The notes beneath the pieces were generated by a model. That model saw only the letters and a list, made by a program, of their open reading frames with translations, was not told where the DNA came from and searched no databases. Shown piece after piece: positions 1 through 64,000 of a stretch of DNA of 64,000 nt; positions within the stretch are counted from its first letter, which is position 1, and the number at the start of each line of letters is the position of its first letter. The position numbers and the translations under genes are program-made. The stretch comes from Aminicella lysinilytica (GTDB taxonomy: Bacteria; Bacillota; Clostridia; Peptostreptococcales; Anaerovoracaceae), in NCBI RefSeq assembly GCF_004362975.1, contig NZ_SNXO01000005.1, positions 1 to 64,000 of the forward strand, read 5' to 3'.

Positions 1-43
1 AACAACAAGAGACCACATTCATTTAACAATGGTTTACCACCAG

Positions 44-403
44 CTAAAGTCGCATAAAAGGCGCATGCCTATTACAATTTTGCTTGACCAGAACAGAGTT
101 AAATGAAATATCCACATACTTGATAACATCCTCAACCTCTGCATGCATAGGAATGCGCAGAAGCACAGTCTTCTTCCCCTGCTTCCTTGCCATGTCGCAA
201 TAACCGGCGATATTCTTCACGCGGGAATCCGCCATAAAGTCCACCTTAGGATCCGCCGCGATCATCCGGCACATTTCCGGATCCGCGCACATACCCTTTG
301 TTACTATCATAAGGGAGCAACCGCCGTGATCCTTGGTGATCTCCGCAACGGCGTCAAGATTGCCCTGAAGTTTTTTCAAATCTACTACTAATTTCGGATA
401 CAT
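44..403 (-). pseudogene. orr: Ornithine racemase, 5' fragment (truncated)
   Basis: Ornithine racemase (Orr) is a PLP enzyme of the alanine-racemase N-terminal fold that turns L-ornithine into D-ornithine, the substrate of OraSE. The first 103 or so residues read as this family: a beta-barrel start (VVDLKKLQGN) and the PLP lysine K36 in MIVTKGMCAD. Family members have roughly 350 residues; this frame stops after 119. The match fails after DISFNS (about position 94), and no other frame from there to the window edge continues the family. The start has a good ribosome binding site (AAAGGAGTGG) 30 bases after the mutL-like gene, so it would be the last cistron of the ornithine cluster. An insertion or rearrangement at about position 94 is the simplest reading; an assembly error is possible. 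Confidence 0.75.
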
Positions 404-433
404 TTTTCCACTCCTTTTTCAATCAACTATATC

Positions 434-2164
434 TTACTCCACCCGGTTCGGGCAGTTGCGTCTGGTACAATGCTTGCAATCATGCGTACAGTCACCCATA
501 TACTGACCCTGAGTGCCATCCGAGTCGGAATTTGTGGCCCACTTACCCTGAAGGCCCTGGCCCGCCTCGATGCCCGCCTTGGCAGGATCCGCACTGGCCC
601 CTGCAGGCCCGCGGCTGTTAGCACCGCCGATAGGCTCCTCCTCTTTGAAAGCAGTCATATCATAGCCGGCCGCCTCGCACTCCTCTATATGCTTCCTGTA
701 CTCCTCGTCCCGCTGGACCTTTTCCTCGTACTCCTCTTCCACAGCCTTCATGTAGATCGGGATCTCCACGCCCTCTTCCTTCTTCTCAGGGAACTTGAAA
801 TCCAGACTCTGCTCCAGCAGCTTAATAGCCGCCTCCCGGTACTTCTTGGACAAAACGCCCAATGAAGCCATGATGTATTCGTTGTCTACGAGGATCTTGG
901 CGTGATCTGTTGGGAACAAAAGCATGCCTGTCTCGTTGTGTCTCGCGATCTGTTTCATGATCTCGACTCTGTGAGGCAGCCGCGTCAGGGCTCCGCCCGT
1001 GCCGACGATGTACTTCACCTGAGTCAGGTCCTTGCCCTCGGCCACAGTACTTCTGCCCGAAGGTCCGTATATATATCTGATCTGTCCCGCGTGGCGCTCT
1101 GTGGCCTTGGTCACAGCCTCCAGAGTCAGCCTCTCTACGAACTTGATCTCATCCTCGGTCTTAGGAATGGCAACGTAACTCTCCAGGACCTTGTCCATGT
1201 CGATGCCCATTTCATTGCACTCCTCACGGAGCTTCTCCTCACCGATAGATTCTATTACTTTGTACCTGTTTACGTAAACGCCCAAGTCTCCCTCGACAGT
1301 ACGCTTAGCCTTCGGCTCCGGCGATACCATGATCCTGGCCACTTTGTCCGATTCAACTGCCACAGAATGCAGGTCCGTCGTAGCTCCGCCAACGTCCAGA
1401 ACTATCAGGTCTCCGATGCAGTCATAGAGCAGCTTGGTGCACTCCATAACAGCTCCCGGCGTTGGGATTATCGGTCCACTGACCATGTCACGCACGTGCT
1501 CCATGCCCGGCGCGTGAGTAATATGCTGCTCAAAAGCCTGCTGGATCACTTTCCTGCAAGGCTCTACGTTCAGGTCGTCGATTTTCGGGTATACGTTCTC
1601 AACATTATACAGCTGCTCGCCGCTTTCCTCGTCAAAGATCAGCTTCATTTCTTCCTGGTTCTCGATGTTGCCGGCGTAGATTATCGGCGTCTTGAGTCCC
1701 ATGGCTCTGATCATCTCGGCGTTGTCCAGGGCCGTGTCGCGCTCGCCGTAATCAACGCCTCCGGCGATGAGTATCAGGTTAGGGTTGATCTCTTTGATCT
1801 TGGCAATGTCGGTCCGTCTGAGTTTGCCCGCAGTAACAAAATGTATAATGCCGCCGGCTCCCAGAGCCGCCTCTTTGGCCGCCTTGGCGGTCATGTCGTA
1901 GACCAGACCGTGGACAGTCATCTTCAGCCCGCCTGCGGCGGAGGAAGTTGCCAGCATGTCGTCATACTCCAGACTGTCAATTTTCTTTTTGTTGCAAAGA
2001 TCGTCTATGGCTCCCTGGAGGCCGACTCTTACGTCGCCGTCCATGACAGAGGTAGGCGCCTGACCCTGACCCCAGAAGACCGGTTTGTCCGTGTTCAGAT
2101 CCGTGAATGCGTTGACTACTGTCGTGGTCGAGCCTATTTCTGCTACTAAAACGTCTACTCTCAT
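434..2164 (-). CDS. MutL/GlmL-like ASKHA ATPase, probable reactivase of ornithine aminomutase
   Basis: This 576-residue protein belongs to the MutL/GlmL family, whose genes accompany B12-dependent carbon-skeleton and amino mutases and which are thought to repair or reactivate them. The actin/Hsp70-type nucleotide-binding motifs are visible: AEIGSTTTVV (about 8-17) and LDVGGATTDL (about 256-265), plus GTGGALTRLP further on. It lies directly downstream of oraE, so its client is very probably OraSE (inference from position). It is longer than the roughly 460 residues usual for GlmL. The extra C-terminal part has an acidic coiled stretch and ends in a cysteine cluster, C559, C563, C566 and C571, which looks like a metal-binding tail. 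The ATG at 2164 has a GAGAGG-type ribosome binding site. Confidence 0.85.
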   Translation of the reverse strand: MRVDVLVAEIGSTTTVVNAFTDLNTDKPVFWGQGQAPTSVMDGDVRVGLQGAIDDLCNKKKIDSLEYDDMLATSSAAGGLKMTVHGLVYDMTAKAAKEAALGAGGIIHFVTAGKLRRTDIAKIKEINPNLILIAGGVDYGERDTALDNAEMIRAMGLKTPIIYAGNIENQEEMKLIFDEESGEQLYNVENVYPKIDDLNVEPCRKVIQQAFEQHITHAPGMEHVRDMVSGPIIPTPGAVMECTKLLYDCIGDLIVLDVGGATTDLHSVAVESDKVARIMVSPEPKAKRTVEGDLGVYVNRYKVIESIGEEKLREECNEMGIDMDKVLESYVAIPKTEDEIKFVERLTLEAVTKATERHAGQIRYIYGPSGRSTVAEGKDLTQVKYIVGTGGALTRLPHRVEIMKQIARHNETGMLLFPTDHAKILVDNEYIMASLGVLSKKYREAAIKLLEQSLDFKFPEKKEEGVEIPIYMKAVEEEYEEKVQRDEEYRKHIEECEAAGYDMTAFKEEEPIGGANSRGPAGASADPAKAGIEAGQGLQGKWATNSDSDGTQGQYMGDCTHDCKHCTRRNCPNRVE

Positions 2165-2244
2165 TTTCTACCTCTCTATATATTCTAATGACGCGCGGCC
2201 GCATCCTGCGCCCGCGGTACTTATATTCAAAAATCAAATACGGA

Positions 2245-2260
2245 GCGGGCATTTGCCCGC
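2245..2260 (-). other. Intercistronic hairpin between oraE and the mutL-like gene
   Basis: GCGGGCA and TGCCCGC form a perfect short stem in the 140-base gap. No long T-run follows on the minus strand, so it is more likely an mRNA-stability or attenuation element than a full terminator. Comparable hairpins occur in two other gaps of this cluster. Confidence 0.5.
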
Positions 2261-2304
2261 CCCATAAAAAGTTCCGGTTATGTGACTGTTCGTCTGACTG
2301 AAGA

Positions 2305-4560
2305 CTACTCGTCCTCGTCGATTCCTACCAGATGTCCTCCCTCAGGAAGGTCGCCACGTCTTCTCATTGCTTCTTCGCAAAGGAATGTAGCTACATCGAT
2401 ACCATGAGAATCTCTTCCGAATCCTTCATCGATTCCGGTTGCTCTTGCGTCCTCAGGACTTACCTGAGTTCCGCCTGCACAGATAATTACCTTATCTCTG
2501 ATGCCCTTCTCGATAGCCAGCTCGTTGATTCTCTTCATGCTCTTGTAATGGATGTTGTCATGTGAAATGATCGTTGATGCAAGTATAGCGTCAGCGTTCA
2601 GCTCAACAGCAGCGTCAACCAGCTTCTCTACAGGAACTGAAGTTCCAAGGTAATTAACCTCGATGCCCCACTTCTCGATTCCGCCGTGCTTGATGTTGAT
2701 GATCTCACGCAGACCTACGGAATGCTCGTCATCTCCAACAGTTCCGCATACTACTGACATGTGATGATCCTTGAACTCTTTGTACAGGATCTCATCTGAC
2801 AGATGATGTGGTGGTGGAGGCAGTACCAGTGAATCAGGGTCGATATCGAATGTTACCTTGCCCTTGATCTCGATTCTTGTACCCTCTGCAGGGTGCATGA
2901 TCTCTTTACTGATTACTTCAGGCTTGTCCAGACCCAGCTTCTCAGCGATCTGAAGGCCTGTAGCCTCTGCTGTTCTGACATTTGTAGGAACGCACATTGT
3001 CAGCATTACTACGCCGTCTCCGCACCATTCCATTTCAGGCTTGATTGCTTTTCCGTCAAGATATTTCTTAACTTTCTCAAGTCTTACATTTACATTATCT
3101 ACTTCATCAAGCTCGTCAATGTAAACGATCTTGCTTCTGTCTTCGAATGTGCATCCGCCGATCAGAGCTGATGGGTTCTTAGGATCTCCGCCGTACTGCT
3201 CAACATTGTTGTATCCAAAGTGTGCAGTTACAGGAGCCATGTAGTCCTCTTCTCTCGGGAAGATGAATCCATAACCAACGCCGCCCTTGATCTTTCTTGC
3301 GATGCCGTCGCCGTTTCTTGCAGGATATTTAGCAGAGTCTACGAAGAATCCCTGCTCAACTGCGTTGAAATATCCGCCAACTTCTACGATCTCTTCCATG
3401 AACAGGCAAGCTCTCTCTTTAATGTCTCTTGCCATTTCTCTCAGAGGACCGTCCTTCTTCAGCTCAACTAACTCATTGAAACCATCCATGTAAACCAGCG
3501 CCTGTTTAGCGTTGTCGATAGCTTCCATGTTGTAGATGTGCCAAGGAACGTTTCTGCCTTCATCCGGTGTGATTGTTGACTGAATGTCAGCGCTTGTCAG
3601 CTTGGAAATAACCATGTTCATTACATGAGTTACTGTAGCTTCTCTTACTGATGAGCAAACATACTTAGTCGTCTGCTGTGCTCTCATCTTGTATCTGTCG
3701 CAGATGTCTCTCAGTGCTACTGCGTAAGGCAGGTCAAGGTACATAGCAGGTGCAGGTGCTGCATCTGGCGGTACTGTTGACAAACTGATATTTTCAGGTT
3801 TGATACCAACCTTCTCTGAGAACAGGGAGTTGATGGCATGCTGAACGATAAGCTCAGGCATTACCTTCCATGCTTCTCTTGCAGTTGCGTTAGCATTATG
3901 AGCTCCGTCGATCTGAAGAATGTTAGCCCACTCCAGAATCTTCTTGGATTCGCATGCGTCTACGAAAGATCTTACGCAGTTGATATCTCTGTAAAGTACA
4001 TTGTACTGTGGATCCTGATGAGCGCCGTTGATTCCTTCTTCAGCGAACATAACAGCTACGTCCGGTCCTGCAACTCCTGAAACGTATGAATGGTAGTTCA
4101 GTGGACGACCTACTTCATCCTCGATAAGATCCAGAGCCTTTCTCTGAGCTCTTACCTGTTTCCTTGTAATAGGAACTCCGCCTATACCCTGTGGTGTACC
4201 TTCCATAAGTCCATCGATATGGGACTGTCCCATATGTCTGATAACCATTATATGGTCAGCGCCATGCCAAGCGGCCATTCTCATTCTTCTGATATCATCT
4301 TCGAATCTTCCTGATGCGATCTCTGTAGTGATTACAGGGAGCGGCTGAGGATCGATGTCATCGAAGAATTTAGCCGGTGGTAGTGGAACGCCATTCTTAA
4401 GTGGCTTGGACATATCATGGAATTCGAAAGGACCCATCTTAAGATTAGGTGCAGGTTCTCTCCATGTCCAGTTATGTCTTCTTGGTTCGTATTTATCAAG
4501 ATCCTTCAAGACCTCTCTAACATCCAACTTTTCGTTGCGATCTAAAATCATATCTGCCAT
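2305..4560 (-). CDS. oraE: D-ornithine 4,5-aminomutase, large subunit (B12- and PLP-binding)
   Basis: OraE with OraS moves the delta-amino group of D-ornithine to C4, giving 2,4-diaminopentanoate, using adenosylcobalamin and PLP. The 751-residue length fits the family. Near the C-terminus GDDEHSVGLR supplies the cobalamin-ligating histidine (H613, the DxHxxG signature). K624 follows 11 residues later; the same spacing separates H618 and K629, the published cobalamin and PLP residues of the Clostridium sticklandii enzyme (from memory). The remaining Rossmann-like B12 domain runs to the end (VIICAGGTQVSP). The proline-rich hinge VLPPPPHHLS precedes this domain. The gene follows oraS by one base, so the two subunits are probably translationally coupled. 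Confidence 0.96.
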   Translation of the reverse strand: MADMILDRNEKLDVREVLKDLDKYEPRRHNWTWREPAPNLKMGPFEFHDMSKPLKNGVPLPPAKFFDDIDPQPLPVITTEIASGRFEDDIRRMRMAAWHGADHIMVIRHMGQSHIDGLMEGTPQGIGGVPITRKQVRAQRKALDLIEDEVGRPLNYHSYVSGVAGPDVAVMFAEEGINGAHQDPQYNVLYRDINCVRSFVDACESKKILEWANILQIDGAHNANATAREAWKVMPELIVQHAINSLFSEKVGIKPENISLSTVPPDAAPAPAMYLDLPYAVALRDICDRYKMRAQQTTKYVCSSVREATVTHVMNMVISKLTSADIQSTITPDEGRNVPWHIYNMEAIDNAKQALVYMDGFNELVELKKDGPLREMARDIKERACLFMEEIVEVGGYFNAVEQGFFVDSAKYPARNGDGIARKIKGGVGYGFIFPREEDYMAPVTAHFGYNNVEQYGGDPKNPSALIGGCTFEDRSKIVYIDELDEVDNVNVRLEKVKKYLDGKAIKPEMEWCGDGVVMLTMCVPTNVRTAEATGLQIAEKLGLDKPEVISKEIMHPAEGTRIEIKGKVTFDIDPDSLVLPPPPHHLSDEILYKEFKDHHMSVVCGTVGDDEHSVGLREIINIKHGGIEKWGIEVNYLGTSVPVEKLVDAAVELNADAILASTIISHDNIHYKSMKRINELAIEKGIRDKVIICAGGTQVSPEDARATGIDEGFGRDSHGIDVATFLCEEAMRRRGDLPEGGHLVGIDEDE

Positions 4561-4561
4561 C

Positions 4562-4924
4562 TTATTTGCCCTCCTTGAACATTGCTACTGCGTCATCCCA
4601 GTATTCGCCGCGAGCCATTGCCTCAGAAGTCTCTCTTATTGAGATATTCTTAGCCTTAGAAACCTTGTACAGGATATTTCCTGTTCCATGGCCCATGAGT
4701 CCTCTGTCCATAGCGCCTTCTACAATTTTCTGAGTGTCAAGGGATGATACTCCCATGCGGAGAAGTACTGCTCTTTCAACTGAAGGAGTAGTGTTTTTTC
4801 TTCCCAGCTCAAGAAGAGGGTCAACAACCTGGGCAGTCATTTCCCAGAATCTGTCATACAGTTCTTTGTCGGAAAGGTTAGCAATATGCTTTCTTCTTTC
4901 CTGAAAATCGTCTTCTCTTATCAT
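4562..4924 (-). CDS. oraS: D-ornithine 4,5-aminomutase, small subunit
   Basis: OraS is the small partner of the B12-dependent mutase OraE and is needed for its activity. The 120-residue length and all-helical, charged sequence (for example FWEMTAQVVDPLLELG and MGHGTGNILYKVSK) match the known subunit of about 121 residues. It begins 58 bases after ortB, a gap that contains a strong 7-bp hairpin, and ends one base before oraE. The start codon has a GGAGAAAAAAG ribosome binding site. Function is assigned from family resemblance and from the oraS-oraE order, which is fixed in known ornithine clusters. Confidence 0.95.
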   Translation of the reverse strand: MIREDDFQERRKHIANLSDKELYDRFWEMTAQVVDPLLELGRKNTTPSVERAVLLRMGVSSLDTQKIVEGAMDRGLMGHGTGNILYKVSKAKNISIRETSEAMARGEYWDDAVAMFKEGK

Positions 4925-4944
4925 TCTTTTTTCTCCTTTTGTTC

Positions 4945-4961
4945 ACCGGGTAAGACCCGGT
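4945..4961 (-). other. Intercistronic hairpin between ortB and oraS
   Basis: ACCGGGT-AAG-ACCCGGT is a perfect 7-bp stem with a three-base loop, placed just upstream of the oraS ribosome binding site. Without a long U-run it is a candidate processing or stability element that could set oraSE levels apart from ortAB. Confidence 0.55.
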
Positions 4962-4982
4962 ATCCAACTTAGCGTATATCTT

Positions 4983-6389
4983 TTACAGACCTAATGTCTT
5001 CTTAACAAAATCTACGTCAGTTTTTGTCTCTTCAGCCAGGAACTTAAGGTCAGCATCTGTCGGTGTGACGTCTGCATGCTTCTTGGCTGCTTTCTTGATC
5101 AGTGACTGTCTGAAATGATTCAGGTCAGCGTCGTGGCACTGGATCATACCAGGGTTTGCAGGGAATACTACGTTTACGCCCGGCTGATCTTCTTTAGAAG
5201 GATCTCCGAACTTCAGCTCGATGCCATTGTCTCTTGCGAAAGAAAGCTGTGGCTGAATGTGTTTGCCTGCTCCTGTGTACTCAGTCTCACTGATAACAAG
5301 GATAGCGTCTTCAGGAAGCTCCTGAGCCAGTGAAAATGCTGCTGCGAGAGCTGTATTTCCCGCAGGTCCTCTTTCGATTCCCTCAAGCTGAGCCAAAGTC
5401 TCTGTCATATACATAACTTCGCCCTGCTTAACTGTTACATAACGGTCCATGTAACGAAGAGGTCTTGCTGCACTTCTTGGAACGTCTGAATGGTCAGGAT
5501 CTGTTGCGTATGGTACGCCGAATCCAGTATGACCTGTAGTGCATGACTTCAGGTTGAACTGCTTGTCTGATGCCATCGAAAGTCCTGTCAGATCGATAGA
5601 AGCTGCTACCATAGTTGTGTCTACAGCACCTGCTTTGATCAATCCACGGGCAGTTCCTGTCATCATTCCGCCGCCTGCGTTAGTGCATACTACCATATCA
5701 GGGTCTTTGCCAACCTTCTCGCGGCACTGCATAGCTATTTCATAGCCCAGAGTCTCGATGCCGGCAATGCCGAATGGTGAGTAAAGTGAAGCGTTGAAAT
5801 ATCCTGTGTCCTCAAGAACGCTCAGGAATGTGTAGAACAGTTCAGGTCCAACTGTCAGCTGGATAACCTCTGCTCCGTAAGCTTCGCATTTTCTTGCTTT
5901 TTCTATGATTTCAGGTTGTCCTACTCCGTGTGAGTCGTAGCACTCCTGAACGATGATGCAGTCAAGTTCCTGCATAGCTGCCTGTGAAGCAACGGCTGCG
6001 CCGTAGTTTCCTGATGTAGCAGCGATTACGCCTTTATATCCAAGCTTCTTGGCATGAGCAACTGCGCATGCAGCTCTTCTTGCCTTGAAACTTCCTGATG
6101 CGTTGCAAGCTTCATCCTTAGCGAAGATTCTTGCGCCGTAGCCAGGTTTGGCATATTTTCTTGAAAGAGCGGAGATGTTTCTCAGCTCGATAAGAGGTGT
6201 ATTTCCTACATCTGTTCTTGCCTGGATCCTTGCACACTCGTCAAGAGTGTAACCTGTAGATTTCATCAGCGCTTCGTAATCGAATGCGATGGAACCTGAT
6301 TCGAATTCATTGTAGTCAAGTCCGAGTGCCTTCAGATTGATATCATTGGATCTCGCCATGACGGAATCATAATCTTTTGCTAATGCCAT
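4983..6389 (-). CDS. ortB: 2-amino-4-oxopentanoate thiolase, beta subunit
   Basis: OrtB is the PLP-binding subunit of the thiolase that splits 2-amino-4-oxopentanoate with coenzyme A into acetyl-CoA and D-alanine, the last step of ornithine oxidation. The 468-residue protein has the fold-type II PLP architecture of threonine synthase and tryptophan-synthase beta. The likely PLP lysine is K102 in NASGSFKARRA. The segment ATSGNYGAAVASQAA and the glycine-rich phosphate loop TNAGGGMMTG are also typical. The ATG at 6389 overlaps the ortA stop codon by one base, so ortA and ortB are coupled, as expected for a two-subunit enzyme. Confidence 0.95.
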   Translation of the reverse strand: MALAKDYDSVMARSNDINLKALGLDYNEFESGSIAFDYEALMKSTGYTLDECARIQARTDVGNTPLIELRNISALSRKYAKPGYGARIFAKDEACNASGSFKARRAACAVAHAKKLGYKGVIAATSGNYGAAVASQAAMQELDCIIVQECYDSHGVGQPEIIEKARKCEAYGAEVIQLTVGPELFYTFLSVLEDTGYFNASLYSPFGIAGIETLGYEIAMQCREKVGKDPDMVVCTNAGGGMMTGTARGLIKAGAVDTTMVAASIDLTGLSMASDKQFNLKSCTTGHTGFGVPYATDPDHSDVPRSAARPLRYMDRYVTVKQGEVMYMTETLAQLEGIERGPAGNTALAAAFSLAQELPEDAILVISETEYTGAGKHIQPQLSFARDNGIELKFGDPSKEDQPGVNVVFPANPGMIQCHDADLNHFRQSLIKKAAKKHADVTPTDADLKFLAEETKTDVDFVKKTLGL

Positions 6390-6688
6390 TATTTGTCACC
6401 TCCACGCACGATCTCTCTTAGCTGCTTGTCGATCTGGATGATCTCTGGGACAAATTTGCCATAGCTATGAGTATAATAAGGACCAACTTCTATAAGTGTG
6501 CCCTTTTCCAAGCGGCCTACAGCCGTCTTGACAGTTACAACATCACCGATTTCAGCGTCTGCCTGCAGTTCGCCCTTAGTCCACATTTCAAGATCACATT
6601 TCTTGGTGTCCTCAGGGATCTTGCCGGTTCTTTCATCGGCCTTAAGTACGACAGTGTGAATGCGTACCCAATCTCCTTTTTTTGCCAT
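6389..6688 (-). CDS. ortA: 2-amino-4-oxopentanoate thiolase, alpha subunit
   Basis: OrtA is the small subunit of the PLP thiolase OrtAB in ornithine fermentation. The 99-residue protein matches the family in size and in motifs such as GDWVRIHTVVL near the N-terminus and GPYYTHSYGKFVPEI near the C-terminus. It has no predicted membrane or cofactor site of its own. The gene lies between ord and ortB, overlaps ortB by one base, and is separated from ord by a 103-base gap with a hairpin. The start at 6688 has an AGGAGAAAA ribosome binding site. Confidence 0.93.
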   Translation of the reverse strand: MAKKGDWVRIHTVVLKADERTGKIPEDTKKCDLEMWTKGELQADAEIGDVVTVKTAVGRLEKGTLIEVGPYYTHSYGKFVPEIIQIDKQLREIVRGGDK

Positions 6689-6735
6689 TGTTTATTTTCT
6701 CCTGTTTCTAACTTTCCCTGCATAACATGATGTAG

Positions 6736-6762
6736 TCGGGCGAAGATATCCTCCCCGCCCGA
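6736..6762 (-). other. Intercistronic hairpin between ord and ortA
   Basis: TCGGGCG pairs with CGCCCGA across a 13-base loop in the only sizeable gap between ord and ortA. No good T-run follows on the minus strand, so read-through into ortA is expected. Confidence 0.5.
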
Positions 6763-6791
6763 ACAACATGCGTAAAAATGTAAGGATTCAA

Positions 6792-7853
6792 TTATTTAAC
6801 TAATTTGCAATCTTCGTCGATCTGATCTCTGAAGTCTCCCATGATAGCATGAGGAACTGGGATGTCGATCATTGTCTTAAGACCTGGTTTAGCGTTGATA
6901 ACCATAGGTATGCAGTTCATGATCATAGCCATAGTTCCGATTCCGCCTTCGATCTCAGGGTTGTTAGCCATGTTTACTGGTGGAACGCTGTCGAGGATGA
7001 CATAGTCTCCTGTGTGTACTCCAACCTGTTCAGGCTCGATCTGCTGTGGATGATCCATATCGATCTTTCTCTCGCCGTCAACGATTCCCCAGCCCTTCAT
7101 AGCTACGCCTGCAACTGATCCTTTAGCAGCGAATCCATAAGGTGACTTTCTGTCAACGTCTGTTACGATAGGCTCCATGTCCTGTCCGAACTCGTCAAGC
7201 TTCCAGCCAAGAGCTTCACACATCATACCAACTGACTCAGCAAATCCAACGTGTCCAGCCATTGTTCCGTCTGCTTTTCTCTTATTGAAATCTTCAACGC
7301 TTACGCCGATTCCCTGCTCTTCCATAACAGCAGGTCCGAAAGGTGAAAGACTGTTAACTCTTCTTGAAGTGATGTGGTCAACTGACTCGCATGCTGAAGT
7401 CCAGAGGATAACCAGCAGGTCCATGATCAGACCAGGGTTGATGCCTGTTCCAAGAACTGAAACGCCATTCTTCTTAGCACACTCATCAAGTTTCTTAGTA
7501 AGTTCAGGCTCCTGAGCCTTAGGATAAGCCATCTGCTCAGCTGAAGTGATTACGTTGATGCCCTTCTCCATAACGAAGACAAGCTTGTCATATACTTCTT
7601 TAGTAAATGAGTTTGTGCAAACTACAACGATGTCTGCTGATCCCTTTTTAATTACATCCTCAGGAGTTCCAACGATTACGTCAGCTCTGTTGCCCTGCTC
7701 GATGCCCGGAACTACGTCATACAGATTCTTGCCTACTTTGTCGCCTATATCAATAGCACCGACAATGTCAACACCCTGTTTCTTGCATAACATTTTTCCG
7801 ATTCCGCCGCCCATAGCGCCTAATCCCCAAAGGATTACCTGTACATTTTTCAT
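6792..7853 (-). CDS. ord: 2,4-diaminopentanoate dehydrogenase
   Basis: Ord oxidatively deaminates 2,4-diaminopentanoate, the OraSE product, to 2-amino-4-oxopentanoate, giving NAD(P)H and ammonia. The 353-residue protein starts with a Rossmann nucleotide-binding loop (WGLGAMGGGIGK, G10-x-G12-x-x-G15) and continues like the dihydrodipicolinate-reductase/DapB-like family (VVVCTNSFTKEV, GTGINPGLIMDLL). It is the first gene of the ornithine cluster, with a GGAGAGAAAAGC ribosome binding site and a sigma-54-type promoter about 90 bases upstream. This order agrees with ornithine clusters of other clostridia. Confidence 0.95.
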   Translation of the reverse strand: MKNVQVILWGLGAMGGGIGKMLCKKQGVDIVGAIDIGDKVGKNLYDVVPGIEQGNRADVIVGTPEDVIKKGSADIVVVCTNSFTKEVYDKLVFVMEKGINVITSAEQMAYPKAQEPELTKKLDECAKKNGVSVLGTGINPGLIMDLLVILWTSACESVDHITSRRVNSLSPFGPAVMEEQGIGVSVEDFNKRKADGTMAGHVGFAESVGMMCEALGWKLDEFGQDMEPIVTDVDRKSPYGFAAKGSVAGVAMKGWGIVDGERKIDMDHPQQIEPEQVGVHTGDYVILDSVPPVNMANNPEIEGGIGTMAMIMNCIPMVINAKPGLKTMIDIPVPHAIMGDFRDQIDEDCKLVK

Positions 7854-7942
7854 TTGCTTTTCTCTCCTTTAACATTAATTTAAAATATAATAATTAACTA
7901 TTTATGACGAGTCCGTCAGAACCCGCGCTACTTTTATATAAC

Positions 7943-7957
7943 GCAAGTCCTATGCCA
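7943..7957 (-). promoter_or_regulatory. Sigma-54 (-24/-12) promoter of the ornithine cluster
   Basis: The minus strand reads TGGCATAGGACTTGC, which matches the sigma-54 consensus TGGCAYR-N4-TTGC at every defined position, with the GG and GC pairs correctly ten bases apart. Transcription should start near 7931, leaving a leader of about 78 bases before ord. The adjacent gene encodes a sigma-54 activator, which supports the call. Confidence 0.88.
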
Positions 7958-8007
7958 ATTAAAAACATGTATACATTACACACAAACCTTCCTGTGGACA
8001 CAAAAAA

Positions 8008-8045
8008 TAGTGGCTTTTTACGCTTTAGTGCACAAAAAACCACTA
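8008..8045. promoter_or_regulatory. Inverted repeat, candidate upstream activator site
   Basis: TAGTGGCTTTTT and AAAAAACCACTA form a 12-bp inverted repeat with one mismatch and 14 bases between the arms. It lies about 50-90 bases upstream of the -24/-12 promoter, where an activator of the sigma-54 class would bind. The assignment is inference. Confidence 0.5.
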
Positions 8046-8113
8046 CATAACTGTTTAATTATCTAATTCTTTCTGTCTGCCAGCATTTGCCATCGTGCCT
8101 GGTAACCAGTTGG

Positions 8114-8157
8114 TGCAAATATTTTTGCGATTTTACTGCAAATATTTTTGCGATTTT
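8114..8157. repeat. Two tandem copies of a 21-bp near-palindromic repeat
   Basis: The 21-bp sequence TGCAAATATTTTTGCGATTTT plus its last base occurs twice without mismatch (8114-8134 and 8137-8157; 23-bp period). Each copy contains the near-palindrome GCAAATATTTTTGC. The pair lies between the end of the sigma-54 activator gene and the ord promoter. It may be a second operator pair. The rest of the 322-base gap 7854-8175 holds only the promoter and the inverted repeat described separately. Confidence 0.75.
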
Positions 8158-8175
8158 GTATTTTTTCAAATACTA

Positions 8176-9573
8176 TTACTCTTTTATACCGTATTTCTTC
8201 AGTTTATGCTGCAGGGTCTGCCTCTTTATCTGCAGTATTTCAGCCGATTTGGAAACATTTCCGCCTTCGCTTATCATTACGCCCCTGATGATCTCCTTCT
8301 CCAGGTTGCTCATGTATTCATTAAGCGGTCCCTGGCGGTCCCACTGCTCTATGTCTTTGCCCAGCGCCTGCACCTGCATTGGCATCTGCAGAAGCCTGTC
8401 CGTCAGCACATGCTCTGTCTCCGCCATGGATACGGACTGGACTATTATATTCTCCAGCTCCCTGATATTGCCGGGATAGTCGTACTTGCAAAGCCTTGCC
8501 ATCGCAGCCTCCGACACCATCCAGACTTCCTTGTCAAACCTTTTGTTATGCTTGTCCAGAAAGGCATCCGTCAGGACGGGTATGTCGTCTTTCCTGTTCC
8601 TCAGAGGCGGGATGGAAATGCTGACTACATTCAGCCTGTAATACAGGTCCTTCCTGAGCTTGCCCTCGGCCATGAGCACCTCCGGCGGTTCGTTGACCGT
8701 GGCGATGATGCGCACATCCACGGGAATGTCCGTGGTGCCGCCAACGCGCCTGATGTAATCCTCCTGCAGCACGCGCAAAAGTTTGCTCTGCAGTTCGTAG
8801 GGCATGGCGCTGATCTCGTCCAGGAGCAGTGTCCCGCCGTTGGCCTGTTCGAAAAGCCCGGCCCTGTCAACGGCTCCGGTAAAGCCGCCTTTTGTAGTGC
8901 CGAATAGTATACCCTCCAGCAAAGACTCCGGCAATGCCGCGCAGTTCTGTGCCAGGAACGGGTTCTCACGCCTGCTGCTGGCATAGTGTATGCTTTGCGC
9001 AAAGAGTTCTTTACCTGTTCCGGTCTCGCCGTAAATGAAGACCGAGGCGTTGTTCTTGGCTGCCCGCTTGGCCCGCTCGACTATAGCCGCGAAGGTTCTG
9101 TTTTGTCCTATTATATCCTCAAAGGTGTATTTCTTGATGGTCGGCGTCTTGGTGGCTTTGGTTGTGCCGAGTTTGTCTCCCTGCAATTCTAGTATGGTGT
9201 CGCTCATGGATCTGATGTTGGTAATGTCCCTGGCTACCTCGATGGCTGCAACCGTGCGTCCTTCGACGTTTACCGGCACGGTACTGTTTATAGTCGTAAC
9301 TTCCTTGCCGTAAAGGTTGGTATAAGTCTGCTGCTTATTTTTGGTGGCCACTCTTTTCTTGAGTGCATGGTACATGGTGCTCTCGCTCAGCCTGACCCCC
9401 GGAAAGGCCTTATGGAACTCCTTGCCCACTACATCCGTCACGTTGATCTTCTCGTTTTTCGCCATGGCCTCATTGTAAAACAGACCTACGCCGTCTCTAT
9501 CAACAATATAAACGCCCTCATCGACAAGTTCGATGAGTTCTTCTATTATTTTTTTATAAGCAGTTTCATCCAT
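8176..9573 (-). CDS. PAS-AAA+-Fis sigma-54-dependent activator, probable regulator of ornithine genes
   Basis: This protein of about 465 residues is an enhancer-binding activator that remodels sigma-54 RNA polymerase. An N-terminal PAS-like sensor (about 5-120; GVYIVDRDGVGLFYNEA) precedes an AAA+ domain with Walker A GETGTGKE (about 182-189), the sigma-54-contact loop GGFTGA in place of GAFTGA (about 229-234) and Walker B GGTLLLDEI. It ends in a Fis-type helix-turn-helix (NVSKSAEILQIKRQTLQHKL). There is no receiver domain, so it probably senses a small ligand through PAS. A TTG at 9588 is in frame, but the ATG at 9573 is preferred because GGAGGT lies eight bases upstream. Its position next to a -24/-12 promoter makes the ornithine cluster its likely target. 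Confidence 0.9.
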   Translation of the reverse strand: MDETAYKKIIEELIELVDEGVYIVDRDGVGLFYNEAMAKNEKINVTDVVGKEFHKAFPGVRLSESTMYHALKKRVATKNKQQTYTNLYGKEVTTINSTVPVNVEGRTVAAIEVARDITNIRSMSDTILELQGDKLGTTKATKTPTIKKYTFEDIIGQNRTFAAIVERAKRAAKNNASVFIYGETGTGKELFAQSIHYASSRRENPFLAQNCAALPESLLEGILFGTTKGGFTGAVDRAGLFEQANGGTLLLDEISAMPYELQSKLLRVLQEDYIRRVGGTTDIPVDVRIIATVNEPPEVLMAEGKLRKDLYYRLNVVSISIPPLRNRKDDIPVLTDAFLDKHNKRFDKEVWMVSEAAMARLCKYDYPGNIRELENIIVQSVSMAETEHVLTDRLLQMPMQVQALGKDIEQWDRQGPLNEYMSNLEKEIIRGVMISEGGNVSKSAEILQIKRQTLQHKLKKYGIKE

Positions 9574-9713
9574 GTTCGGTACCTCCAATACTTGTATTTT
9601 ACACTATTCTCGGCTTTAATGCAAATTAATTTGCACTGATTGCCAGTTGATTATTTCCTCTTATTATTGTATATTGTTAATTGACAATTTATCACCTGGA
9701 GGTACTAACATAA

Positions 9714-10046
9714 ATGAGAATACGTAAGAAAACAAATGGACTTAATGATATGGCAAGCGACGAACTGGATTTCATCGCCGGCGTTTCAGACGCTTTGGCC
9801 CATCCGGTCCGCCTGGAGCTTTTCAGATATATAATGCAGAAGAACAAGACCATGGATCTGGTCTGCACCAAGGACCTAGTCGGCGCCTTCGACTACGCTC
9901 AGGCCACCATCTCTCAGCACATGAAAAAACTTGTCCAGTCCGGTCTCGTTGAGATCAAGAAGCAAGACAAGTTTTCCTATTTCTATGTCAATCTCGGCAT
10001 ACTCATGCAATACATCGACGACGTGAAACGCTACTCAGTCGTATAA
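9714..10046 (+). CDS. ArsR-family winged-helix regulator
   Basis: This 110-residue protein is a single winged helix-turn-helix of the ArsR type: SDALAHPVRLELFRYI (helix 1-2), then YAQATISQHMKKLVQSGLV (recognition helix) and the wing KKQDKFSYFYVN. The paired cysteines of metal-sensing ArsR/SmtB proteins are absent; only one cysteine is present, so it probably does not sense metals by the classical site. It is divergent from the sigma-54 activator gene across 140 bases, with a GGAGG ribosome binding site. The upstream ATTGT-TAATT-GACAAT imperfect palindrome could be its own operator. Its target is unknown. Confidence 0.8.
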   Translation: MRIRKKTNGLNDMASDELDFIAGVSDALAHPVRLELFRYIMQKNKTMDLVCTKDLVGAFDYAQATISQHMKKLVQSGLVEIKKQDKFSYFYVNLGILMQYIDDVKRYSVV

Positions 10047-10091
10047 CGGCGAAAGCGCGGGTGTACTTGAGCGTTAGGAGCGGCCGCCCGG

Positions 10092-10367
10092 CTATACCCA
10101 CTCGGCTCCTTCCGTATAAACAACGAAATGATCCCGGATCTCCACATAGCCGCCTTTGACAACGGCAGTCTTCAGCCCTTCCGGGCCCGCCGGCCCGCCG
10201 GCTTCCCTGAGCTTCACTTTGCCGTTCTCCTTTAAAAGCTTGCAGCACCAGACATGGCGAGGCATATAGCCTTCCTCGCCACCAACTGTATCTGCCATAA
10301 GTATATCTACATCACCCGAATAAAACATCGAATCAGGCGTTATGATCTCCAACTTAGCGCTGCTCAT
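10092..10367 (-). CDS. atpC: F-type ATP synthase epsilon subunit, short form
   Basis: The epsilon subunit sits on the central stalk and, in many bacteria, inhibits ATP hydrolysis through its C-terminal helices. Only the N-terminal beta-sandwich is present: LEIITPDSMFYSGDVDIL near the start and GGYVEIRDHFVVY near the end. The protein stops right after the sandwich at 91 residues, against about 130-140 in most bacteria, so the inhibitory helical hairpin is missing. The conserved NHAPL-type motif reads RHVWCCKLL. It is the last gene of the atp operon, one base after atpD. Confidence 0.85.
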   Translation of the reverse strand: MSSAKLEIITPDSMFYSGDVDILMADTVGGEEGYMPRHVWCCKLLKENGKVKLREAGGPAGPEGLKTAVVKGGYVEIRDHFVVYTEGAEWV

Positions 10368-10368
10368 A

Positions 10369-11775
<1,407 letters not shown>

Positions 11776-11787
11776 TTATCTTTCCTC

Positions 11788-12726
11788 CTAACTCTGTGCC
11801 TCTGAACCAGAGACTATTTCAATAATTGCATCTGTTATCTGCGATTGTCTTGCTCTATTATACTTGACCTGGAGCATAGTCAGCATATCGCTGGCGTTGT
11901 CGTTGGCGTTTTCCATGGCCTGACGTCTGGCGGCATGCTCACAGGTGGCTGACTCTATAGCCGCGCTGTAGAGATGAAGCTGGAAGTACTTGGGAACGAG
12001 ATATCTGAATACTTCCTCCGCCGATGGTTCATACTCGATAGAGTGAAGTGGCTGCGGCCCGGCGTCTTTATCTTCGCCTTCTTCGAATCCTTTGCCTTCT
12101 GCCTTGTCTATGAGCGCATCCTCAGCCTTCTCGTCGGCCTTGATCTCATTCATGTCTATAGGCAATATCCTCCGCGTGGTGACTTCCTGCTTCAATGTGT
12201 TGATGTAAGAAGTATACACCAGAATGATCTCATCGATCTCCCCGGCCAGATATTTCTCTATAAGTGGTCCTGCAATATCCTGAGTCTCTTCGAAAGTCAC
12301 AGTATCAGCAGTTCCGTCATGTTCGATCAGTATGTCATAGTTCATCCTCTGGAAATGTTCTCTTCCCTTGGAGCCTATTGTGACCAGCTTGGCGTCATGA
12401 TGAGCTTCCTTTATCAACTTCTCCGTATATCTGATTACGTTTCCATTGAAACTGCCGCAGAGGCCCGTACTGCTGGTCATGATCACAAGACAGGTGGTCT
12501 TGATCTCACGGCTGCCTACGAGGAACTGCTTCGGCACGCTGGCGGCATTATCAAAAGTCTCATCCATAGAAGCCTTGATGCGATCCAGGAACAGTTTACT
12601 GTGTTCATAGACTGCCTTGGCTCTGCGCAGTTTGGCGGCAGAGACCAGCTTCATAGCGTTGGTTATACGCTCAGTGCTGTTGATGCTTCTGATTCTTCGC
12701 TTGATGCCCTGCATTTGCTCAGCCAT
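11788..12726 (-). CDS. atpG: F-type ATP synthase gamma subunit
   Basis: Gamma forms the rotating central shaft of F1. The N-terminal helix ([20 protein letters not shown]) and C-terminal helix ([23 protein letters not shown]) match the family. At 312 residues it is about 25 longer than usual. The excess is a charged insertion around residues 185-215 ([20 protein letters not shown]) in the outer Rossmann-like domain, which is a variable place in the family. Its start overlaps the end of atpA by eight bases. Confidence 0.96.
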
Positions 12727-14233
12727 TTACAAAACCTACCTTCTTGAATTCGGTAATGCCTTTAGTCAGTAATTCTTCCGTTTCCTTAGGCAGATCTCCG
12801 GTTTCCTCGATAGTCCTTCTGACCTCAGGGAAGTGGTCGTCCATATACGGATAGAACTGTGATTCAAAGCTCTTGATCTGATTTACCGGTATGTCGTCCA
12901 GCAGTCCGTTGACCGCTGCGTAAATTATCATCACCTGCAATGCTACATCCAAAGGTCCATACTGGCCCTGTTTCAATATCTCCATGATGATGCTGCCGTG
13001 ATCTAACCGCCGCTTGGTGTCAGCGTCTATATCAGAACCAAACTGTGAGAATGACTTCAGTTCTGTATACTGAGCCAGCATCAGTTTGATCTTGCTGGAT
13101 ACCTTCTTCATGGCCTTGATCTGAGCGTTTCCTCCTACACGGGATACGGAAATCCCGGCATTTATGGCCGGTCTCTGTCCTGCAAAGAACAACTCGTTTT
13201 CAAGGAATATCTGGCCGTCTGTTATGGATATTACGTTTGTTGGTATGTATGCTGCTATATCTCCGGCCTGGGTCTCGATTATCGGCAAAGCCGTAAGAGA
13301 ACCGCCTCCTAATTCATCCGACAGTTTGGCTGCTCTTTCCAGCAGTCTGCTGTGAAGGTAGAATACGTCGCCGGGATATGCTTCTCTTCCTGGTGGTCTG
13401 CGAAGAAGTAATGACATGGCTCTGTAGGCCACGGCATGCTTAGACAGATCATCATAGACGATCAGCACATGCTTGCCCTGGTACATGAAATACTCGCCCA
13501 TAGCGCAGCCCGCATAGGGTGCGATGTACTGCATAGGCGCTACCTCGCTGGCCGTAGCCGATACGACGATAGTGTACTTCATGGCGTCTTTCTTTTCCAA
13601 AGTTTCCACCAGCTGGGCTACTGTAGACTGCTTCTGACCTATGGCTACATAGATGCAGATGACGTCCTTGCCCTTCTGGTTCAAAATGGTATCTATGGCG
13701 ATGGCTGTCTTACCTATCTGCCTGTCGCCTATGATCAACTCACGCTGACCCCTGCCTATAGGGATCATGGAGTCAATGGCTTTGATTCCGGTCTGCAGTG
13801 GTTCCTTGACTGGCTGCCTGCGCAAAACGCCCGGAGCCGGACTTTCTATAGGCCTGTGCTCTGTGGTGTCGATGGCGCCTTTGCCGTCGATAGGTTTGCC
13901 TAAAGCATCTACGACTCTGCCGATAAGGGCTTCGCCAACGGGTACCTCAACTACCGTGCCTGTAGGTTTGACTATGTCGCCTTCGCCTATCTGACGGTCG
14001 TCGCCGAGTATTACCGCGCCCACATTATCCTCTTCCAAATTGAGGGCCATGCCATAGACATTGTGTGGAAACTCCAACAACTCACTGGACATGCAGTGAC
14101 TGAGCCCGTAGACCCTGGCGATGCCATCGCCTACCTGCATTACAGTACCGAAGTCAGAGATATCCATTTCATTCGTATAATTCTTGATTTGATCCTTGAT
14201 CAATCCGCTTATTTCATCGGGTCTTAAATTCAT
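12719..14233 (-). CDS. atpA: F-type ATP synthase alpha subunit
   Basis: Alpha carries the non-catalytic nucleotide sites of F1 and alternates with beta. The 504-residue protein has the P-loop [15 protein letters not shown] near residue 170, the segment [11 protein letters not shown], and the family signature [13 protein letters not shown] with its arginine finger region. Spacing to atpH is 15 bases. There are no unusual insertions or losses. Confidence 0.98.
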
Positions 14234-14248
14234 AGAAGTCTCTCCCTT

Positions 14249-14785
14249 CTAGCTATTTTTTATCTGTTCTGCCAGCTTATCAAGCCGCGAACGCAATGAT
14301 GCGTCGACGATTTTCCCGTCAACGAAGATCTTAACTCCGCCGATGAGGCTGGTATCTACTTTATTCCTGAGCATTACATTCTTCTGCAAAAGTCTGCCTG
14401 TTTCTTCCTGGAATTTCTTCATCTGAGCATCGGTCAGTTTGACTGCGGAATATATTACTCCCTCGCCTATGCCGGTCTCCTCATCGAAGATATCACAGTA
14501 CTGTCTGACAATATTATGGAAATTATACTGCCTGTTCTTATCAATAAGGATACAAAGAAATGACAGGACCTCCTTGGAGATCTTGCCTTCGAAGATTTCC
14601 TTCATCATTTCCTTCTTGGATGCGTTAGATATGGCAGGGTTGATCATAAGCTTGTCGAAATCCTTCTCTTTCTCGAAGATCTTATCAAGCTGTATCAATT
14701 CATCCTTGACTTCATCAACGCTACCGTTGTCATCAGCCGCTTCAAAAAGAGCTGTGGCGTATATCCTTGCTATTCCTATTTCCAT
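14249..14785 (-). CDS. atpH: F-type ATP synthase delta subunit
   Basis: Delta links the top of F1 to the peripheral stalk b subunits. The 178-residue protein has the usual helical N-terminal domain (ARIYATALFEAADDNG) and the C-terminal motif DTSLIGGVKIFVDGKIVDASLRSRL, which is the family signature. Its ATG at 14785 overlaps atpF by ten bases, as in many clostridial atp operons. Confidence 0.96.
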   Translation of the reverse strand: MEIGIARIYATALFEAADDNGSVDEVKDELIQLDKIFEKEKDFDKLMINPAISNASKKEMMKEIFEGKISKEVLSFLCILIDKNRQYNFHNIVRQYCDIFDEETGIGEGVIYSAVKLTDAQMKKFQEETGRLLQKNVMLRNKVDTSLIGGVKIFVDGKIVDASLRSRLDKLAEQIKNS

Positions 14786-15285
14786 GGCTCATCCTCAGCT
14801 TCCTCGATGATCTTATTGACGATTTCCTCATGGTCATCAGGCGTGATTTCCTTTTCCATTATCTTGCCTGCAGCCATAATAGCCAGGTCGCTGACTTCTT
14901 CCTTAAGCTGCTTGCGGGCATTGAACCTTTCCCGCTCGATCTCTTTGTCGGAATGTTCTATAGCCTTTCTCGCCTTTTCATTGGCCTCGTTGACTATGCC
15001 GTCAGCCTGGACCTTGGCCTCATCTCTCGCCTTCTTTATTATGGTTCTGCTCTCAATGTCGACATTGGCGATGCGTTCCTCATAATCCTTCAGTTTCTCA
15101 TCGGCTTCCCGACTCTTGACTTCAGCATTATCAAGGCTGTCCTGGATGTCCTGCGATCTTTTCTCCATAAAATCATGGACCTTTTCAAAGAAAAAATGCT
15201 TCAGGATAAAGAATAAAACAATGAATGTTATCAATGAGAAAACAAAATTCCAATTAAGTTCTAGTAAACTCTGATACGCGCGCAT
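14776..15285 (-). CDS. atpF: F-type ATP synthase b subunit
   Basis: Subunit b forms the peripheral stalk. The 169-residue protein has one N-terminal membrane helix (about 12-30: WNFVFSLITFIVLFFILKH) followed by a long charged coiled coil to the C-terminus. Only one b-type gene is present, so the stalk is probably a homodimer. The ribosome binding site is AGGAGG, and it lies 41 bases after atpE. Confidence 0.96.
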   Translation of the reverse strand: MRAYQSLLELNWNFVFSLITFIVLFFILKHFFFEKVHDFMEKRSQDIQDSLDNAEVKSREADEKLKDYEERIANVDIESRTIIKKARDEAKVQADGIVNEANEKARKAIEHSDKEIERERFNARKQLKEEVSDLAIMAAGKIMEKEITPDDHEEIVNKIIEEAEDEPWK

Positions 15286-15326
15286 GCTTTATCCTCCTTC
15301 CTGCTGTTACTGATCAGCCTCATAAT

Positions 15327-15563
15327 TTACATTTTACCTAACAGTATGATCGATATTATCAAACCGAAAACCAACGCGGTCTCCATGATGGCCATAGCCA
15401 GTATCATATTGACCAGAAGTTTGCCCATGATCTCCGGCTGTCTAGACATTCCATGCATTGCACCGTTAGCTACGATGCCCTGACCAATTCCTACGCCCAG
15501 AGCTGCAAGTCCCATACATATGCCTGCACCAATTGCTATAAGTCCCATTTTTACTACCTCCAT
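15327..15563 (-). CDS. atpE: F-type ATP synthase c subunit (ring proteolipid)
   Basis: Subunit c is a two-helix hairpin that forms the ion-carrying rotor ring. The 78-residue protein has the polar loop SRQPE and the ion-binding carboxylate E61 in helix 2 (MAIMETALVFG). Q28 in GVGIGQG (helix 1) and T62 right after E61 are the kind of residues found in Na+-binding rings, where helix 1 has Gln and helix 2 has Glu-Ser/Thr. The tyrosine usual four residues later is replaced by phenylalanine (F66). Na+ coupling is therefore plausible but not proven from sequence. Confidence 0.96.
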   Translation of the reverse strand: MEVVKMGLIAIGAGICMGLAALGVGIGQGIVANGAMHGMSRQPEIMGKLLVNMILAMAIMETALVFGLIISIILLGKM

Positions 15564-15589
15564 TAAAAACTATAATTTATATTATGGCC

Positions 15590-16387
15590 CTAACCGGCCT
15601 GTTCTAACTGTTTCGCCTGATGTTTAGCCAGCCGTTTCTCCTTGCTCTTCCTTCTGCGTTCCAGAGTCTCAGGTGACGTACCTTCCATGCCTCGCCGCAG
15701 ATTGATCGCCGTCAGCACCGTGAATATGTATCCCTGTATCACCGGTTCGAACATATCGAAGAACAGATTCAAAGGTATTACTGTTACGCACCTTAGTATA
15801 GGTACCGGACAGAAGGTCGCGCTGATAGTCGACATAAGATTCAGCCACAGATCTACCACTATCATTCCTCCGAAGATGTTTCCGAAGAGTCGAAGAGCCA
15901 GAGTAACAGGGAAAGTCAGATCGCTGATCAGATCCATGATTATCATGAAAGAGAACGGATCCCGCATTTCGCTCAGTCTTCCGCCGATGCCCAGATGTCT
16001 GATGGCATTGTACTGGATAAGTACGAAGGACAGGGCCGCAAGGCCTGCAGTTATACTTACATCCGCCGTTATCGGTCTGAGGCCAATAAGGCCAAGACTG
16101 TTAGCACACACGAGCCACAGGATCAATGTGCCGAAATACGGCGCAAACGACCTGGCAAATTCTTTACCCAGGTTTTCTTCTGTGAATTTATATATCCAGC
16201 CTACGAACAATTCTACCAGGACCTGTTTGCCCTTAGGCACAGCCTGCAGATTGCTGCCCAGCCAGATACCGACTGCCGCCAGGATCACTGCCAGAATAAT
16301 AGCATAGCATGTGCTCTCTGAAAGGAAGAACTTCCCGCTACTGCCGAAATATACTATTATCCGAGCTCCAAGCTCATTCAGATTCAT
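15590..16387 (-). CDS. atpB: F-type ATP synthase a subunit
   Basis: Subunit a forms the stator ion channel facing the c ring. The 265-residue protein has about six membrane segments. The conserved arginine lies in LALRLFGNIFGGMIV (about residue 163), and a second conserved stretch is FDMFEPVIQGYIFTVLTAI. An unusual basic and glutamine-rich tail of about 35 residues (RRRKSKEKRLAKHQAKQLEQ) follows the last helix and should face the cytoplasm. It follows atpI by three bases. Confidence 0.97.
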   Translation of the reverse strand: MNLNELGARIIVYFGSSGKFFLSESTCYAIILAVILAAVGIWLGSNLQAVPKGKQVLVELFVGWIYKFTEENLGKEFARSFAPYFGTLILWLVCANSLGLIGLRPITADVSITAGLAALSFVLIQYNAIRHLGIGGRLSEMRDPFSFMIIMDLISDLTFPVTLALRLFGNIFGGMIVVDLWLNLMSTISATFCPVPILRCVTVIPLNLFFDMFEPVIQGYIFTVLTAINLRRGMEGTSPETLERRRKSKEKRLAKHQAKQLEQAG

Positions 16388-16390
16388 ATC

Positions 16391-16756
16391 CTAAACTGCC
16401 TCCTTTTTATAACTGATCAAGGCTCCAATTACTATTCCAAATACTCCTATGGCATAAGCCAGTAGTCCGTTAATACTTATCATATAGCACAGATATGCCA
16501 CGCCGGCATAAATACACAAACGTAGTAGATATAATACTACTACGAGCCCCAGCCTTTTAGTGTTGACATATAAGACTACTATTCTCTTTAACAATTCCAG
16601 ATTGACCAGCATGATCGCGACTCCGGCTATGAGCCCCATAAGGAACCCCTTATCGAAGCCTAAAATGAACAAAGACACGACTTCACATACGGCTGCATAT
16701 ATGCTGCAGATGATAAATATCTCTTTTCTCAACTGTAAATATCTGTCTTCATCCAT
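16391..16756 (-). CDS. atpI: ATP synthase I-like membrane protein
   Basis: AtpI-type proteins are small four-helix membrane proteins thought to help assemble the c ring or take up Mg2+. The 121-residue protein has about four hydrophobic segments (starting near residues 12, 38, 70 and 95) and is the first gene of the atp operon. The sequence is poorly conserved, so the name rests on size, topology and its place directly before atpB. Confidence 0.8.
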   Translation of the reverse strand: MDEDRYLQLRKEIFIICSIYAAVCEVVSLFILGFDKGFLMGLIAGVAIMLVNLELLKRIVVLYVNTKRLGLVVVLYLLRLCIYAGVAYLCYMISINGLLAYAIGVFGIVIGALISYKKEAV

Positions 16757-16771
16757 TCGTCATTACCTCAC

Positions 16772-16799
16772 ATTATAATTCTTTTTTTCAAAAAGTAAA
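16772..16799 (-). promoter_or_regulatory. Predicted sigma-A promoter of the atp operon
   Basis: On the minus strand a TTTACT -35 box (16794-16799) and a perfect TATAAT -10 box (16772-16777) are 16 bases apart, directly upstream of atpI. Confidence 0.6.
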
Positions 16800-16872
16800 G
16801 CGTCAAAATCATTTAATTGTCGCTTTATGCAAAATTGTTGTTTCCCTTGCAATCAAAGGGCTCTAAGTTTCG

Positions 16873-16901
16873 CTTATCAATAAGCTGTCACTTATGATAA
16901 G
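16873..16901 (-). terminator. Hairpin at the end of rlmH
   Basis: CTTATCA pairs with TGATAAG and an inner ATAAG/CTTA stem adds to it; the rlmH stop codon lies inside the hairpin. Only a weak T-rich tail follows, so termination may be partial before the atp operon. Confidence 0.4.
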
Positions 16902-17367
16902 GCTCGTTTCTATTGATTTTGAAACTACGATAGACCTGCTCCAGAAGTATGACTCTCATCATCTGATGAGGGAAAGTCATGTCGGAAAATGACAGTTTGA
17001 AATCTGCCCTTCTGCTGACCGCCGACGATAATCCCAGGCTGCCGCCTATAACGAAAGCAATGTCGCTTCTGCCCTCCAGGGCCAGGTCCCTTACCTTGGC
17101 AGCGAGAGCCTCTGAAGTGAGCTTTTTGCCGCGGATCTCCAGACTAATGACATACATACCGCTGTTTATTTTGTTCAGTATCTCCTGGCCTTCAGCGTCT
17201 ATGACAGCCATTTCATCAGCCTCGCCGGCATTGGCCGCCAGCCGCGACTCCTTCAGCTCGACTATATTCAGACTGCAATAGCTGCCCAGCCTCTTGCTGT
17301 ACTCGGCCACGGCGTCCTTCCAGTATTTTTCTTTCAATTTTCCTATACATATTATCGTAATATTCAT
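16888..17367 (-). CDS. rlmH: 23S rRNA pseudouridine-1915 N3-methyltransferase
   Basis: RlmH methylates pseudouridine 1915 in helix 69 of 23S rRNA using SAM. It has a SPOUT-type trefoil knot. The 159-residue protein shows the knot signatures FVIGGSLGLS and LSFSDMTFPHQMMR and the conserved C-terminus RNEPYHK. It starts with IICIGKLKEKYW. It lies two bases downstream of the WalJ-like gene, a pairing common near the origin in Firmicutes. Confidence 0.97.
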   Translation of the reverse strand: MNITIICIGKLKEKYWKDAVAEYSKRLGSYCSLNIVELKESRLAANAGEADEMAVIDAEGQEILNKINSGMYVISLEIRGKKLTSEALAAKVRDLALEGRSDIAFVIGGSLGLSSAVSRRADFKLSFSDMTFPHQMMRVILLEQVYRSFKINRNEPYHK

Positions 17368-17369
17368 AT

Positions 17370-18170
17370 CTACACTTCTATAAGGGGGCTGGGATCGTCT
17401 CTGCGCACTACTGATAATTCCAGATCCCTGTCCACATAATAATCATTCTCAAACAAAATATTCTTCACGGTCAGATAGGCCTGCTCCGGGGTATTATTCT
17501 CGCTGCTCAGATGAGCCAGGACCACCTTAGGTGTTTTTTTACCATCCAGTGCGTCCAGCATGTGGCAGATGGTATTTCCGGCCGTCTCGTTGGACAGATG
17601 GCCCTCTTCCCCCAGGATCCTCTCCTGCAAAGGGTAAGGGTAGGAGCCCATCCTGAGGATGTTGACCTCGTGGTTGGCCTCCAGCACCAGTGTGTCCGCG
17701 TCTCTGATCTGGTCGAAGATGTCATCGGTAACGTAGCCTGTGTCTGTGACTATAGTCAGCTTACGTCCTTCATGAACAAAGGAATAGCCCATGGGTTCCA
17801 GAGCGTCATGGGAGAGGTCGAAGGGCACTACGGTAATGTCGCCGATATCGAAAGGATCTTCCTCCAGAAGCGGATGTATACGGTCAGGCGGCAGTTTATC
17901 CTCTATACATGAAAAAGTCCCCTCAGAGCCGTATATTTCAGCTTGAGACGCCTTCCTGCCTATCATCCTTATGCTCCTGACATGATCTATGTGTTCGTGA
18001 GTAAGCAATATGCCGTTAATGTCTTCCACCTGCAGCCCGTTTTCCTCCAGACCGGCAAGTATTCTCTTTCCGGCAATGCCTACATCGACGAGTAATGTTG
18101 TATTATCGCTCTCTACCATGTAGCAATTACCTGAACTGCCGCTGGCAAAAGAGCAAAACGAAAACCCCAT
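17370..18170 (-). CDS. Metallo-beta-lactamase-fold hydrolase, YycJ/WalJ type
   Basis: This 266-residue protein is a binuclear-metal hydrolase of the YycJ (WalJ) family. The metal-binding motif LLTHEHIDHV is present near residue 57, and further ligands lie in ATDTGY-like VTDTGYVTDD, LEANHE and VLAHLSSENN. WalJ proteins are nucleases or regulators linked to cell-wall stress in Bacillus, but the WalKR kinase pair usually beside them is not in this window. The gene is co-transcribed with rlmH and diverges from rnhA. Confidence 0.88.
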   Translation of the reverse strand: MGFSFCSFASGSSGNCYMVESDNTTLLVDVGIAGKRILAGLEENGLQVEDINGILLTHEHIDHVRSIRMIGRKASQAEIYGSEGTFSCIEDKLPPDRIHPLLEEDPFDIGDITVVPFDLSHDALEPMGYSFVHEGRKLTIVTDTGYVTDDIFDQIRDADTLVLEANHEVNILRMGSYPYPLQERILGEEGHLSNETAGNTICHMLDALDGKKTPKVVLAHLSSENNTPEQAYLTVKNILFENDYYVDRDLELSVVRRDDPSPLIEV

Positions 18171-18256
18171 ATATCAGTTAGACCTCCTTAACAATATAGA
18201 TGAATTATACCACTAATCCCGGAAATAACAAGAAATACATTGCACAAATATTCTTC

Positions 18257-18285
18257 TTTACCCTTGTGGTATTTTAGTGCATAAT
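18257..18285 (+). promoter_or_regulatory. Predicted sigma-A promoter of rnhA
   Basis: TTTACC (18257-18262) and CATAAT (18280-18285) are 17 bases apart, about 28 bases upstream of the rnhA start codon. Confidence 0.5.
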
Positions 18286-18312
18286 AGTATGAGATAGCAA
18301 AGGAGAATGACA

Positions 18313-18861
18313 ATGGCGCAGGTTTTGAAAATGTACACGGACGGCGGCTGCTCGGGAAACCAAAGCAAAGAGAACTTTGGCGGTTGGGGCGCTATTCTTG
18401 AATACGGTGATAGTCGAAGGGAACTTCACGGCAGTAAGGCCAACACTACTAACAATCAGATGGAGCTCACGGCCGTTATAGAGGGTTTCAGGGCGCTCAA
18501 AAGGGAAGGACTCGTGATCAGGGTTTTCTCTGACAGTTCCTATGTGGCCAACTGCTTCCGTGACAAATGGTATGTCAAGTGGGAGAAGAACGGCTGGGTG
18601 AATACGGCTAAGAAGCCTGTGGAAAATAAGGAACTCTGGCAGGAGCTGATCGCTCTGGTCAAAAAACACGACGTTTCCTTCTACCGGGTCAAGGGCCATG
18701 TGAATCTGAACAGTAAAAGTACAGATATGGACGGGCTATATGAGAAATTCTGCAGCTGGAACGGCGCAGAATTCGATTTCGAAAGTTTCAAGTACATAAC
18801 GGATATGAACAACAGGGCCGATGAACTGGCCAATGTAGGTATAAATGAAGCCCGCGGATAA
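18313..18861 (+). CDS. rnhA: Ribonuclease HI
   Basis: RNase HI cuts the RNA strand of RNA-DNA hybrids such as R-loops and primers. The catalytic acidic residues are visible: YTDGGCSGN near the N-terminus, NNQMELTAVIEG, FSDSSYVANCF and NNRADELAN near the C-terminus. The chain (about 182 residues) is longer than E. coli RNase HI (155) because of an insertion near residues 132-160, around FCSWNGAEFDFESFKY. An ATG at 18307 lies almost on the AGGAG box, so the ATG at 18313 with normal spacing is preferred. Confidence 0.94.
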   Translation: MAQVLKMYTDGGCSGNQSKENFGGWGAILEYGDSRRELHGSKANTTNNQMELTAVIEGFRALKREGLVIRVFSDSSYVANCFRDKWYVKWEKNGWVNTAKKPVENKELWQELIALVKKHDVSFYRVKGHVNLNSKSTDMDGLYEKFCSWNGAEFDFESFKYITDMNNRADELANVGINEARG

Positions 18862-18876
18862 TACCGCGAGCTTTTT
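18850..18876 (+). terminator. Rho-independent terminator after rnhA
   Basis: CGCGG and CCGCG form the core stem, followed by TTTTT. The rnhA stop codon lies in the loop region. Confidence 0.7.
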
Positions 18877-18898
18877 CATTACCATTGTTCTATTCTGT

Positions 18899-19765
18899 TT
18901 ATCTGGCAGGCAGTCCATGTATATAGTTTACTGCGAAGTCATAGAATTCATCTTTCATCTCAGTCTTGCCCATCTGATCTTTCCTGGCCAGGTAAAGATT
19001 CCATCGGCAAGCCCCTTCTTCTACTCTTATGAGTTTGACCCTGTCATCATGGAGCTTTCCCCAGGAGTACTCCGGCCAGAATGCCAGTCCTACACCTGCA
19101 CCTACAAGTTTGGCAACCATGTCAGGGCTTTCGCCTTCATATACTATGAGAGGCTCGAATCCCGCTGACAGACAATGACTTGCCATCATCGTGGAAAACT
19201 GCCTGTTTCTTTCCAGGCTTATGAATCCCGCATGTCTTATGTCCTCAAAGGTGATATTCTGCAGATCGCACAGATGCGAATCCACAGGAACTGCTACAAA
19301 TATTTCCTCTGATAATACTGTCTCCTCATGTCCGGAATAATCCTTATCAAAAACAGAGGATATCCTTATATCCCAGTTCTCGTCTTCCTCATTCTGTGAA
19401 ATATGGAAGCTGGCATCCAGATGTTCCCGCTTGAATTCACTGACTATATCAGTCATAAGCTCATGGCTGGCAAGGATATTCACTCTGACAGTCTTATTCT
19501 CCAGGCCGACTTTATCAGCCAGTTTCTGGGGGATATCGTCGAGGGCCTTGACCAGCGGCTCTATTTCTGTATAGAACAGCTTGCCCGTCTCACTCAGCCT
19601 GATATTACGGCCAACCCTATCGAAAAGCTTGACTCCCAGTTCATCGTCTAACTTCTTGATAGCCTGACTGATGGCTGGCTGGGCCACATGGAGCGCTTCT
19701 GCCGCTTTAGTCATATTCTGACATCGGGCCACCACCAGAAAATATCTTAATTTTAATATATCCAT
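18899..19765 (-). CDS. LysR-family transcriptional regulator
   Basis: This 288-residue LysR protein has an N-terminal helix-turn-helix (about 15-40: MTKAAEALHVAQPAISQAIK, then LDDELGVKLFDRVGR) and a C-terminal periplasmic-binding-type effector domain. The ATG at 19765 with AGGGAG upstream is preferred over an in-frame start at 19792. It lies downstream of an NhaC-like antiporter gene on the same strand, with a terminator between them, so control of that gene is possible but not shown. The ligand is unknown. Confidence 0.9.
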   Translation of the reverse strand: MDILKLRYFLVVARCQNMTKAAEALHVAQPAISQAIKKLDDELGVKLFDRVGRNIRLSETGKLFYTEIEPLVKALDDIPQKLADKVGLENKTVRVNILASHELMTDIVSEFKREHLDASFHISQNEEDENWDIRISSVFDKDYSGHEETVLSEEIFVAVPVDSHLCDLQNITFEDIRHAGFISLERNRQFSTMMASHCLSAGFEPLIVYEGESPDMVAKLVGAGVGLAFWPEYSWGKLHDDRVKLIRVEEGACRWNLYLARKDQMGKTEMKDEFYDFAVNYIHGLPAR

Positions 19766-19925
19766 AGAGTAAATCTCCCTTAATGCTACCATCTCGCTCT
19801 AACTTAACTTATATTATATAGCATTTAATTACCTTAAGCACGATAATTTATTAATTATTCAATAACTATTTATTATCATTTGGCCATAATTCATAATTAA
19901 AGCAGGCGGATGTTTTACCCAAGAA

Positions 19926-19947
19926 AGAGAGCACCTACGCGCTCTCT
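19926..19947 (-). terminator. Terminator downstream of the nhaC-like gene
   Basis: AGAGAGC pairs with GCTCTCT, followed by TTTCTT on the minus strand. The rest of the 236-base gap (19766-20001) is AT-rich, and no further signal is recognised. Confidence 0.6.
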
Positions 19948-20001
19948 TCCTCAGATGATTTATTTTATTCTACATTTGTGATCTTAATGATGATCTCAGG
20001 A

Positions 20002-21663
20002 TTAAGCCTCCAGATTCTCTGAAGCTTCTTCCTTTTCTTTAGCTCTTCTTTCCATACAAGCTTCATACTCTTCATCAGTCATCTTGACCATGGAGATTCC
20101 TGTCCATCCATAGAAGCAGGATACGATAGGATTGAACCATGAAAGGATAGCATAAGGTCCATATCCGCCTTTGCCCCAAGCCGGTACGCCGAGGAACTTG
20201 TACATTGTAGCTCCGCAGGTGTTCCATGGGATCAGGTTGGATGTTACTGTTCCTGCATCCTCAAGACATCTTGACAGATTCTTAGGTGCCAGGTGCATAT
20301 CCTCGAATGTCTCTTTGTACATTCTTCCAGGAAGTACGATTGACAGGTACTGGTCTCCGCCGATGATGTTCATGATTATGCAGCTTACCAGTGTTACTGT
20401 TACCAGTCCGCCAACGCCCTTAGCGAATACGAGCAGTGACTTGGCAATGGATCCCAGCATTCCGGATGCATCCATTACTCCGCCGAAGCACATAGCGCAG
20501 AGGATCAGGTTGATGGTCCATAACATGGAACTCATTCCGCCCTTTTCGTTGATCAGTGAGTCGATGTTGTACTCACCCTGTACATTGTTGCCTACGCCCG
20601 TTTGAGCTATAAACTCCTTGAACTGGTCATTGGACAAGCCTAGTATCGTGGTGGAGTCGCCTCCACTTACTGAAGTGATGACATCTGCATATTTGGATTC
20701 TGCTCCGGTCCATGCGTCACTGAATGCAGGTACTGTGTACCCATAATGCAGGATACTTGGCCATTCAGCAAGGCTGATACCGTTGAATACAGAACCTATT
20801 ACCATGCCGGCTACGATGCCGCCCATGATTCCAGGTATAGCAGGTATCTTCAGTGCTACGATTACGATTACCAGTACTGGTGGTAACAGCATCCACAAGT
20901 TCAGATGGAAGTTGATCAGGCAGGCGTTTCTCATCGGCTCTACGATGTCGAGGCTTGCTCCCTTGTCTACTCTCAGACCCAGGATAACGTATACTACCAG
21001 TGCTACCAATAGTGACGGTGTTACTGTCCAGATCATATGTCTGATATGGTCGAACAGTGTGGAACCTGCCATAGCAGGCGCCAGGTTTGTTGTGTCTGAC
21101 AGCGGTGACATCTTATCTCCGAAATAAGCTCCGGTGATGATGGCTCCGGCTGACATTGCAGGACTGATACCAAGACCAGTTCCTACACCTATAAGTGCGA
21201 TTCCTATAGTACCTGCTGTTGTCCAGGATGAACCTGTGGCCAGTGATACTATACAACATAGCAGACAAGTTGCTGCCAGATAAATGCTTGGTTTAAGAAT
21301 TAACAGTCCGTAGTAGATCATGCCAGGAACGACTCCTGCTGCTACCCAGCATCCTATCAGAAGTCCAACTTCTGCCAGGATCAGTATAGCCTGCATTGAT
21401 CTGTTGATTGATGCGAGGATTCCTGCCTCCAGGAATGCCCATTTGTAGCCATTAAGTGATGCTACGATTGTTGCGAATGTTGCCGATACCAGCAGTGCGA
21501 TATGGACCTCTCCATAATCACAGGTGAAGGCATTGACAGTGTCTGTTGGGTTGCCACTGAATACGTTAGCAAGTTTTCCCAACATGCCCAGGCAATACAT
21601 AAGTGCGATCAATGTGAAAAAGAAGCACAAGTACGCTTGCCATAGAGGTATCTTTTTACCCAT
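20002..21663 (-). CDS. NhaC-family Na+/H+ antiporter
   Basis: This 553-residue protein has about 11-13 membrane segments and the NhaC/IT-superfamily pattern, including SLATGSSWTTAGTIGIALIG and GAYFGDKMSPLSDTTNLAP, the most conserved stretch of the family. A second similar region is near VSCIIMNIIGGDQYLSIVLPG. The family exchanges Na+ for H+, or Na+/H+ together with small organic acids. Relatives are often found near amino-acid fermentation genes, and a sodium cycle would fit the possible Na+-type ATPase here. The exact substrate cannot be read from the sequence. Confidence 0.88.
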   Translation of the reverse strand: MGKKIPLWQAYLCFFFTLIALMYCLGMLGKLANVFSGNPTDTVNAFTCDYGEVHIALLVSATFATIVASLNGYKWAFLEAGILASINRSMQAILILAEVGLLIGCWVAAGVVPGMIYYGLLILKPSIYLAATCLLCCIVSLATGSSWTTAGTIGIALIGVGTGLGISPAMSAGAIITGAYFGDKMSPLSDTTNLAPAMAGSTLFDHIRHMIWTVTPSLLVALVVYVILGLRVDKGASLDIVEPMRNACLINFHLNLWMLLPPVLVIVIVALKIPAIPGIMGGIVAGMVIGSVFNGISLAEWPSILHYGYTVPAFSDAWTGAESKYADVITSVSGGDSTTILGLSNDQFKEFIAQTGVGNNVQGEYNIDSLINEKGGMSSMLWTINLILCAMCFGGVMDASGMLGSIAKSLLVFAKGVGGLVTVTLVSCIIMNIIGGDQYLSIVLPGRMYKETFEDMHLAPKNLSRCLEDAGTVTSNLIPWNTCGATMYKFLGVPAWGKGGYGPYAILSWFNPIVSCFYGWTGISMVKMTDEEYEACMERRAKEKEEASENLEA

Positions 21664-21679
21664 AATAAGTCCTCCTTAA

Positions 21680-21719
21680 TAAGATAAGATAAGTAAAGTA
21701 AAGTAAAATAAAATAAAAA
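21680..21719. repeat. Degenerate five-base tandem repeat upstream of the nhaC-like gene
   Basis: About eight units of the form TAAGA, TAAAG and TAAAA follow one another just upstream of the ribosome binding site (GGAGG at 21671-21675) of the antiporter gene. Such a tract in the leader could change length by slippage. The remaining bases to 21901 are AT-rich, and no gene is seen there. Confidence 0.7.
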
Positions 21720-21901
21720 CTATGTAAATTACTACTCTTTAATTATAAGTCCCGCTGAAAGAACGGTCTAATACAAATAAATTATCAGAATACTCAATAC
21801 ATTAGGAAAATCCTATAATATAACTAAAATGGAATATATATTGTCTTATTACTCCCTTTTTGCTTATATTTCTTCTATGTCAAGAATCCTCCCGCATTTT
21901 G

Positions 21902-21930
21902 TTGACTTGAAGCCCCTGCTAAAGTAGAAT
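21902..21930 (+). promoter_or_regulatory. Predicted sigma-A promoter of the phosphate-transport genes
   Basis: TTGACT (21902-21907) and TAGAAT (21925-21930) are 17 bases apart, 31 bases before the start codon of the first gene. Confidence 0.6.
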
Positions 21931-21961
21931 AAATGTAATCGAATAAGGGAGAGTAATAAAT

Positions 21962-22489
21962 ATGAGCGTAAAGAGAGAAACTAAACAGAAACAGATAAAA
22001 ACACTGGAAATACTATTGATACTTACCGGCATAGCTGGAATACTGATTATCGGCGGATATGCTTACCTGAGTTTTCATTCATCCATACTTGCTTCGGCAG
22101 ACGGCACCCACAGAGACAGCATGTACGGCACGACCATAGTATTGTTCGCATCAGTTATAGCCGCAGCGTACTCTTTGATAAACTTCAAGAATCTTTTGCA
22201 GCTTGATAAAGACGGCCTGGCGACCAAATACACCCGCAACGTCCTCATCGCCAAAGCATCAGTCTTCAATACAAGCAGTCAGGGCATAATGGTAGCGAAC
22301 ATATTCACACTGGTGTACTGGCTGATCTACACATCCGTCCTTGACATCAGGTACTATGTCGCAGATGGTAATAAACTTGTAGATCTGACAACTTTCAATT
22401 ATGCATGGGAAGGCGCTATGATTCTGTCTGTAGTACTCAGCATATTCACCGTCAAGGCGGCACACACATTGAGCAAGAAGTGGAAATAG
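21962..22489 (+). CDS. Uncharacterised four-helix membrane protein
   Basis: I do not recognise this family. The 175-residue protein has a charged N-terminus (MSVKRETKQKQIKTLE) and four hydrophobic segments, near residues 17-37, 58-77, 107-127 and 147-165. The last 25 residues end in a basic tail. It is preceded by a promoter and a GGGAGAG ribosome binding site and is followed after 17 bases by a PiT phosphate transporter, so the three genes to 24148 probably form one transcript. A role as an accessory to phosphate uptake is only a guess from position. Confidence 0.7.
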   Translation: MSVKRETKQKQIKTLEILLILTGIAGILIIGGYAYLSFHSSILASADGTHRDSMYGTTIVLFASVIAAAYSLINFKNLLQLDKDGLATKYTRNVLIAKASVFNTSSQGIMVANIFTLVYWLIYTSVLDIRYYVADGNKLVDLTTFNYAWEGAMILSVVLSIFTVKAAHTLSKKWK

Positions 22490-22506
22490 CTCATCGATAT
22501 GATTTT

Positions 22507-23505
22507 ATGATTTATTTGATACTGATAATCGGCTTGATAACAGCCTTCATAAACGGGGCCCACGATGGCGGGACTATAGTGGCCACATCGATCACATCCA
22601 GGCTCATAACGCAGAAGCAGGCGGCTGTGCTTTCCGGTCTGTGTAATTTTGCCGGAGCTGTGCTCCTTGGAACGGCAGTAGCCTATACTGTTGCCTCGGG
22701 TCTGCTGGACACAGACGCCCTCCTGGCTGACAGCAGCGGTCGCGTAGGCCTCTTCGTGCTGGCCGCATTCATGGGCAGTATCATATGGAACGTCTTCACA
22801 TGGGTAGTCAGCCTGCCTTCCAGCGCCTCGCACTCAATGATCGGCGCCATGGTCGGCTGCGGTTTGGCGGGCTACGGCCTGGATTTCATCCACTGGGACA
22901 CGTTCTTCATCAAAATAATCCTGGCCATGCTCATATCGCCTGTCATAGGCTTTGCAGCGGGGTTTTTGTTAATAAAGGCGCAGAACTTTCTGCTCCGCAA
23001 CGCCACCATCGTCTGGAACCGGCGTATACGCGTGCTGGAGATAATCTCCACGGTGCTGGAAGCCTGCTTCCACGGCAGTAACGATGCGCAAAAGGTGATC
23101 GGTCTGACTGCCATTGGCATCGCCGGCTGTGAAGGAACCGACCTGACCATGCCACTTTGGCTGATAGTATCCTGCAGCGCAGCCCTGGCCATAGGTACCA
23201 TGTGCGGCGGCTCCAATATGATCAGGGCTGTCGGAAAAGATATAATCAAAGTCGACTCAGATAAGGCCTTCGCTTCGCAGTTGGCCTCAATACTGGTCAC
23301 AGAATTTTCAAATCTGACAGGACTGCCTATCAGTTCGACGCAGATCATCACAGGCTCGGTCATGGGCGTAGGAACGGAGAACACACCTAAATCGGTCAAC
23401 TGGTCGGTTTCAGGAAAAATCGCCATCTCATGGATCACGACTATACCGGCATCGGCCCTTATGGGTGCTTTGATACTGAAGATACTTACATCAGTCGTAT
23501 TATAA
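22507..23505 (+). CDS. PiT-family inorganic phosphate transporter
   Basis: PiT transporters import phosphate, usually as a metal-phosphate complex, by H+ or Na+ symport. The 332-residue protein shows the duplicated signature of the family: FINGAHDGGTIVAT near the N-terminus and FHGSNDAQKVIGLTAIGIA in the second half. About ten membrane helices are visible. A longer reading frame from 22405 overlaps the previous gene and begins with hydrophilic, non-family sequence, so the ATG at 22507 is preferred. The ribosome binding site is weak, suggesting coupling to the upstream gene. Confidence 0.93.
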   Translation: MIYLILIIGLITAFINGAHDGGTIVATSITSRLITQKQAAVLSGLCNFAGAVLLGTAVAYTVASGLLDTDALLADSSGRVGLFVLAAFMGSIIWNVFTWVVSLPSSASHSMIGAMVGCGLAGYGLDFIHWDTFFIKIILAMLISPVIGFAAGFLLIKAQNFLLRNATIVWNRRIRVLEIISTVLEACFHGSNDAQKVIGLTAIGIAGCEGTDLTMPLWLIVSCSAALAIGTMCGGSNMIRAVGKDIIKVDSDKAFASQLASILVTEFSNLTGLPISSTQIITGSVMGVGTENTPKSVNWSVSGKIAISWITTIPASALMGALILKILTSVVL

Positions 23506-23515
23506 GGGGGAAATT

Positions 23516-24148
23516 ATGGACAAGAAAAAGCAGCGCGGACTGTTCAATAAGAAAAAGCAGCCGGATGTTTATAAACTTCTGGTGAATCAGTGCGAGAAGG
23601 CCTGCACCAGCAGCACTCTCCTGGTCGAATTCATGAATAAACTTGATCCTGAAACTGCTGATAAAATTGAGGAATATGAGAAGACAGCTGATGAGAAGCG
23701 ATCTGAACTGGTCTATTATGTAAAGAATGCCTTTATTACTCCTGTGGACAGGCATTATCTGTTCAAGGTGTCCAGAGTCCTGGATGATCTCAGCGATGAA
23801 ATCAAGGATCTGAAAGACTTCATTCTGTACTTCGACTATCATCCGACTGAGAAGAACATTGAGATGGCCCAGCTGGCCAGCAATGCCATATTTACTCTTA
23901 CGGACGCTATGAAGAAATGGAATGATCCGAACACAGATGATTTCTGGAAGGATCTTAAACAGGCCAAGAAATATCAGGATCGCGTCAAGCGACTCTACTG
24001 GGAAAATATCAAGGAGCTTGAGTCCTTCGAATCAATGACAGGTATCATAACCATGAGGGAGTTCTGCCGGGACCTTAATAACCTGGTCAACAAGGTCGGC
24101 AAGGCAGCAGACCGTATGGGAGATCTGAAGATCAAATCAATAAAATAA
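23516..24148 (+). CDS. DUF47/PhoU-like phosphate transport regulator
   Basis: DUF47 proteins resemble PhoU, are all-helical, and accompany PiT transporters, whose activity they are thought to control. The 210-residue protein begins with a basic stretch and has family features such as EYEKTADEKRSELVY and NAFITPVDRHYLFKVSRVLDDLSDEI, where the acidic and tyrosine-rich helices bind metals in PhoU. It starts ten bases after the PiT gene with an AAGGGGGAAA ribosome binding site, so it is part of the same operon. Confidence 0.92.
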   Translation: MDKKKQRGLFNKKKQPDVYKLLVNQCEKACTSSTLLVEFMNKLDPETADKIEEYEKTADEKRSELVYYVKNAFITPVDRHYLFKVSRVLDDLSDEIKDLKDFILYFDYHPTEKNIEMAQLASNAIFTLTDAMKKWNDPNTDDFWKDLKQAKKYQDRVKRLYWENIKELESFESMTGIITMREFCRDLNNLVNKVGKAADRMGDLKIKSIK

Positions 24149-24156
24149 GGCATACT

Positions 24157-24201
24157 AAAAGAGCTGTTCAAGTATTGGTTTCACTACTTGTGCAGCTCTT
24201 T
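24157..24201. terminator. Bidirectional terminator between the DUF47 and sigma-factor genes
   Basis: AAAGAGCTG and CAGCTCTTT form the base of a long stem, with an inner CAAGTA/TACTTG helix; A-runs and T-runs flank it on both sides. It serves the two convergent genes and overlaps the last codons of the sigma-factor gene. Confidence 0.75.
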
Positions 24202-24918
24202 CTTAAATTCTTCTATTATTTTTCTTTCTGCCCTGGAGATCGTCATCTGTGACACTCCAAGAGTCTTGGCTATCTCTGCCTGAGATCTGTTATAGATGAA
24301 TCTCTCGCGGAATATGTATCTGCTCTGATCGTTCATTTCATCCATGACTTTATTGATTATCTCTGAGGTCTCCACGCGCTCGAATCCCTTTTCATCAAAT
24401 CCCGTGTATCTCTCAAGGAAGGAGCTTTCTCCATCTTCGCCGGCATCCTCGAAGGTCTTATCCAGAGAATAAGTGCCGTAGGCCTGAGAGCCTTCAATGG
24501 CCTCTATTATCTGCTCCTGAGAAAATCCCGTGGCTTCAGATATTTCCTTTACTGTAGGAGCTCTGTGATACTGAAGATAAAGCTCGTCCTTAACCTCCTG
24601 TATCTTAGAAGATATTTCCTTCAAACGCCTTGGAACCTTAAGGCTCCACTGTTTATCTCTGAAATACTTCTTGATTTCACCAAGAATAGTAGGCGTAGCA
24701 AAAGAGCTGAACTCAAATCCCCTGTCAGGGTCGAATCGCTCAACTGCCTGTACCAGTGCCAGTGCACCTACCTGATAAAGGTCATCGTAATCTACGCCCT
24801 TACCCAGGTATTTCCTTATGAGGATGTCCACCATGTAAAGATACTGCTCCACCAGTTCATTTCTTGATTCAATTGTAGGATGTTCCTTGTACTTGATAAA
24901 CTTGTCCAGATCCGTCAT
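24184..24918 (-). CDS. RNA polymerase sigma factor, SigB/SigF type
   Basis: This 244-residue protein is a group 3 sigma factor of the SigB/F/G class. Region 2 is clear (YDDLYQVGALALVQAVERFDP, FSSFATPTILGEIKKYFRD), followed by VPRRLKEISSKIQ in region 3. Region 4 ends with the helix-turn-helix RSQAEIAKTLGVSQMTISR. Its ATG overlaps the anti-sigma gene by four bases, giving the usual anti-sigma/sigma pair. No SpoIIAA/RsbV-type antagonist gene and no sporulation genes are near, so a stress role is as likely as a sporulation one. Confidence 0.9.
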   Translation of the reverse strand: MTDLDKFIKYKEHPTIESRNELVEQYLYMVDILIRKYLGKGVDYDDLYQVGALALVQAVERFDPDRGFEFSSFATPTILGEIKKYFRDKQWSLKVPRRLKEISSKIQEVKDELYLQYHRAPTVKEISEATGFSQEQIIEAIEGSQAYGTYSLDKTFEDAGEDGESSFLERYTGFDEKGFERVETSEIINKVMDEMNDQSRYIFRERFIYNRSQAEIAKTLGVSQMTISRAERKIIEEFKKELHK

Positions 24919-25313
24919 ATGCTCTTCACCATTCTGATAGACTTACGTCCATCATCGCCTCTGCCAAATTCTACATCATTCATAAGCGACTCTATGACAA
25001 AGATCCCCAGATCACCTTCCTTAGGGCAATTCTGGCAAGGTTTGGTCAGTTTCTGCAGAGTATGACTATCGCAATCATCTTTAACGATGATCTCGATGCG
25101 TCCCTGCTCAACATTGCACTCTACCTCGTATTTGTCAGAGAATCCATCGAAACCGTGGCAGGATACGTTCTTGCATGCCTCGCAGACAGCTGTCTTCATG
25201 TCCTCTACGGCTTCCAGATCAAAGCCTGCCGTTGTAGCTATAGAGCTGATGGCAAGTCTGACCATGGTGAGATATTCCGGTTTTCCTGGTATTATAAATT
25301 TTAAATTATCCAT
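24915..25313 (-). CDS. RsbW/SpoIIAB-like anti-sigma factor (GHKL kinase fold)
   Basis: This 132-residue protein has the HATPase fold of RsbW and SpoIIAB, which bind a sigma factor and are released when their antagonist is engaged. The N-box is visible in EDMKTAVCEACKNVSCHG, although RsbW proteins usually have EAxxNAI, so two cysteines are unusual there. The G1 region is GDLGIFVIESLMNDV. The middle of the protein adds CQNCP. The ATG at 25313 with GGGAGAAA upstream is preferred to a start at 25361. It directly precedes the sigma gene that it probably controls. Confidence 0.88.
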   Translation of the reverse strand: MDNLKFIIPGKPEYLTMVRLAISSIATTAGFDLEAVEDMKTAVCEACKNVSCHGFDGFSDKYEVECNVEQGRIEIIVKDDCDSHTLQKLTKPCQNCPKEGDLGIFVIESLMNDVEFGRGDDGRKSIRMVKSI

Positions 25314-25341
25314 TAATTTCTCCCTTTTCAGATAAGAATTA

Positions 25342-25363
25342 CTGTGCGGCTGATGCCGCACAG
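25342..25363 (-). terminator. Strong hairpin between gyrA and the anti-sigma gene
   Basis: CTGTGCGGC-TGAT-GCCGCACAG is a perfect 9-bp stem. The tail on the minus strand is only weakly T-rich, so it may terminate poorly or serve as a processing site. Confidence 0.55.
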
Positions 25364-25390
25364 ATTCTATATACCCAGTTTCACCGAAAA

Positions 25391-27889
25391 TTAAATCTCT
25401 AATTGTTCGCTTTTATTATCAGTCTTATCTTTTGCTGACTCGTCATCTTCGTCCTCATCGTCTTCCTTGATGACTTTAGCCATAGCTACTATCTTGGTTT
25501 CGTCTTCGACTTTCATGATCTTGACACCCTGAGTAGCTCTTCGAAGCTCAGAAACCTCATTGGCCCTGATCCTGATTATTATGCCCTCGCTGTTGATCAG
25601 AAGAACTTCATCTTCTTCGTCAACTACCATGGCGCCGATAAGCGGTCCGGTCTTCTTGAACTTACTCTTATCATAAGTCAGAAGTCCTTTGCCTCCTCTT
25701 ACCTGGATCTTATAATCCTTGACAGGCGTACGCTTGCCGAAACCGTTCTCAGTAACTACAAGCAGTTCCTGATCAGGCTCAACCAGTGACATGGACACAA
25801 CTTCATCATCTTTCTCAAGCTTGATGGCTCTCACGCCTCCGGCGATCCTGCCCATAGGCCTTACATCCTCCTCAGAGAAGCAGATGCATTTCCCCTTCTT
25901 GGTAACGATGATCACATTATTCCTGCCCGTCGTCTGCTTGATATCTATAAGCTGATCGTCATCCTTCAGGTTGATCGCAATAAGTCCCGTCTTCCTGTGA
26001 GTATCGAACTGAGACAAAGCAGTCTTCTTGATAGTACCGTTCTTGGTAACAGCGATCAGATACTTATCTTCCGCAAATTCCTGCACCGGAATAACTGCCG
26101 TGATCCTCTCACGCTGCAGCAGGCTCAGGAAATTGATAGCCGGCGTTCCTCTGGCCGTCCTGGATGCCTCCGGCACCTCGAATGCCTTGATCTTATGAGC
26201 TTTACCAGTATTAGTAAAGAACATCAGATAGTCATGAGTGGACGTCATTATCAGGTCCTTAACGAAATCATTGTCACGGGTGGTTATGCCTGTGATGCCC
26301 TTGCCTCCGCGGCGCTGAGCCTTATAGGTGTCAGCAGGCACTCTCTTGATATAACCAAGGTGAGTCAATGTGATAGCGACCTTTTCCTCTTCTATGAGAT
26401 CCTCATCGTCGAAATCGTCTACATCAGGAACCAGTTTGGTGCGTCTCTTGTCGCTCCACTTTTCCTTGATTCCAATCATCTCATCCTTGATAACTCCCAT
26501 GAGAAGATTATCGTCAGCAAGCAATGACTTGTAGTACTCGATTTTTTCCATGAGTTCGTTATATTCGTTCTCGATTTTTTCTCTTTCAAGACCCTGCAGT
26601 CTTGCCAGTCTCATATCCAGAATAGCCTGAGCCTGAATATCCGAAAGCCCGAAGCGCTTCATTAGCTTTTCCCTGGCGTCGTTATATGCAGACCTGATTA
26701 TCTTGATGATCTCGTCGATATTGTCAAGAGCGATACGCAGTCCTTCCAATATGTGCGCCCTGGCTCTGGCCTTCTCCAGGTCGAACTTGGTTCTGCGTGT
26801 GAGAACTTCCTTCTGGAACTTCAGATACTCGAACAGCGCATCATACAATGTCAGCACCTTCGGCTCGCCGTTGACCAGTGCGATCATGATCACGCTGAAA
26901 TTGTCCTGAAGCTGAGTGTGCTTGTAAAGCTGGTTCAAAGTGATCTGCGGATTGGCGTCGCGCTTGAGCTCGATGACTATGCGCATTCCCTCACGGTTGG
27001 ACTCGTCGCGCAGTTCGGAAATTCCTTCTATCCTCTTGGCTCTGACCAGCTCGGCGATCTTCTCGATAAGCCTGGCCTTATTTACCTGGTAAGGGATCTC
27101 AGTCACGATGATCTGAGATTTTCCTCTGTTGGTTTCTTCTATTTCGCAGCAGGCTCTGACCTTGATCTTGCCTGTGCCCGTTCTGTAGGCGTCCCTGATG
27201 CCGCTTTTGCCCAGGATCTGAGCTCCCGTCGGGAAGTCCGGTCCCTTGACATGCTTCATGAGGTCCTCAACTGTACACTGCGGATTGTCTATCATTTCCA
27301 CAGCGGCGTCTATGACTTCGCCAAGGTTATGAGGCGGTATGGACGTTGCCATTCCAACGGCGATACCGTTGGAGCCGTTCACCAGCAGGTTAGGATATCT
27401 GCTCGGCAAAACTACCGGCTCTTTTTCCTCACCGTCGAAGTTCGGCATGAAGTCAACGGTGTCTTTCTCTATATCACGCAACATCTGCTGCGCAAAAGGA
27501 GCCATTCTGGCCTCTGTATAACGCTGTGCAGCGGCGCTGTCTCCGTCGATGGAACCAAAGTTTCCGTGGCCGTCGACCAGCATGTATCTCATCGAGAAAT
27601 CCTGAGCCATTCTTACCATGGCGTCATATATGGACGAATCTCCATGAGGATGATATTTACCCATTACTTCGCCGACGATCCTGGCCGACTTTTTATATGG
27701 TTTGTCAGGCGTAACGCCTAACTGATTCATGCCGTATAGAATCCTCCTGTGTACCGGTTTCATACCATCGCGTACGTCAGGCAATGCACGTCCGACGATT
27801 ACACTCATGGCGTAGTCGATATAGGAGTTCTTCATTTCGTCATGTATTTCGTGTTGTATTATATTGTTGTCTTCTAATAATGTATCCAA
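25391..27889 (-). CDS. gyrA: DNA gyrase subunit A
   Basis: GyrA cuts and rejoins DNA during negative supercoiling, together with GyrB. The 832-residue protein has the winged-helix/tower region, with the catalytic tyrosine in AAAQRYTEARMAP (about residue 122). The C-terminal beta-pinwheel contains repeats of the GyrA box type; QRRGGKG is visible near residue 540. The quinolone-resistance region reads HPHGDSSIYDAMV, with serine at the usual place, so no common resistance change is seen. The very end is acidic (KEDDEDEDDES). It lies 15 bases after gyrB. Confidence 0.98.
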   Translation of the reverse strand: MDTLLEDNNIIQHEIHDEMKNSYIDYAMSVIVGRALPDVRDGMKPVHRRILYGMNQLGVTPDKPYKKSARIVGEVMGKYHPHGDSSIYDAMVRMAQDFSMRYMLVDGHGNFGSIDGDSAAAQRYTEARMAPFAQQMLRDIEKDTVDFMPNFDGEEKEPVVLPSRYPNLLVNGSNGIAVGMATSIPPHNLGEVIDAAVEMIDNPQCTVEDLMKHVKGPDFPTGAQILGKSGIRDAYRTGTGKIKVRACCEIEETNRGKSQIIVTEIPYQVNKARLIEKIAELVRAKRIEGISELRDESNREGMRIVIELKRDANPQITLNQLYKHTQLQDNFSVIMIALVNGEPKVLTLYDALFEYLKFQKEVLTRRTKFDLEKARARAHILEGLRIALDNIDEIIKIIRSAYNDAREKLMKRFGLSDIQAQAILDMRLARLQGLEREKIENEYNELMEKIEYYKSLLADDNLLMGVIKDEMIGIKEKWSDKRRTKLVPDVDDFDDEDLIEEEKVAITLTHLGYIKRVPADTYKAQRRGGKGITGITTRDNDFVKDLIMTSTHDYLMFFTNTGKAHKIKAFEVPEASRTARGTPAINFLSLLQRERITAVIPVQEFAEDKYLIAVTKNGTIKKTALSQFDTHRKTGLIAINLKDDDQLIDIKQTTGRNNVIIVTKKGKCICFSEEDVRPMGRIAGGVRAIKLEKDDEVVSMSLVEPDQELLVVTENGFGKRTPVKDYKIQVRGGKGLLTYDKSKFKKTGPLIGAMVVDEEDEVLLINSEGIIIRIRANEVSELRRATQGVKIMKVEDETKIVAMAKVIKEDDEDEDDESAKDKTDNKSEQLEI

Positions 27890-27904
27890 ATACGTGTCCT
27901 CCTA

Positions 27905-29824
<1,920 letters not shown>

Positions 29825-29874
29825 TTAACACCCACCTTTTTGCATTATGTTTTTTCGCATGATTAACGGTTATA

Positions 29875-29903
29875 ATTATACTATAAAATCGCCGATTTTA
29901 CAA
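29875..29903 (-). promoter_or_regulatory. Predicted sigma-A promoter of gyrB-gyrA
   Basis: TTGTAA (29898-29903) and TATAAT (29875-29880) on the minus strand are exactly 17 bases apart. The spacer carries the palindrome AAAATC-GCC-GATTTT, a possible operator. Confidence 0.75.
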
Positions 29904-29974
29904 GGGAATAGGGTCTTTTTATTGTTTTTCTTTATTGGTAAGGTAAAAATCTGTTAAATCGCGTATTTCCCACT

Positions 29975-30020
29975 AAAAAACCCGCCTTTAGTCCTTGATA
30001 TGAGTATGACCTTTGGCGGG
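29975..30020 (-). terminator. Terminator after recF
   Basis: CCCGCC pairs with GGCGGG over a long loop, extended by an AAAGG-type stem, and TTTTTT follows on the minus strand. Confidence 0.8.
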
Positions 30021-30022
30021 AT

Positions 30023-31120
30023 TTAAACAATTTTGATTTTTCCCTTTTCTATGTTGATAATTTTTGCTTCGGGATAAGAATCTGTCAATTCCTTATCTAT
30101 GTCTGTCGCAGTGATAAAAATCTGATTATTATGCAGGGCGTCAACCAGATATTTTCGCCTTTCTTTATCCAGTTCGCTCATGACGTCGTCCAGCAGTAAT
30201 ATTCCGGTCTCACCGGTTTCTTCTTTTATAAAATCCAACTCTGCCAGTTTAAGGGACAGGGCGCACGTCCTCTGTTGTCCCTGGGATCCGAAATTTCTGG
30301 CGTTTATGCCGTTAACAAAAAAGGACATGTCATCCTTATGCGGGCCTTTAGTCGTAGTGCGGAGTTTGATGTCGTTATCATAACTTTTCTGTAAGCTTTC
30401 TTCAAATATTTTTCGCTGTTCTTCTGAAGACTCTACATAATCTATATTCGGAACGTATTTAAGAGTCAGCTTTTCTTTACCGTTAGTTATGCTGCTATGG
30501 ATATTTCCGCTGAAAACATTTATATCGTCTATGAACTTCTTACGCATCTTCATAAGATCAGAACCATATCTGACAAGCTGACTGTCCCAGACTGATAATA
30601 CCTTATTATCGACATAATCTTCTTTCAGATAGGTGTTTCTCTGCAAAAGTATTTTTTTATAATTGCTTAAGCAATCATAGTAGGCCGGTTTTATCTGCGC
30701 CAGTTCACGATCTATGAATTTTCTTCTTTTCTCCGGTTCATCCTTAACTATTTTCAGATCCTCCGGCGAAAAAATCACTATTATTATATTATCTATCAGC
30801 TCAGAAGTTTTCCTTACCAGAGAGCCGTCCTTCTTTATAGATTTCTTTGACTTTCCGTTGATAGTTATTTCAACCTTGGTATCTATAACTTCTTTCTGAG
30901 CATATACCTTTACATAAGCTCTGTCATCATCGAATTTTATCATATCGCTATCGCGATTAGTACGAAAAGACCTTCCTATGGAGGATAAATAAATTGCTTC
31001 GATCAGGTTAGTTTTCCCCTGAGCATTTTCACCTACGATAAGATTAACTTTCTTATCAAAATCCATAGAAAAGTCTTCATAATTTCTAAAATTTTTCAGT
31101 TCTATTTTCTTAATATACAT
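30023..31120 (-). CDS. recF: DNA replication and repair protein RecF
   Basis: RecF is an SMC-like ATPase that helps load RecA at gaps. The 365-residue protein has Walker A GENAQGKTNLIEAI (about 31-44), the ABC signature in RNFGSQGQQRTCALSL, and Walker B GILLLDDVMSELD. It lies four bases after dnaN. The small S4-domain gene (yaaA) that stands between dnaN and recF in Bacillus is absent here. Confidence 0.97.
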   Translation of the reverse strand: MYIKKIELKNFRNYEDFSMDFDKKVNLIVGENAQGKTNLIEAIYLSSIGRSFRTNRDSDMIKFDDDRAYVKVYAQKEVIDTKVEITINGKSKKSIKKDGSLVRKTSELIDNIIIVIFSPEDLKIVKDEPEKRRKFIDRELAQIKPAYYDCLSNYKKILLQRNTYLKEDYVDNKVLSVWDSQLVRYGSDLMKMRKKFIDDINVFSGNIHSSITNGKEKLTLKYVPNIDYVESSEEQRKIFEESLQKSYDNDIKLRTTTKGPHKDDMSFFVNGINARNFGSQGQQRTCALSLKLAELDFIKEETGETGILLLDDVMSELDKERRKYLVDALHNNQIFITATDIDKELTDSYPEAKIINIEKGKIKIV

Positions 31121-31124
31121 TATA

Positions 31125-32237
31125 TCAGTTTATTCTTACTGGAAGCACCAGATACTCGAATTTATCACCTTCAATAGGCTCTATGAGACAAGGAGTTATT
31201 CCTGTATTGAAGAATAATTTGATTTCTTCATCGTCAATAGCTTTTAGAATGTCCAGTACATACTGAGCATTGAATCCTATTACCAGATCTTCTCCTTCTT
31301 TTTCCGTCAGGATCTCTTCTTTTACATTTCCTTCTTCGGAATTTGAAGTAATAGTCATTATATTATCCTTCAGATCTATCTTAATAAGATTGTTTTTCCC
31401 TGCTTTAGACAATAGTGAAGCTCTTTCGATGCTCTCCATAAAGTTTGCTCTGTTGACTTTAGCGGTTATTTTACTATCCTTAGGCAAAATATCCTTGTAA
31501 TTAATAAATTCACCATCTATTAATTTCAATTCTGCTTGTATATTATCAAACTTGAATATTACTTTCTTTTCACTTAACAGCATTTTACCATTTTCTTCAT
31601 CGCTGTCAGTTTCTCCGATTATTCTACTGATCTCACTTATTATCTTAGCAGAAATAATTATATTACCTGGATTAGTACTTACCTTAGCTTTTCTGTTTAT
31701 AGCCATTCTATAACCGTCAATAGCAACCATATTCATCTGGTCTGGTGTCAGTTCTATCAGTACTCCTGTAATTACTCCTCTGGATTCATCATTGCTTGCA
31801 GCAAAAGATGTCTTATCTATCATTTTCCTGAGTTCAGACTTATTAAAATCTATGGCTTCAGTTTCTTCACTTACCATATTCACATTAGGGAACTCATCTG
31901 TAGACATTCCTATGATTTTAAATTCTGAATTCATGCATTTAATAGTTACATTATTTTCATCGTCGCTTTCTATGTTTATTTCTACAGATGGCAATTTTCT
32001 AATAATGTCACCAAAAAGTTTAGCCATTACTATAATAGCTCCTGGCTCAGTAGTATTTACATCTATAGTATCCTGAATAGAAATATCAAGATCTGATGCT
32101 GACATAGTCAGTTTTCCTTCTGATGTTACTTCCAGCATTATCCCTTTTAGAATAGGTATAGTACTTCTTGATGTTACAGCTTTAGAGACTACATTAAGAG
32201 CCTTGGTAAGCTTTTGCTGTTCGCATGAAAATTTCAT
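31125..32237 (-). CDS. dnaN: DNA polymerase III beta subunit (sliding clamp)
   Basis: DnaN is the ring-shaped processivity clamp. The 370-residue protein has the family start (MKFSCEQQKLTKALNVVSKA) and end (KFEYLVLPVRIN). An in-frame TTG at 32258 lies upstream, but the ATG at 32237 has GGAGG at a good distance and matches the usual N-terminus, so it is chosen. The 164-base gap to dnaA carries the origin unwinding element. Confidence 0.97.
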   Translation of the reverse strand: MKFSCEQQKLTKALNVVSKAVTSRSTIPILKGIMLEVTSEGKLTMSASDLDISIQDTIDVNTTEPGAIIVMAKLFGDIIRKLPSVEINIESDDENNVTIKCMNSEFKIIGMSTDEFPNVNMVSEETEAIDFNKSELRKMIDKTSFAASNDESRGVITGVLIELTPDQMNMVAIDGYRMAINRKAKVSTNPGNIIISAKIISEISRIIGETDSDEENGKMLLSEKKVIFKFDNIQAELKLIDGEFINYKDILPKDSKITAKVNRANFMESIERASLLSKAGKNNLIKIDLKDNIMTITSNSEEGNVKEEILTEKEGEDLVIGFNAQYVLDILKAIDDEEIKLFFNTGITPCLIEPIEGDKFEYLVLPVRIN

Positions 32238-32277
32238 TTTTATACCTCCGGATGTCAATATTTTTAATATATATTTG

Positions 32278-32317
32278 TAGTAGTAGTAGTAGTAGGGGCT
32301 GTGGAAACTGTGGATAA
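32278..32317 (+). other. oriC: Origin unwinding element: six TAG trios, GC block and two DnaA boxes
   Basis: Six perfect TAG triplets (32278-32295) are followed by GGGC, then two abutting boxes TGTGGAAAC (32300-32308) and TGTGGATAA (32309-32317; exact consensus). Read 3' to 5' from the boxes, this is box, GC-rich block, then GAT repeats, the layout described for the DnaA-trio element of Bacillus subtilis. AT-rich sequence follows on the trio side (about 32255-32277). Confidence 0.85.
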
Positions 32318-32362
32318 CCTCGTCAGCCTATACAAACAGTGAATTATTTCTAACATGAAAAC

Positions 32363-32401
32363 TGTGGAAAACTCTTAAAAGTTATTATAATATTGTCCAC
32401 A
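32363..32401. other. Further DnaA-box-like sites in the dnaA-dnaN gap
   Basis: TGTGGAAAA (32363-32371) and TTGTCCACA (32393-32401) each differ by one base from the DnaA box consensus. With the unwinding element they make the gap a dense box cluster. Confidence 0.65.
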
Positions 32402-33757
32402 TCATTCATTGATCTCATCTTTCAGAGATTTAATGATCTCTTTAAATGAGCTGTCCTTACTTATGTCTTTTTGTATTTTATCACAGGCATGCATTACCGT
32501 GGTGTAATGTCTGCCTCCAAACATACTTCCTATTTTCGGCAATGAGTAATCTGTCATTGTTCTGCAAAGATACATTGCTATCTGTCTTGGAAAAGCTATA
32601 TTATTAGTTCTTTTCGGAGATTCCATTTCTGAAACCTTAATTTTATAATGCCTGCTGACAACAGCCTTGATTTTCTCTGGAGTGATGACAGAACCATCAT
32701 CTTGTATTATATCATTAAGTATATCACTTGCGAACTTTTTATCTATATGTTCATGCAATAATGATGAAAAAGTTACTATTCTGTTGAAAGCGCCTTCCAG
32801 TTCTCTGATATTATCTGTGACCTTCTCTGCAATCAGACATATTACGTCATAGAGATCGTCATCCATTGAAATATTGGCGTTTTCAGCTTTCTTGACCAGA
32901 ATAGCGATTCTGGTTTCATAATCAGCGGGGCTGATACTTGCTATCATATTCCAGGCGAATCTGTTGCGGAGCCTTTCCTCCAGTCTCACCAGTTTATTAG
33001 GCGGACGGTCACTGGAAATCACTATCTGTTTATTAAGGTCGTATAAGGTATTGAAGGTGTAGAAAAATTCTTCCTGTGTCGTTTCCTTACCTTCCAGAAA
33101 TTGAATATCATCTATAAGCAAAACATCGACCTGTCTGTATTTCTTCTTAAATTCTCTGGTTTTATTATCTCCAAGAGCTTTTATGAGTTCGTTGGTGAAC
33201 ATTTCTGAAGAAACATACAGGACATTGATATTATCATTATGTTCAAGCAGGTAAATTCCGATGGCATGCATCAGGTGAGTCTTACCAAGTCCCGAGTCTC
33301 CGTAGATAAACAAAGGGTTATATGCTTCTGATGGAGATTCTGCCACGGCAAGGGCTGCTGCGTGTGCATACTTATTACTGTTTCCTACAACAAAATTATC
33401 AAAGTTGTACCGCGGGTTGAATATCTTCTGTTTATTAAGGTTAGGCGTTACTGTTGAAGTGCTTACTTTTACCGGCTTAATGACAGTAGTATCCTTCTTA
33501 TATTCCTCAGAATTCTTGATTATAACTCTGTAATCATCTTTCAAGACTGTTTTAAAACTTGTCTCGATCAACTGAAGATACCGGGTTTTCAGTATGTTAA
33601 TAATGAAATCCTCATTGGATTCCAAATAAACTATATTTACATCCTCATCTATAGACCTGATCTTAGTTGGTAGAAACCATGTCTTGTAGCTGATGGGTGT
33701 GGTGTTCTTTTCAATTTCTGCTAATACTTTTTCCCAAGTTTTCTGATCGTTATTCAT
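32402..33757 (-). CDS. dnaA: Chromosomal replication initiator DnaA
   Basis: DnaA binds the origin boxes and opens the DNA for helicase loading. The 451-residue protein has the N-terminal interaction domain (ending near residue 75), then AAA+ with Walker A GDSGLGKTHLMHAIG and Walker B VDVLLIDDIQFLEGKE. The C-terminal DNA-binding domain contains the signature MFGGRHYTTVMHACDKI. It starts the dnaA-dnaN-recF operon. The promoter overlaps a DnaA-box-like site, which suggests autoregulation. Confidence 0.99.
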   Translation of the reverse strand: MNNDQKTWEKVLAEIEKNTTPISYKTWFLPTKIRSIDEDVNIVYLESNEDFIINILKTRYLQLIETSFKTVLKDDYRVIIKNSEEYKKDTTVIKPVKVSTSTVTPNLNKQKIFNPRYNFDNFVVGNSNKYAHAAALAVAESPSEAYNPLFIYGDSGLGKTHLMHAIGIYLLEHNDNINVLYVSSEMFTNELIKALGDNKTREFKKKYRQVDVLLIDDIQFLEGKETTQEEFFYTFNTLYDLNKQIVISSDRPPNKLVRLEERLRNRFAWNMIASISPADYETRIAILVKKAENANISMDDDLYDVICLIAEKVTDNIRELEGAFNRIVTFSSLLHEHIDKKFASDILNDIIQDDGSVITPEKIKAVVSRHYKIKVSEMESPKRTNNIAFPRQIAMYLCRTMTDYSLPKIGSMFGGRHYTTVMHACDKIQKDISKDSSFKEIIKSLKDEINE

Positions 33758-33784
33758 AATGCCCTTCCTTTTCCTGTACTATTT

Positions 33785-33813
33785 ATTTTACCTAATAAGT
33801 TATCCATATACAA
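33785..33813 (-). promoter_or_regulatory. Predicted dnaA promoter overlapping a DnaA-box-like site
   Basis: TTGTAT (33808-33813) and TAAAAT (33785-33790) on the minus strand are 17 bases apart. The spacer holds TTATCCATA (33800-33808), one base from the DnaA box consensus. Confidence 0.6.
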
Positions 33814-33885
33814 GAGGTAATTTTTTTCTTTGAGAAATAAATAGATAGAGAAGTTATCCACATCATGTTGATAACATTGTTCACA
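33800..33885. other. oriC: DnaA-box cluster upstream of dnaA (second origin part)
   Basis: TTATCCACA (33854-33862; exact), TTATCCATA (33800-33808) and TTGTTCACA (33877-33885) lie within 90 bases. Boxes on both sides of dnaA indicate a bipartite origin like that of Bacillus. The remainder of this 237-base gap is AT-rich with two promoters. Confidence 0.75.
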
Positions 33886-33915
33886 ACTCTGTAGATATTA
33901 ATAACGCACCCTGTC

Positions 33916-33945
33916 TTGACAGTTGTCTATGCAATTTGTTAAAAT
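33916..33945 (+). promoter_or_regulatory. Predicted sigma-A promoter of the EIIC-like gene
   Basis: TTGACA (33916-33921) and TAAAAT (33940-33945) are 18 bases apart, 49 bases before the start codon. Confidence 0.6.
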
Positions 33946-33994
33946 AAAACCTGGCAATATTTATATATTGATAATATCAGATTGGAGTAACAGA

Positions 33995-35074
33995 ATGGTA
34001 AATGATAATGAATTAACCTTTTTTCAACGGAAGGATATAGAAATCAGTTTTAAGAGATATGTCCAGGATGCATTGTCTGCAATGGCTTTAGGACTTTTCG
34101 CTTCGCTTCTGATAGGTCTTATATTCAAGACTATCGGCGAGCAGATGATAAATATTCCCGGATTTACAGAAAAGACATGGATCGTATCCTTCCTTATATT
34201 AATAGGAACTACGGCTATGGCAATGATGGGGCCGGCTATAGGAGTAGCCGTAGCCTGGGCTCTGAAAGCGCCGCCTCTGGTACTTTTCTCATGTGCGGCT
34301 GTAGGCCAGATGGGAGCCACGTTTACAGGTTTTGGAATCGAATTCAACGGCGGACCTGCCGGGGCGTTCATTGCAGTAGCAGTTGGCGCTGAATTTGGTA
34401 AGATGGTTTCCAAGGAAACAAAGGTAGACATACTTGTGACTCCGGCTGTAACTTTGCTGGTTGGCGGACTTATGGCCAAGCTGATTGGTCCCGGCGTAGG
34501 CTGGTGCATGCTGAAATTAGGTGAATCAATAGTAACGGCCACAGAATGGCAGCCATTTGTATTTGGCATCTTCATTGCCGTAGTAGTAGGCCTGGTACTG
34601 ACAGCGCCTATATCCTCAGCTGCCCTTTGTATAATGATGGGACTGACAGGTCTGGCTGCAGGTGCCGCAACGGCCGGCTGCTGCGCACAGATGGTCGGAT
34701 TCGCAGTGATCAGCTTCAGGGACAATGGCGTTGGCGGACTGGTAGCTCAGGGCATTGGCACTTCTATGATACAGGTTTCCAACATAGTCAAACACCCATG
34801 GATCCTTTTGCCGCCGACACTGGCAGGAGCCATAACCGGACCTATAAGCACATGTCTGCTTCACATGACCAACAATGCCGCAGGCGCAGGTATGGGAACT
34901 TCGGGACTGGTTGGTCAGATCATGACTCTGACGGACATGGGATTTACGGGAGGAGTATTCCTGAAAATACTTATAGTACAAATAGTACTTCCGGCGATCT
35001 TATCCTACATTATATATGAAATATTACGTAAGGCAGGAAAAATCAAAGACGGCGACATGAAATTAGACATGTAA
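33995..35074 (+). CDS. PTS EIIC-like membrane protein (PTS_EIIC_2 type)
   Basis: This 359-residue protein has about nine to ten membrane segments, glycine- and alanine-rich, with the stretches MMGPAIGVAVAWALKAPPLV and GAGMGTSGLVGQIMTLTDMG. It resembles the PF13303 group of EIIC-like transporters, which lack fused EIIA/EIIB domains and whose substrates are mostly unknown. No PTS phosphocarrier gene is near. The ATG at 33995 with a GGAG box is chosen over an earlier frame start at 33923 that overlaps the promoter. Its place between dnaA and rpmH is unusual: this gap in most Firmicutes holds only the origin. Confidence 0.8.
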   Translation: MVNDNELTFFQRKDIEISFKRYVQDALSAMALGLFASLLIGLIFKTIGEQMINIPGFTEKTWIVSFLILIGTTAMAMMGPAIGVAVAWALKAPPLVLFSCAAVGQMGATFTGFGIEFNGGPAGAFIAVAVGAEFGKMVSKETKVDILVTPAVTLLVGGLMAKLIGPGVGWCMLKLGESIVTATEWQPFVFGIFIAVVVGLVLTAPISSAALCIMMGLTGLAAGAATAGCCAQMVGFAVISFRDNGVGGLVAQGIGTSMIQVSNIVKHPWILLPPTLAGAITGPISTCLLHMTNNAAGAGMGTSGLVGQIMTLTDMGFTGGVFLKILIVQIVLPAILSYIIYEILRKAGKIKDGDMKLDM

Positions 35075-35089
35075 ATTATTGAACTTTTA

Positions 35090-35118
35090 TTGACATTCCA
35101 ATAATTTAACATTATAAT
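35090..35118 (+). promoter_or_regulatory. Consensus sigma-A promoter of rpmH
   Basis: TTGACA (35090-35095) and TATAAT (35113-35118) are both perfect and are 17 bases apart, as expected for a highly expressed ribosomal protein gene. Confidence 0.9.
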
Positions 35119-35185
35119 ACTACAGTATGCGTGCACATATTGGAATTTAGAATGTGCTGAATCAAATGTAAAAATGGAGGTAAAC

Positions 35186-35320
35186 ATGAAACAGACATAT
35201 CAGCCTAAGACAAGGCAGAGAATGAAGGAACACGGATTCCGTAAGAGAATGGCAGACAAGAACGGAAGAAACGTTCTCAAGAGAAGAAGAGCAAAGGGCA
35301 GAAAAAGTTTGTCCGCGTAA
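35186..35320 (+). CDS. rpmH: 50S ribosomal protein L34
   Basis: L34 is a small, very basic protein of the large subunit. The 44-residue protein starts [12 protein letters not shown], continues with [19 protein letters not shown] and ends GRKSLSA, matching the family throughout. TGGAGGTAAAC precedes the ATG. It stands at the head of the rpmH-rnpA-yidD-yidC-jag block that marks the origin side in Firmicutes. Confidence 0.98.
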
Positions 35321-35321
35321 A

Positions 35322-35660
35322 ATGCTAAGGAAGAATGTACTAAGGTATCAGAAAGATTTCGATGCCATATATAGGAAGGGAAAATCTGTTGGAGACAGGT
35401 TTGTAGTTGTTTTTTGTAAGAAAAACGGTCTTTCATATGGCAGAAGAGCTTTTTTAGCAAGTAAAAAGGTTGGCAATAGTGTTCAGAGGAACAGAGCTCG
35501 CCGATTGATGAAAGAGGCTTATAGGCTTTCATCGATAGAACTGCCGGATGGTTACGATTTCGTGATCATAGCAAGAAATACCATAGGGGATGCTAATTGT
35601 CAGATGGTGCAGCGTTCGCTGAGATCTGCACTTAAAAGAACCGGGGTATTAAGTAAGTAA
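35322..35660 (+). CDS. rnpA: Ribonuclease P protein component
   Basis: RnpA is the protein subunit that helps RNase P RNA bind and cut precursor tRNAs. The 112-residue protein has the family features: an early aromatic cleft ([12 protein letters not shown]), [19 protein letters not shown], and the RNR motif in [13 protein letters not shown]. It begins one base after rpmH and overlaps yidD by one base. The RNA subunit gene (rnpB) is not in this window. Confidence 0.98.
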
Positions 35661-35890
35661 TGAAATATGTAAGCAATTTTTTTAAAAAAATATTGATATT
35701 GCTTGTAAGATTTTATCAGATTTGTATTTCGCCTTTATTTCCGCCGACTTGTCGGTTTTATCCTACTTGTTCGACATATTTTATCCAGGCAGTGGAAAAA
35801 TATGGCCCGATAAAGGGGACTTATTTAGGAATACGACGGATTTTACGGTGTCATCCATGGAATCCCGGCGGGTACGACCCATTGAAATAA
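35660..35890 (+). CDS. yidD: Membrane protein insertion efficiency factor YidD
   Basis: YidD is a short membrane-associated protein linked to YidC-dependent insertion. The 76-residue protein has the amphipathic N-terminus and the conserved cysteine-proline core ([19 protein letters not shown]), followed by [20 protein letters not shown]. It lies between rnpA and yidC, as in most bacteria. Confidence 0.97.
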
Positions 35891-35906
35891 TGGAGGAAGT
35901 TAATTA

Positions 35907-36638
35907 ATGAATTTTTTTGGAATTTTGGCTCAGCCTTTGGCTTGGCTTATGACATGGTTGTATAGCCTGATCGGTAGTTATGGTATTACCGTCGTTGTTA
36001 TTACAATCGTTGTCAAAGGTTTCCTGTATCCTTTTTACAAGAAACAGATCCTGTCTACTTCGGGTATGACAGATCTCCAGCCGAAAATGCAGGCCATACA
36101 GCGTAAGTACGCTAACGATAAAGAAACTATGAATGAAAAAGTCGCTGAGCTATATAAAGAGGAAGGCGTTAATCCTTTAGCTGGTTGCCTGCCTATGGTA
36201 GTTCAGATGATCATCATCATGGGTCTTTTCACTTTGTTGCGTTATCCACTGAACTATGTTCATTCAGAGCAGATGTATATAGCTGTTCATGAGAGTTTTC
36301 TGTGGATAAACGATCTGGCTCAGCCGGATCCATGGATATTACCTATCCTGTCCGGAGTCGCAACCTTTATTTCATTCTATATGTCATCACAGAACGGCGG
36401 AATGCCGGGACAGACTGCTAATAGCGGTAATGCAATGATGAATGTTATGAAATACGGATTTCCTATAATGATAATCTGGCTCGCTAAGACCTATGCTGCC
36501 GGCCTGGCAACATATTGGTTCATAAGTCAGTTCATACAGATTTTCTACAATATTCGTTTCAATCAGCTGCGAAAGAAAATGGCTGAAGAGAAAATGAATA
36601 AAAAGAAGAAAAAAGTAAGAACTGTTGGAGGAAAATAA
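35907..36638 (+). CDS. yidC: Membrane protein insertase YidC/OxaA
   Basis: YidC inserts and folds membrane proteins alone or with the Sec translocon. The 243-residue Gram-positive-type protein has about five membrane helices; the conserved hydrophilic-groove arginine is not obvious, and the first loop is rich in lysine (FYKKQILSTSGMTDLQPKMQ). No lipoprotein cysteine is seen at the N-terminus. The basic tail (KKMAEEKMNKKKKKVRTVGG) is typical and may contact ribosomes. The stop is directly followed by jag. Confidence 0.96.
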   Translation: MNFFGILAQPLAWLMTWLYSLIGSYGITVVVITIVVKGFLYPFYKKQILSTSGMTDLQPKMQAIQRKYANDKETMNEKVAELYKEEGVNPLAGCLPMVVQMIIIMGLFTLLRYPLNYVHSEQMYIAVHESFLWINDLAQPDPWILPILSGVATFISFYMSSQNGGMPGQTANSGNAMMNVMKYGFPIMIIWLAKTYAAGLATYWFISQFIQIFYNIRFNQLRKKMAEEKMNKKKKKVRTVGGK

Positions 36639-37466
36639 ATGGATGTTACGGAAAAATGGGGCGATGATGTCGACTCTGCAGTCGAACTTGCCTTGGAGGA
36701 CCTGAAGCTCACCAGAGATATGGTCGATATAACAGTATTGGAGGAACCATCCAAAGGATTCTTTGGAATCGGATCCAAACTGGCTCTGGTAAGAGTCGAA
36801 AAGAAAAAAGCAGAAAAGAAGGAAGAACCGAAAGAGGAACCGAAGAAACCTGAAGTTAAATCGGAACCTTATAAGGCAGAGGCTCCTGTGAAAGAGGAAG
36901 CTCCTGCGAAGAAACATGAAAGCAAGAAGGAAGATTTCAGAAGAAATGAAAAGGCTGAAGCGCCTAAGTCCAGCAGATTAGAAGAATTAGATTTCCATAA
37001 GACTATGGATAATCTGCCGTTGACTGAAGACCATCCTGCCTTGGAATTCCTGAAGGAAGTAACTGATCAGATGGGTCTGAACCTGAATATGGTCGTTAGG
37101 GCTGATGACAACAACGTTTATGTTGATATTCAGGGCGACGATTCAGGAACGATAATCGGAAAACGTGGTCAGACTTTGGATGCTATTCAGTATCTGACAA
37201 GTCTGGTCGTTAACAAGGGCCATGACAATTACGTCAAGGTAGTGGTAGACGCTGAGAATTACAGGACTAAGAGGGAGCACACTTTGGAACAGCTTGCACA
37301 CAAGCTGGCCGGTAAGGTTGTCCGCACCAAGAGAACTGTGAAGCTTGAGCCTATGAATCCTTATGAGAGAAAAGTTATCCATGCTACATTGCAGGATGAT
37401 CCTCGCGTAGGTACCAGAAGTGAAGGTCAGGATCCTTATCGCAGAGTAATTATTGAATTAAAGTAA
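36639..37466 (+). CDS. jag: RNA-binding protein Jag (KhpB), KH-R3H type
   Basis: Jag/KhpB binds RNA and influences cell elongation in Gram-positive bacteria. The 275-residue protein has an N-terminal Jag domain (VTEKWGDDVDSAVELALEDL) ending near residue 52. A low-complexity Lys/Glu/Pro linker (about 53-125) follows, then a KH domain with GTIIGKRGQTLDAIQYL, and an R3H domain at the end (NPYERKVIHATLQDDPRVGT). It starts right after the yidC stop codon. Confidence 0.96.
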   Translation: MDVTEKWGDDVDSAVELALEDLKLTRDMVDITVLEEPSKGFFGIGSKLALVRVEKKKAEKKEEPKEEPKKPEVKSEPYKAEAPVKEEAPAKKHESKKEDFRRNEKAEAPKSSRLEELDFHKTMDNLPLTEDHPALEFLKEVTDQMGLNLNMVVRADDNNVYVDIQGDDSGTIIGKRGQTLDAIQYLTSLVVNKGHDNYVKVVVDAENYRTKREHTLEQLAHKLAGKVVRTKRTVKLEPMNPYERKVIHATLQDDPRVGTRSEGQDPYRRVIIELK

Positions 37467-37476
37467 AGAAATTATC

Positions 37477-37500
37477 AGCCCGCACTATGCGGGCTTTTAA
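37477..37500 (+). terminator. Terminator after jag
   Basis: AGCCCGCA-CTA-TGCGGGCT is a perfect 8-bp stem followed by TTTAAT. It separates the rpmH-to-jag block from mnmE, although read-through is possible. Confidence 0.75.
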
Positions 37501-37513
37501 TATTGGAGAATCA

Positions 37514-38884
37514 ATGGAAGATACTATAGCTGCAATATCCACGGCTTTTGGCGAAGGCGGGATAGGTATCATCAGAATAAGTGGAGAAGGCTCTCTGGAA
37601 GTAATGAAGCAGGTCTTCGTTCCCGCAGTTAAGGGTGAACCGGAAAACAGAAAAATGACTTACGGACACATCGTAGATCCTGACAACGGTCAGACTATAG
37701 ATGAAGTTCTTTGTGTCTGGATGAAAGGCCCGAGAACGTACACGGCCGAGGATCTGGTGGAAATCGACTGCCACGGCGGCATGGTACCTCTGCGAAAAAC
37801 TTTAGAGTTAGTTTTGCGCAAGGGGGCGAGGCTGGCCGAGAAAGGCGAGTTTACCAAGCGTGCTTTTCTTAACGGCAGGATAGATTTATCTCAGGCGGAA
37901 GCCGTCATCGATCTCATACGAGCCAGGGCTGACAAAACCTATGACGTTGCCATAGATCAGCTGGAGGGCAGTCTTTCCAAGCGTATCAGGGAAATCAGGA
38001 AGATGCTCATGGATGCCCTCGTAAATCTGACGGTAAATATAGATTATCCCGATGAGGACATAGAAGAACTGACTTACAGCAAGCTTTCCAAGGCTTTAGA
38101 GGAAGTGATGCTCCAGGTGAATGAATTGCTGGACAGCGCATCCACCGGCCGTATTATCAATGAAGGCCTGAAGGTTGCCATAATCGGAAAGCCAAATGTC
38201 GGTAAATCATCTCTCATGAATGCTCTCCTGCGCGAATCCCGAGCCATTGTAACGGAAATTCCCGGAACCACCAGAGACACTATTGAAGAGACCCTCAGCA
38301 TTAAGGGAATCCCAGTGGTTCTAACGGATACAGCCGGCATCAGGGATACGGAGGATCGCATCGAAACCATTGGAATTGAGCGCTCCAAGAAATCATTTAA
38401 TGAGGCCGATCTGGTGATACTTGTCATCGACGGCAGCAGTCCTCTCAGCCAGGAGGATCGTCAGATCATGGAGTATGTGGATTCTGGTAAGACCATAACT
38501 ATCGTCAACAAAGACGATCTTGGCCATGTAACAACGGCGGAGGATGTCAGGGCGTTACTGCCGGGGCTGCAGGTGATAAAAACGTCTATGGACCGCGGTT
38601 CAGGTCTGGCGGAGCTGGAAAATGCCATAGTCAGCAGGGTTTACAAGGGCGATATCAAACAAAACGAAAGCTGCATGGTGACTAACGTCAGGCACAAAGC
38701 TTTGCTTGAGGATGCCCAGCAATCGCTGTCTGATGCAATGGCGCTGACTCATGAGGGAGAACCCCTTGAAATAATCGAGATAGATGTAAACAGCGCTTAC
38801 GAGGCTTTAGGCGAGATAATCGGAGAAGCCGTAGGCGATGATATATTAGATGAAGTCTTCAGTAGATTTTGTCTGGGAAAATAG
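37514..38884 (+). CDS. mnmE: tRNA uridine-5-carboxymethylaminomethyl synthesis GTPase
   Basis: MnmE and MnmG modify U34 in the wobble position of several tRNAs. The 456-residue protein has the folate-binding N-terminal domain (IAAISTAFGEGGIGIIRISG), and a GTPase with G1 GKPNVGKSSLMNALL and G3 DTAGIRDTEDRI. The C-terminal active-site cysteine is in FSRFCLGK. The ATG at 37514 has GGAGA upstream and gives the standard N-terminus; an upstream in-frame start at 37487 lies within the terminator. Confidence 0.98.
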   Translation: MEDTIAAISTAFGEGGIGIIRISGEGSLEVMKQVFVPAVKGEPENRKMTYGHIVDPDNGQTIDEVLCVWMKGPRTYTAEDLVEIDCHGGMVPLRKTLELVLRKGARLAEKGEFTKRAFLNGRIDLSQAEAVIDLIRARADKTYDVAIDQLEGSLSKRIREIRKMLMDALVNLTVNIDYPDEDIEELTYSKLSKALEEVMLQVNELLDSASTGRIINEGLKVAIIGKPNVGKSSLMNALLRESRAIVTEIPGTTRDTIEETLSIKGIPVVLTDTAGIRDTEDRIETIGIERSKKSFNEADLVILVIDGSSPLSQEDRQIMEYVDSGKTITIVNKDDLGHVTTAEDVRALLPGLQVIKTSMDRGSGLAELENAIVSRVYKGDIKQNESCMVTNVRHKALLEDAQQSLSDAMALTHEGEPLEIIEIDVNSAYEALGEIIGEAVGDDILDEVFSRFCLGK

Positions 38885-38893
38885 GAAGTCAAC

Positions 38894-40771
38894 ATGGAAA
38901 AGTACTTAATGGGAGAATATGATATCATTGTTATAGGAGCTGGTCACGCAGGTTGCGAGGCTGCTTTAGCTTCGGCCCGCATGGGAAATAAGACATTGAT
39001 ATTTTCAATTAATCTGGAGGCCATCGCCATGATGCCCTGCAATCCGTCTATAGGCGGCACAGGCAAGGGCCATCTGGTAAGAGAAATAGATGCTCTCGGC
39101 GGCGAAATGGGCGTGAACATCGATAAGACATTCATTCAGAGCCGCATGCTTAACACGGCCAAAGGCCCGGCAGTTCACTCTTTGCGCGCTCAGGCTGATA
39201 AGCATAAATATCACGTTGAGATGAAGAAAACCATTGAAAAACAGCCGAACCTGGACATGAAACAGGATGAAGTCGTCGATATAATGGTCGAGGATGGACG
39301 TATCTCAGGCGTCGTGACCAGAACCCATGCATATTATAAATGCAAGGCGGCGGTCCTTGCCACGGGCACGTTCCTAAGAGGAAAGATTTTCATCGGAGAC
39401 AGCAATTTTGAAAGCGGCCCTAATGGGCTGGCTCCATCTTATGAGCTTGCAGAAAATCTGAAGAAGCATGGCATGAAACTCAGAAGATTTAAAACAGGAA
39501 CGCCGGCCAGGGCACTTTCGTCCACTTTTGATTACGATAAAATGTCCAGGCAGGATGGCGACGAGAGGATAGTACCGTTCTCCTTCATGAACGATGATCT
39601 GGATATAGATCAGGTCCCGTGCTGGCTGACATATACTAATGAAGAAACTCATAAGATAATCAGGGATAATTTCCAGAGGTCGGCACTTTTCGGTGGAGAA
39701 ATCGAAGGGATCGGTCCCAGGTATTGTCCGTCCATAGAAGATAAGGTGAACAGATTTCCGGACAAGAAACGTCATCAGCTGTTTATAGAACCGGAAGGGA
39801 AAGATACAGAGGAAATGTATATTCAGGGAATGTCATCAAGTTTGCCTGAAGATGTTCAGCATGAATTTTATCACAGCATAGAGGGGCTGGAAAATATTTC
39901 TATTACCAGACCGGCTTATGCCATCGAGTATGATTGTATAGATCCGCTGGATCTTAATCTGAATTTAGAATATAGATACATAAAAGGACTTTTTTGTGCG
40001 GGGCAGTTTAACGGCAGCTCTGGATATGAGGAGGCAGCCTCCCAGGGATTGATGGCAGGCATAAATGCTGCGCTGGAAATAAATGACAGAAAATCCCTTA
40101 TTTTGGATAGAAGCGAGGCTTATATTGGCGTTCTAATCGACGATTTGGTGACTAAAGGCACTAATGAACCTTACAGAATTATGACCAGCAGAGCGGAATA
40201 TAGGCTGGTTCTGAGGCAAGACAATGCAGATTCCCGTTTAACTGATATAGGATATTCCATAGGGCTGGTCACAGAAGAGCGTCATGAGAAATATTTGAAG
40301 AAAAAGGCAGCTGTGGAAAATGAAATCGCCAGACTTCAGAAAACTTTTTTGAAACCGGATGAGCATGGAGATTTTATGGAAAAATATGGTAGTACACCGT
40401 TGCAGAATAAAATTTCATATTTTGAGCTGCTGAAGAGACCGGAGATAACTTATGAGAATCTCGGGCATATCGATTCGGGCAGACCGAAGTTATCTTCTCA
40501 TGCTATAGATCAGATAGAAGTTCAGATCAAATATGAAGGCTATATCGCCAAACAGATGAGGCAGGTGGAAAGATTTAAAAAATTGGAGAATAAGCAATTA
40601 TCTCCTGACTTGAATTATGATGAAATGGATGGCCTGAGAATTGAAGCCATACAGAAACTGAATAAGATCAAGCCACTTTCCATAGGGCAGGCGTCCAGAA
40701 TATCCGGAGTATCTCCTGCAGATATCAATGTACTGATGATACATCTGGAGAAAAACAGGAGGGCCAGATAA
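38894..40771 (+). CDS. mnmG: tRNA uridine-5-carboxymethylaminomethyl modification enzyme, FAD-binding
   Basis: MnmG (GidA) is the FAD- and NADH-binding partner of MnmE. The 625-residue protein shows the FAD-binding loop [21 protein letters not shown], shortened here to its core GAGHAGCE, near residue 15. The family signatures [12 protein letters not shown] and [17 protein letters not shown] are present, with [16 protein letters not shown] at the C-terminus. The stop codon overlaps the rsmG start by one base. A second in-frame ATG at 38909 is a possible alternative start. Confidence 0.98.
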
Positions 40772-41478
40772 TGAGCAGCTTTTTAGAAGGGATCTTCGGG
40801 GAACTGGATATCCGTTGCAGTGAAAGACAATATGCCGCTTTCGATGGTTATATGGAAGGCGTGCTAGAATTTAATAAGTCTGTGAATCTTACAGCAATCA
40901 AGGATCCTGAAGAATTTCAGATCAAGCATTTCGCTGATTCGGTATTGGTGACCAGGTGCAGCGAGTATCAGTCTGCTGACAGGATATTGGATCTTGGCAC
41001 AGGCGGAGGATTCCCGGGAGTTCCACTAGCCATACTGGATCCTGAGAAAGAGTTCGTATTAGTTGATTCCCTGCTTAAGAGACTGAAGATAATAGATGAA
41101 CTTACGGGAGAACTGGGCATATCAAACGTGAAAACCATCCATGGCAGAGCGGAAGACCTGGGCAGAAATGAAGAGCTGAGAGAGACATTTGATCTATGCG
41201 TATCCAGAGCTGTAGCCGATCTTTCTGTACTGGCAGAGTATGCGCTTCCTTTCGTAAAAGTCGGAGGATATTTTATTGCGTATAAAGGCAGCGATTGTGA
41301 TGCAGAAGTCAGAAACGCCGGCAAGGCAATCAGGGTTTTAGGCGGAGAAACAGTGAGAATCGATAAGGCTGACAAGGCCGGTCTGGAACACAATCTGGTA
41401 ATTATTAAGAAAATTAAAGAGACCTCCGGTAAATACCCAAGAACGGCTGGAAAACCGGGCAAATCGCCTATTAGATAA
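40771..41478 (+). CDS. rsmG: 16S rRNA guanine-527 N7-methyltransferase
   Basis: RsmG methylates G527 of 16S rRNA using SAM. The 235-residue protein has the SAM-binding motif ILDLGTGGGFPGVPLAI near residue 72, followed by FVLVDSLLKRLKIIDEL, and the catalytic-region pattern FDLCVSRAVADLSVLAEY. Translation is probably coupled to mnmG through the one-base overlap. Confidence 0.97.
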   Translation: MSSFLEGIFGELDIRCSERQYAAFDGYMEGVLEFNKSVNLTAIKDPEEFQIKHFADSVLVTRCSEYQSADRILDLGTGGGFPGVPLAILDPEKEFVLVDSLLKRLKIIDELTGELGISNVKTIHGRAEDLGRNEELRETFDLCVSRAVADLSVLAEYALPFVKVGGYFIAYKGSDCDAEVRNAGKAIRVLGGETVRIDKADKAGLEHNLVIIKKIKETSGKYPRTAGKPGKSPIR

Positions 41479-41482
41479 TAAA

Positions 41483-41498
41483 TGTTTCACGTGAAACA
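41483..41498. other. parS: parS centromere site (perfect)
   Basis: TGTTTCACGTGAAACA is a perfect 16-bp palindrome identical to the bacterial parS consensus, about 110 bases before parA and 7.7 kb from the origin boxes. ParB would load here. Confidence 0.97.
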
Positions 41499-41593
41499 TT
41501 TATTATTTTTTGTAAAAGGGTAGAAAATTATCAGGATGTAATATATAATGTATTAAAATTATCAATAGGGGAATCGTAACAGGAGGACACAAA

Positions 41594-42367
41594 TTGGGTA
41601 AAGCAATAGCAATTTTTAATCAAAAGGGTGGTGTAGGTAAAACAACCACTAATATAAATCTTGGGGCTAGCCTTGCTATGAAAGGCAAGAAAATACTCAT
41701 GCTTGATATAGACCCGCAGGGCAATACTACCAGCGGCATAGGTGTTTCCAAGAAAGAACTGGATACCACAGTTTACGAACTTTTGATAGAAGAAAATTTC
41801 GACCCGAGAAGGGCTATAATACATACGGGAGTCAAGAACCTGGATCTTATACCGGCAAATGTTGATCTTGCTGGTGCGGAGATAGAATTAGTTGAACTTG
41901 AAAGCCGTGAAAAGAGGTTGAAACACGCCTTAGACAAGATAAAGGACGATTATGATTTCATTTTCATAGATTGCCCGCCATCGCTTGGATTGCTGACTAT
42001 CAACTCTTTATCGGCAGTTGAAAGCGTATTGATCCCTATACAGTGTGAGTTCTATGCGTTGGAAGGCGTCAGCCAGCTGGTAAGTACCATCGATCTGGTA
42101 AAAAAGAGCCTGAACAAGGATCTGGAGATCGAGGGAGTTGTGCTTAGCATGTTCGATGGCCGTACTAATCTGTCTATTCAGGTGGTACAGGAAGTTAAGA
42201 AATATTTTGGCTCGAAGGTTTATTCTACAGTTATTCCAAGGAATATCAGGCTTGCGGAAGCTCCGAGTTTCGGTATGGCAATAACAGAATATGACCCTAA
42301 ATCAAGAGGTGCAGAAGCCTACAGAGAATTTGCTGATGAGTTTCTTGAATGGGAGGGTATGAAATAA
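41594..42367 (+). CDS. parA: Chromosome-partitioning ATPase ParA/Soj
   Basis: ParA (Soj) is a dimerising DNA-binding ATPase that works with ParB in origin segregation and can control DnaA. The 257-residue protein has the deviant Walker A KGGVGKTTTNINLG near residue 11, LDIDPQGNTTSGIG, and DYDFIFIDCPPSLGLLT. The start codon is TTG, supported by a strong AGGAGG box eight bases upstream and by the family N-terminus. The stop overlaps parB by one base. Confidence 0.97.
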   Translation: MGKAIAIFNQKGGVGKTTTNINLGASLAMKGKKILMLDIDPQGNTTSGIGVSKKELDTTVYELLIEENFDPRRAIIHTGVKNLDLIPANVDLAGAEIELVELESREKRLKHALDKIKDDYDFIFIDCPPSLGLLTINSLSAVESVLIPIQCEFYALEGVSQLVSTIDLVKKSLNKDLEIEGVVLSMFDGRTNLSIQVVQEVKKYFGSKVYSTVIPRNIRLAEAPSFGMAITEYDPKSRGAEAYREFADEFLEWEGMK

Positions 42368-43260
42368 TGGCAGGAAAATCTCCAAAGAACAGAGGACTTG
42401 GCCGCGGCCTTGACGCTCTGTTCGCAGATCAGACACCAATTTCAGAAGGAACTGAAGAAGTATCACAGAAAGCCGCTGATGGCAATACAGTGGTGTATAT
42501 TGATATTAATGAAATCAAGCCTAATAGAAATCAGCCCAGAAAAGCATTTAATGAAGATAAAATCAGTGAGTTGGCGGAATCTATCATGGAGCATGGAATA
42601 ATCCAGCCTCTGGTCGTACGTAAGTCGGGTAAAAACTACGAAATAGTAGCAGGAGAACGCAGGTGGAGAGCAGCCAGAAAGGCTGAACTGGACACAGTTC
42701 CGTGCATCATAAGAGAGTTTACCGATGAAGAAAACATGCTGATCGCTATAATAGAGAATATGCAGCGAGAGGATCTGAATCCTATTGAAGAAGCTGAAGG
42801 ACTCAGTCAGATGATCAAGACCTATGGGCTGACTCAGGAGCAGGTATCTAAAAGCGTCAGTAAGAGCAGGCCGTATATAACCAATTCATTGAGATTGTTG
42901 AAGCTGCCGGAAGTGATCAGAGATTACGTTGGAGAAGGCAGGATATCAGCAGGTCATGCAAGAGCTTTAGTCAATATAAAGAGCGAAGCTCTGCAGATGC
43001 AGATATGTCAGAAGATCATCAGCGAAGGGATCTCGGTCAGAGATGTTGAGAAAATAGTAGCCAGAGAGGGAAAACCTTCAAGGAAGCCGGCCAGGAAAGT
43101 CAAGAGCGCTGATACTGTTCATGCAGAAGGCGAACTGAAAGACATCTTCGGCACTAAGGTGTCCATCGACCAGAAGGGAAAGAAAGGTGCTATTACCTTC
43201 GAATATTACAGCAAAGAAGAATTGAACAGGCTGATAGACATGTTGAAATCAGTTAATTAG
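42367..43260 (+). CDS. parB: Chromosome-partitioning protein ParB/Spo0J
   Basis: ParB binds parS, slides along DNA as a CTP-dependent clamp and helps load SMC. The 297-residue protein starts with the ParA-activating basic region (KNRGLGRGLDALFAD). The CTP-binding motifs VAGERRWRAARKA and IIENMQREDLNPIEEAEG follow, then a helix-turn-helix (LTQEQVSKSVSKSRPYITN) and a C-terminal dimerisation domain. The ATG shares one base with the parA stop. Confidence 0.97.
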   Translation: MAGKSPKNRGLGRGLDALFADQTPISEGTEEVSQKAADGNTVVYIDINEIKPNRNQPRKAFNEDKISELAESIMEHGIIQPLVVRKSGKNYEIVAGERRWRAARKAELDTVPCIIREFTDEENMLIAIIENMQREDLNPIEEAEGLSQMIKTYGLTQEQVSKSVSKSRPYITNSLRLLKLPEVIRDYVGEGRISAGHARALVNIKSEALQMQICQKIISEGISVRDVEKIVAREGKPSRKPARKVKSADTVHAEGELKDIFGTKVSIDQKGKKGAITFEYYSKEELNRLIDMLKSVN

Positions 43261-43266
43261 AAGAAT

Positions 43267-43282
43267 TGTTTCATGTGAAACA
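43267..43282. other. Second parS-like site after parB
   Basis: TGTTTCATGTGAAACA differs from the perfect site by a single central base. It lies seven bases after the parB stop codon. Confidence 0.8.
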
Positions 43283-43290
43283 TAAACGAT

Positions 43291-43322
43291 CTGCCCCGTT
43301 TACGGGGCAGTTGTTGTCTTTT
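43291..43322 (+). terminator. Terminator after parAB
   Basis: CTGCCCC-GTTTAC-GGGGCAG is a perfect 7-bp stem followed by a T-rich tail. Confidence 0.85.
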
Positions 43323-43338
43323 AGAGTAAGGGGAGATA

Positions 43339-43878
43339 ATGGGAACTGAAGAGATGGATACCTTCAAAGACAGATTACAGAAGATATTAAGGGAAGCTAT
43401 AACGGAACTTAACTCCATCGGAGTTTATCCTTCGAAGACCGTAACTCAGGTCAATGTAAATACCAGGGCGAGAAGAAGACTGGGAGCATGCAGGCAGACG
43501 GGCGGTAAACCGGATCCGTCCTATACTATAGAGGTCTCATCTATATGCAGATCTCTTGGTGATGATGATCTGAAGAAGATAGTGATACACGAGCTTCTCC
43601 ACAGCTGTCCGGCTTGTATGAATCATGGCTCCAGATGGAAGACATATGCCAGGAAAGTTGAAAGTGAACTGGGCTATCATATAGGTGCTACGGTGGATTA
43701 CAATGATATAGGATTGGGCAATGAAGCTGAAAGAAATTACAGGTACAGGATAACCTGCGTTGATTGCGGGAAGAAAATGCTGCGTATGAGGAAATGCAAG
43801 GTAGTTGTCCATCCGGATCTCTACAGGTGCTCCGCCTGCGGGGGAATGCTTCAGGTGGATGAGATCAATAATAACTGA
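43339..43878 (+). CDS. SprT-like zinc metalloprotease-fold protein
   Basis: This 179-residue protein has the SprT-like zincin fold: the zinc-binding motif IHELLHSCPACMNHG near residue 80 (HExxH, with a third ligand in the following HGSRWK). A C-terminal zinc ribbon follows, with two CxxC pairs (ITCVDCGKKM and YRCSACGGML). Eukaryotic relatives (SPRTN) cut proteins crosslinked to DNA; the bacterial role is unknown. It has its own AGGGGAGA ribosome binding site and lies after the parAB terminator. Confidence 0.85.
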   Translation: MGTEEMDTFKDRLQKILREAITELNSIGVYPSKTVTQVNVNTRARRRLGACRQTGGKPDPSYTIEVSSICRSLGDDDLKKIVIHELLHSCPACMNHGSRWKTYARKVESELGYHIGATVDYNDIGLGNEAERNYRYRITCVDCGKKMLRMRKCKVVVHPDLYRCSACGGMLQVDEINNN

Positions 43879-43923
43879 CACATATTACCATTTTCTATTA
43901 GAGGCAGTATATTTAATAAATAC

Positions 43924-43952
43924 TTTTAGATATCACAAAAAAATGATATAAT
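43924..43952 (+). promoter_or_regulatory. Predicted sigma-A promoter of the gdpP-like gene
   Basis: TTTAGA (43924-43929) and a perfect TATAAT (43947-43952) are 17 bases apart, about 40 bases before the start codon. Confidence 0.55.
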
Positions 43953-43994
43953 ATAACGATAGCCAATTGAGGAAACTCGGAACAAGGAGCATTT

Positions 43995-45770
43995 ATGGCT
44001 GAAACAGGTTTTGAGAGAAAACTTACATCATATGTCCCTTTACCTATGTGCGTTGTCAGCACCAAGGGAAAGGTAGTCGGATCCAACGACCGTATAGGAG
44101 AAGTATTCATCTATGACGAGATCAAGGATTACGATTTTTTTGCGTTGACCGGGATCAAGATAGATGAATTGATGGAGGCAGCGGATAATAGCATATATAA
44201 GACTATAGAGCGAAGCGGGAAGAAATTCCGCCTGCTTGCCAGCAGAGATGAAGACACAGGCATAGGTAATATCTTCGTATTCTTCAATGACATTACTAAC
44301 TACGAATCACTGAAGGATATGTATAATGATGAAAAGATCTGTGTATGCATTGTCAACATAGACAACTATGATGAAATGATGGCCAGCACACTGCCGGATA
44401 TGAGAATGACCCTGTCTTCACAGGTAGATAAGACCATCAGAAAATGGGCTACTGACAATAAGGCATCTATAATCAACAATAAGGAATATGAATACATAAT
44501 ATACTTCCAGAACTGTTTCCTGTCTGGTATGATCGACAATAAGTTCAGCATACTCGATGAGGTCAGACAGATAGAGACTGAAGCGGACTTCCCCATGAGT
44601 CTGAGCATAGGCGTAGGCGTTGGCGGGAAGAACATAGTCAATACGGAGGAATTCGCCAGCTCAGCCCTTGAACTGGCCTTGGGCCGTGGCGGAGATCAGG
44701 CTGTAGTCAAGAAATTGAATAAGATAGATTACTATGGCGGCAAGCTGCAGACTGTTGAGAAGGGGAACAAAGGAAAATCCAGAGTTGTTGCTCATACATT
44801 GAAACAGCTCATAGAACAGGCCGGCCGCATTATGATCATGGGTCATGAAAACCCGGACATGGATGCTTTCGGTTCAGCTCTGGGCATGTTCAGAGTTTGT
44901 CAGATGTGCGGAAGAGACGCCAGCATCGTCATGGACGATATAAGCGATTCTCTACAACTTATATACAAACAGGCTAAAGATACAGGTAAGTATAATTTCA
45001 TCAGCAGCGAGAAAGCAATGTCACTGGCAGATGAGAATACTTTACTAATAATATTAGATACTCACAGGCCGAGTTATGTCCAATGCAGAGAACTCCTAGA
45101 TAAAGTCGGCAAACTGGCCGTAATAGATCACCACAGGAAAGCTGTTGACGCTATTAAGAACGCCAGCCTAACATATATAGAATCCTACGCTTCATCGACA
45201 GCGGAGCTGGTTTCAGAGATACTTCAGTACGCAGGGCCTAAGAGGGTCCTGGAGAAGCTTGAGGCGGAAGCTTTGCTTGCCGGCATCACTATAGACACCA
45301 ACAGGTTCGCCGTGAAGACCGGCGTCAGGACCTTCGAGGCAGCAGCCTGGCTGAGACGTTCGGGAGCGGACACGGCCGAGGTCAAGCGATTCTTCCAGAC
45401 GGATATAGAGGCCTTCAAGGTCAGAGCCAAATGTATAGCGTCGGCTGAGATCCATGAGACAGGCATCGCCACATCCACCTGCGAAGGCTACAATGAAGAC
45501 GCTCAGATCATTAATTCCCAGGTGGCAGACGAACTGCTCAACATCAAGGGCGTCAAGGCAAGTTTTGTTGCAGGCAGAAACAGCGCGGGGAAAACCGGCA
45601 TCAGCGCCAGATCCCTGGGAGATATAAACGTGCAGCTGATCATGGAAAAACTCGGCGGCGGCGGACATCTGACCACGGCCGGGGCACAGGTAGAAGAAAG
45701 CCCTGAAGAAGTGCTGGAAATAGTCAAGGGCATTCTGAAAGAAACTATGGCAAAAAATGGAAAGAGGTAA
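43995..45770 (+). CDS. GdpP-like c-di-AMP phosphodiesterase without membrane anchor
   Basis: GdpP hydrolyses the second messenger c-di-AMP through a DHH/DHHA1 unit. The 591-residue protein has a PAS-like part (about 10-95) and a degenerate GGDEF domain (about 100-260), then DHH motifs MGHENPDMDAFGSALG (about 282) and VIDHHRKAV (about 376), and the DHHA1 glycine-rich GGGGHLTTAGA near residue 555. Typical GdpP has about 650 residues with two N-terminal membrane helices. Here the protein begins straight with the PAS part, and no hydrophobic segment is seen; the promoter and AAGGAG box leave no room for one upstream. It is co-directional with rplI and dnaB, the usual neighbours. Confidence 0.9.
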   Translation: MAETGFERKLTSYVPLPMCVVSTKGKVVGSNDRIGEVFIYDEIKDYDFFALTGIKIDELMEAADNSIYKTIERSGKKFRLLASRDEDTGIGNIFVFFNDITNYESLKDMYNDEKICVCIVNIDNYDEMMASTLPDMRMTLSSQVDKTIRKWATDNKASIINNKEYEYIIYFQNCFLSGMIDNKFSILDEVRQIETEADFPMSLSIGVGVGGKNIVNTEEFASSALELALGRGGDQAVVKKLNKIDYYGGKLQTVEKGNKGKSRVVAHTLKQLIEQAGRIMIMGHENPDMDAFGSALGMFRVCQMCGRDASIVMDDISDSLQLIYKQAKDTGKYNFISSEKAMSLADENTLLIILDTHRPSYVQCRELLDKVGKLAVIDHHRKAVDAIKNASLTYIESYASSTAELVSEILQYAGPKRVLEKLEAEALLAGITIDTNRFAVKTGVRTFEAAAWLRRSGADTAEVKRFFQTDIEAFKVRAKCIASAEIHETGIATSTCEGYNEDAQIINSQVADELLNIKGVKASFVAGRNSAGKTGISARSLGDINVQLIMEKLGGGGHLTTAGAQVEESPEEVLEIVKGILKETMAKNGKR

Positions 45771-45776
45771 ATATAA

Positions 45777-46220
45777 ATGGTAGTAATACTGAACAGAGAC
45801 GTTAAAGGCACAGGCAAAGCAGGAGAAGTAGTAAAGGTCAGCGATGGCTACGCCCGCAACATGCTCATTAAAAGAGGCTGGGCTACGGAAGCCACCGATG
45901 GCAACATCCGCAACCTAGAGAAGATAAAGGCTAAGAAGGCTGAGGAAGAAGCTGCAGAAAAGGCAGCCGCTGAGGCTCTCGCAGCGAAGATCGGCGACAA
46001 TGAAGTCATAATCAAGACCAAGTCCGGCGAAGGCGGCAGGCTTTTCGGCTCGATCACTTCCAAGGACATTGCTGAAGCTCTGCTGAAGCAGCACAGCATC
46101 AAGGTCGATAAGAAGAAGATCCAGTTAGACAGTCCCATTAAAGCTTTGGGGACGTTTGACGTAGATATCAAGTTGTATTATGAAGTTGTAGGTACTTTAA
46201 GAGTTAGGATAACAGACTGA
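45777..46220 (+). CDS. rplI: 50S ribosomal protein L9
   Basis: L9 binds 23S rRNA and reaches out from the L1 stalk base. The 147-residue protein has the N-terminal signature GYARNMLIKRGWATEATDGN, a long connecting helix rich in Lys/Glu/Ala, and the C-terminal domain GRLFGSITSKDIAEAL. It starts six bases after the gdpP-like gene and overlaps dnaB by one base. Confidence 0.97.
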   Translation: MVVILNRDVKGTGKAGEVVKVSDGYARNMLIKRGWATEATDGNIRNLEKIKAKKAEEEAAEKAAAEALAAKIGDNEVIIKTKSGEGGRLFGSITSKDIAEALLKQHSIKVDKKKIQLDSPIKALGTFDVDIKLYYEVVGTLRVRITD

Positions 46221-47533
46221 TGGCAGAGAAGATCCCACCCCACAATTTAGAAGCGGAAAGATCGGTACTGGGAGCAGGGCTCCTGAGCAGAGATGCGTTG
46301 GCCGACATTGTTGAAGTAGTTAAACCTGAAGATTTCTACGATGGCTCCAATAAGGAAATCTTTACGACTATGCTGGACATGTTCAGAGAGAACAAGCCCG
46401 TAGATATAGTCACAGTCTGCGATGAGTTGAAACGCAGGAAAGCCCTGGAAGCAGTAGGCGGCAGAAGTTATGTCGCTACTTTGTCCAGCGATGTTCCATC
46501 GACGACCAACGCCGGTGAATACGCCAAGATAGTCGCGGAGAAGGCGTCTATGAGGCAGCTTATCCATACGGCCGAAGAGATCCGCGAGCGGGCCTTTGAG
46601 GAAAATCAGGACACCAACGACATTCTGGATCATGCGGAGAAGAGCATTTTCGACATTGCGCAGTCCAGGCAGTCCAACGATTACTCCGCCCTGAAAGACG
46701 TGCTCTTGACGGACATGAGCCTCATCGACGAGGCCATTAAGAACAAAGGGCAGGTCACGGGCATAACTACGGGGTTCAAGCGTCTGGACGAGGTCACATC
46801 GGGCCTGCAGAGGTCAGACCTTGTCATAGTGGCGGCAAGGCCGTCAATGGGCAAGACGGCTTTCGCCCTGAATATTGCGCAGAATGCAGCCGTCAAGGGC
46901 AATGCATCGGTGCTGATGTTCAGTCTGGAAATGTCCAAGGAGCAGCTGGGACAAAGGCTCTTGGCTATGGAATCCAAGGTGGACATGGAAAATATTAAAA
47001 AAGGCAAGATCGAAAGAGCTGACTGGGACAGGATCATGCTGGCAGTAGACACATTGTCCGGCGCCAACATACAGATAGACGATTCGCCTGCCCTGTCGGT
47101 CTTTGAGATAAAGAACAAATGCAGAAGAATGAAAGCGGAACACGGCCTGGACCTGGTGGTCATAGACTACCTGCAGCTGATGAGGTCCGAGGGAAAAGCG
47201 GAGAGCAGACAGCAGGAGATCAGTAACCTGTCAAGGTACCTGAAACTCCTGGCCAGAGAAATGGACTGTCCGGTCATCGTTTTGTCGCAGCTTTCACGAG
47301 CTCCGGAGCAGAGGCCTAATCACAGGCCGGTGCTATCCGATCTGCGTGAGTCGGGATCTATAGAGCAGGATGCCGATATAGTTATCTTCCTGTACAGGGA
47401 CGATTACTATAATGAAGATTCTGAGAAGCCGGGTGTCTGCGAGGTCAATCTGGCTAAACACAGAAGCGGTCCTACAGGGAGTCTGGAGCTGACCTGGGTC
47501 GCACGTTATACTAAATTCAGCGATAAGGCGTGA
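46220..47533 (+). CDS. dnaB: Replicative DNA helicase
   Basis: This is the hexameric replicative helicase (DnaB in E. coli naming, DnaC in Bacillus subtilis). The 437-residue protein has the primase-binding N-terminal domain (PPHNLEAERSVLGAGLL) and a RecA-type motor with Walker A AARPSMGKTAFALNIA, Walker B LVVIDYLQLM and a late SDLRESGSIEQDADIVIFL. No intein is present. A loader is expected to be needed; the likely candidate is two genes downstream. Confidence 0.98.
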   Translation: MAEKIPPHNLEAERSVLGAGLLSRDALADIVEVVKPEDFYDGSNKEIFTTMLDMFRENKPVDIVTVCDELKRRKALEAVGGRSYVATLSSDVPSTTNAGEYAKIVAEKASMRQLIHTAEEIRERAFEENQDTNDILDHAEKSIFDIAQSRQSNDYSALKDVLLTDMSLIDEAIKNKGQVTGITTGFKRLDEVTSGLQRSDLVIVAARPSMGKTAFALNIAQNAAVKGNASVLMFSLEMSKEQLGQRLLAMESKVDMENIKKGKIERADWDRIMLAVDTLSGANIQIDDSPALSVFEIKNKCRRMKAEHGLDLVVIDYLQLMRSEGKAESRQQEISNLSRYLKLLAREMDCPVIVLSQLSRAPEQRPNHRPVLSDLRESGSIEQDADIVIFLYRDDYYNEDSEKPGVCEVNLAKHRSGPTGSLELTWVARYTKFSDKA

Positions 47534-47544
47534 GGTGAAACACT

Positions 47545-47733
47545 ATGATTACAAAGGATATGAAGATTTGCGACATACTCGACATTGACGACAGGTATGA
47601 GAAGGTGCTTGAGGATCATGGTTTGCTGTGCAATGGCTGTCCGGGGGCTTTTACAGAAAGTCTGGCAGAAGCGGCAGACGGTCACGGCGTAGACGTTGAC
47701 AGTTTATTGAATGATTTGAACAAAGAGATATAA
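47545..47733 (+). CDS. DUF1858 small protein
   Basis: This 62-residue protein belongs to the DUF1858 group, small domains also found fused to hybrid-cluster-type redox proteins. The hallmark is the cysteine pair in HGLLCNGCPGAFTESL near residues 29-32, after the helical start DILDIDDRYEKVLEDH. It starts 11 bases after dnaB (GAGGTGAAAC ribosome binding site) and lies seven bases before the dnaD-like gene. A redox or metal role in this replication block is only suggested by the cysteines and location. Confidence 0.8.
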   Translation: MITKDMKICDILDIDDRYEKVLEDHGLLCNGCPGAFTESLAEAADGHGVDVDSLLNDLNKEI

Positions 47734-47739
47734 GACATA

Positions 47740-49008
47740 ATGAATTTTGTGAGAGAGAAAATAAAAGATTTTTACCTTTTAGATTCAAGGATAGAAAACA
47801 TTTTTATAAATGAATATCTGCCGGCAGCTCCGGGAGATTATGTCAAGGTGTACATATATGGATATATGTATGCTGAGTTTGGCTTGGAAATGACCGATAA
47901 GGTCATGGCAAAGCAACTGGGCATCCCGGAAAAGAAAATAATCGACGCCTGGAATTACTGGGAGAAAATGGGAGCTATTAAAAAGCTCTATGTAGACTCA
48001 GCCGGAGACATAGATTTCACCGTCGAGTTCATAAATCTGAAGGAGCTTATGTACGGAAAGAGTACGGAAGCAATACCTGAGGAGCATGAACCGAGTCCTG
48101 AGATATTCGGAAACGATCAGATAAAGAAGGTGTTCGACAGGGTGGAACAGCTCATGGCCAGAAGCCTTTCTTCGACTGAAGTGACCAGGATACTATCCTG
48201 GATGACTGATGACAAGGTCCCGCCGGAAGTGATGCTTTACGGCATTTCTTATTGCCTAGAAAAGCATAAGAGCAGTCTGAATTACATAGAAAGCGTTCTG
48301 CGGAACTGGATGAAGGATGGCCTCTATACAGTGGATGCAGTCAACGAGCACCTGCAGGATGTAGACCAGCGTTTCTACCAGTACAGAAGGGTATTGAAGG
48401 CTTTAGGCTTCAACAGAAATGCCACAGAAGCCGAGAAGCAGATGATGGATAACTGGTTTGATTCACTGGGATATAATATGGATCGGGTGCTGGAAGCATG
48501 CACCAAGACCGTAGGCATATCAAGCCCTAACTTCAGTTATGTAAACAAGGTATTGCAGAACTGGAAAGATGAGGCAGCCAAGAGAGGGGATAGCGTCAAT
48601 AAGAAGGTCACTGTTACCCAATCAGTATTGAATCAGTATTACGATTACCTGAGAGAAGAAGCAATCAACGCCGCGGAGTCACGTACTAAGGAAATTTACG
48701 AGAAGATCCCGCGGATCAAAGATATAGATGATAAGGTGCAGACCATGGGGTCAGCACTGTCCAAGGCACTTTTGCTCGGCAACGAGGAAGATAAAGGCTT
48801 GGAACTTAGGCAGCAGATGGATCAGCTGGCGGCCGAGAGAGCCGTTTTGCTGACGGAAAACAATTTTGAAATGGATTACACTGATATAAAATACGCCTGT
48901 GATAAATGCAACGATACCGGGATCACAGATCTGGGGGAGCGATGCTCCTGTGCGAAAGAGCGTATGGAAGAGGCTGAGGTATGGCAGAAAACGAAAAACG
49001 AAGCATAG
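47740..49008 (+). CDS. DnaD-like replication protein fused to the N-terminal domain of a DnaC/DnaI helicase loader
   Basis: The first 120 or so residues look like the winged-helix part of DnaD-like proteins. Two DnaB_2-type helical repeats follow (about 125-205, IKKVFDRVEQLMARSLSSTE; about 215-285). From about residue 313 the sequence changes to that of clostridial DnaC/DnaI loaders: TKEIYEKIPRIKDIDDKVQT, RAVLLTENNFEMDYTDIKYA, and the zinc-type CDKCNDTG plus ERCSCAKERM (C387, C390, C402, C404). In ordinary loaders an AAA+ ATPase follows; here the protein ends at residue 422, and no Walker motif occurs in this or the next gene. It probably helps place DnaB at the origin by an ATPase-free or split mechanism (inference). 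Confidence 0.8.
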   Translation: MNFVREKIKDFYLLDSRIENIFINEYLPAAPGDYVKVYIYGYMYAEFGLEMTDKVMAKQLGIPEKKIIDAWNYWEKMGAIKKLYVDSAGDIDFTVEFINLKELMYGKSTEAIPEEHEPSPEIFGNDQIKKVFDRVEQLMARSLSSTEVTRILSWMTDDKVPPEVMLYGISYCLEKHKSSLNYIESVLRNWMKDGLYTVDAVNEHLQDVDQRFYQYRRVLKALGFNRNATEAEKQMMDNWFDSLGYNMDRVLEACTKTVGISSPNFSYVNKVLQNWKDEAAKRGDSVNKKVTVTQSVLNQYYDYLREEAINAAESRTKEIYEKIPRIKDIDDKVQTMGSALSKALLLGNEEDKGLELRQQMDQLAAERAVLLTENNFEMDYTDIKYACDKCNDTGITDLGERCSCAKERMEEAEVWQKTKNEA

Positions 49009-50339
49009 CAGACAAATTCATCGATGCCGGCGCAGCAGTCATAGACTTCCACGACCGCACGCAACAAAAGGCAGACCTGAAGTGTCTGCAGGCCTATTAT
49101 GGCGTTGCTTTGTTCTTGCATAACCGCAGGGATTTTCTGCATGTGCATAAGGCCAAACTACTGGAGTCCTTTGCGATCATCGTATTGGTAGCTATTGCAG
49201 TGCTGGCGGTCTATAATTACGCTACGGGTTATGAGTATTCATATCATGGCAGGGCGTTGGGATATGTCAAGGATCAGGAGGATGTAATCAGAGTACTGGA
49301 CATCACCAGTGCGGAGCTCAGCAAGAGCCATGACGCCAAGATCAAGATAGAACCGGGCAGCGACATAACATTCAAGCGCGTAGTTACCCTGAACGTTAGC
49401 ATAGATGACGATGATACGGTACTTAAGCGTCTGACTTACCTGACTAACATGCGGGCTGACGCCTATTGCATATACATAGATGGAAAGAATGTGGCAGCCT
49501 TGTCAAGCAAGGCAGAAGCTAAGGACGTTATCGATGATGTGGAGAAATATTATCAGACTACCCGCAAGGGCTGGGATACAACATATCAGAAGGTATCCAT
49601 AACTGAAAAACTGAGGTATGCGCCTAAGTCTGTAAGTCTGACAGATGTCAGTACTCGGGAGAGCGCAGTTAACCAGCTGATAAAATCTAAGGCTGTTACA
49701 GTGAAGACCATAGAGAAATCTAAATTCGCTGAAGTCGTCAAGTATAAGACAGTGGTCAAGAAGACTAAGAGCATGTATAAGGGCGATTCCAAAGTAGTCC
49801 AGAAGGGTGAAAACGGTAAGCGCGTGGCCACGGCTATTATAGTCAAGGAAAATGGAAAACAAGTCACCAGGACCAACATAGAACTTAAGGTTCTGAAGCC
49901 TATGGTGAAGAAAGTAGTATATAAGGGCAGCAAAACGCGGCCTAAGACGGCTCCGACGGGGACGTTCATTATGCCTGTATCCGGATATTCCCTGTCATCG
50001 ACCTTTGGTTACAGATGGGGCAGGATGCATGAAGGCGTGGATCTGGCCTGCGGTACTGGAACGCCTATACACGCAGCCGATGGCGGCACAGTAGTCCGCG
50101 CCGGCTGGTACAGCGGCTACGGCAAGTGCGTAGACATCAGTCACGGCAACGGTTACATGACGAGATACGGTCATTGCAGCAAGATCAATGTTCATACGGG
50201 ACAAAAGGTATATCAGGGCCAGACTATTGCCTTAGTCGGCAATACGGGAAACAGCTACGGATCCCATTGCCACTTCGAGGTCAGAGTCAACGGTTCTGCC
50301 AGGAACCCGATGAAATATGTCAATAGAAAGTATCGTTAA
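48981..50339 (+). CDS. M23-family metallopeptidase with G5-type domain, membrane anchored
   Basis: This 452-residue protein is a likely peptidoglycan endopeptidase. One membrane helix (about 57-79, LESFAIIVLVAIAVLAVYNY) anchors it, with the rest outside. A middle part with the G5 pattern (VVQKGENGKRVATAIIVKEN, about 272-310) precedes the M23 LytM-type domain with the zinc motifs MHEGVDLACG (about 350) and SHCHFEVRVNG (about 430). It overlaps the upstream dnaD-like gene by 28 bases and has a GAGG box inside that gene. Confidence 0.93.
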   Translation: MAENEKRSIADKFIDAGAAVIDFHDRTQQKADLKCLQAYYGVALFLHNRRDFLHVHKAKLLESFAIIVLVAIAVLAVYNYATGYEYSYHGRALGYVKDQEDVIRVLDITSAELSKSHDAKIKIEPGSDITFKRVVTLNVSIDDDDTVLKRLTYLTNMRADAYCIYIDGKNVAALSSKAEAKDVIDDVEKYYQTTRKGWDTTYQKVSITEKLRYAPKSVSLTDVSTRESAVNQLIKSKAVTVKTIEKSKFAEVVKYKTVVKKTKSMYKGDSKVVQKGENGKRVATAIIVKENGKQVTRTNIELKVLKPMVKKVVYKGSKTRPKTAPTGTFIMPVSGYSLSSTFGYRWGRMHEGVDLACGTGTPIHAADGGTVVRAGWYSGYGKCVDISHGNGYMTRYGHCSKINVHTGQKVYQGQTIALVGNTGNSYGSHCHFEVRVNGSARNPMKYVNRKYR

Positions 50340-50354
50340 CAGGGGAGTAATATC

Positions 50355-50672
50355 ATGGGAGCGAGACAAAGAAGGAAAAAGAAATTCAGAGTCAACAAAC
50401 TCAGACTGGTTTTAATAGCTGTAATCATTGTATTGATCGTAGCTATGGGCCTGTCCATTAAAAATGTAATGGATCTGAGGCAGGAGCAGGCACAGTTGAA
50501 GCAGACCAATTCCAGCCTTAAGGACAGGAAGGTCCAGCTGGAAACAGAACTGAAAAATGTAAATAACCTGAATTACATAGAAGAACAGGCCAGGATACAG
50601 CTTAAACTCATTAAACCGGGAGAGGTGCTGTATGTACTGGATGACGACGATAGTGGAGATAAAGATAAATAG
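50355..50672 (+). CDS. divIC: FtsB/DivIC-family septum formation protein
   Basis: DivIC (FtsB) forms a division subcomplex with FtsL and DivIB. The 105-residue protein has a basic cytoplasmic start (RQRRKKKFRVNK) and one membrane helix (about 17-36), then a coiled coil (DLRQEQAQLKQTNSSLKDRK) and the conserved YIEEQARIQLKLIKPGE. The last residues are acidic. It lies between the M23 peptidase and rnmV, which suits a role in cell-wall growth. Confidence 0.9.
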   Translation: MGARQRRKKKFRVNKLRLVLIAVIIVLIVAMGLSIKNVMDLRQEQAQLKQTNSSLKDRKVQLETELKNVNNLNYIEEQARIQLKLIKPGEVLYVLDDDDSGDKDK

Positions 50673-50674
50673 AT

Positions 50675-51229
50675 ATGAAGATTAAGGAAATAATCGTAGT
50701 TGAAGGCCGTGATGATACGGCGGCTATCAACAGATCATTAGATGCCGAGACTATAGAGACTCACGGCTTCGGCATGAGCGATGCCATGTGGAAGCAGATC
50801 GAGAAAGCTGCTGAAACCAGAGGGATCATAGTATTCACGGATCCGGACTATGCAGGTGAACAGATACGCTCCAAGATCAGGAAACGGTTTCCTGATTGTA
50901 AGGAGGCGTTCCTGCCACAGGCCAAGGCCCTGAAGGGAAGCAATATAGGAGTTGAAAATGCTACTCCTGATGATATCAGAGAGGCCTTGAAGAAGGCCAG
51001 ATGTACAGAAAACACAGGCAATGCCATATTCTCCATGGAGGATATGGTGAGCTGCGGGCTGGCCGGCGGGCCGGGCAGCAGAGAGAAACGCGAGAAAGTG
51101 GCCGACGCCCTGGGCATAGGCTATGGCAATGTGAAGACACTATTAGCCAAACTCAATGGTTTCGGTATTGCAAGAGAGGAATTTTATGGAGTTATACAAT
51201 CCATCGACCATAAGAGCAATCAAGAGTAA
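50675..51229 (+). CDS. rnmV: Ribonuclease M5
   Basis: RNase M5 trims the ends of 5S rRNA precursors. The 184-residue protein has the TOPRIM fold with IIVVEGRDDTAAINRSL near the start and VFTDPDYAGEQIRSKIRK (the DxD pair) around residue 52. The C-terminal part ends with the RNA-binding domain. It overlaps rsmA by 44 bases, an arrangement common in Firmicutes. Confidence 0.96.
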   Translation: MKIKEIIVVEGRDDTAAINRSLDAETIETHGFGMSDAMWKQIEKAAETRGIIVFTDPDYAGEQIRSKIRKRFPDCKEAFLPQAKALKGSNIGVENATPDDIREALKKARCTENTGNAIFSMEDMVSCGLAGGPGSREKREKVADALGIGYGNVKTLLAKLNGFGIAREEFYGVIQSIDHKSNQE

Positions 51230-52076
51230 ATACGGCTTCAGATTTTCCAAGAGTCTGGGTCAGAATTTCCTGACAGATAAAGGCGTAATAGATGATATCA
51301 TCGACGGTGCCCATATCAACAGCGAGGATCTGGTCATAGAAATCGGACCGGGGATCGGAGTTCTGACAGCGGCCGCGGCGGAAAAGGCCGACAAGGTCAT
51401 CGCCATAGAGATCGATAAGAATCTCATGGTCGTCCTGGCTGACACTCTGGCCGAATACGACAACATAGAGATAATCAATGAAAACGTCCTGAAAATGGAC
51501 CTGGCAGAACTGCTTCAGAATGAGGCGGACTCAGGTCGTGATCAGGTGAAAATAATCGGCAATCTACCCTACTACATCACAACTGCCATCATAATGAAAC
51601 TGCTGGAAAGCCACATAGCGGCCAAGAGCATAACTATCATGATGCAGAAGGAAGTGGCAGACAGGATCAAGGCCGGACCGGGGTCCAAGACTTATGGAGC
51701 CCTGTCGGTGGCGGTCCAGTACTACTGTACTGTGAGCGTAGTAGCTGATGTGCCGAAGGATGTGTTCATGCCTGTGCCGAAGGTGGATTCCACAGTGCTC
51801 AGGCTGGATCTTAGAACAAAACCTCCTGTAGAGCTTTTGGATGAAGGCATGTATTTCAGATGTGTGCACGCCGGCTTCGGCCAGCGGAGGAAAACCCTGC
51901 TTAATTCATTGCAGGCTACGGGCTTTAATAAAGAGAGAATAAGGGAAGTATTGGGAAAGGCCGGCATCGACGAGAAGAGAAGAGCCGAGACCTTATCATT
52001 AGAAGAATTTGCGATTATTTCTAACCTGATGACCGGGACTCCGGAAAGAATGGAAAATGGGAATGAGAGGAAATAA
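51186..52076 (+). CDS. rsmA: 16S rRNA adenine-1518/1519 dimethyltransferase
   Basis: RsmA (KsgA) dimethylates two adenines in helix 45 of 16S rRNA. The 296-residue protein shows the N-terminal FSKSLGQNFLTDKGVID, the SAM loop VIEIGPGIGVLTAAAAEKA, the catalytic IIGNLPYYITT and PVPKVDSTVLRLDL. The ATG at 51186, with AGAGAGGAA upstream, gives the family N-terminus; a start at 51156 would add ten non-family residues. Confidence 0.96.
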   Translation: MELYNPSTIRAIKSKYGFRFSKSLGQNFLTDKGVIDDIIDGAHINSEDLVIEIGPGIGVLTAAAAEKADKVIAIEIDKNLMVVLADTLAEYDNIEIINENVLKMDLAELLQNEADSGRDQVKIIGNLPYYITTAIIMKLLESHIAAKSITIMMQKEVADRIKAGPGSKTYGALSVAVQYYCTVSVVADVPKDVFMPVPKVDSTVLRLDLRTKPPVELLDEGMYFRCVHAGFGQRRKTLLNSLQATGFNKERIREVLGKAGIDEKRRAETLSLEEFAIISNLMTGTPERMENGNERK

Positions 52077-52080
52077 ATCA

Positions 52081-54081
52081 ATGGGGAAATTAAAAGAATT
52101 CTATAACAAACATTTAAACAACAGCCTTACAGTCTGCTTCATATGGGCATTTCTTATCAATCTGTTCATCGAGACTCTGGCAAGACACGATCCGCCAGTT
52201 CTGGCGGGTTTGAAATACATGGTAACAAGTCCGTTGGTATTTCTGGACAATATGCTGATAATCTTCGCTACTTTGTGCATAGCCACATTGTTCAGACGGA
52301 GGATATTCGTTCTGGCGCTGATAATATCAGTGTGGGTGTCCATGGGAGTGACCAATGGAATCATACTGCTTCAGCGTATGACGCCATTTACAATGAAAGA
52401 CCTGAGTTCTATGACAGACGGCGCAACAATTGTCACTAATTATCTGTCTAAGTGGCAGATAATCCTCATAGCCGGCGCTTTTGCTGTGGTGGTGATCGGT
52501 TTCGTCATATTGTTCCTTAAGGGACCGAAGAAGCCGACCAAGGTAAACCTGAAAAGAAATCTGGCTGTGGTGGTTCTGATAATATGCTGTGCTTTCGGAG
52601 GGACCTTCGGCCTTATCAAGGCAAACGTAATGAGTACTTTCTTCGGAAATCTGGCGTATGCTTATCAGGATTACGGGGTACCCTACTGCTTTATCAACAC
52701 CTGGCTGAATACAGGCATACATAAGCCGTCCAACTATTCCAAGTCGGCCGTGCAGAAAATATTTAAAGACAGCGATTACACCGGCAGCAATAAAACCATG
52801 ACTTTGAAAAAAACCAACGAGGCAAACACCTCAGACGAGCCAAACATTTTGTTCCTGCAGCTGGAATCCTTTGTAGACCCTGAGCTTTTCACGGATGTGA
52901 AGTATTCTCAGGATCCGATCCCTTATTACAGGTCCCTGATGAAGAAGTATTCGTCGGGAAGCCTTACGGTGCCGGCTTGCGGAGCAGGCACAGCTAATAC
53001 TGAGTTTGAGGTAATGACAGGACTTTCTGTGAAGTTCTTCGGGCCGGGCGAATATCCGTTCAAATCCGTACTGAAGGACAAGGCGGCTGAGAGCGTGGCA
53101 ACGGATCTGAAGAGTATTGGATATTCCACTCACGCCATACACAATCACAGGGCGCTGTTCTATAACAGAAACACCGTATTCAAGAACCTGGGCTACGATA
53201 CATTCACTTCGGTGGAATACATGAGTGATGTTCAGAAGACGCCTAAGGGCTGGGCCAAGGATGCCATCCTGACCTCACAGATCACGGACGCTTTGAAATC
53301 GACTAAAACTAAGGATTATATTTACACTATATCTGTCCAGGGACACGGTAAATATCCTTCCGAGAAGATGATAGCCAATCCGAAGATCAAGGTGACCAGC
53401 GCGCCGGATGAGGAAACTAAGAATAAGTATGAGTACTACGTCAATCAGGTCTATGAAATGGATAAGTTTGTAAAGAAGCTGACGCAAACTCTGTCTAATT
53501 ACGATGAGAAGGTTGTTCTGGTAATGTACGGTGACCATATACCGGCGCTGGACGTTACGGAGGATACATATAAGGCTAAGAATCTCTATCAGACCCAGTA
53601 TGTCATCTGGAGCAATTACAAGATGACTAAGGAAGATAAGGATCTCTATGCTTACCAGTTGTCTGCCGATGTTCTGAACAGAGTGGGCATCCACACGGGC
53701 ACAACGATCAAGTATCATCAGGATACGAACCACAGCTCCAAGAGTTACCTGAAGAACCTGAAACTGCTGGGTTACGATATGCTCTACGGAAACGACTACA
53801 TCTACGGAGGCAAGAATCCGTTCAAGGCGTCTAAGATGAAGATGGGTGTCAAGAATATCAAGATAGACAAGGTAGTAAATGTTGGCGGCAAGTACTATAT
53901 AAAGGGACAGAACTTCACAGAATACAGTAAGGTTACCCTTGACGGCAAGACCCTGAAGACCGTTTATCTGAGTCCGAATCTGCTGGGACTGTTGTCTGAA
54001 GCGGATACAAACGATGCTTCAAGAATGAAGGTAAGCCAGATAGACAAGACCAACGATACGATAATAAGTACGACCGAGTAA
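52081..54081 (+). CDS. LTA-synthase-like sulfatase-fold membrane protein
   Basis: This 666-residue protein resembles lipoteichoic acid synthase and related phosphoglycerol transferases. Five membrane helices span the first 200 residues or so. The outer alkaline-phosphatase-fold domain includes FLQLESFVDPELF, the catalytic-threonine-like ACGAGTANTEFEVMTGLS and the metal site VMYGDHIPALD. A C-terminal beta domain of about 75 residues follows (KIDKVVNVGGKYYIKGQNFT), which is not usual in LtaS. The ATG at 52081 is preferred to 52057, because the latter overlaps rsmA and adds a charged tail. Confidence 0.88.
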   Translation: MGKLKEFYNKHLNNSLTVCFIWAFLINLFIETLARHDPPVLAGLKYMVTSPLVFLDNMLIIFATLCIATLFRRRIFVLALIISVWVSMGVTNGIILLQRMTPFTMKDLSSMTDGATIVTNYLSKWQIILIAGAFAVVVIGFVILFLKGPKKPTKVNLKRNLAVVVLIICCAFGGTFGLIKANVMSTFFGNLAYAYQDYGVPYCFINTWLNTGIHKPSNYSKSAVQKIFKDSDYTGSNKTMTLKKTNEANTSDEPNILFLQLESFVDPELFTDVKYSQDPIPYYRSLMKKYSSGSLTVPACGAGTANTEFEVMTGLSVKFFGPGEYPFKSVLKDKAAESVATDLKSIGYSTHAIHNHRALFYNRNTVFKNLGYDTFTSVEYMSDVQKTPKGWAKDAILTSQITDALKSTKTKDYIYTISVQGHGKYPSEKMIANPKIKVTSAPDEETKNKYEYYVNQVYEMDKFVKKLTQTLSNYDEKVVLVMYGDHIPALDVTEDTYKAKNLYQTQYVIWSNYKMTKEDKDLYAYQLSADVLNRVGIHTGTTIKYHQDTNHSSKSYLKNLKLLGYDMLYGNDYIYGGKNPFKASKMKMGVKNIKIDKVVNVGGKYYIKGQNFTEYSKVTLDGKTLKTVYLSPNLLGLLSEADTNDASRMKVSQIDKTNDTIISTTE

Positions 54082-54104
54082 CGGCCAACAGAGGAGGCGG
54101 TATC

Positions 54105-54635
54105 ATGAAAACTCTGGAAAGTGAAAGACTGATAATGACCATGTACACTTTGGACGACGCCGAGGGGCTGTATGCCTATGCCTGCAATCCTAATGTGGGA
54201 CCTCACGCAGGCTGGGCGCCTCATAAAGATGTGGAGGAGTCCAGGGAAATCATAAGCACACTGTTTATGCCCTGCGAAGCCTGGGCTATAAGGCTTAAGG
54301 AGAGCGGCAGGCTCATAGGCACCATATCCCTGGAACCGGACAAGTACAGGCCGGACTCTAATTCAAGGGAAATGGGATATTCTCTGGCTGAGGATCAGTG
54401 GGGCAAAGGTGTTATGACCGAGGCGGCAAAATGCGTCCTGGATTTCGCCTTCGGCGAGCTGGGGCTGGATCAGGTGGGTATATGTACCAGCCTGGTGAAC
54501 AAAAGGTCCCAGAGGGTCATTGAGAAATGCGGCTTCAAGTATGAAGGAACTATTCGACGGGCTTACAGGATATGGGATGGGACCACGAGAGACTCCATGG
54601 TCTTTTCCATGTTGAAGGATGAATGGAAAAAATAA
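54105..54635 (+). CDS. GNAT-family acetyltransferase, RimJ/RimL type
   Basis: This 176-residue protein is an acetyl-CoA-dependent N-acetyltransferase. It has the RimJ/RimL-like pattern TLESERLIMTMYTLDDAEGL and GYSLAEDQWGKGVMTEA (acetyl-CoA loop), ending with KCGFKYEGTIRRAYRIWDG. The typical targets are ribosomal protein N-termini or small amines, so the substrate is unclear. It has an AGGAGG ribosome binding site and a terminator behind it. Confidence 0.9.
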   Translation: MKTLESERLIMTMYTLDDAEGLYAYACNPNVGPHAGWAPHKDVEESREIISTLFMPCEAWAIRLKESGRLIGTISLEPDKYRPDSNSREMGYSLAEDQWGKGVMTEAAKCVLDFAFGELGLDQVGICTSLVNKRSQRVIEKCGFKYEGTIRRAYRIWDGTTRDSMVFSMLKDEWKK

Positions 54636-54641
54636 AATATA

Positions 54642-54677
54642 AAACGGGCTATGGCAGTAACGCCGTTGCCCGTTTTT
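54642..54677 (+). terminator. Terminator after the acetyltransferase gene
   Basis: AACGGGC pairs with GCCCGTT, with an inner GGC/GCC stem, followed by six T residues. It also lies downstream of the convergent GGDEF gene. Confidence 0.8.
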
Positions 54678-54698
54678 TATTAATTGTTATCGCTTTTT

Positions 54699-56024
54699 CT
54701 AATTGTTATCGTCTGCAAAAGCAAAGGCATGCTTGCCGGAGGCTTTCGCTTTGTACAAGGCTGCGTCAGCCTCATAATAAAGCTGGTCAGTGATTTTGCC
54801 GCCACCGTTGTACATACTTACGCCGACACTGCAGGTCACATTGACAGAACCTTTGTCGTCGACCAGGGAAATATGAAGAGCCTCGACAAGTTCTTCTGCC
54901 TTGCCATCGACAACATCCAGAGATGTGCAGTCTTTCATGAGGACCATGAACTCATCTCCGCCTACGCGGCCGACTATATCGTTGGATCTGAAAGTCTGTT
55001 TTATGATATTGGCAATGTTTATGAGGACTTTATCACCTACCTGATGGCCATAGCTGTCGTTGACGCCTTTGAAATTATCTGCGTCTATCATAAACATGGC
55101 ACTGATAACGTCGCAGCCTTCATGGGTCAGATAGTCGTTGATGTGGTCAAGAGTGGCCTCATGATTCAGGAGCCCAGTCATGGAATCACGTTCGGCTGCT
55201 TTCCTGAGCTGGTCGTTTGCCTTACGTTCGGCATTCATATCCGAGAATTTGATGCCCATCATAATGTGATTGGAGAGAGGATCCATCAGTATCCTGCCCT
55301 TGAACCTGATCATGAATATGTCCGAATCGGGTATTTCCTTAACAGGAAAATCGAAGGTTATCTCCCGTTTGCCTTCATTATAGAAATTGATCAGTGAATT
55401 CTGATCGAGTGCATCCAGATACCGCTTGGATTGATGATCAGGTATGGATATACTATTGGCCAGTTTCAGGAAATCGTCTACGGTTGTCAGGGCATAGCAA
55501 AACCTGTGGATGTCGTTGCGATAGTTGGAATCCATAATACGCCAGGTAGTCAGATCAACTATCATAGACACGAGAGTGTTAGGACCCATAGCAAAGAGCG
55601 ATTGAATTTCCGAGTTGAATGACAACTTCTCCTTGTACTCTTTGGTCTTGTTGTGGCCTAGGGATACAATGCCGATGGGTTTGCCGTTTTCATCCCGTGC
55701 CAGGAATTTAATGAAAGAAATATAAACCTGACCGCCCTTTAGGGTCGGCAAAAGTTCTTCATATGCTTCTTTATGATGTGAACCTTCGATGACAAGCATA
55801 TCCCTGGCATACAAACGATTACAGGTAATTTTGTCGTCGAAAAGATCCGTAACGGTTTTACCCAGGATCATGGATCTATCCTCGAAACCAAGAATGGAAG
55901 CAAATGAATTGGAAACATCCACGAATTCCAAATCCATGTTTTTCACCGAAACGAACTCAGGGGTAATCTGCAACAGTTCCTGAAAGGCAGTGTTGATCAG
56001 TTTAAGGTGCTCAGTAGCATTCAC
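54699..56024 (-). CDS. PAS-GGDEF diguanylate cyclase
   Basis: This 441-residue protein probably makes c-di-GMP. A PAS-type sensor (about 10-125, FVDVSNSFASILGFEDRS) and a second sensory part (about 150-270) precede a GGDEF domain. The active site is intact: GRVGGDEFMVL (355-359 is GGDEF). An RxxD inhibitory site (R346-D349) is correctly placed five residues before it. No signal peptide or membrane helix is seen. It is the only c-di-GMP-related enzyme visible in the window and is followed upstream by ridA on the same strand, with a gap of 13 bases. Confidence 0.93.
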   Translation of the reverse strand: MNATEHLKLINTAFQELLQITPEFVSVKNMDLEFVDVSNSFASILGFEDRSMILGKTVTDLFDDKITCNRLYARDMLVIEGSHHKEAYEELLPTLKGGQVYISFIKFLARDENGKPIGIVSLGHNKTKEYKEKLSFNSEIQSLFAMGPNTLVSMIVDLTTWRIMDSNYRNDIHRFCYALTTVDDFLKLANSISIPDHQSKRYLDALDQNSLINFYNEGKREITFDFPVKEIPDSDIFMIRFKGRILMDPLSNHIMMGIKFSDMNAERKANDQLRKAAERDSMTGLLNHEATLDHINDYLTHEGCDVISAMFMIDADNFKGVNDSYGHQVGDKVLINIANIIKQTFRSNDIVGRVGGDEFMVLMKDCTSLDVVDGKAEELVEALHISLVDDKGSVNVTCSVGVSMYNGGGKITDQLYYEADAALYKAKASGKHAFAFADDNN

Positions 56025-56037
56025 GGCACTTCTCCTC

Positions 56038-56421
56038 TTATTTGATTAGGGCGATAGCTTCTATTTCTATCATGGCACCTTTCGGCAGTTTGGATATTTC
56101 TATGGCCGATCTCGATGGAAATACTCCCTTAGGGAAATACTCGGCATAGATTTCGTTTACTGTAGCGAAATCGTTCATATCAGTCAGGAAGCAGGTGGTC
56201 TTGACCATATCTTCCAGGCTGCTGCCGGCTTCCTTCAAGACTTCTGAAAGATTGGCGAAGACCTGTTTGGTCTGGGCTTCTATACCGCCTGATACCAGTT
56301 GGCCGGTTTCAGGATTTAAAGGGATCTGACCCGATGTAAAAACTAAATTATCGATGATGTTTGCTTGTGCGTAAGGCCCTATTGCTGCAGGTGCCTTCGT
56401 AGTTGCTACGATCTTTCTCAT
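56038..56421 (-). CDS. ridA: RidA-family enamine/imine deaminase
   Basis: RidA proteins hydrolyse reactive enamines and imines formed by PLP enzymes. The 127-residue protein has the family start (KIVATTKAPAAIGPYAQA), GQIPLNPETGQLVSGG, and the arginine motif in FPSRSAIEISKLPKGAMIEI. The ATG at 56421 matches the family; a frame start at 56466 would overlap aroB and add 15 unrelated residues. A role in detoxifying products of amino-acid fermentation is plausible. Confidence 0.95.
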   Translation of the reverse strand: MRKIVATTKAPAAIGPYAQANIIDNLVFTSGQIPLNPETGQLVSGGIEAQTKQVFANLSEVLKEAGSSLEDMVKTTCFLTDMNDFATVNEIYAEYFPKGVFPSRSAIEISKLPKGAMIEIEAIALIK

Positions 56422-56455
56422 GATTGATCTCTCATTTTTCCTAGTAGATAAATAT

Positions 56456-57496
56456 TTACATTCCAAGCTCTATATAACGAGGAAGCTCGGATAGTGGTAA
56501 CTTATGTAGTCTGCATTTTCCAATGGTTTCCGGCACGACGATGGTTATTGAATCCCCGTCGATTTTCTTGTCGTTGTGAGCATAATAGTACATTTCATCA
56601 GGATCATAAGGAATTGATAAATCAAATCCACAGCTTCCTAGAATGTCAGCCAGATAAACGCTGACATCGTTTTCCGTAAGGCCCATTTTAAATGCTGCCT
56701 TTGATTCTGCAACCATACCCTTAGCGACAGCGTGCCCGTGAGATACAGAGAATGAACTGATTTTCTCTATGCAATGGCCTATAGTGTGACCAAAGTTCAG
56801 AAGCTGGCGCATGCCTGTATCACGCTCGTCGGCTTCAACTATGGATTTTTTAATAGATACACAACGCTCGATCACATAGGCGTAATCCCGGTGCAGGACC
56901 TTGTCTATAAGTGTATTCTCTGCAACCATACCGCTCTTCACAGCCTCAGCAACGCCGTTTAAAAGTTCGTCGTCATTGAGGGTGTCGAAGGTCTTGTAAT
57001 CTGAAATGACCAGAGATGGCTGCCAGAAAGCGCCGGCTAGATTCTTACCGTTCAATAGGTTGATACCAGTTTTACCTCCGACAGAGGAATCAACAGTAGC
57101 CAGATATGTAGTTGGAATCTGGATATACCTGATACCACGCATGTATGAAGAAGCAGCGAAGCCGGATAAGTCACCTACGACACCGCCGCCCAGAGCAACG
57201 ATCAGATCACTTCGGGACATACCTTCATCAGCCAGAGCCTCCAGGATATTAGAGTATGTATTCATAGTTTTAGAGTGTTCTCCCTCAGGGAAAACCACCT
57301 TGCAGGTCTGAAAACCATGCTCTATCAGGGAAGTAGTCAGAACCTGCGAATACAGACCATTGACCTTACTGTCCGTTACCAGACAGATCTTGCAAGGGTC
57401 GATTCTTTCTCTGATATATTTACCTGCGTCCTTCAGGATATCCTGCCCTATCAGAATATCATATGGACGTTTGGTTGATACGGTAAACTTGTTCAT
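56456..57496 (-). CDS. aroB: 3-dehydroquinate synthase
   Basis: AroB catalyses the second step of the shikimate pathway, turning DAHP into 3-dehydroquinate with NAD+ and a metal. The 346-residue protein shows the NAD-binding region ALGGGVVGDLSGFAASSYMRG, then TTYLATVDSSVGGKTGIN, and the metal site NFGHTIGHCIEK (histidines). The ATG at 57496 has AGGAG upstream; a longer frame to 57676 is a hydrophobic non-family extension that crosses the divergent promoter. No other shikimate genes are nearby. Confidence 0.95.
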   Translation of the reverse strand: MNKFTVSTKRPYDILIGQDILKDAGKYIRERIDPCKICLVTDSKVNGLYSQVLTTSLIEHGFQTCKVVFPEGEHSKTMNTYSNILEALADEGMSRSDLIVALGGGVVGDLSGFAASSYMRGIRYIQIPTTYLATVDSSVGGKTGINLLNGKNLAGAFWQPSLVISDYKTFDTLNDDELLNGVAEAVKSGMVAENTLIDKVLHRDYAYVIERCVSIKKSIVEADERDTGMRQLLNFGHTIGHCIEKISSFSVSHGHAVAKGMVAESKAAFKMGLTENDVSVYLADILGSCGFDLSIPYDPDEMYYYAHNDKKIDGDSITIVVPETIGKCRLHKLPLSELPRYIELGM

Positions 57497-57524
57497 ACTA
57501 GTACTCCTGATTGACCAATCCACT

Positions 57525-57552
57525 TTGAAAATACACCTTATTGTGATATAAT
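57525..57552 (+). promoter_or_regulatory. Predicted sigma-A promoter of the SanA-like gene
   Basis: TTGAAA (57525-57530) and a perfect TATAAT (57547-57552) are 16 bases apart, about 60 bases before the start codon and back to back with aroB. Confidence 0.6.
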
Positions 57553-57611
57553 ACGAAAGTACCATAATTATAGCACCATTTACGTTAATTTGCAAAAGAG
57601 GTAAATCAATA

Positions 57612-58331
57612 ATGCGGAGAGTTAAGAAATTTTTCACAGGACTTATTATATTGATAGTAGTAGCGGCTGTAATCATTGGATTTACAATGGTTACGATAAA
57701 CAGTCATGTTCAGAGCAAGGAGAAGGATAACATAGTCTGCTCTGTAACAGCCGCCAAGGATTCTCTGCTTTCCTCTGAAGTGAAGAAACTCGATAAATTA
57801 GACCCGGATTGTATCCTGGTCTTAGGGGCGGGTATCAAGGACAGCCAGACGCCGAGCGCTATGCTGAAGGACCGCCTTGATACGGCCATAATGTTGTATA
57901 AAGCAGGCATTGCGCCTAAGCTTCTCCTCAGCGGCGACAACGGAACTGTCTCTCACAACGAGATACACGTAATGCTGAAGTATGTAAAAGCCGCGGGAGT
58001 GCCTGACAAGGATATATTTTGTGACCATGCGGGCTTCTCCACCTACGACTCCATGTACAGAGCCAAATCGATTTTCAAAGTCAGGAAGGCCGTCATCGTG
58101 ACCCAGTCTTACCATATGTACAGGGCCCTGTATATTGCGGAAAAGCTGGGCCTGAAGACTCTGGGTGTGGCTTCGGATCAGAAGAAATACAAAGGTCAGG
58201 CTAAGCGGGAGCTGCGTGAGGTCCTGGCTCGCAATAAGGATTTTTTCAAGGTCATGGTGAAGCCGGAGTCCACGGTGGGCGGCAGTACTATTCCTATCAG
58301 CGGCGACGGAACAGAAAGTCATGGAGAGTGA
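57612..58331 (+). CDS. SanA/YdcF-like DUF218 protein
   Basis: This 239-residue protein has an N-terminal membrane helix (about 8-28) and a DUF218 (SanA/YdcF) domain outside. Family motifs are ILVLGAGIKDSQTPSAMLKD, LLLSGDNGTVSHNE, DHAGFSTYDSMYRA and VTQSYHMYRALYIA. SanA in E. coli affects the envelope barrier and vancomycin resistance; the biochemical activity is not well known. It ends within the start region of the next gene. Confidence 0.9.
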   Translation: MRRVKKFFTGLIILIVVAAVIIGFTMVTINSHVQSKEKDNIVCSVTAAKDSLLSSEVKKLDKLDPDCILVLGAGIKDSQTPSAMLKDRLDTAIMLYKAGIAPKLLLSGDNGTVSHNEIHVMLKYVKAAGVPDKDIFCDHAGFSTYDSMYRAKSIFKVRKAVIVTQSYHMYRALYIAEKLGLKTLGVASDQKKYKGQAKRELREVLARNKDFFKVMVKPESTVGGSTIPISGDGTESHGE

Positions 58332-58332
58332 T

Positions 58333-59076
58333 ATGATAATAGCAGGTTACAAGCTCTATCAGCTGTTGCTGTTTTTCGGGCTTTATTCAATAATTGGATA
58401 TGTAATAGAACAGATACTATACGGTTTCAGCGGCTACGCTGTTAAGCGGGGATTTCTGGCTGGTCCGGCGTGCATCATGTACGGTCTGGGTAGCCTGATT
58501 GCCGTAATTTTCGTGATGCCGGCCTGCTGGAATCTCTATATGCAGATAGTGGTTCTGGCTATAGTTTCAATAGTCATCAATGGGACTGCGGCTCTGCTGA
58601 TCCGCATGATTTCAGGGGCTTTCCTGTGGCGTTTTACCATAGGTTATTCTCTGATCGGGACCGCTTTCGGATTGCTTCTGGTCAGAGGCGCCCATCAGGC
58701 CATTGCGTCGGCTGTATTCATGTTACCGACATGGCTTGACATGATCCTGCTTCTGGTGATCCTGGTGCCTATGGTCAGCCAGTTTATCGACGGAGTTGCC
58801 CGGCTGTTTACATATCGCCGGGACATGGGTGTGCTAGAGAACTACCGCGCAGCAGTTGCCGCCCCTGCGGAAAATTGCGCAGCAGCAGGTCACGCAATCT
58901 GCGACCATAAAGCTTATGGCGAGGCTGTCATGGTCACATTGCAGTCTTATGCCCGCTGGATCAAAGGTTATCCTCGCTTTCGCCGTGCCACGTTGAACAA
59001 AGTGTTCCGCGGTTGCAGTTCTGCGGAGGTTGCTGATATCAAAGAGTATATGCACCGGGTCAGGACTACCGCCTAG
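58333..59076 (+). CDS. CmpB/type-IV-like membrane protein (PF06541-like)
   Basis: This 247-residue protein has about six membrane helices and the N-terminal GLYSIIGYVIEQILYGF and KRGFLAGPACIMYGLGS of the putative ABC-transporter type IV group (PF06541-like). No ATPase partner is visible. The last 80 residues are hydrophilic and resemble no domain I know. Two starts are possible: 58321, overlapping the SanA-like gene, or 58333, preceded by GGAGAG. The second is chosen. Confidence 0.75.
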   Translation: MIIAGYKLYQLLLFFGLYSIIGYVIEQILYGFSGYAVKRGFLAGPACIMYGLGSLIAVIFVMPACWNLYMQIVVLAIVSIVINGTAALLIRMISGAFLWRFTIGYSLIGTAFGLLLVRGAHQAIASAVFMLPTWLDMILLLVILVPMVSQFIDGVARLFTYRRDMGVLENYRAAVAAPAENCAAAGHAICDHKAYGEAVMVTLQSYARWIKGYPRFRRATLNKVFRGCSSAEVADIKEYMHRVRTTA

Positions 59077-59108
59077 GTGAATAAATGATTCCGTATAGCT
59101 TAGATATA

Positions 59109-59621
59109 GTACTTGGGTATTGTTCCATCAATGGAACCTTTATGCATGAACTTATGCATGAGTTTATGCATGGGGCCGTGTATAAATAAGGAGGCCAGTA
59201 TCGGCGCAAGAATTCCATATAAAATTTTATCAATGTGGCGGAATAGTCTATCAGAAGTGACTGATACTAAGGGCTCCCGCCACATTGTTATTATTATTCT
59301 AGTGATCCTTGCGCGCAATGTTTTTACCAGTGGTACACAAACCAGATAGATATGCATAGTTCCGATAAGATAAATATGCTTGGAAAACATTTTGGTGTTC
59401 GGAAAATGTATATTTCCCAGGGAAAATATCTTGGAGAAATGCAAATCAGAATGATCCATATGACTAGCGAGATCGCATAACTGTTGAAAACACAGGCTTC
59501 CAAGCCACGATAGCCTTGGATAGACTTGGTAACAGTAGCCTGCAGGGACAATGCTAGGCTATTTTTTGTTGCATAGAAAAGTGCATGTATCGTACCATTG
59601 ATGGAACAATAGGCTATGTAC
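59109..59621. mobile_element. MITE-like element with imperfect terminal inverted repeats
   Basis: The 513-base segment is bounded by a 16-bp perfect inverted repeat (59119-59134 with 59595-59610). It extends to about 26-27 bp outward, starting GTAC at both ends, and about 18 bases inward with mismatches. It holds no convincing gene. Inside are three ATGCATG palindromes at a 12-base period (59142, 59154 and 59166), a long hairpin at 59231-59287 and other small stems. It lies between convergent genes, so it is free of coding constraint. No transposase is visible, so it would be non-autonomous. GTAC at the outer ends could be the target duplication. Confidence 0.6.
59231..59287. repeat. Long hairpin inside the MITE-like element
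   Basis: CAATGTGGCGG (59231-59241) pairs with CCGCCACATTG (59277-59287), and an inner TAGTCTATCAG/CTGATACTA stem with two unpaired bases continues the helix around an AAGTGA loop. It could be a structured RNA or a terminator-like fold. Confidence 0.7.
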
Positions 59622-59671
59622 GCTGATAGACATCCTGATGGACATGTTGAAAGCCGTGCCGCCGAAGCGAG

Positions 59672-59711
59672 CAAAAAAATCAAAAAACGACATGACACAT
59701 AAGGTGTCATG
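59672..59711 (-). terminator. Terminator after the thioredoxin gene
   Basis: CATGACAC pairs with GTGTCATG around a five-base loop, followed by TTTTTTGATTTTTTT on the minus strand. A second stem (59744-59758, GCAGTG-CAA-CACTGC) lies closer to the gene. Confidence 0.85.
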
Positions 59712-59763
59712 CCGCAAGATTCCTGCATTTATTGCAATGTTGTGCAGTGCAACACTGCATGTA

Positions 59764-60075
59764 TTACAGCTGCAGATTTTTGATCAGTTCTGCCTTCGGA
59801 TATGCTCCGAGGACTTTAGCTTTCATTTCCCCGCCTTCGAATTTGGCGCATACTGGTATGCTCATTACTCCGAACTTGGCTGCCAGCTGAGGCTCCTCGT
59901 CGATGTTGACTTTACCGACTTTGATTTTGCCGTCATAATCTGCGGCGATCTCGTCGATAGTCGGAGCGAGCTGTGTGCAGAATCCGCACCACGGAGCCCA
60001 GAAATCCAATACTACAGGGATGCTTGAACCTGCTACTTCTGATTCGAAATTTGCTGTTGTGATTTTAGTGATCAT
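59764..60075 (-). CDS. Thioredoxin-like protein with CGFC active site
   Basis: This 103-residue thioredoxin has the normal fold, but the active site reads WAPWCGFCTQLAP, so the dithiol motif is CGFC instead of the usual CGPC. The cis-proline loop is VMSIPVCAKFEGG, and the buried aspartate is in VVLDFWAPW. Loss of the motif proline raises the redox potential of thioredoxin-like proteins in general, so it may be less reducing. It lies downstream of plsC on the same strand. Confidence 0.92.
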   Translation of the reverse strand: MITKITTANFESEVAGSSIPVVLDFWAPWCGFCTQLAPTIDEIAADYDGKIKVGKVNIDEEPQLAAKFGVMSIPVCAKFEGGEMKAKVLGAYPKAELIKNLQL

Positions 60076-60114
60076 ATTACTATCCTCCTGATTTACCTCT
60101 TTAGAGCATCTTGA

Positions 60115-60876
60115 TTAAGACACTTCTCCATTTGAAATATCTCCCTTAGATATTTCCTCCAGCGATGTTCTGATGGTATTTTCCACCTGCTTCTCCATTT
60201 CGGAAACGCCATGTCTGTCCAGATCGGCCGTTTCTACTGCCGGATGGATCACCACATTCACTTTGCACGGCTTGATAAGGCCGTACTCCTCATACATATG
60301 ATAAGTCCCGTTAATTGTGATGGGAACCACAGGAGCCTTTGCTTTGGTGGCAAGTTTGAAACTGCCGGCCTTAAACTCTCCTGCTTTCGGGCCGCGGCTT
60401 CTGGTCCCTTCAGGGAAAATCACCAGATTGAATCCGTTCTTGACAGTCTTGGCGCCTTCCTGTATAGACTTCAGAGCCTCCTTGGCACTGCCGCGCTTGA
60501 TATATATGCCGCGAATATTTTTGATCCACTTTCCGAAGTAAGGCATGGACTCTAACTGGTCCTTGGCGATAAAGCCGAGCTGCTTCCCTTCGAGAGCAAG
60601 GAACAACGCTATAATATCTCCATACCCCTCATGATTTGAAATAAACACACAGCCGTCTTTTTCCGGAATATTTTCCCGGCCTTCGACGGTCACTTCCATC
60701 TTGAACATTTCTGCAACCTTGGAAGCCCAGATGTGCGTAGAGTAAGCAATAGCCTCACGTTCGCGGACCGGATCACCCTCGTTGCGAGCCGCCGTAATGT
60801 CCTTGGCGTAAAAATCGAATATCCTTATAGACCTGAATAATTTCAGGAAATTAGGTAAATTTCTGATGAGTTTCAT
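60115..60876 (-). CDS. plsC: 1-acyl-sn-glycerol-3-phosphate acyltransferase
   Basis: PlsC adds the second acyl chain to lysophosphatidic acid. The 253-residue protein has the catalytic HX4D motif in FISNHEGYGDIIALF near residue 80, the glycerophosphate-binding VIFPEGTRSRGP near residue 155, and VPITINGTYHMYEEYG. Only one weak hydrophobic segment lies near the start, so it is probably membrane associated. It is separated from the thioredoxin gene by 39 bases. Confidence 0.93.
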   Translation of the reverse strand: MKLIRNLPNFLKLFRSIRIFDFYAKDITAARNEGDPVREREAIAYSTHIWASKVAEMFKMEVTVEGRENIPEKDGCVFISNHEGYGDIIALFLALEGKQLGFIAKDQLESMPYFGKWIKNIRGIYIKRGSAKEALKSIQEGAKTVKNGFNLVIFPEGTRSRGPKAGEFKAGSFKLATKAKAPVVPITINGTYHMYEEYGLIKPCKVNVVIHPAVETADLDRHGVSEMEKQVENTIRTSLEEISKGDISNGEVS

Positions 60877-60958
60877 AGTGAGTCTCCTTTGAAATCAAGT
60901 ATATCTTAAAGTTACCTAAAAATCAAGAAAACCTATAGCATTGAAAAAACAATGATAG

Positions 60959-60964
60959 TATAAT
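60959..60964 (+). promoter_or_regulatory. Predicted -10 box of the ybjQ-pap2-pucR transcript
   Basis: TATAAT is perfect, but no clear -35 box lies at 16-18 bases. The gene starts 40 bases downstream. Confidence 0.4.
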
Positions 60965-61004
60965 GGGTACATAGTTAGTGTATCATTTAGAAAAGGAGAA
61001 ACCA

Positions 61005-61319
61005 ATGAAACTTATCAATTTAAACTACATACCGGATCAGGAATTCAGTGTTCTTGGGCTGGTAAAGGGAAACACCGTACAGTCTAAACACATCGGCAAG
61101 GACATAGGCGCCGGCTTCAAGACCATCGTCGGAGGCGAGATCAAAGGCTACACTGAAATGCTTCAGGAGGCCAGGCAGATCGCTACAGAGCGCATGATCA
61201 CAGAGGCAGAGTCACTGAGCGCAGACGCCATCATCAATGTCAGGTTCGATTGTTCCGAGTTGATGCAGGGCTCCGCGGTAGAAATGTTGGCTTATGGAAC
61301 AGCAGCTAAATTTAAATAA
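61005..61319 (+). CDS. YbjQ/UPF0145-family protein
   Basis: This 104-residue protein belongs to the YbjQ (UPF0145) family, with a fold of pentameric shell-like heavy-metal-binding proteins of unknown function. Family features are VLGLVKGNTVQSKHIGKDIG and TEMLQEARQIATERM, then ADAIINVRFDCSE. The ATG at 61005 with AAGGAGAAA is preferred over an in-frame start at 60978. It overlaps the pap2 gene by 26 bases. Confidence 0.92.
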   Translation: MKLINLNYIPDQEFSVLGLVKGNTVQSKHIGKDIGAGFKTIVGGEIKGYTEMLQEARQIATERMITEAESLSADAIINVRFDCSELMQGSAVEMLAYGTAAKFK

Positions 61320-61947
61320 TAAATCAAATTACACCCCGAGGTTCATCATAGCCCTGGCGGGACTTCTCGTCTTTTGTTTTGTTGCCTTCTGCGTAATGAC
61401 ACAGCGGACGGAAGCCTTCGACACGGCCGTGGACTACTTCGCCTACGGAACGCGGGCGGCCTGGACCAAAGCGATCCTCGTGCCGATCACATACGCCGGC
61501 AACTGGCAGTTCATCGTGGCCGTGACAGCTTTGCTGATCATTTTGCCCCAGACGAGGAAAACCATAGGCTTGCCCATGGGCGCCACCGCACTGGTATCAG
61601 TCGTCGTGTATAAAATGCTCAAACTGTCCTTTGCGCGGCCAAGGCCGGACTTGGACCTGAGGCTTATCTGGGCCGGGGGATACTCGTTCCCGAGCGGCCA
61701 TTCCATGAATGGCTTGGTTTGCTATGGCGTGCTGATTTTCCTAATCAGGCGCAGCTGCAGGAACAAAAAAACCGCTAACTGGCTCACGGCGCTACTGACG
61801 CTTTTGATATTGCTTATTGGGTGGAGCCGGATTTTCTGCGGCGTTCATTATGTGACCGATGTGATCGGCGGATTTTCCGTCGGCATGGCGGTGCTCATGG
61901 TGGCGACGATACTCATCGACAGATTTTATCTGAAGGAGAAGCGGTAA
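61294..61947 (+). CDS. PAP2-family membrane phosphatase
   Basis: PAP2 enzymes dephosphorylate lipids such as phosphatidic acid or undecaprenyl diphosphate. The 217-residue protein has about six membrane helices and the three catalytic motifs: LKLSFARPRPD (about residue 108), SFPSGHSMNG and RIFCGVHYVTDVIGG. The ATG at 61294 lies within the ybjQ-like gene; a start inside the frame is also possible. Its stop is followed directly by the PucR gene. The substrate is unknown. Confidence 0.92.
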   Translation: MEQQLNLNNKSNYTPRFIIALAGLLVFCFVAFCVMTQRTEAFDTAVDYFAYGTRAAWTKAILVPITYAGNWQFIVAVTALLIILPQTRKTIGLPMGATALVSVVVYKMLKLSFARPRPDLDLRLIWAGGYSFPSGHSMNGLVCYGVLIFLIRRSCRNKKTANWLTALLTLLILLIGWSRIFCGVHYVTDVIGGFSVGMAVLMVATILIDRFYLKEKR

Positions 61948-63126
61948 ATGACTGTAAGAGTTCGTGATCTGCTGAAACTGAATATAATGAAGGACTTCAA
62001 GGTCGTCGCCGGGGCCTCCGGGCTGGATAAGACGATTTCCACCACGGAGATCCTGGATTTCGAGTTCCTTGAAGAAGGCGAGGAATACAGAGGCAAAAGC
62101 TTTGAAGGGGATAGCATTGTCCTGACCAGTCTTTTGTTTGCCAAGGATCACCCGGAACAGGTGACGGAGGCGGTGAAGAAGCTGTATCAGTTCAATGTTC
62201 ATTGTCTTGCCTATAAACCGGTGATTTTCAAGAAGTTGCCGGCGGAGGCTCTCAGTTATGCCGATAAGGTCGGCCTGGTAATAATGGAGTTCGGCAACGA
62301 CGAATTCTTCGAGGATGTCATATTCGGAGTCAAGGCGCTGACGCGTAAGACCATGGAACTGGAACAGATAGAGCCGGAGATAGAAAAGATGCTCAGGGTG
62401 AATATGGATCAGGAGGAGCTGGTGGCTCTGACGGAATCCATGAATCCTTCCTTCAGGACTCTGGTGCGGGTCTACTGCATCAAGGGAGACGAAACGCCTG
62501 AAGAGATGGCTATGAAAATCAGATTTACCAATCTGCCGGAGAAGCTTCGCAGGCAGGTGTTCATATGCAGGTGCAGAGGCCGATATCTGGTCATACTCAC
62601 CGGCGACACGGCTGACGAGAAGATCTATGAGGAAATGCTGGATAGTGTTTTCACATTTTACTGCGCCAGGAGGGAGATCCTTACCATAGGCGAAAGCAGC
62701 ATCGGCAGGCTGTCTGACGGACTCAACCGCTATGTTATCGAGGCTTACTGGTCCGAGGCTGTAGCGGAAATCGAAAACTGCAGTGTTAGAAAGTATCCGG
62801 AACTGGGTATCTACAAGTTGTTCATCCCGAGACCGGGAGCTGAACCGATAGACGAATACATGAAGAATTATCTGGCCCCTCTCATGGAGGACGATGACAC
62901 AGATAAGGTGAAGGATGCGGAACTCTTCGACACAGCCGTTCAGTATGTTCTGGCCAAGGGCGACATGAACGCGGCGGCCGAGAGGATGTTCTGCCATAAG
63001 AACACCGTACGTTACAGAGTTGGCAAATTGCAGGAGAAGCTGGATCCCGAGTCGGGAGACAAGGTCTTCTTTCAGGATCTTTCTGCTGCAGTCATAATAT
63101 TACTACTTAAAAAATTTAACAAATAG
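61948..63126 (+). CDS. PucR-family transcriptional regulator
   Basis: This 392-residue regulator has the N-terminal PucR domain (about 1-125: [22 protein letters not shown]) and a C-terminal helix-turn-helix ([20 protein letters not shown], about 350-385). PucR-type proteins respond to purines, branched amino acids or other small molecules. The gene starts at the base after the pap2 stop. The genes downstream encode rubredoxin and a flavin reductase, which it might control. Confidence 0.92.
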
Positions 63127-63139
63127 GAGGAAACGAACT

Positions 63140-63301
63140 ATGGAGATTTATGTATGTGGAGCATGCGGGTATGAGTACGACCCTGAAAAGGGCGATCCAG
63201 AAAACGGAATCGAGCCGGGAACACCATTTGCAGACCTTCCGGATGATTGGGAATGCCCACTCTGCGGCATGGCTAAGGATGTATTCGAGGTGAAAGAATA
63301 A
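63140..63301 (+). CDS. Rubredoxin
   Basis: This 53-residue single-domain rubredoxin carries one iron on four cysteines: [12 protein letters not shown] (residues 5 and 8) and [11 protein letters not shown] near residue 40. The spacing and the length fit classical clostridial rubredoxin. AGGAGG precedes the ATG. The stop codon overlaps the ATG of the flavin reductase gene, so both are co-translated, suggesting direct electron transfer. Confidence 0.96.
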
Positions 63302-63897
63302 TGAGCGCTATTTTTAAGCTTACCTATGGCCTCTTTGTACTGACGGCCAGGGACGGGAACAAGGACAACGGTTGCGTCGTGAACACTGCTCTGCAGGTCA
63401 CAGCTAATCCTCCGCAGGTTTCCGTGTGCGTGAACAAAGCAAACTATACTCATGACATGATCATGAAGAGCGGCGAGTTCAACGTGTCTATTTTGTCACA
63501 GGAGGCACCGTTCTCGGTGTTCCAGCGTTTCGGCATGCAGTGCGGTCGCGACGTTGACAAGTTCGACGGCTTTGACGAGATGGAAAGGTCGGCTAACGGT
63601 CTGTACTATCTGACCAGGTCGGCTAACGCCATGCTTTCGATCAAAGTGAACAAAACAGTTGATGTAGGCACTCATACTATGTTCATAGGTGAGGTGGCTG
63701 ACGAGAAGGAACTGTCTGACGTGCCTTCTGTTTCATACCAGTACTACTTCGACCACATCAAACCGAAACCTGAAACTAAGAAGAAGGGCTTCGTCTGCAA
63801 GATCTGCGGTTATGTTTATGAAGGCGACGAATTACCGCCTGATTTCATCTGCCCGATCTGCAAGCACGGCGTAGAAGCCTTCGAACCAATCAAATAG
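63301..63897 (+). CDS. Flavin reductase-like protein with C-terminal rubredoxin domain (high-molecular-weight rubredoxin type)
   Basis: This 198-residue protein has a flavin reductase-like split-barrel domain binding FMN (about 1-155; GCVVNTALQVTANPPQVSV and GEFNVSILSQEAPFSVFQRF). A rubredoxin domain follows at the end (about 162-198) with FVCKICGYVYEGD and FICPICKHGVEAF. It resembles the Hrb (high-molecular-weight rubredoxin) of Moorella thermoacetica, which carries electrons to flavodiiron proteins that remove O2 or NO. No flavodiiron gene is in the window; it may follow. Confidence 0.93.
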   Translation: MSAIFKLTYGLFVLTARDGNKDNGCVVNTALQVTANPPQVSVCVNKANYTHDMIMKSGEFNVSILSQEAPFSVFQRFGMQCGRDVDKFDGFDEMERSANGLYYLTRSANAMLSIKVNKTVDVGTHTMFIGEVADEKELSDVPSVSYQYYFDHIKPKPETKKKGFVCKICGYVYEGDELPPDFICPICKHGVEAFEPIK

Positions 63898-63910
63898 TAT
63901 CAAATACAAA

Positions 63911-63940
63911 ACGCGGGCCCGTCGGACCCGCGTTTAATTT
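63911..63940 (+). terminator. Terminator after the rubredoxin-flavoprotein genes
   Basis: AACGCGGG pairs with CCCGCGTT and is followed by TAATTTT. It closes the operon at the window's right edge. Confidence 0.85.
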
Positions 63941-64000
63941 TGCATATTATCAGTGCACAGAATTTGCCATTGAGACAAGGGTAGAATACTTAGCTATTCC

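Follow-up and report, generated by a model that had tools for sequence, protein, structure and literature searches.

Does a perfectly regular run of six TAG units in the dnaA-dnaN gap of Aminicella lysinilytica mark an unusual replication origin or an ordinary one? The window, by which we mean the whole stretch of DNA analysed (64,000 nucleotides, positions 1 to 64,000 of contig NZ_SNXO01000005.1), had been read beforehand from its letters alone, and that sequence-only reading described six error-free TAG units followed by GGGC and a pair of abutting DnaA boxes in the gap, a description that is exact in both coordinates and sequence. The features of the region, in window coordinates, are as follows.

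31125-32237, minus strand: dnaN (ORF list, domain match, start re-read)
32238-32277, no strand assigned: AT-rich stretch between trios and dnaN, 22.5% GC (composition)
32278-32295, plus strand: six DnaA-trios, TAGTAGTAGTAGTAGTAG, that is (TAG)6, or 3'-GAT-5' six times away from the boxes (sequence reading)
32296-32299, plus strand: GC-rich spacer GGGC, GCCC on the minus strand (sequence reading)
32300-32308, minus strand: proximal DnaA box GTTTCCACA (plus strand TGTGGAAAC), two mismatches against TTATCCACA (box scan)
32309-32317, minus strand: distal DnaA box TTATCCACA (plus strand TGTGGATAA), perfect (box scan)
32363-32371, minus strand: additional DnaA box TTTTCCACA, one mismatch (box scan)
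32393-32401, plus strand: additional DnaA box TTGTCCACA, one mismatch (box scan)
32402-33757, minus strand: dnaA (ORF list, domain and structure matches)
33800-33874, no single strand: box cluster upstream of dnaA, with boxes at 33800-33808 (plus, one mismatch), 33854-33862 (plus, perfect) and 33866-33874 (minus, one mismatch) (box scan)

Read on the minus strand in the dnaA-to-dnaN direction, the order is TTATCCACA-GTTTCCACA-GCCC-(CTA)6, followed by the AT-rich stretch and the start of dnaN, and the gap of 164 bases houses the trios, the spacer, and both abutting boxes. The array is the sole perfect trinucleotide run of at least six units within the window, where a dinucleotide shuffle yields on average 0.04 matches to the (TAG)6 18-mer at three mismatches or fewer, and (CTA)6 is unique in the genome assembly (2.29 Mb, 91 contigs). 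The window has no Rfam match at gathering thresholds. The dnaN start is likely the ATG at 32237, behind GGAGG; the mechanical ORF list picks the TTG at 32258.

We conclude that the element is almost certainly an ordinary, near-consensus basal unwinding system (BUS) of the chromosomal origin, which would act by tandem-box binding, trio capture and opening toward the AT-rich stretch, its perfection carrying no demonstrated extra function. BUS elements are predicted in 1755 of 2070 species, with 3'-GAT-5' the most frequent trio, and are recognized by a DnaA box or tandem boxes at most 16 bp from the trios (PMC8287927); here tandem abutting boxes stand behind a 4-nt spacer. A BUS also calls for three or more 3'-NAN-5' trios on the proper strand and a place in the chromosomal origin region; the element has six 3'-GAT-5' and lies in the dnaA-dnaN gap, at the local skew minimum. 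The two mismatches of the proximal box from consensus count against this reading. Its anatomy, the conserved six-trio length and spacing, the skew, and the conserved trio-reading residues of DnaA come from direct analysis. The window DnaA aligns along its length to the chain in BUS structure 8BTG (E 1.7e-130), and, among the trio-contact residues named in PMC10721633 and matched here by reading the alignment, Asn187, Ile190, Lys222, Glu223, and Glu228 are kept. Ile193 becomes Leu and Arg202 becomes Lys, so that of the trio-reading ISM residues Asn187, Ile190, and Glu228 are retained and the two substitutions are conservative.

DnaA binding, oligomerization, and opening at the window site would follow the published work on B. 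subtilis and C. difficile. The helix-turn-helix domain of DnaA would settle on the two tandem boxes, from which an ATP-DnaA oligomer would grow over the GC-rich spacer to the strand with the six 3'-GAT-5' trios. Adjacent protomers would hold the leading two bases of every trio between them, as in the B. subtilis structure, where seven DnaA protomers are reported on six trios with two bases per trio captured between neighbors (PMC10721633). The duplex would then open toward the AT-rich stretch before dnaN (32238-32277), which is likely opened together with the trios.

Binding strength at the window boxes is not assured, because this clade's DnaA carries His-Tyr (HY) at two box-contact positions where most DnaA proteins have Asp-His (DH): H417-Y418 of the window protein match E. 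coli D433 and H434 in the box-reading helix. Among 279 loci with a readable motif (some genomes repeated), HY occurs in 44 and DH in 226; HY is found in 39 of the 100 family loci counted and in one locus outside the family (L266). HY loci retain TTATCCACA, and its A variant TTATCAACA (TTWTCAACA, C-to-A at box position 6) is rarer in them. With four HH family loci and L165 left out and kinship ignored, we counted 7 A and 56 C boxes in 39 HY loci vs. 40 A and 83 C boxes in 57 DH loci (Fisher p 0.0013), and, again ignoring kinship, the A variant is present in 6/39 HY loci vs. 29/57 DH loci (p 0.0005). The reported site of action of D433 is box position 7 (PMC8235120) and not 6, which argues against a simple contact explanation. 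A literature search on box-contact residues under three-letter residue names returned nothing on point.

The B. subtilis incC BUS (DnaA-box#6/7 plus DnaA-trios; PMC6669920, PMC10721633, 8BTG) is one of the closest comparisons, with two tandem boxes, a GC-rich spacer, and six same-strand trios in the dnaA-dnaN gap, and trio-reading DnaA residues that are largely common to both species. The proposed likeness in order and polarity holds up: strand, order, spacing, and GC-rich spacer all agree with the published system, in which the trios likewise run away from the boxes (PMC6669920). The two differ in box number (seven in the B. subtilis region, four with at most two mismatches in the window gap) and in uniformity, since trio 3 of B. 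subtilis is 3'-AA-5' (PMC10721633), whereas all six in the window are 3'-GAT-5'. C. difficile oriC2 (PMC7561715) resembles the window in being part of a bipartite origin around dnaA, with boxes then trios in the dnaA-dnaN gap; its reported array is CTACTACTATTACTACTA, with TTA as trio 4 where the window has CTA.

To place the array among its relatives, we surveyed 237 regions upstream of dnaN from the genus, family, order, and class, gathered regardless of trios. Removal of 7 duplicates left 230 distinct regions, 23 of which fell below the top score of 200 shuffled regions (the first 200 on the list), and a further 5 of the remaining 207 had fewer than 5 NTN trios, giving 202 arrays under a score that adds 0.1 per trio for C at the first position and so has a slight CTA bias. 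Class regions were drawn from the best PF00712 scorers and sample a minority of 391 genomes; the family sample covers about 100 of 241 genomes with a DnaN match. The survey excludes the loci picked by pattern (L049-L101) as well as L031, which duplicates the position of L002. Elsewhere in the phylum, outside the class, 68 loci were scored and 51 counted, with near-identical L305 and L306 left unmerged. The box-spacer-trio architecture is found in 202 of the 230 distinct dnaN-anchored class origins and in 51 of the 68 from other classes.

Judged by these sequences, the window array is near the class consensus in every part, since six trios are the norm in the 202 arrays, the distance from the proximal box end to the first trio is 4 nt in 177 of them, and the commonest spacer is GCCC (43 arrays), the same as in the window. 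The suggestion that the regular array may allow an unusually long DnaA filament finds no support here: the array has no more trios than related origins, and a seventh triplet fits NTN in just 23% of the 202. An unusually long array is ruled out on the same grounds. A DnaN search of public genome contigs returned one relative, 71% identical; the closest relative by DnaN in the survey is L002 (71% identical), with the array CTA-CTA-CTA-ATA-CTA-CTA.

Could the perfection itself be a functional specialization, with uniform trios lengthening or tightening the DnaA filament and strengthening the origin? We consider this very unlikely. The preferred dinucleotide is 3'-GA-5', a B. subtilis origin with 3'-AA-5' throughout is impaired (PMC10721633), and pure arrays recur in several families: pure six-CTA arrays make up 8 of the 202 (the window, L123, L129, L170, L244, L205, L259, and L283) and span five families. 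Yet the array has the usual six trios, and independent shuffling of columns predicts 11.4 pure arrays (range 6-17), so that the observed number shows neither clear enrichment nor clear depletion. Purity is also not conserved within the genus, where comparison bears out conservation of the array itself (14 of 16 loci have a usable array, with at least 5/6 NTN trios) and does not bear out conservation of its regularity, the window alone being pure (1/14) and its relatives deviating mostly at trio 4 or 5. The perfect state would be one or two base changes from common neighbors, which is the simplest account. The same simple test lends no support to selection against pure repeats.

In one engineered B. 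subtilis origin, every one of the six trios is 3'-GA-5', giving it a uniform captured dinucleotide like that of the window; it is laboratory-made, whereas the window array is natural and has T at every third place as well. That origin is functional, and no gain is reported for it in the section cited (PMC10721633), so a uniform GAT array should function, with no known advantage. Regularity has no known added function, and a special role for it is not supported. Like the window, the other seven pure (CTA)6 origins combine box, spacer, (CTA)6 and AT-rich flank; they belong to other genera and 5 of the 7 to other families (L123 and L129 share the window's family), and their boxes and flanks differ. 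A separate pattern scan for a box plus at least five CTA matched 15 of 391 class genomes (the window's among them) and found none with the reversed pattern; one of its loci, L053, had no dnaN detected on the locus. Six-CTA arrays occur in ten further genomes (families labelled f25, f49, f50, f67, and f70).

A less probable alternative, which we regard as very unlikely, puts the main opening site upstream of dnaA and makes the gap element secondary. Further boxes had been placed upstream of dnaA, and they are present at 33800-33874. A GC-skew switch had been anticipated at about 32-34 kb; within the window, the cumulative skew minimum does lie in the 32-34 kb bin, and in 500-base bins the skew passes through zero at about 33 to 34 kb and stays positive from about 34 kb, a local measure in a genome split over 91 contigs. 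The genes rnpA, yidC, and jag lie on the plus strand, dnaN and dnaA on the minus. The skew locates the origin here, and its bins cross zero closer to 33-34 kb than to 32.3 kb, which favors the upstream site; the zero is, however, too coarse to resolve 1 kb. Moreover, a reading by eye of the region upstream of dnaA reveals no trio array, and opening in C. difficile was mapped to oriC2 in the dnaA-dnaN gap, beside CTACTACTATTACTACTA, with no clear trio described in oriC1 (PMC7561715). By analogy with C. difficile and B. subtilis, the upstream cluster would be the second half of a bipartite origin that opens at the BUS in the gap.

Two further observations concern the upstream flank. A perfect DnaA box, TGTGGATAA, lies at 36301-36309 (plus strand) within yidC, about 2.4 kb from the upstream cluster. 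A gene for a PTS EIIC-type membrane protein (PF13303; 33923-35071, plus strand) sits between the cluster and rnpA, where rpmH would be expected beside dnaA.

That the array is a neutral microsatellite born of replication slippage and unrelated to DnaA has a negligible chance of being right: its trinucleotide repeat is perfect and has no second copy in the genome, but its position, strand, phase, spacer, and six-unit length agree with the arrays of relatives, whose interruptions mean that they did not begin as a pure run.

We further find that the interruptions in the BUS arrays of the survey concentrate at one position. Trio 4 is CTA in 26% of the 202 class arrays, against 60-89% at other positions; averaged over 40 families, the sole handling of kinship here, the values are 27% vs. 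53-79%, and in the 51 arrays from other classes of the phylum 29% vs. 51-71%. It is the most variable trio by far, and in some arrays its central base is changed (TAA). Interruption at trio 4 occurs in 57 of 65 arrays whose other five trios are CTA vs. 92 of 137 (Fisher p 0.0019), a result on which we do not lean because related genomes are not independent. The exception named for B. subtilis is trio 3 (PMC10721633), so the weak position is not universal. We found no mention of a weak fourth trio in main-text parts of the cited BUS papers, and the supplementary figures of PMC8287927 may show it; a literature search on interruption or slippage of trios gave nothing on point. That BUS arrays across the phylum are built 3 + 1 + 2, with the fourth trio a selected weak point, is a tentative and unlikely proposal.

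The window adds one more, near-consensus member to the known BUS class, and its array would be useful as the natural equivalent of the all-GA origin engineered in B. subtilis. Across the survey, the array length is constant at six trios, matching seven DnaA protomers, and a weak fourth trio recurs. If selection does maintain this trio as a weak point, it might set the pace of the DnaA filament, interrupt it, or stop the repeat from slipping, and a pure array like that of A. lysinilytica would be a natural variant lacking the break, with a measurable change in initiation.

What the first reader, a model, noticed from the sequence alone, without database searches (positions are those of the whole stretch)
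47740..49008. DnaD-like protein fused to a helicase-loader N-domain, with the AAA+ ATPase missing
Seen: residues about 1-290 look DnaD-like, and about 313-422 look like the N-terminal part of clostridial DnaC/DnaI, including the four-cysteine helicase-binding region, but the protein ends there. Known: in Bacillus, DnaD recruits and DnaI loads helicase using AAA+. Inference: this lineage may load DnaB with a fused scaffold, either without the ATPase or with the ATPase encoded elsewhere. The intact, promptly overlapping M23 gene argues against recent decay.
Basis: partly seen in the sequence, partly recalled or inferred. Interest (0 to 1): 0.72.

Follow-up and report, generated by a model that had tools for sequence, protein, structure and literature searches.

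The report
Helicase loader that lost its ATPase
A whole family of gut and anaerobic bacteria appears to put its replication helicase onto DNA with one fused protein (DnaD scaffold plus the helicase-gripping end of the loader) that has lost the ATP-driven motor thought to run this step, and the same fusion-and-loss seems to have happened separately in other clostridial lineages.

Summary
Window 47740-49008 encodes a 422-aa protein: DnaD/DnaB scaffold (DDBH1 plus two DDBH2 domains) followed by the N-terminal, four-cysteine part of the clostridial DnaC/DnaI helicase loader (NF005304 positions 6-122 of 330, E 4.6e-24). It ends just before the AAA+ domain would start. It is not an error: the fusion is present in 143 of 149 genomes of the family (85 of 85 good ones), and none of 149 has a full-length loader, while 171 of 182 genomes outside the two fusion families of the order do, encoded directly behind dnaD. 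In two closed single-contig genomes the only DnaC-like AAA+ protein found is DnaA; DciA is absent (0 of 149). In the window's genome all three IstB/DnaC-like ATPases sit beside IS21 transposases. The same fusion without AAA+ occurs in three further clostridial families; in one, a member of the same genus still has separate dnaD and AAA+ dnaC genes. The tree needs 5 changes (at least 4 on supported branches), so the architecture arose repeatedly. Most likely it recruits and loads the helicase without AAA+ hydrolysis, tethering replacing the DnaB-DnaI contact of Bacillus. Loading itself is inferred, not shown.

The parts
47740..49008 (+). fused DnaD scaffold + helicase-loader N-domain, 422 aa, no AAA+ domain
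47740..48054 (+). DDBH1-like winged-helix region, residues 1-105
   Evidence: AlphaFold model; Foldseek hits to DnaD N-domain 2v79 and Geobacillus DnaB 5wtn, prob 0.93-0.99 but E about 0.5-1.5
48133..48351 (+). first DDBH2 domain (PF07261), residues 132-204
   Evidence: Foldseek 2zc2
48409..48576 (+). second DDBH2 domain (PF07261), residues 224-279
   Evidence: E 1.9e-10
48619..48966 (+). clostridial DnaC/DnaI loader N-domain: three helices plus four-cysteine knuckle, residues 294-409
   Evidence: NF005304 6-122/330; hhalign E 5.7e-40; model pLDDT 94.9
48898..48951 (+). invariant cysteines C387, C390, C402, C404 (probable zinc site)
46220..47533 (+). replicative helicase (DnaB-type), 437 aa, the presumed partner
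   Evidence: ORF with Walker A motif; gene order kept in most relatives looked at
47024..47050 (+). helicase segment from the conserved Trp (W269) of the loader-binding DH helix to W+8, which is Asp here
   Evidence: W+8 is D/E/N in 80 of 80 distinct helicases of the family, A/V/I/K/G in 8 of 8 from separate-loader genomes
47545..47733 (+). small DUF1858-like ORF between helicase and fusion (similarity judged by eye)
   Evidence: sequence; similar small ORF at the same place in L094
48981..50339 (+). M23 peptidase with G5 domain, overlapping the end of the fusion by 28 bases; context only

Best explanation
The protein is the chromosomal helicase recruiter and loader of this lineage. Its DnaD/DnaB-like half is expected to sit on DnaA and DNA at the origin and oligomerise; its C-terminal half is the helicase-binding domain of the clostridial DnaC/DnaI loader and is expected to grip the replicative helicase encoded 0.2 kb upstream. 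The AAA+ motor, which in the ancestor followed that domain in a separate gene right behind dnaD, has been lost; tethering replaces the DnaB-DnaI contact through which Bacillus brings loader and helicase to the origin, and ring opening or assembly on single-stranded DNA then proceeds without a loader ATPase, powered by binding and by the helicase's own ATP. Shown here: fusion, conservation, absence of any recognisable AAA+ loader or DciA, repeated origin. Inferred: helicase binding, loading without AAA+ hydrolysis.
For: Fusion in 143/149 family genomes and 85/85 good ones; full-length loader in 0/149 against 171 of 182 genomes of the order outside families f1 and f9 (counted). Closed genomes G095 and G088: only DnaA as DnaC-like AAA+. 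DciA 0/149. In relatives dnaD and dnaC are adjacent or overlapping genes. Fusion without AAA+ also in f9, f42, f68, f15; the tree needs 5 changes, 4 forced by supported branches; the AU test rejects f15+f68 fusions as one clade (p 7e-5) and f1+f9+f42 as one clade (p 4e-5). Invariant cysteines. [quoted passage not shown] the NTDs of DnaI make most of the helicase contact (about 1,197 of 1,745 square angstrom; PMC3791466); Bacillus DnaB recruits DnaI through the DnaI AAA+ domain, a contact that a fusion makes unnecessary (PMC13326638); Walker mutants of the C. difficile loader still bind and appear to load or activate the helicase but no longer restrain it (PMC5204125).
Against: No experiment on any of these fusions. 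Helicase binding by the clostridial-type N-domain is inferred from Bacillus DnaI and E. coli DnaC, whose N-domains are not clearly homologous to it. An AAA+ loader too divergent for PF01695 and NF005304 could exist. ATP turnover by DnaC does improve loading efficiency in E. coli (PMC8213410). The helicase-side signal (W+8 acidic) comes from one clade and was found after looking.
Confidence: 0.75

Rival explanations
1. Loading is done by an unrecognised, unrelated loader; the fused domain only recruits or restrains the helicase.
For: Searches are by homology to known loaders only; in C. difficile the loader also inhibits the helicase (PMC5204125).
Against: Every lineage examined that lost the AAA+ domain kept precisely the N-domain, fused to DnaD, and no known loader type is present.
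Confidence: 0.13
2. DnaA's own AAA+ domain takes over the ATP switch: it acts through the DnaD half and times release of the helicase, so loading is still AAA+-controlled, by the initiator.
For: DnaA is the only DnaC-like AAA+ protein found in closed relatives; dnaA lies in the same window (32402-33757).
Against: No change in DnaA was looked for or found; in Bacillus the DnaA surface that contacts DnaD and DnaB is domain I, not the AAA+ domain (PMC13326638).
Confidence: 0.08
3. AAA+ loader proteins of phages, conjugative elements or IS21 elements supply the missing motor.
For: Many family genomes carry such genes.
Against: They are patchy and mobile; closed genomes G095 and G088 have none and G368 (2 contigs) has no PF01695 match at E 1e-8.
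Confidence: 0.03
4. Decay or assembly artefact: a broken dnaC fused by chance.
For: Only that the AAA+ domain is missing.
Against: Open, conserved in 88 of 92 sampled genera with invariant cysteines, and of repeated origin.
Confidence: 0.01

Closest known systems
Clostridioides difficile CD3653 (DnaD-like) + CD3654 (loader), PMC5204125
   Same: Same two modules, adjacent genes, near the helicase gene; CD3653 is DDBH1-DDBH2-DDBH2.
   Different: There two proteins, and the loader has a full AAA+ domain; here one protein without it.
Bacillus subtilis DnaD/DnaB/DnaI system
   Same: DnaD/DnaB scaffold domains plus a loader N-domain with cysteines of zinc-binding type.
   Different: Three proteins and an AAA+ DnaI; here one protein seems to cover all three. 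The N-domain did not match Pfam DnaI_N.
DciA
   Same: Would load the helicase without AAA+ (DciA is ATP-independent, PMC8213410).
   Different: No sequence relation (PF05258 absent from protein, genome and family).
Isolated helicase-binding domain of E. coli DnaC
   Same: A loader N-domain working without its ATPase in vitro.
   Different: A laboratory truncation, not fused to a scaffold; here it is the natural state.

Membership tests
DnaD/DnaB scaffold family (PF07261, DDBH2) | DDBH2 domain(s) | tested here: met
   two copies, 114 bits against cut-off 22
DnaD/DnaB scaffold family (PF07261, DDBH2) | DDBH1 winged-helix N-domain | tested here: inconclusive
   model has the fold elements; Foldseek 2v79 and 5wtn at prob 0.93-0.99, weak E-values
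Clostridial DnaC/DnaI helicase loader (NF005304) | N-terminal domain with four cysteines | tested here: met
   NF005304 6-122/330, E 4.6e-24; hhalign E 5.7e-40
Clostridial DnaC/DnaI helicase loader (NF005304) | C-terminal AAA+ ATPase domain; curated cut-off 215 bits | tested here: not met
   85 bits, no AAA+ in the protein and no other gene for it in the genome
Clostridial DnaC/DnaI helicase loader (NF005304) | binds and loads the replicative helicase | not testable with these tools
   needs biochemistry
Bacillus DnaI N-domain (Pfam DnaI_N) | match to the Pfam model or fold | tested here: inconclusive
   no Pfam match and DnaI structures not among the fold matches of the 135-residue model
DciA (PF05258) | DciA/DUF721 domain | tested here: not met

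The most novel reading that the evidence does not exclude
Bacteria have repeatedly turned an AAA+ helicase loader into an ATPase-free one by welding its helicase-binding domain onto the DnaD scaffold and discarding the motor: a natural, several times repeated demonstration that the loader ATPase is dispensable for chromosomal helicase loading once recruitment is covalent.
Probability: 0.65. Interest if true: 0.82.

Novelty: new variant of a known kind. Interest (0 to 1): 0.74.

Why it matters
Why bacterial helicase loaders carry an AAA+ motor is an old question: in vitro the motor is not needed to open the DnaB ring or load it, yet it is kept. These lineages are natural experiments in which it was removed, more than once, in one way. 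They also give a single compact protein, with its helicase next door, for reconstituting loading, and show that surveys counting only AAA+ DnaC/DnaI or DciA would leave whole families apparently without a loader.

Tried and rejected
Hidden AAA+ after a frameshift: rejected. ATPase elsewhere in the genome: PF01695 and NF005304 hits are IS21 IstB, DnaA or long ORFs of other kinds. Phage or conjugative-element DnaC as host loader: rejected on closed genomes. DciA replacement: none. Fold search with the C-terminal 135 residues: only generic helical bundles, no DnaI structure listed; sequence search of PDB with its profile: nothing. First query alignment too diverse for the search for related loci. 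The helicase DH-helix residue said to separate DciA-type from DnaC/I-type helicases (PMC9912922) could not be placed exactly from the text, so only the W+5 and W+8 positions were looked at, as a lead. AU tests on larger groupings did not finish. A Pfam scan of neighbouring window genes failed on a wrong coordinate and was not repeated. No paper found describing the fusion; only open-licence papers are held.

Full report
OBSERVATION. The ORF at 47740-49008 is real, open and 422 codons long. It carries two DnaB_2/DDBH2 domains (PF07261, E 2e-33) and, at residues 294-409, the N-terminal part of the clostridial DnaC loader family NF005304 (positions 6-122 of 330, E 4.6e-24). Profile-profile comparison with N-domains of full-length loaders gives probability 100% and E 5.7e-40. 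The protein stops about where the AAA+ domain would begin. The AlphaFold model (mean pLDDT 87) shows a winged-helix part, two helical DDBH2 domains, then three long helices, a cysteine knuckle and a last helix; the C-terminal piece alone is predicted at pLDDT 94.9. Foldseek recovers DnaD and Geobacillus DnaB structures for the scaffold, mostly at weak E-values, and only generic helical matches for the loader part.

NOT AN ARTEFACT. The same protein occurs in 143 of 149 sampled genomes of the family, in 85 of 85 that are at least 90% complete and at most 5% contaminated, mostly as one open frame of about 400-510 codons. Named relatives include Emergencia timonensis, Eubacterium pyruvativorans, E. 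infirmum, E. minutum, Anaerovorax odorimutans, Clostridium aminobutyricum and Sinanaerobacter, i.e. what GTDB, from my own knowledge, calls Anaerovoracaceae. Four cysteines (C387, C390, C402, C404) and P324 are invariant across 61 and across 30 homologues, with identity to the query down to 26%. The gene order with the helicase upstream is kept in most relatives looked at.

NO MOTOR ELSEWHERE. In the window's genome (99.7% complete) PF01695 finds three intact IstB/DnaC-like ATPases, each directly behind an IS21 transposase gene. No genome of 149 in the family has an NF005304 match over its cut-off. The strongest AAA+ matches examined lie beside phage genes or conjugative-element genes. In closed single-contig genomes G095 and G088 the only PF01695 match at E 1e-8 is DnaA, and G368 (two contigs) has none at that threshold. 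DciA is absent. The genome has one DnaD-domain protein, this one.

THE ANCESTRAL STATE. In the order, 171 of 297 genomes have a full-length loader; 112 of the 297 are of the window's family and none of these reaches the cut-off. Three of the remaining 14 are family f9, which has the same fusion; the other 11 were not resolved. So 171 of 182 genomes outside f1 and f9 have the full loader (my count). There dnaD and dnaC are adjacent, a few bases apart or overlapping, as are CD3653 and CD3654 in C. difficile (PMC5204125). One readthrough plus loss of the 3' part makes the fusion.

REPEATED ORIGIN. In the class, 315 of 392 genomes exceed the cut-off. Among those that do not, N-domain-only matches inside long ORFs appeared in f42, f68 and f15. 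All six ORFs read are DnaD-domain proteins ending in the same cysteine module without AAA+ (the DnaD-domain match of L219 is over the Pfam cut-off but not the NCBIfam one). In f15, genomes G452 and G575 have the fusion, while G378 of the same genus has dnaD (479 aa) and an AAA+ dnaC (304 aa) about 10 bases apart. On a tree of scaffold plus N-domain (45 rows) fused and separate states need 5 changes, at least 4 forced by well-supported branches; f1+f9 is one clade at 100/100. AU tests reject the f15 and f68 fusions as one clade (p 7e-5) and f1+f9+f42 as one clade (p 4e-5). Long branches and small samples call for care, and direction is argued from the unlikelihood of regaining an AAA+ domain in frame.

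MECHANISM. Bacillus DnaB recruits DnaI through the DnaI AAA+ domain (PMC13326638), while the DnaI N-domains make most of the helicase contact (PMC3791466). A covalent link between scaffold and N-domain makes the first contact unnecessary and keeps the second. In E. [quoted passage not shown] Walker mutants of the C. difficile loader still bind the helicase and appear to load or activate it but no longer restrain it (PMC5204125). So an ATPase-free, tethered loader is plausible. What this lineage does about restraining the helicase is open; DnaA could provide the switch. Not shown here: helicase binding, loading, essentiality.

A LEAD ON THE HELICASE SIDE. Loaders bind the LH-DH module of DnaB-type helicases (PMC9912922). 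Eight residues after its conserved tryptophan the family's helicases have D, E or N in 80 of 80 distinct sequences (D in 67), the one f9 sequence D, and eight helicases from separate-loader genomes A, V, I, K or G. This is one clade, found after looking, so a lead only.

NOVELTY. Scaffold and loader modules are known; a natural AAA+-less loader fused to the scaffold was not found in the papers searched, which cover open-licence literature only. I file it as a new variant of a known kind. It is not a member of the DnaC/DnaI AAA+ family in the full sense, since the AAA+ domain was tested and is absent, but very probably works like a loader.

Noticed in passing
window 33923-35074 (+): A 383-aa multi-pass membrane protein ORF, possibly a PfoR/PTS-like permease, sits between dnaA (32402-33757, -) and the yidC-jag-trmE-gidA genes, close to where oriC would be expected.
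   Followed up: no
G000 contigs C24, C30, C11 (L020, L021, L022): Three different IS21-type elements (IstA plus IstB) with open transposase frames in the window's genome.
   Followed up: partly
G491 and G563 (family f18), no locus: Two good-quality clostridial genomes had no NF005304 match at E 1e-5, not even DnaA; which loader they use is unknown.
   Followed up: no
G467:C32:199548-200559: The loader is split by a stop into two frames (217 and 164 aa): N-domain plus part of AAA+, and the rest; frameshift, pseudogene or another route to separation.
   Followed up: no
L218, L219, L220, L221: Fusions of f68 and f15 are longer (560-613 aa) because the scaffold half is longer than in the window's family.
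   Followed up: partly
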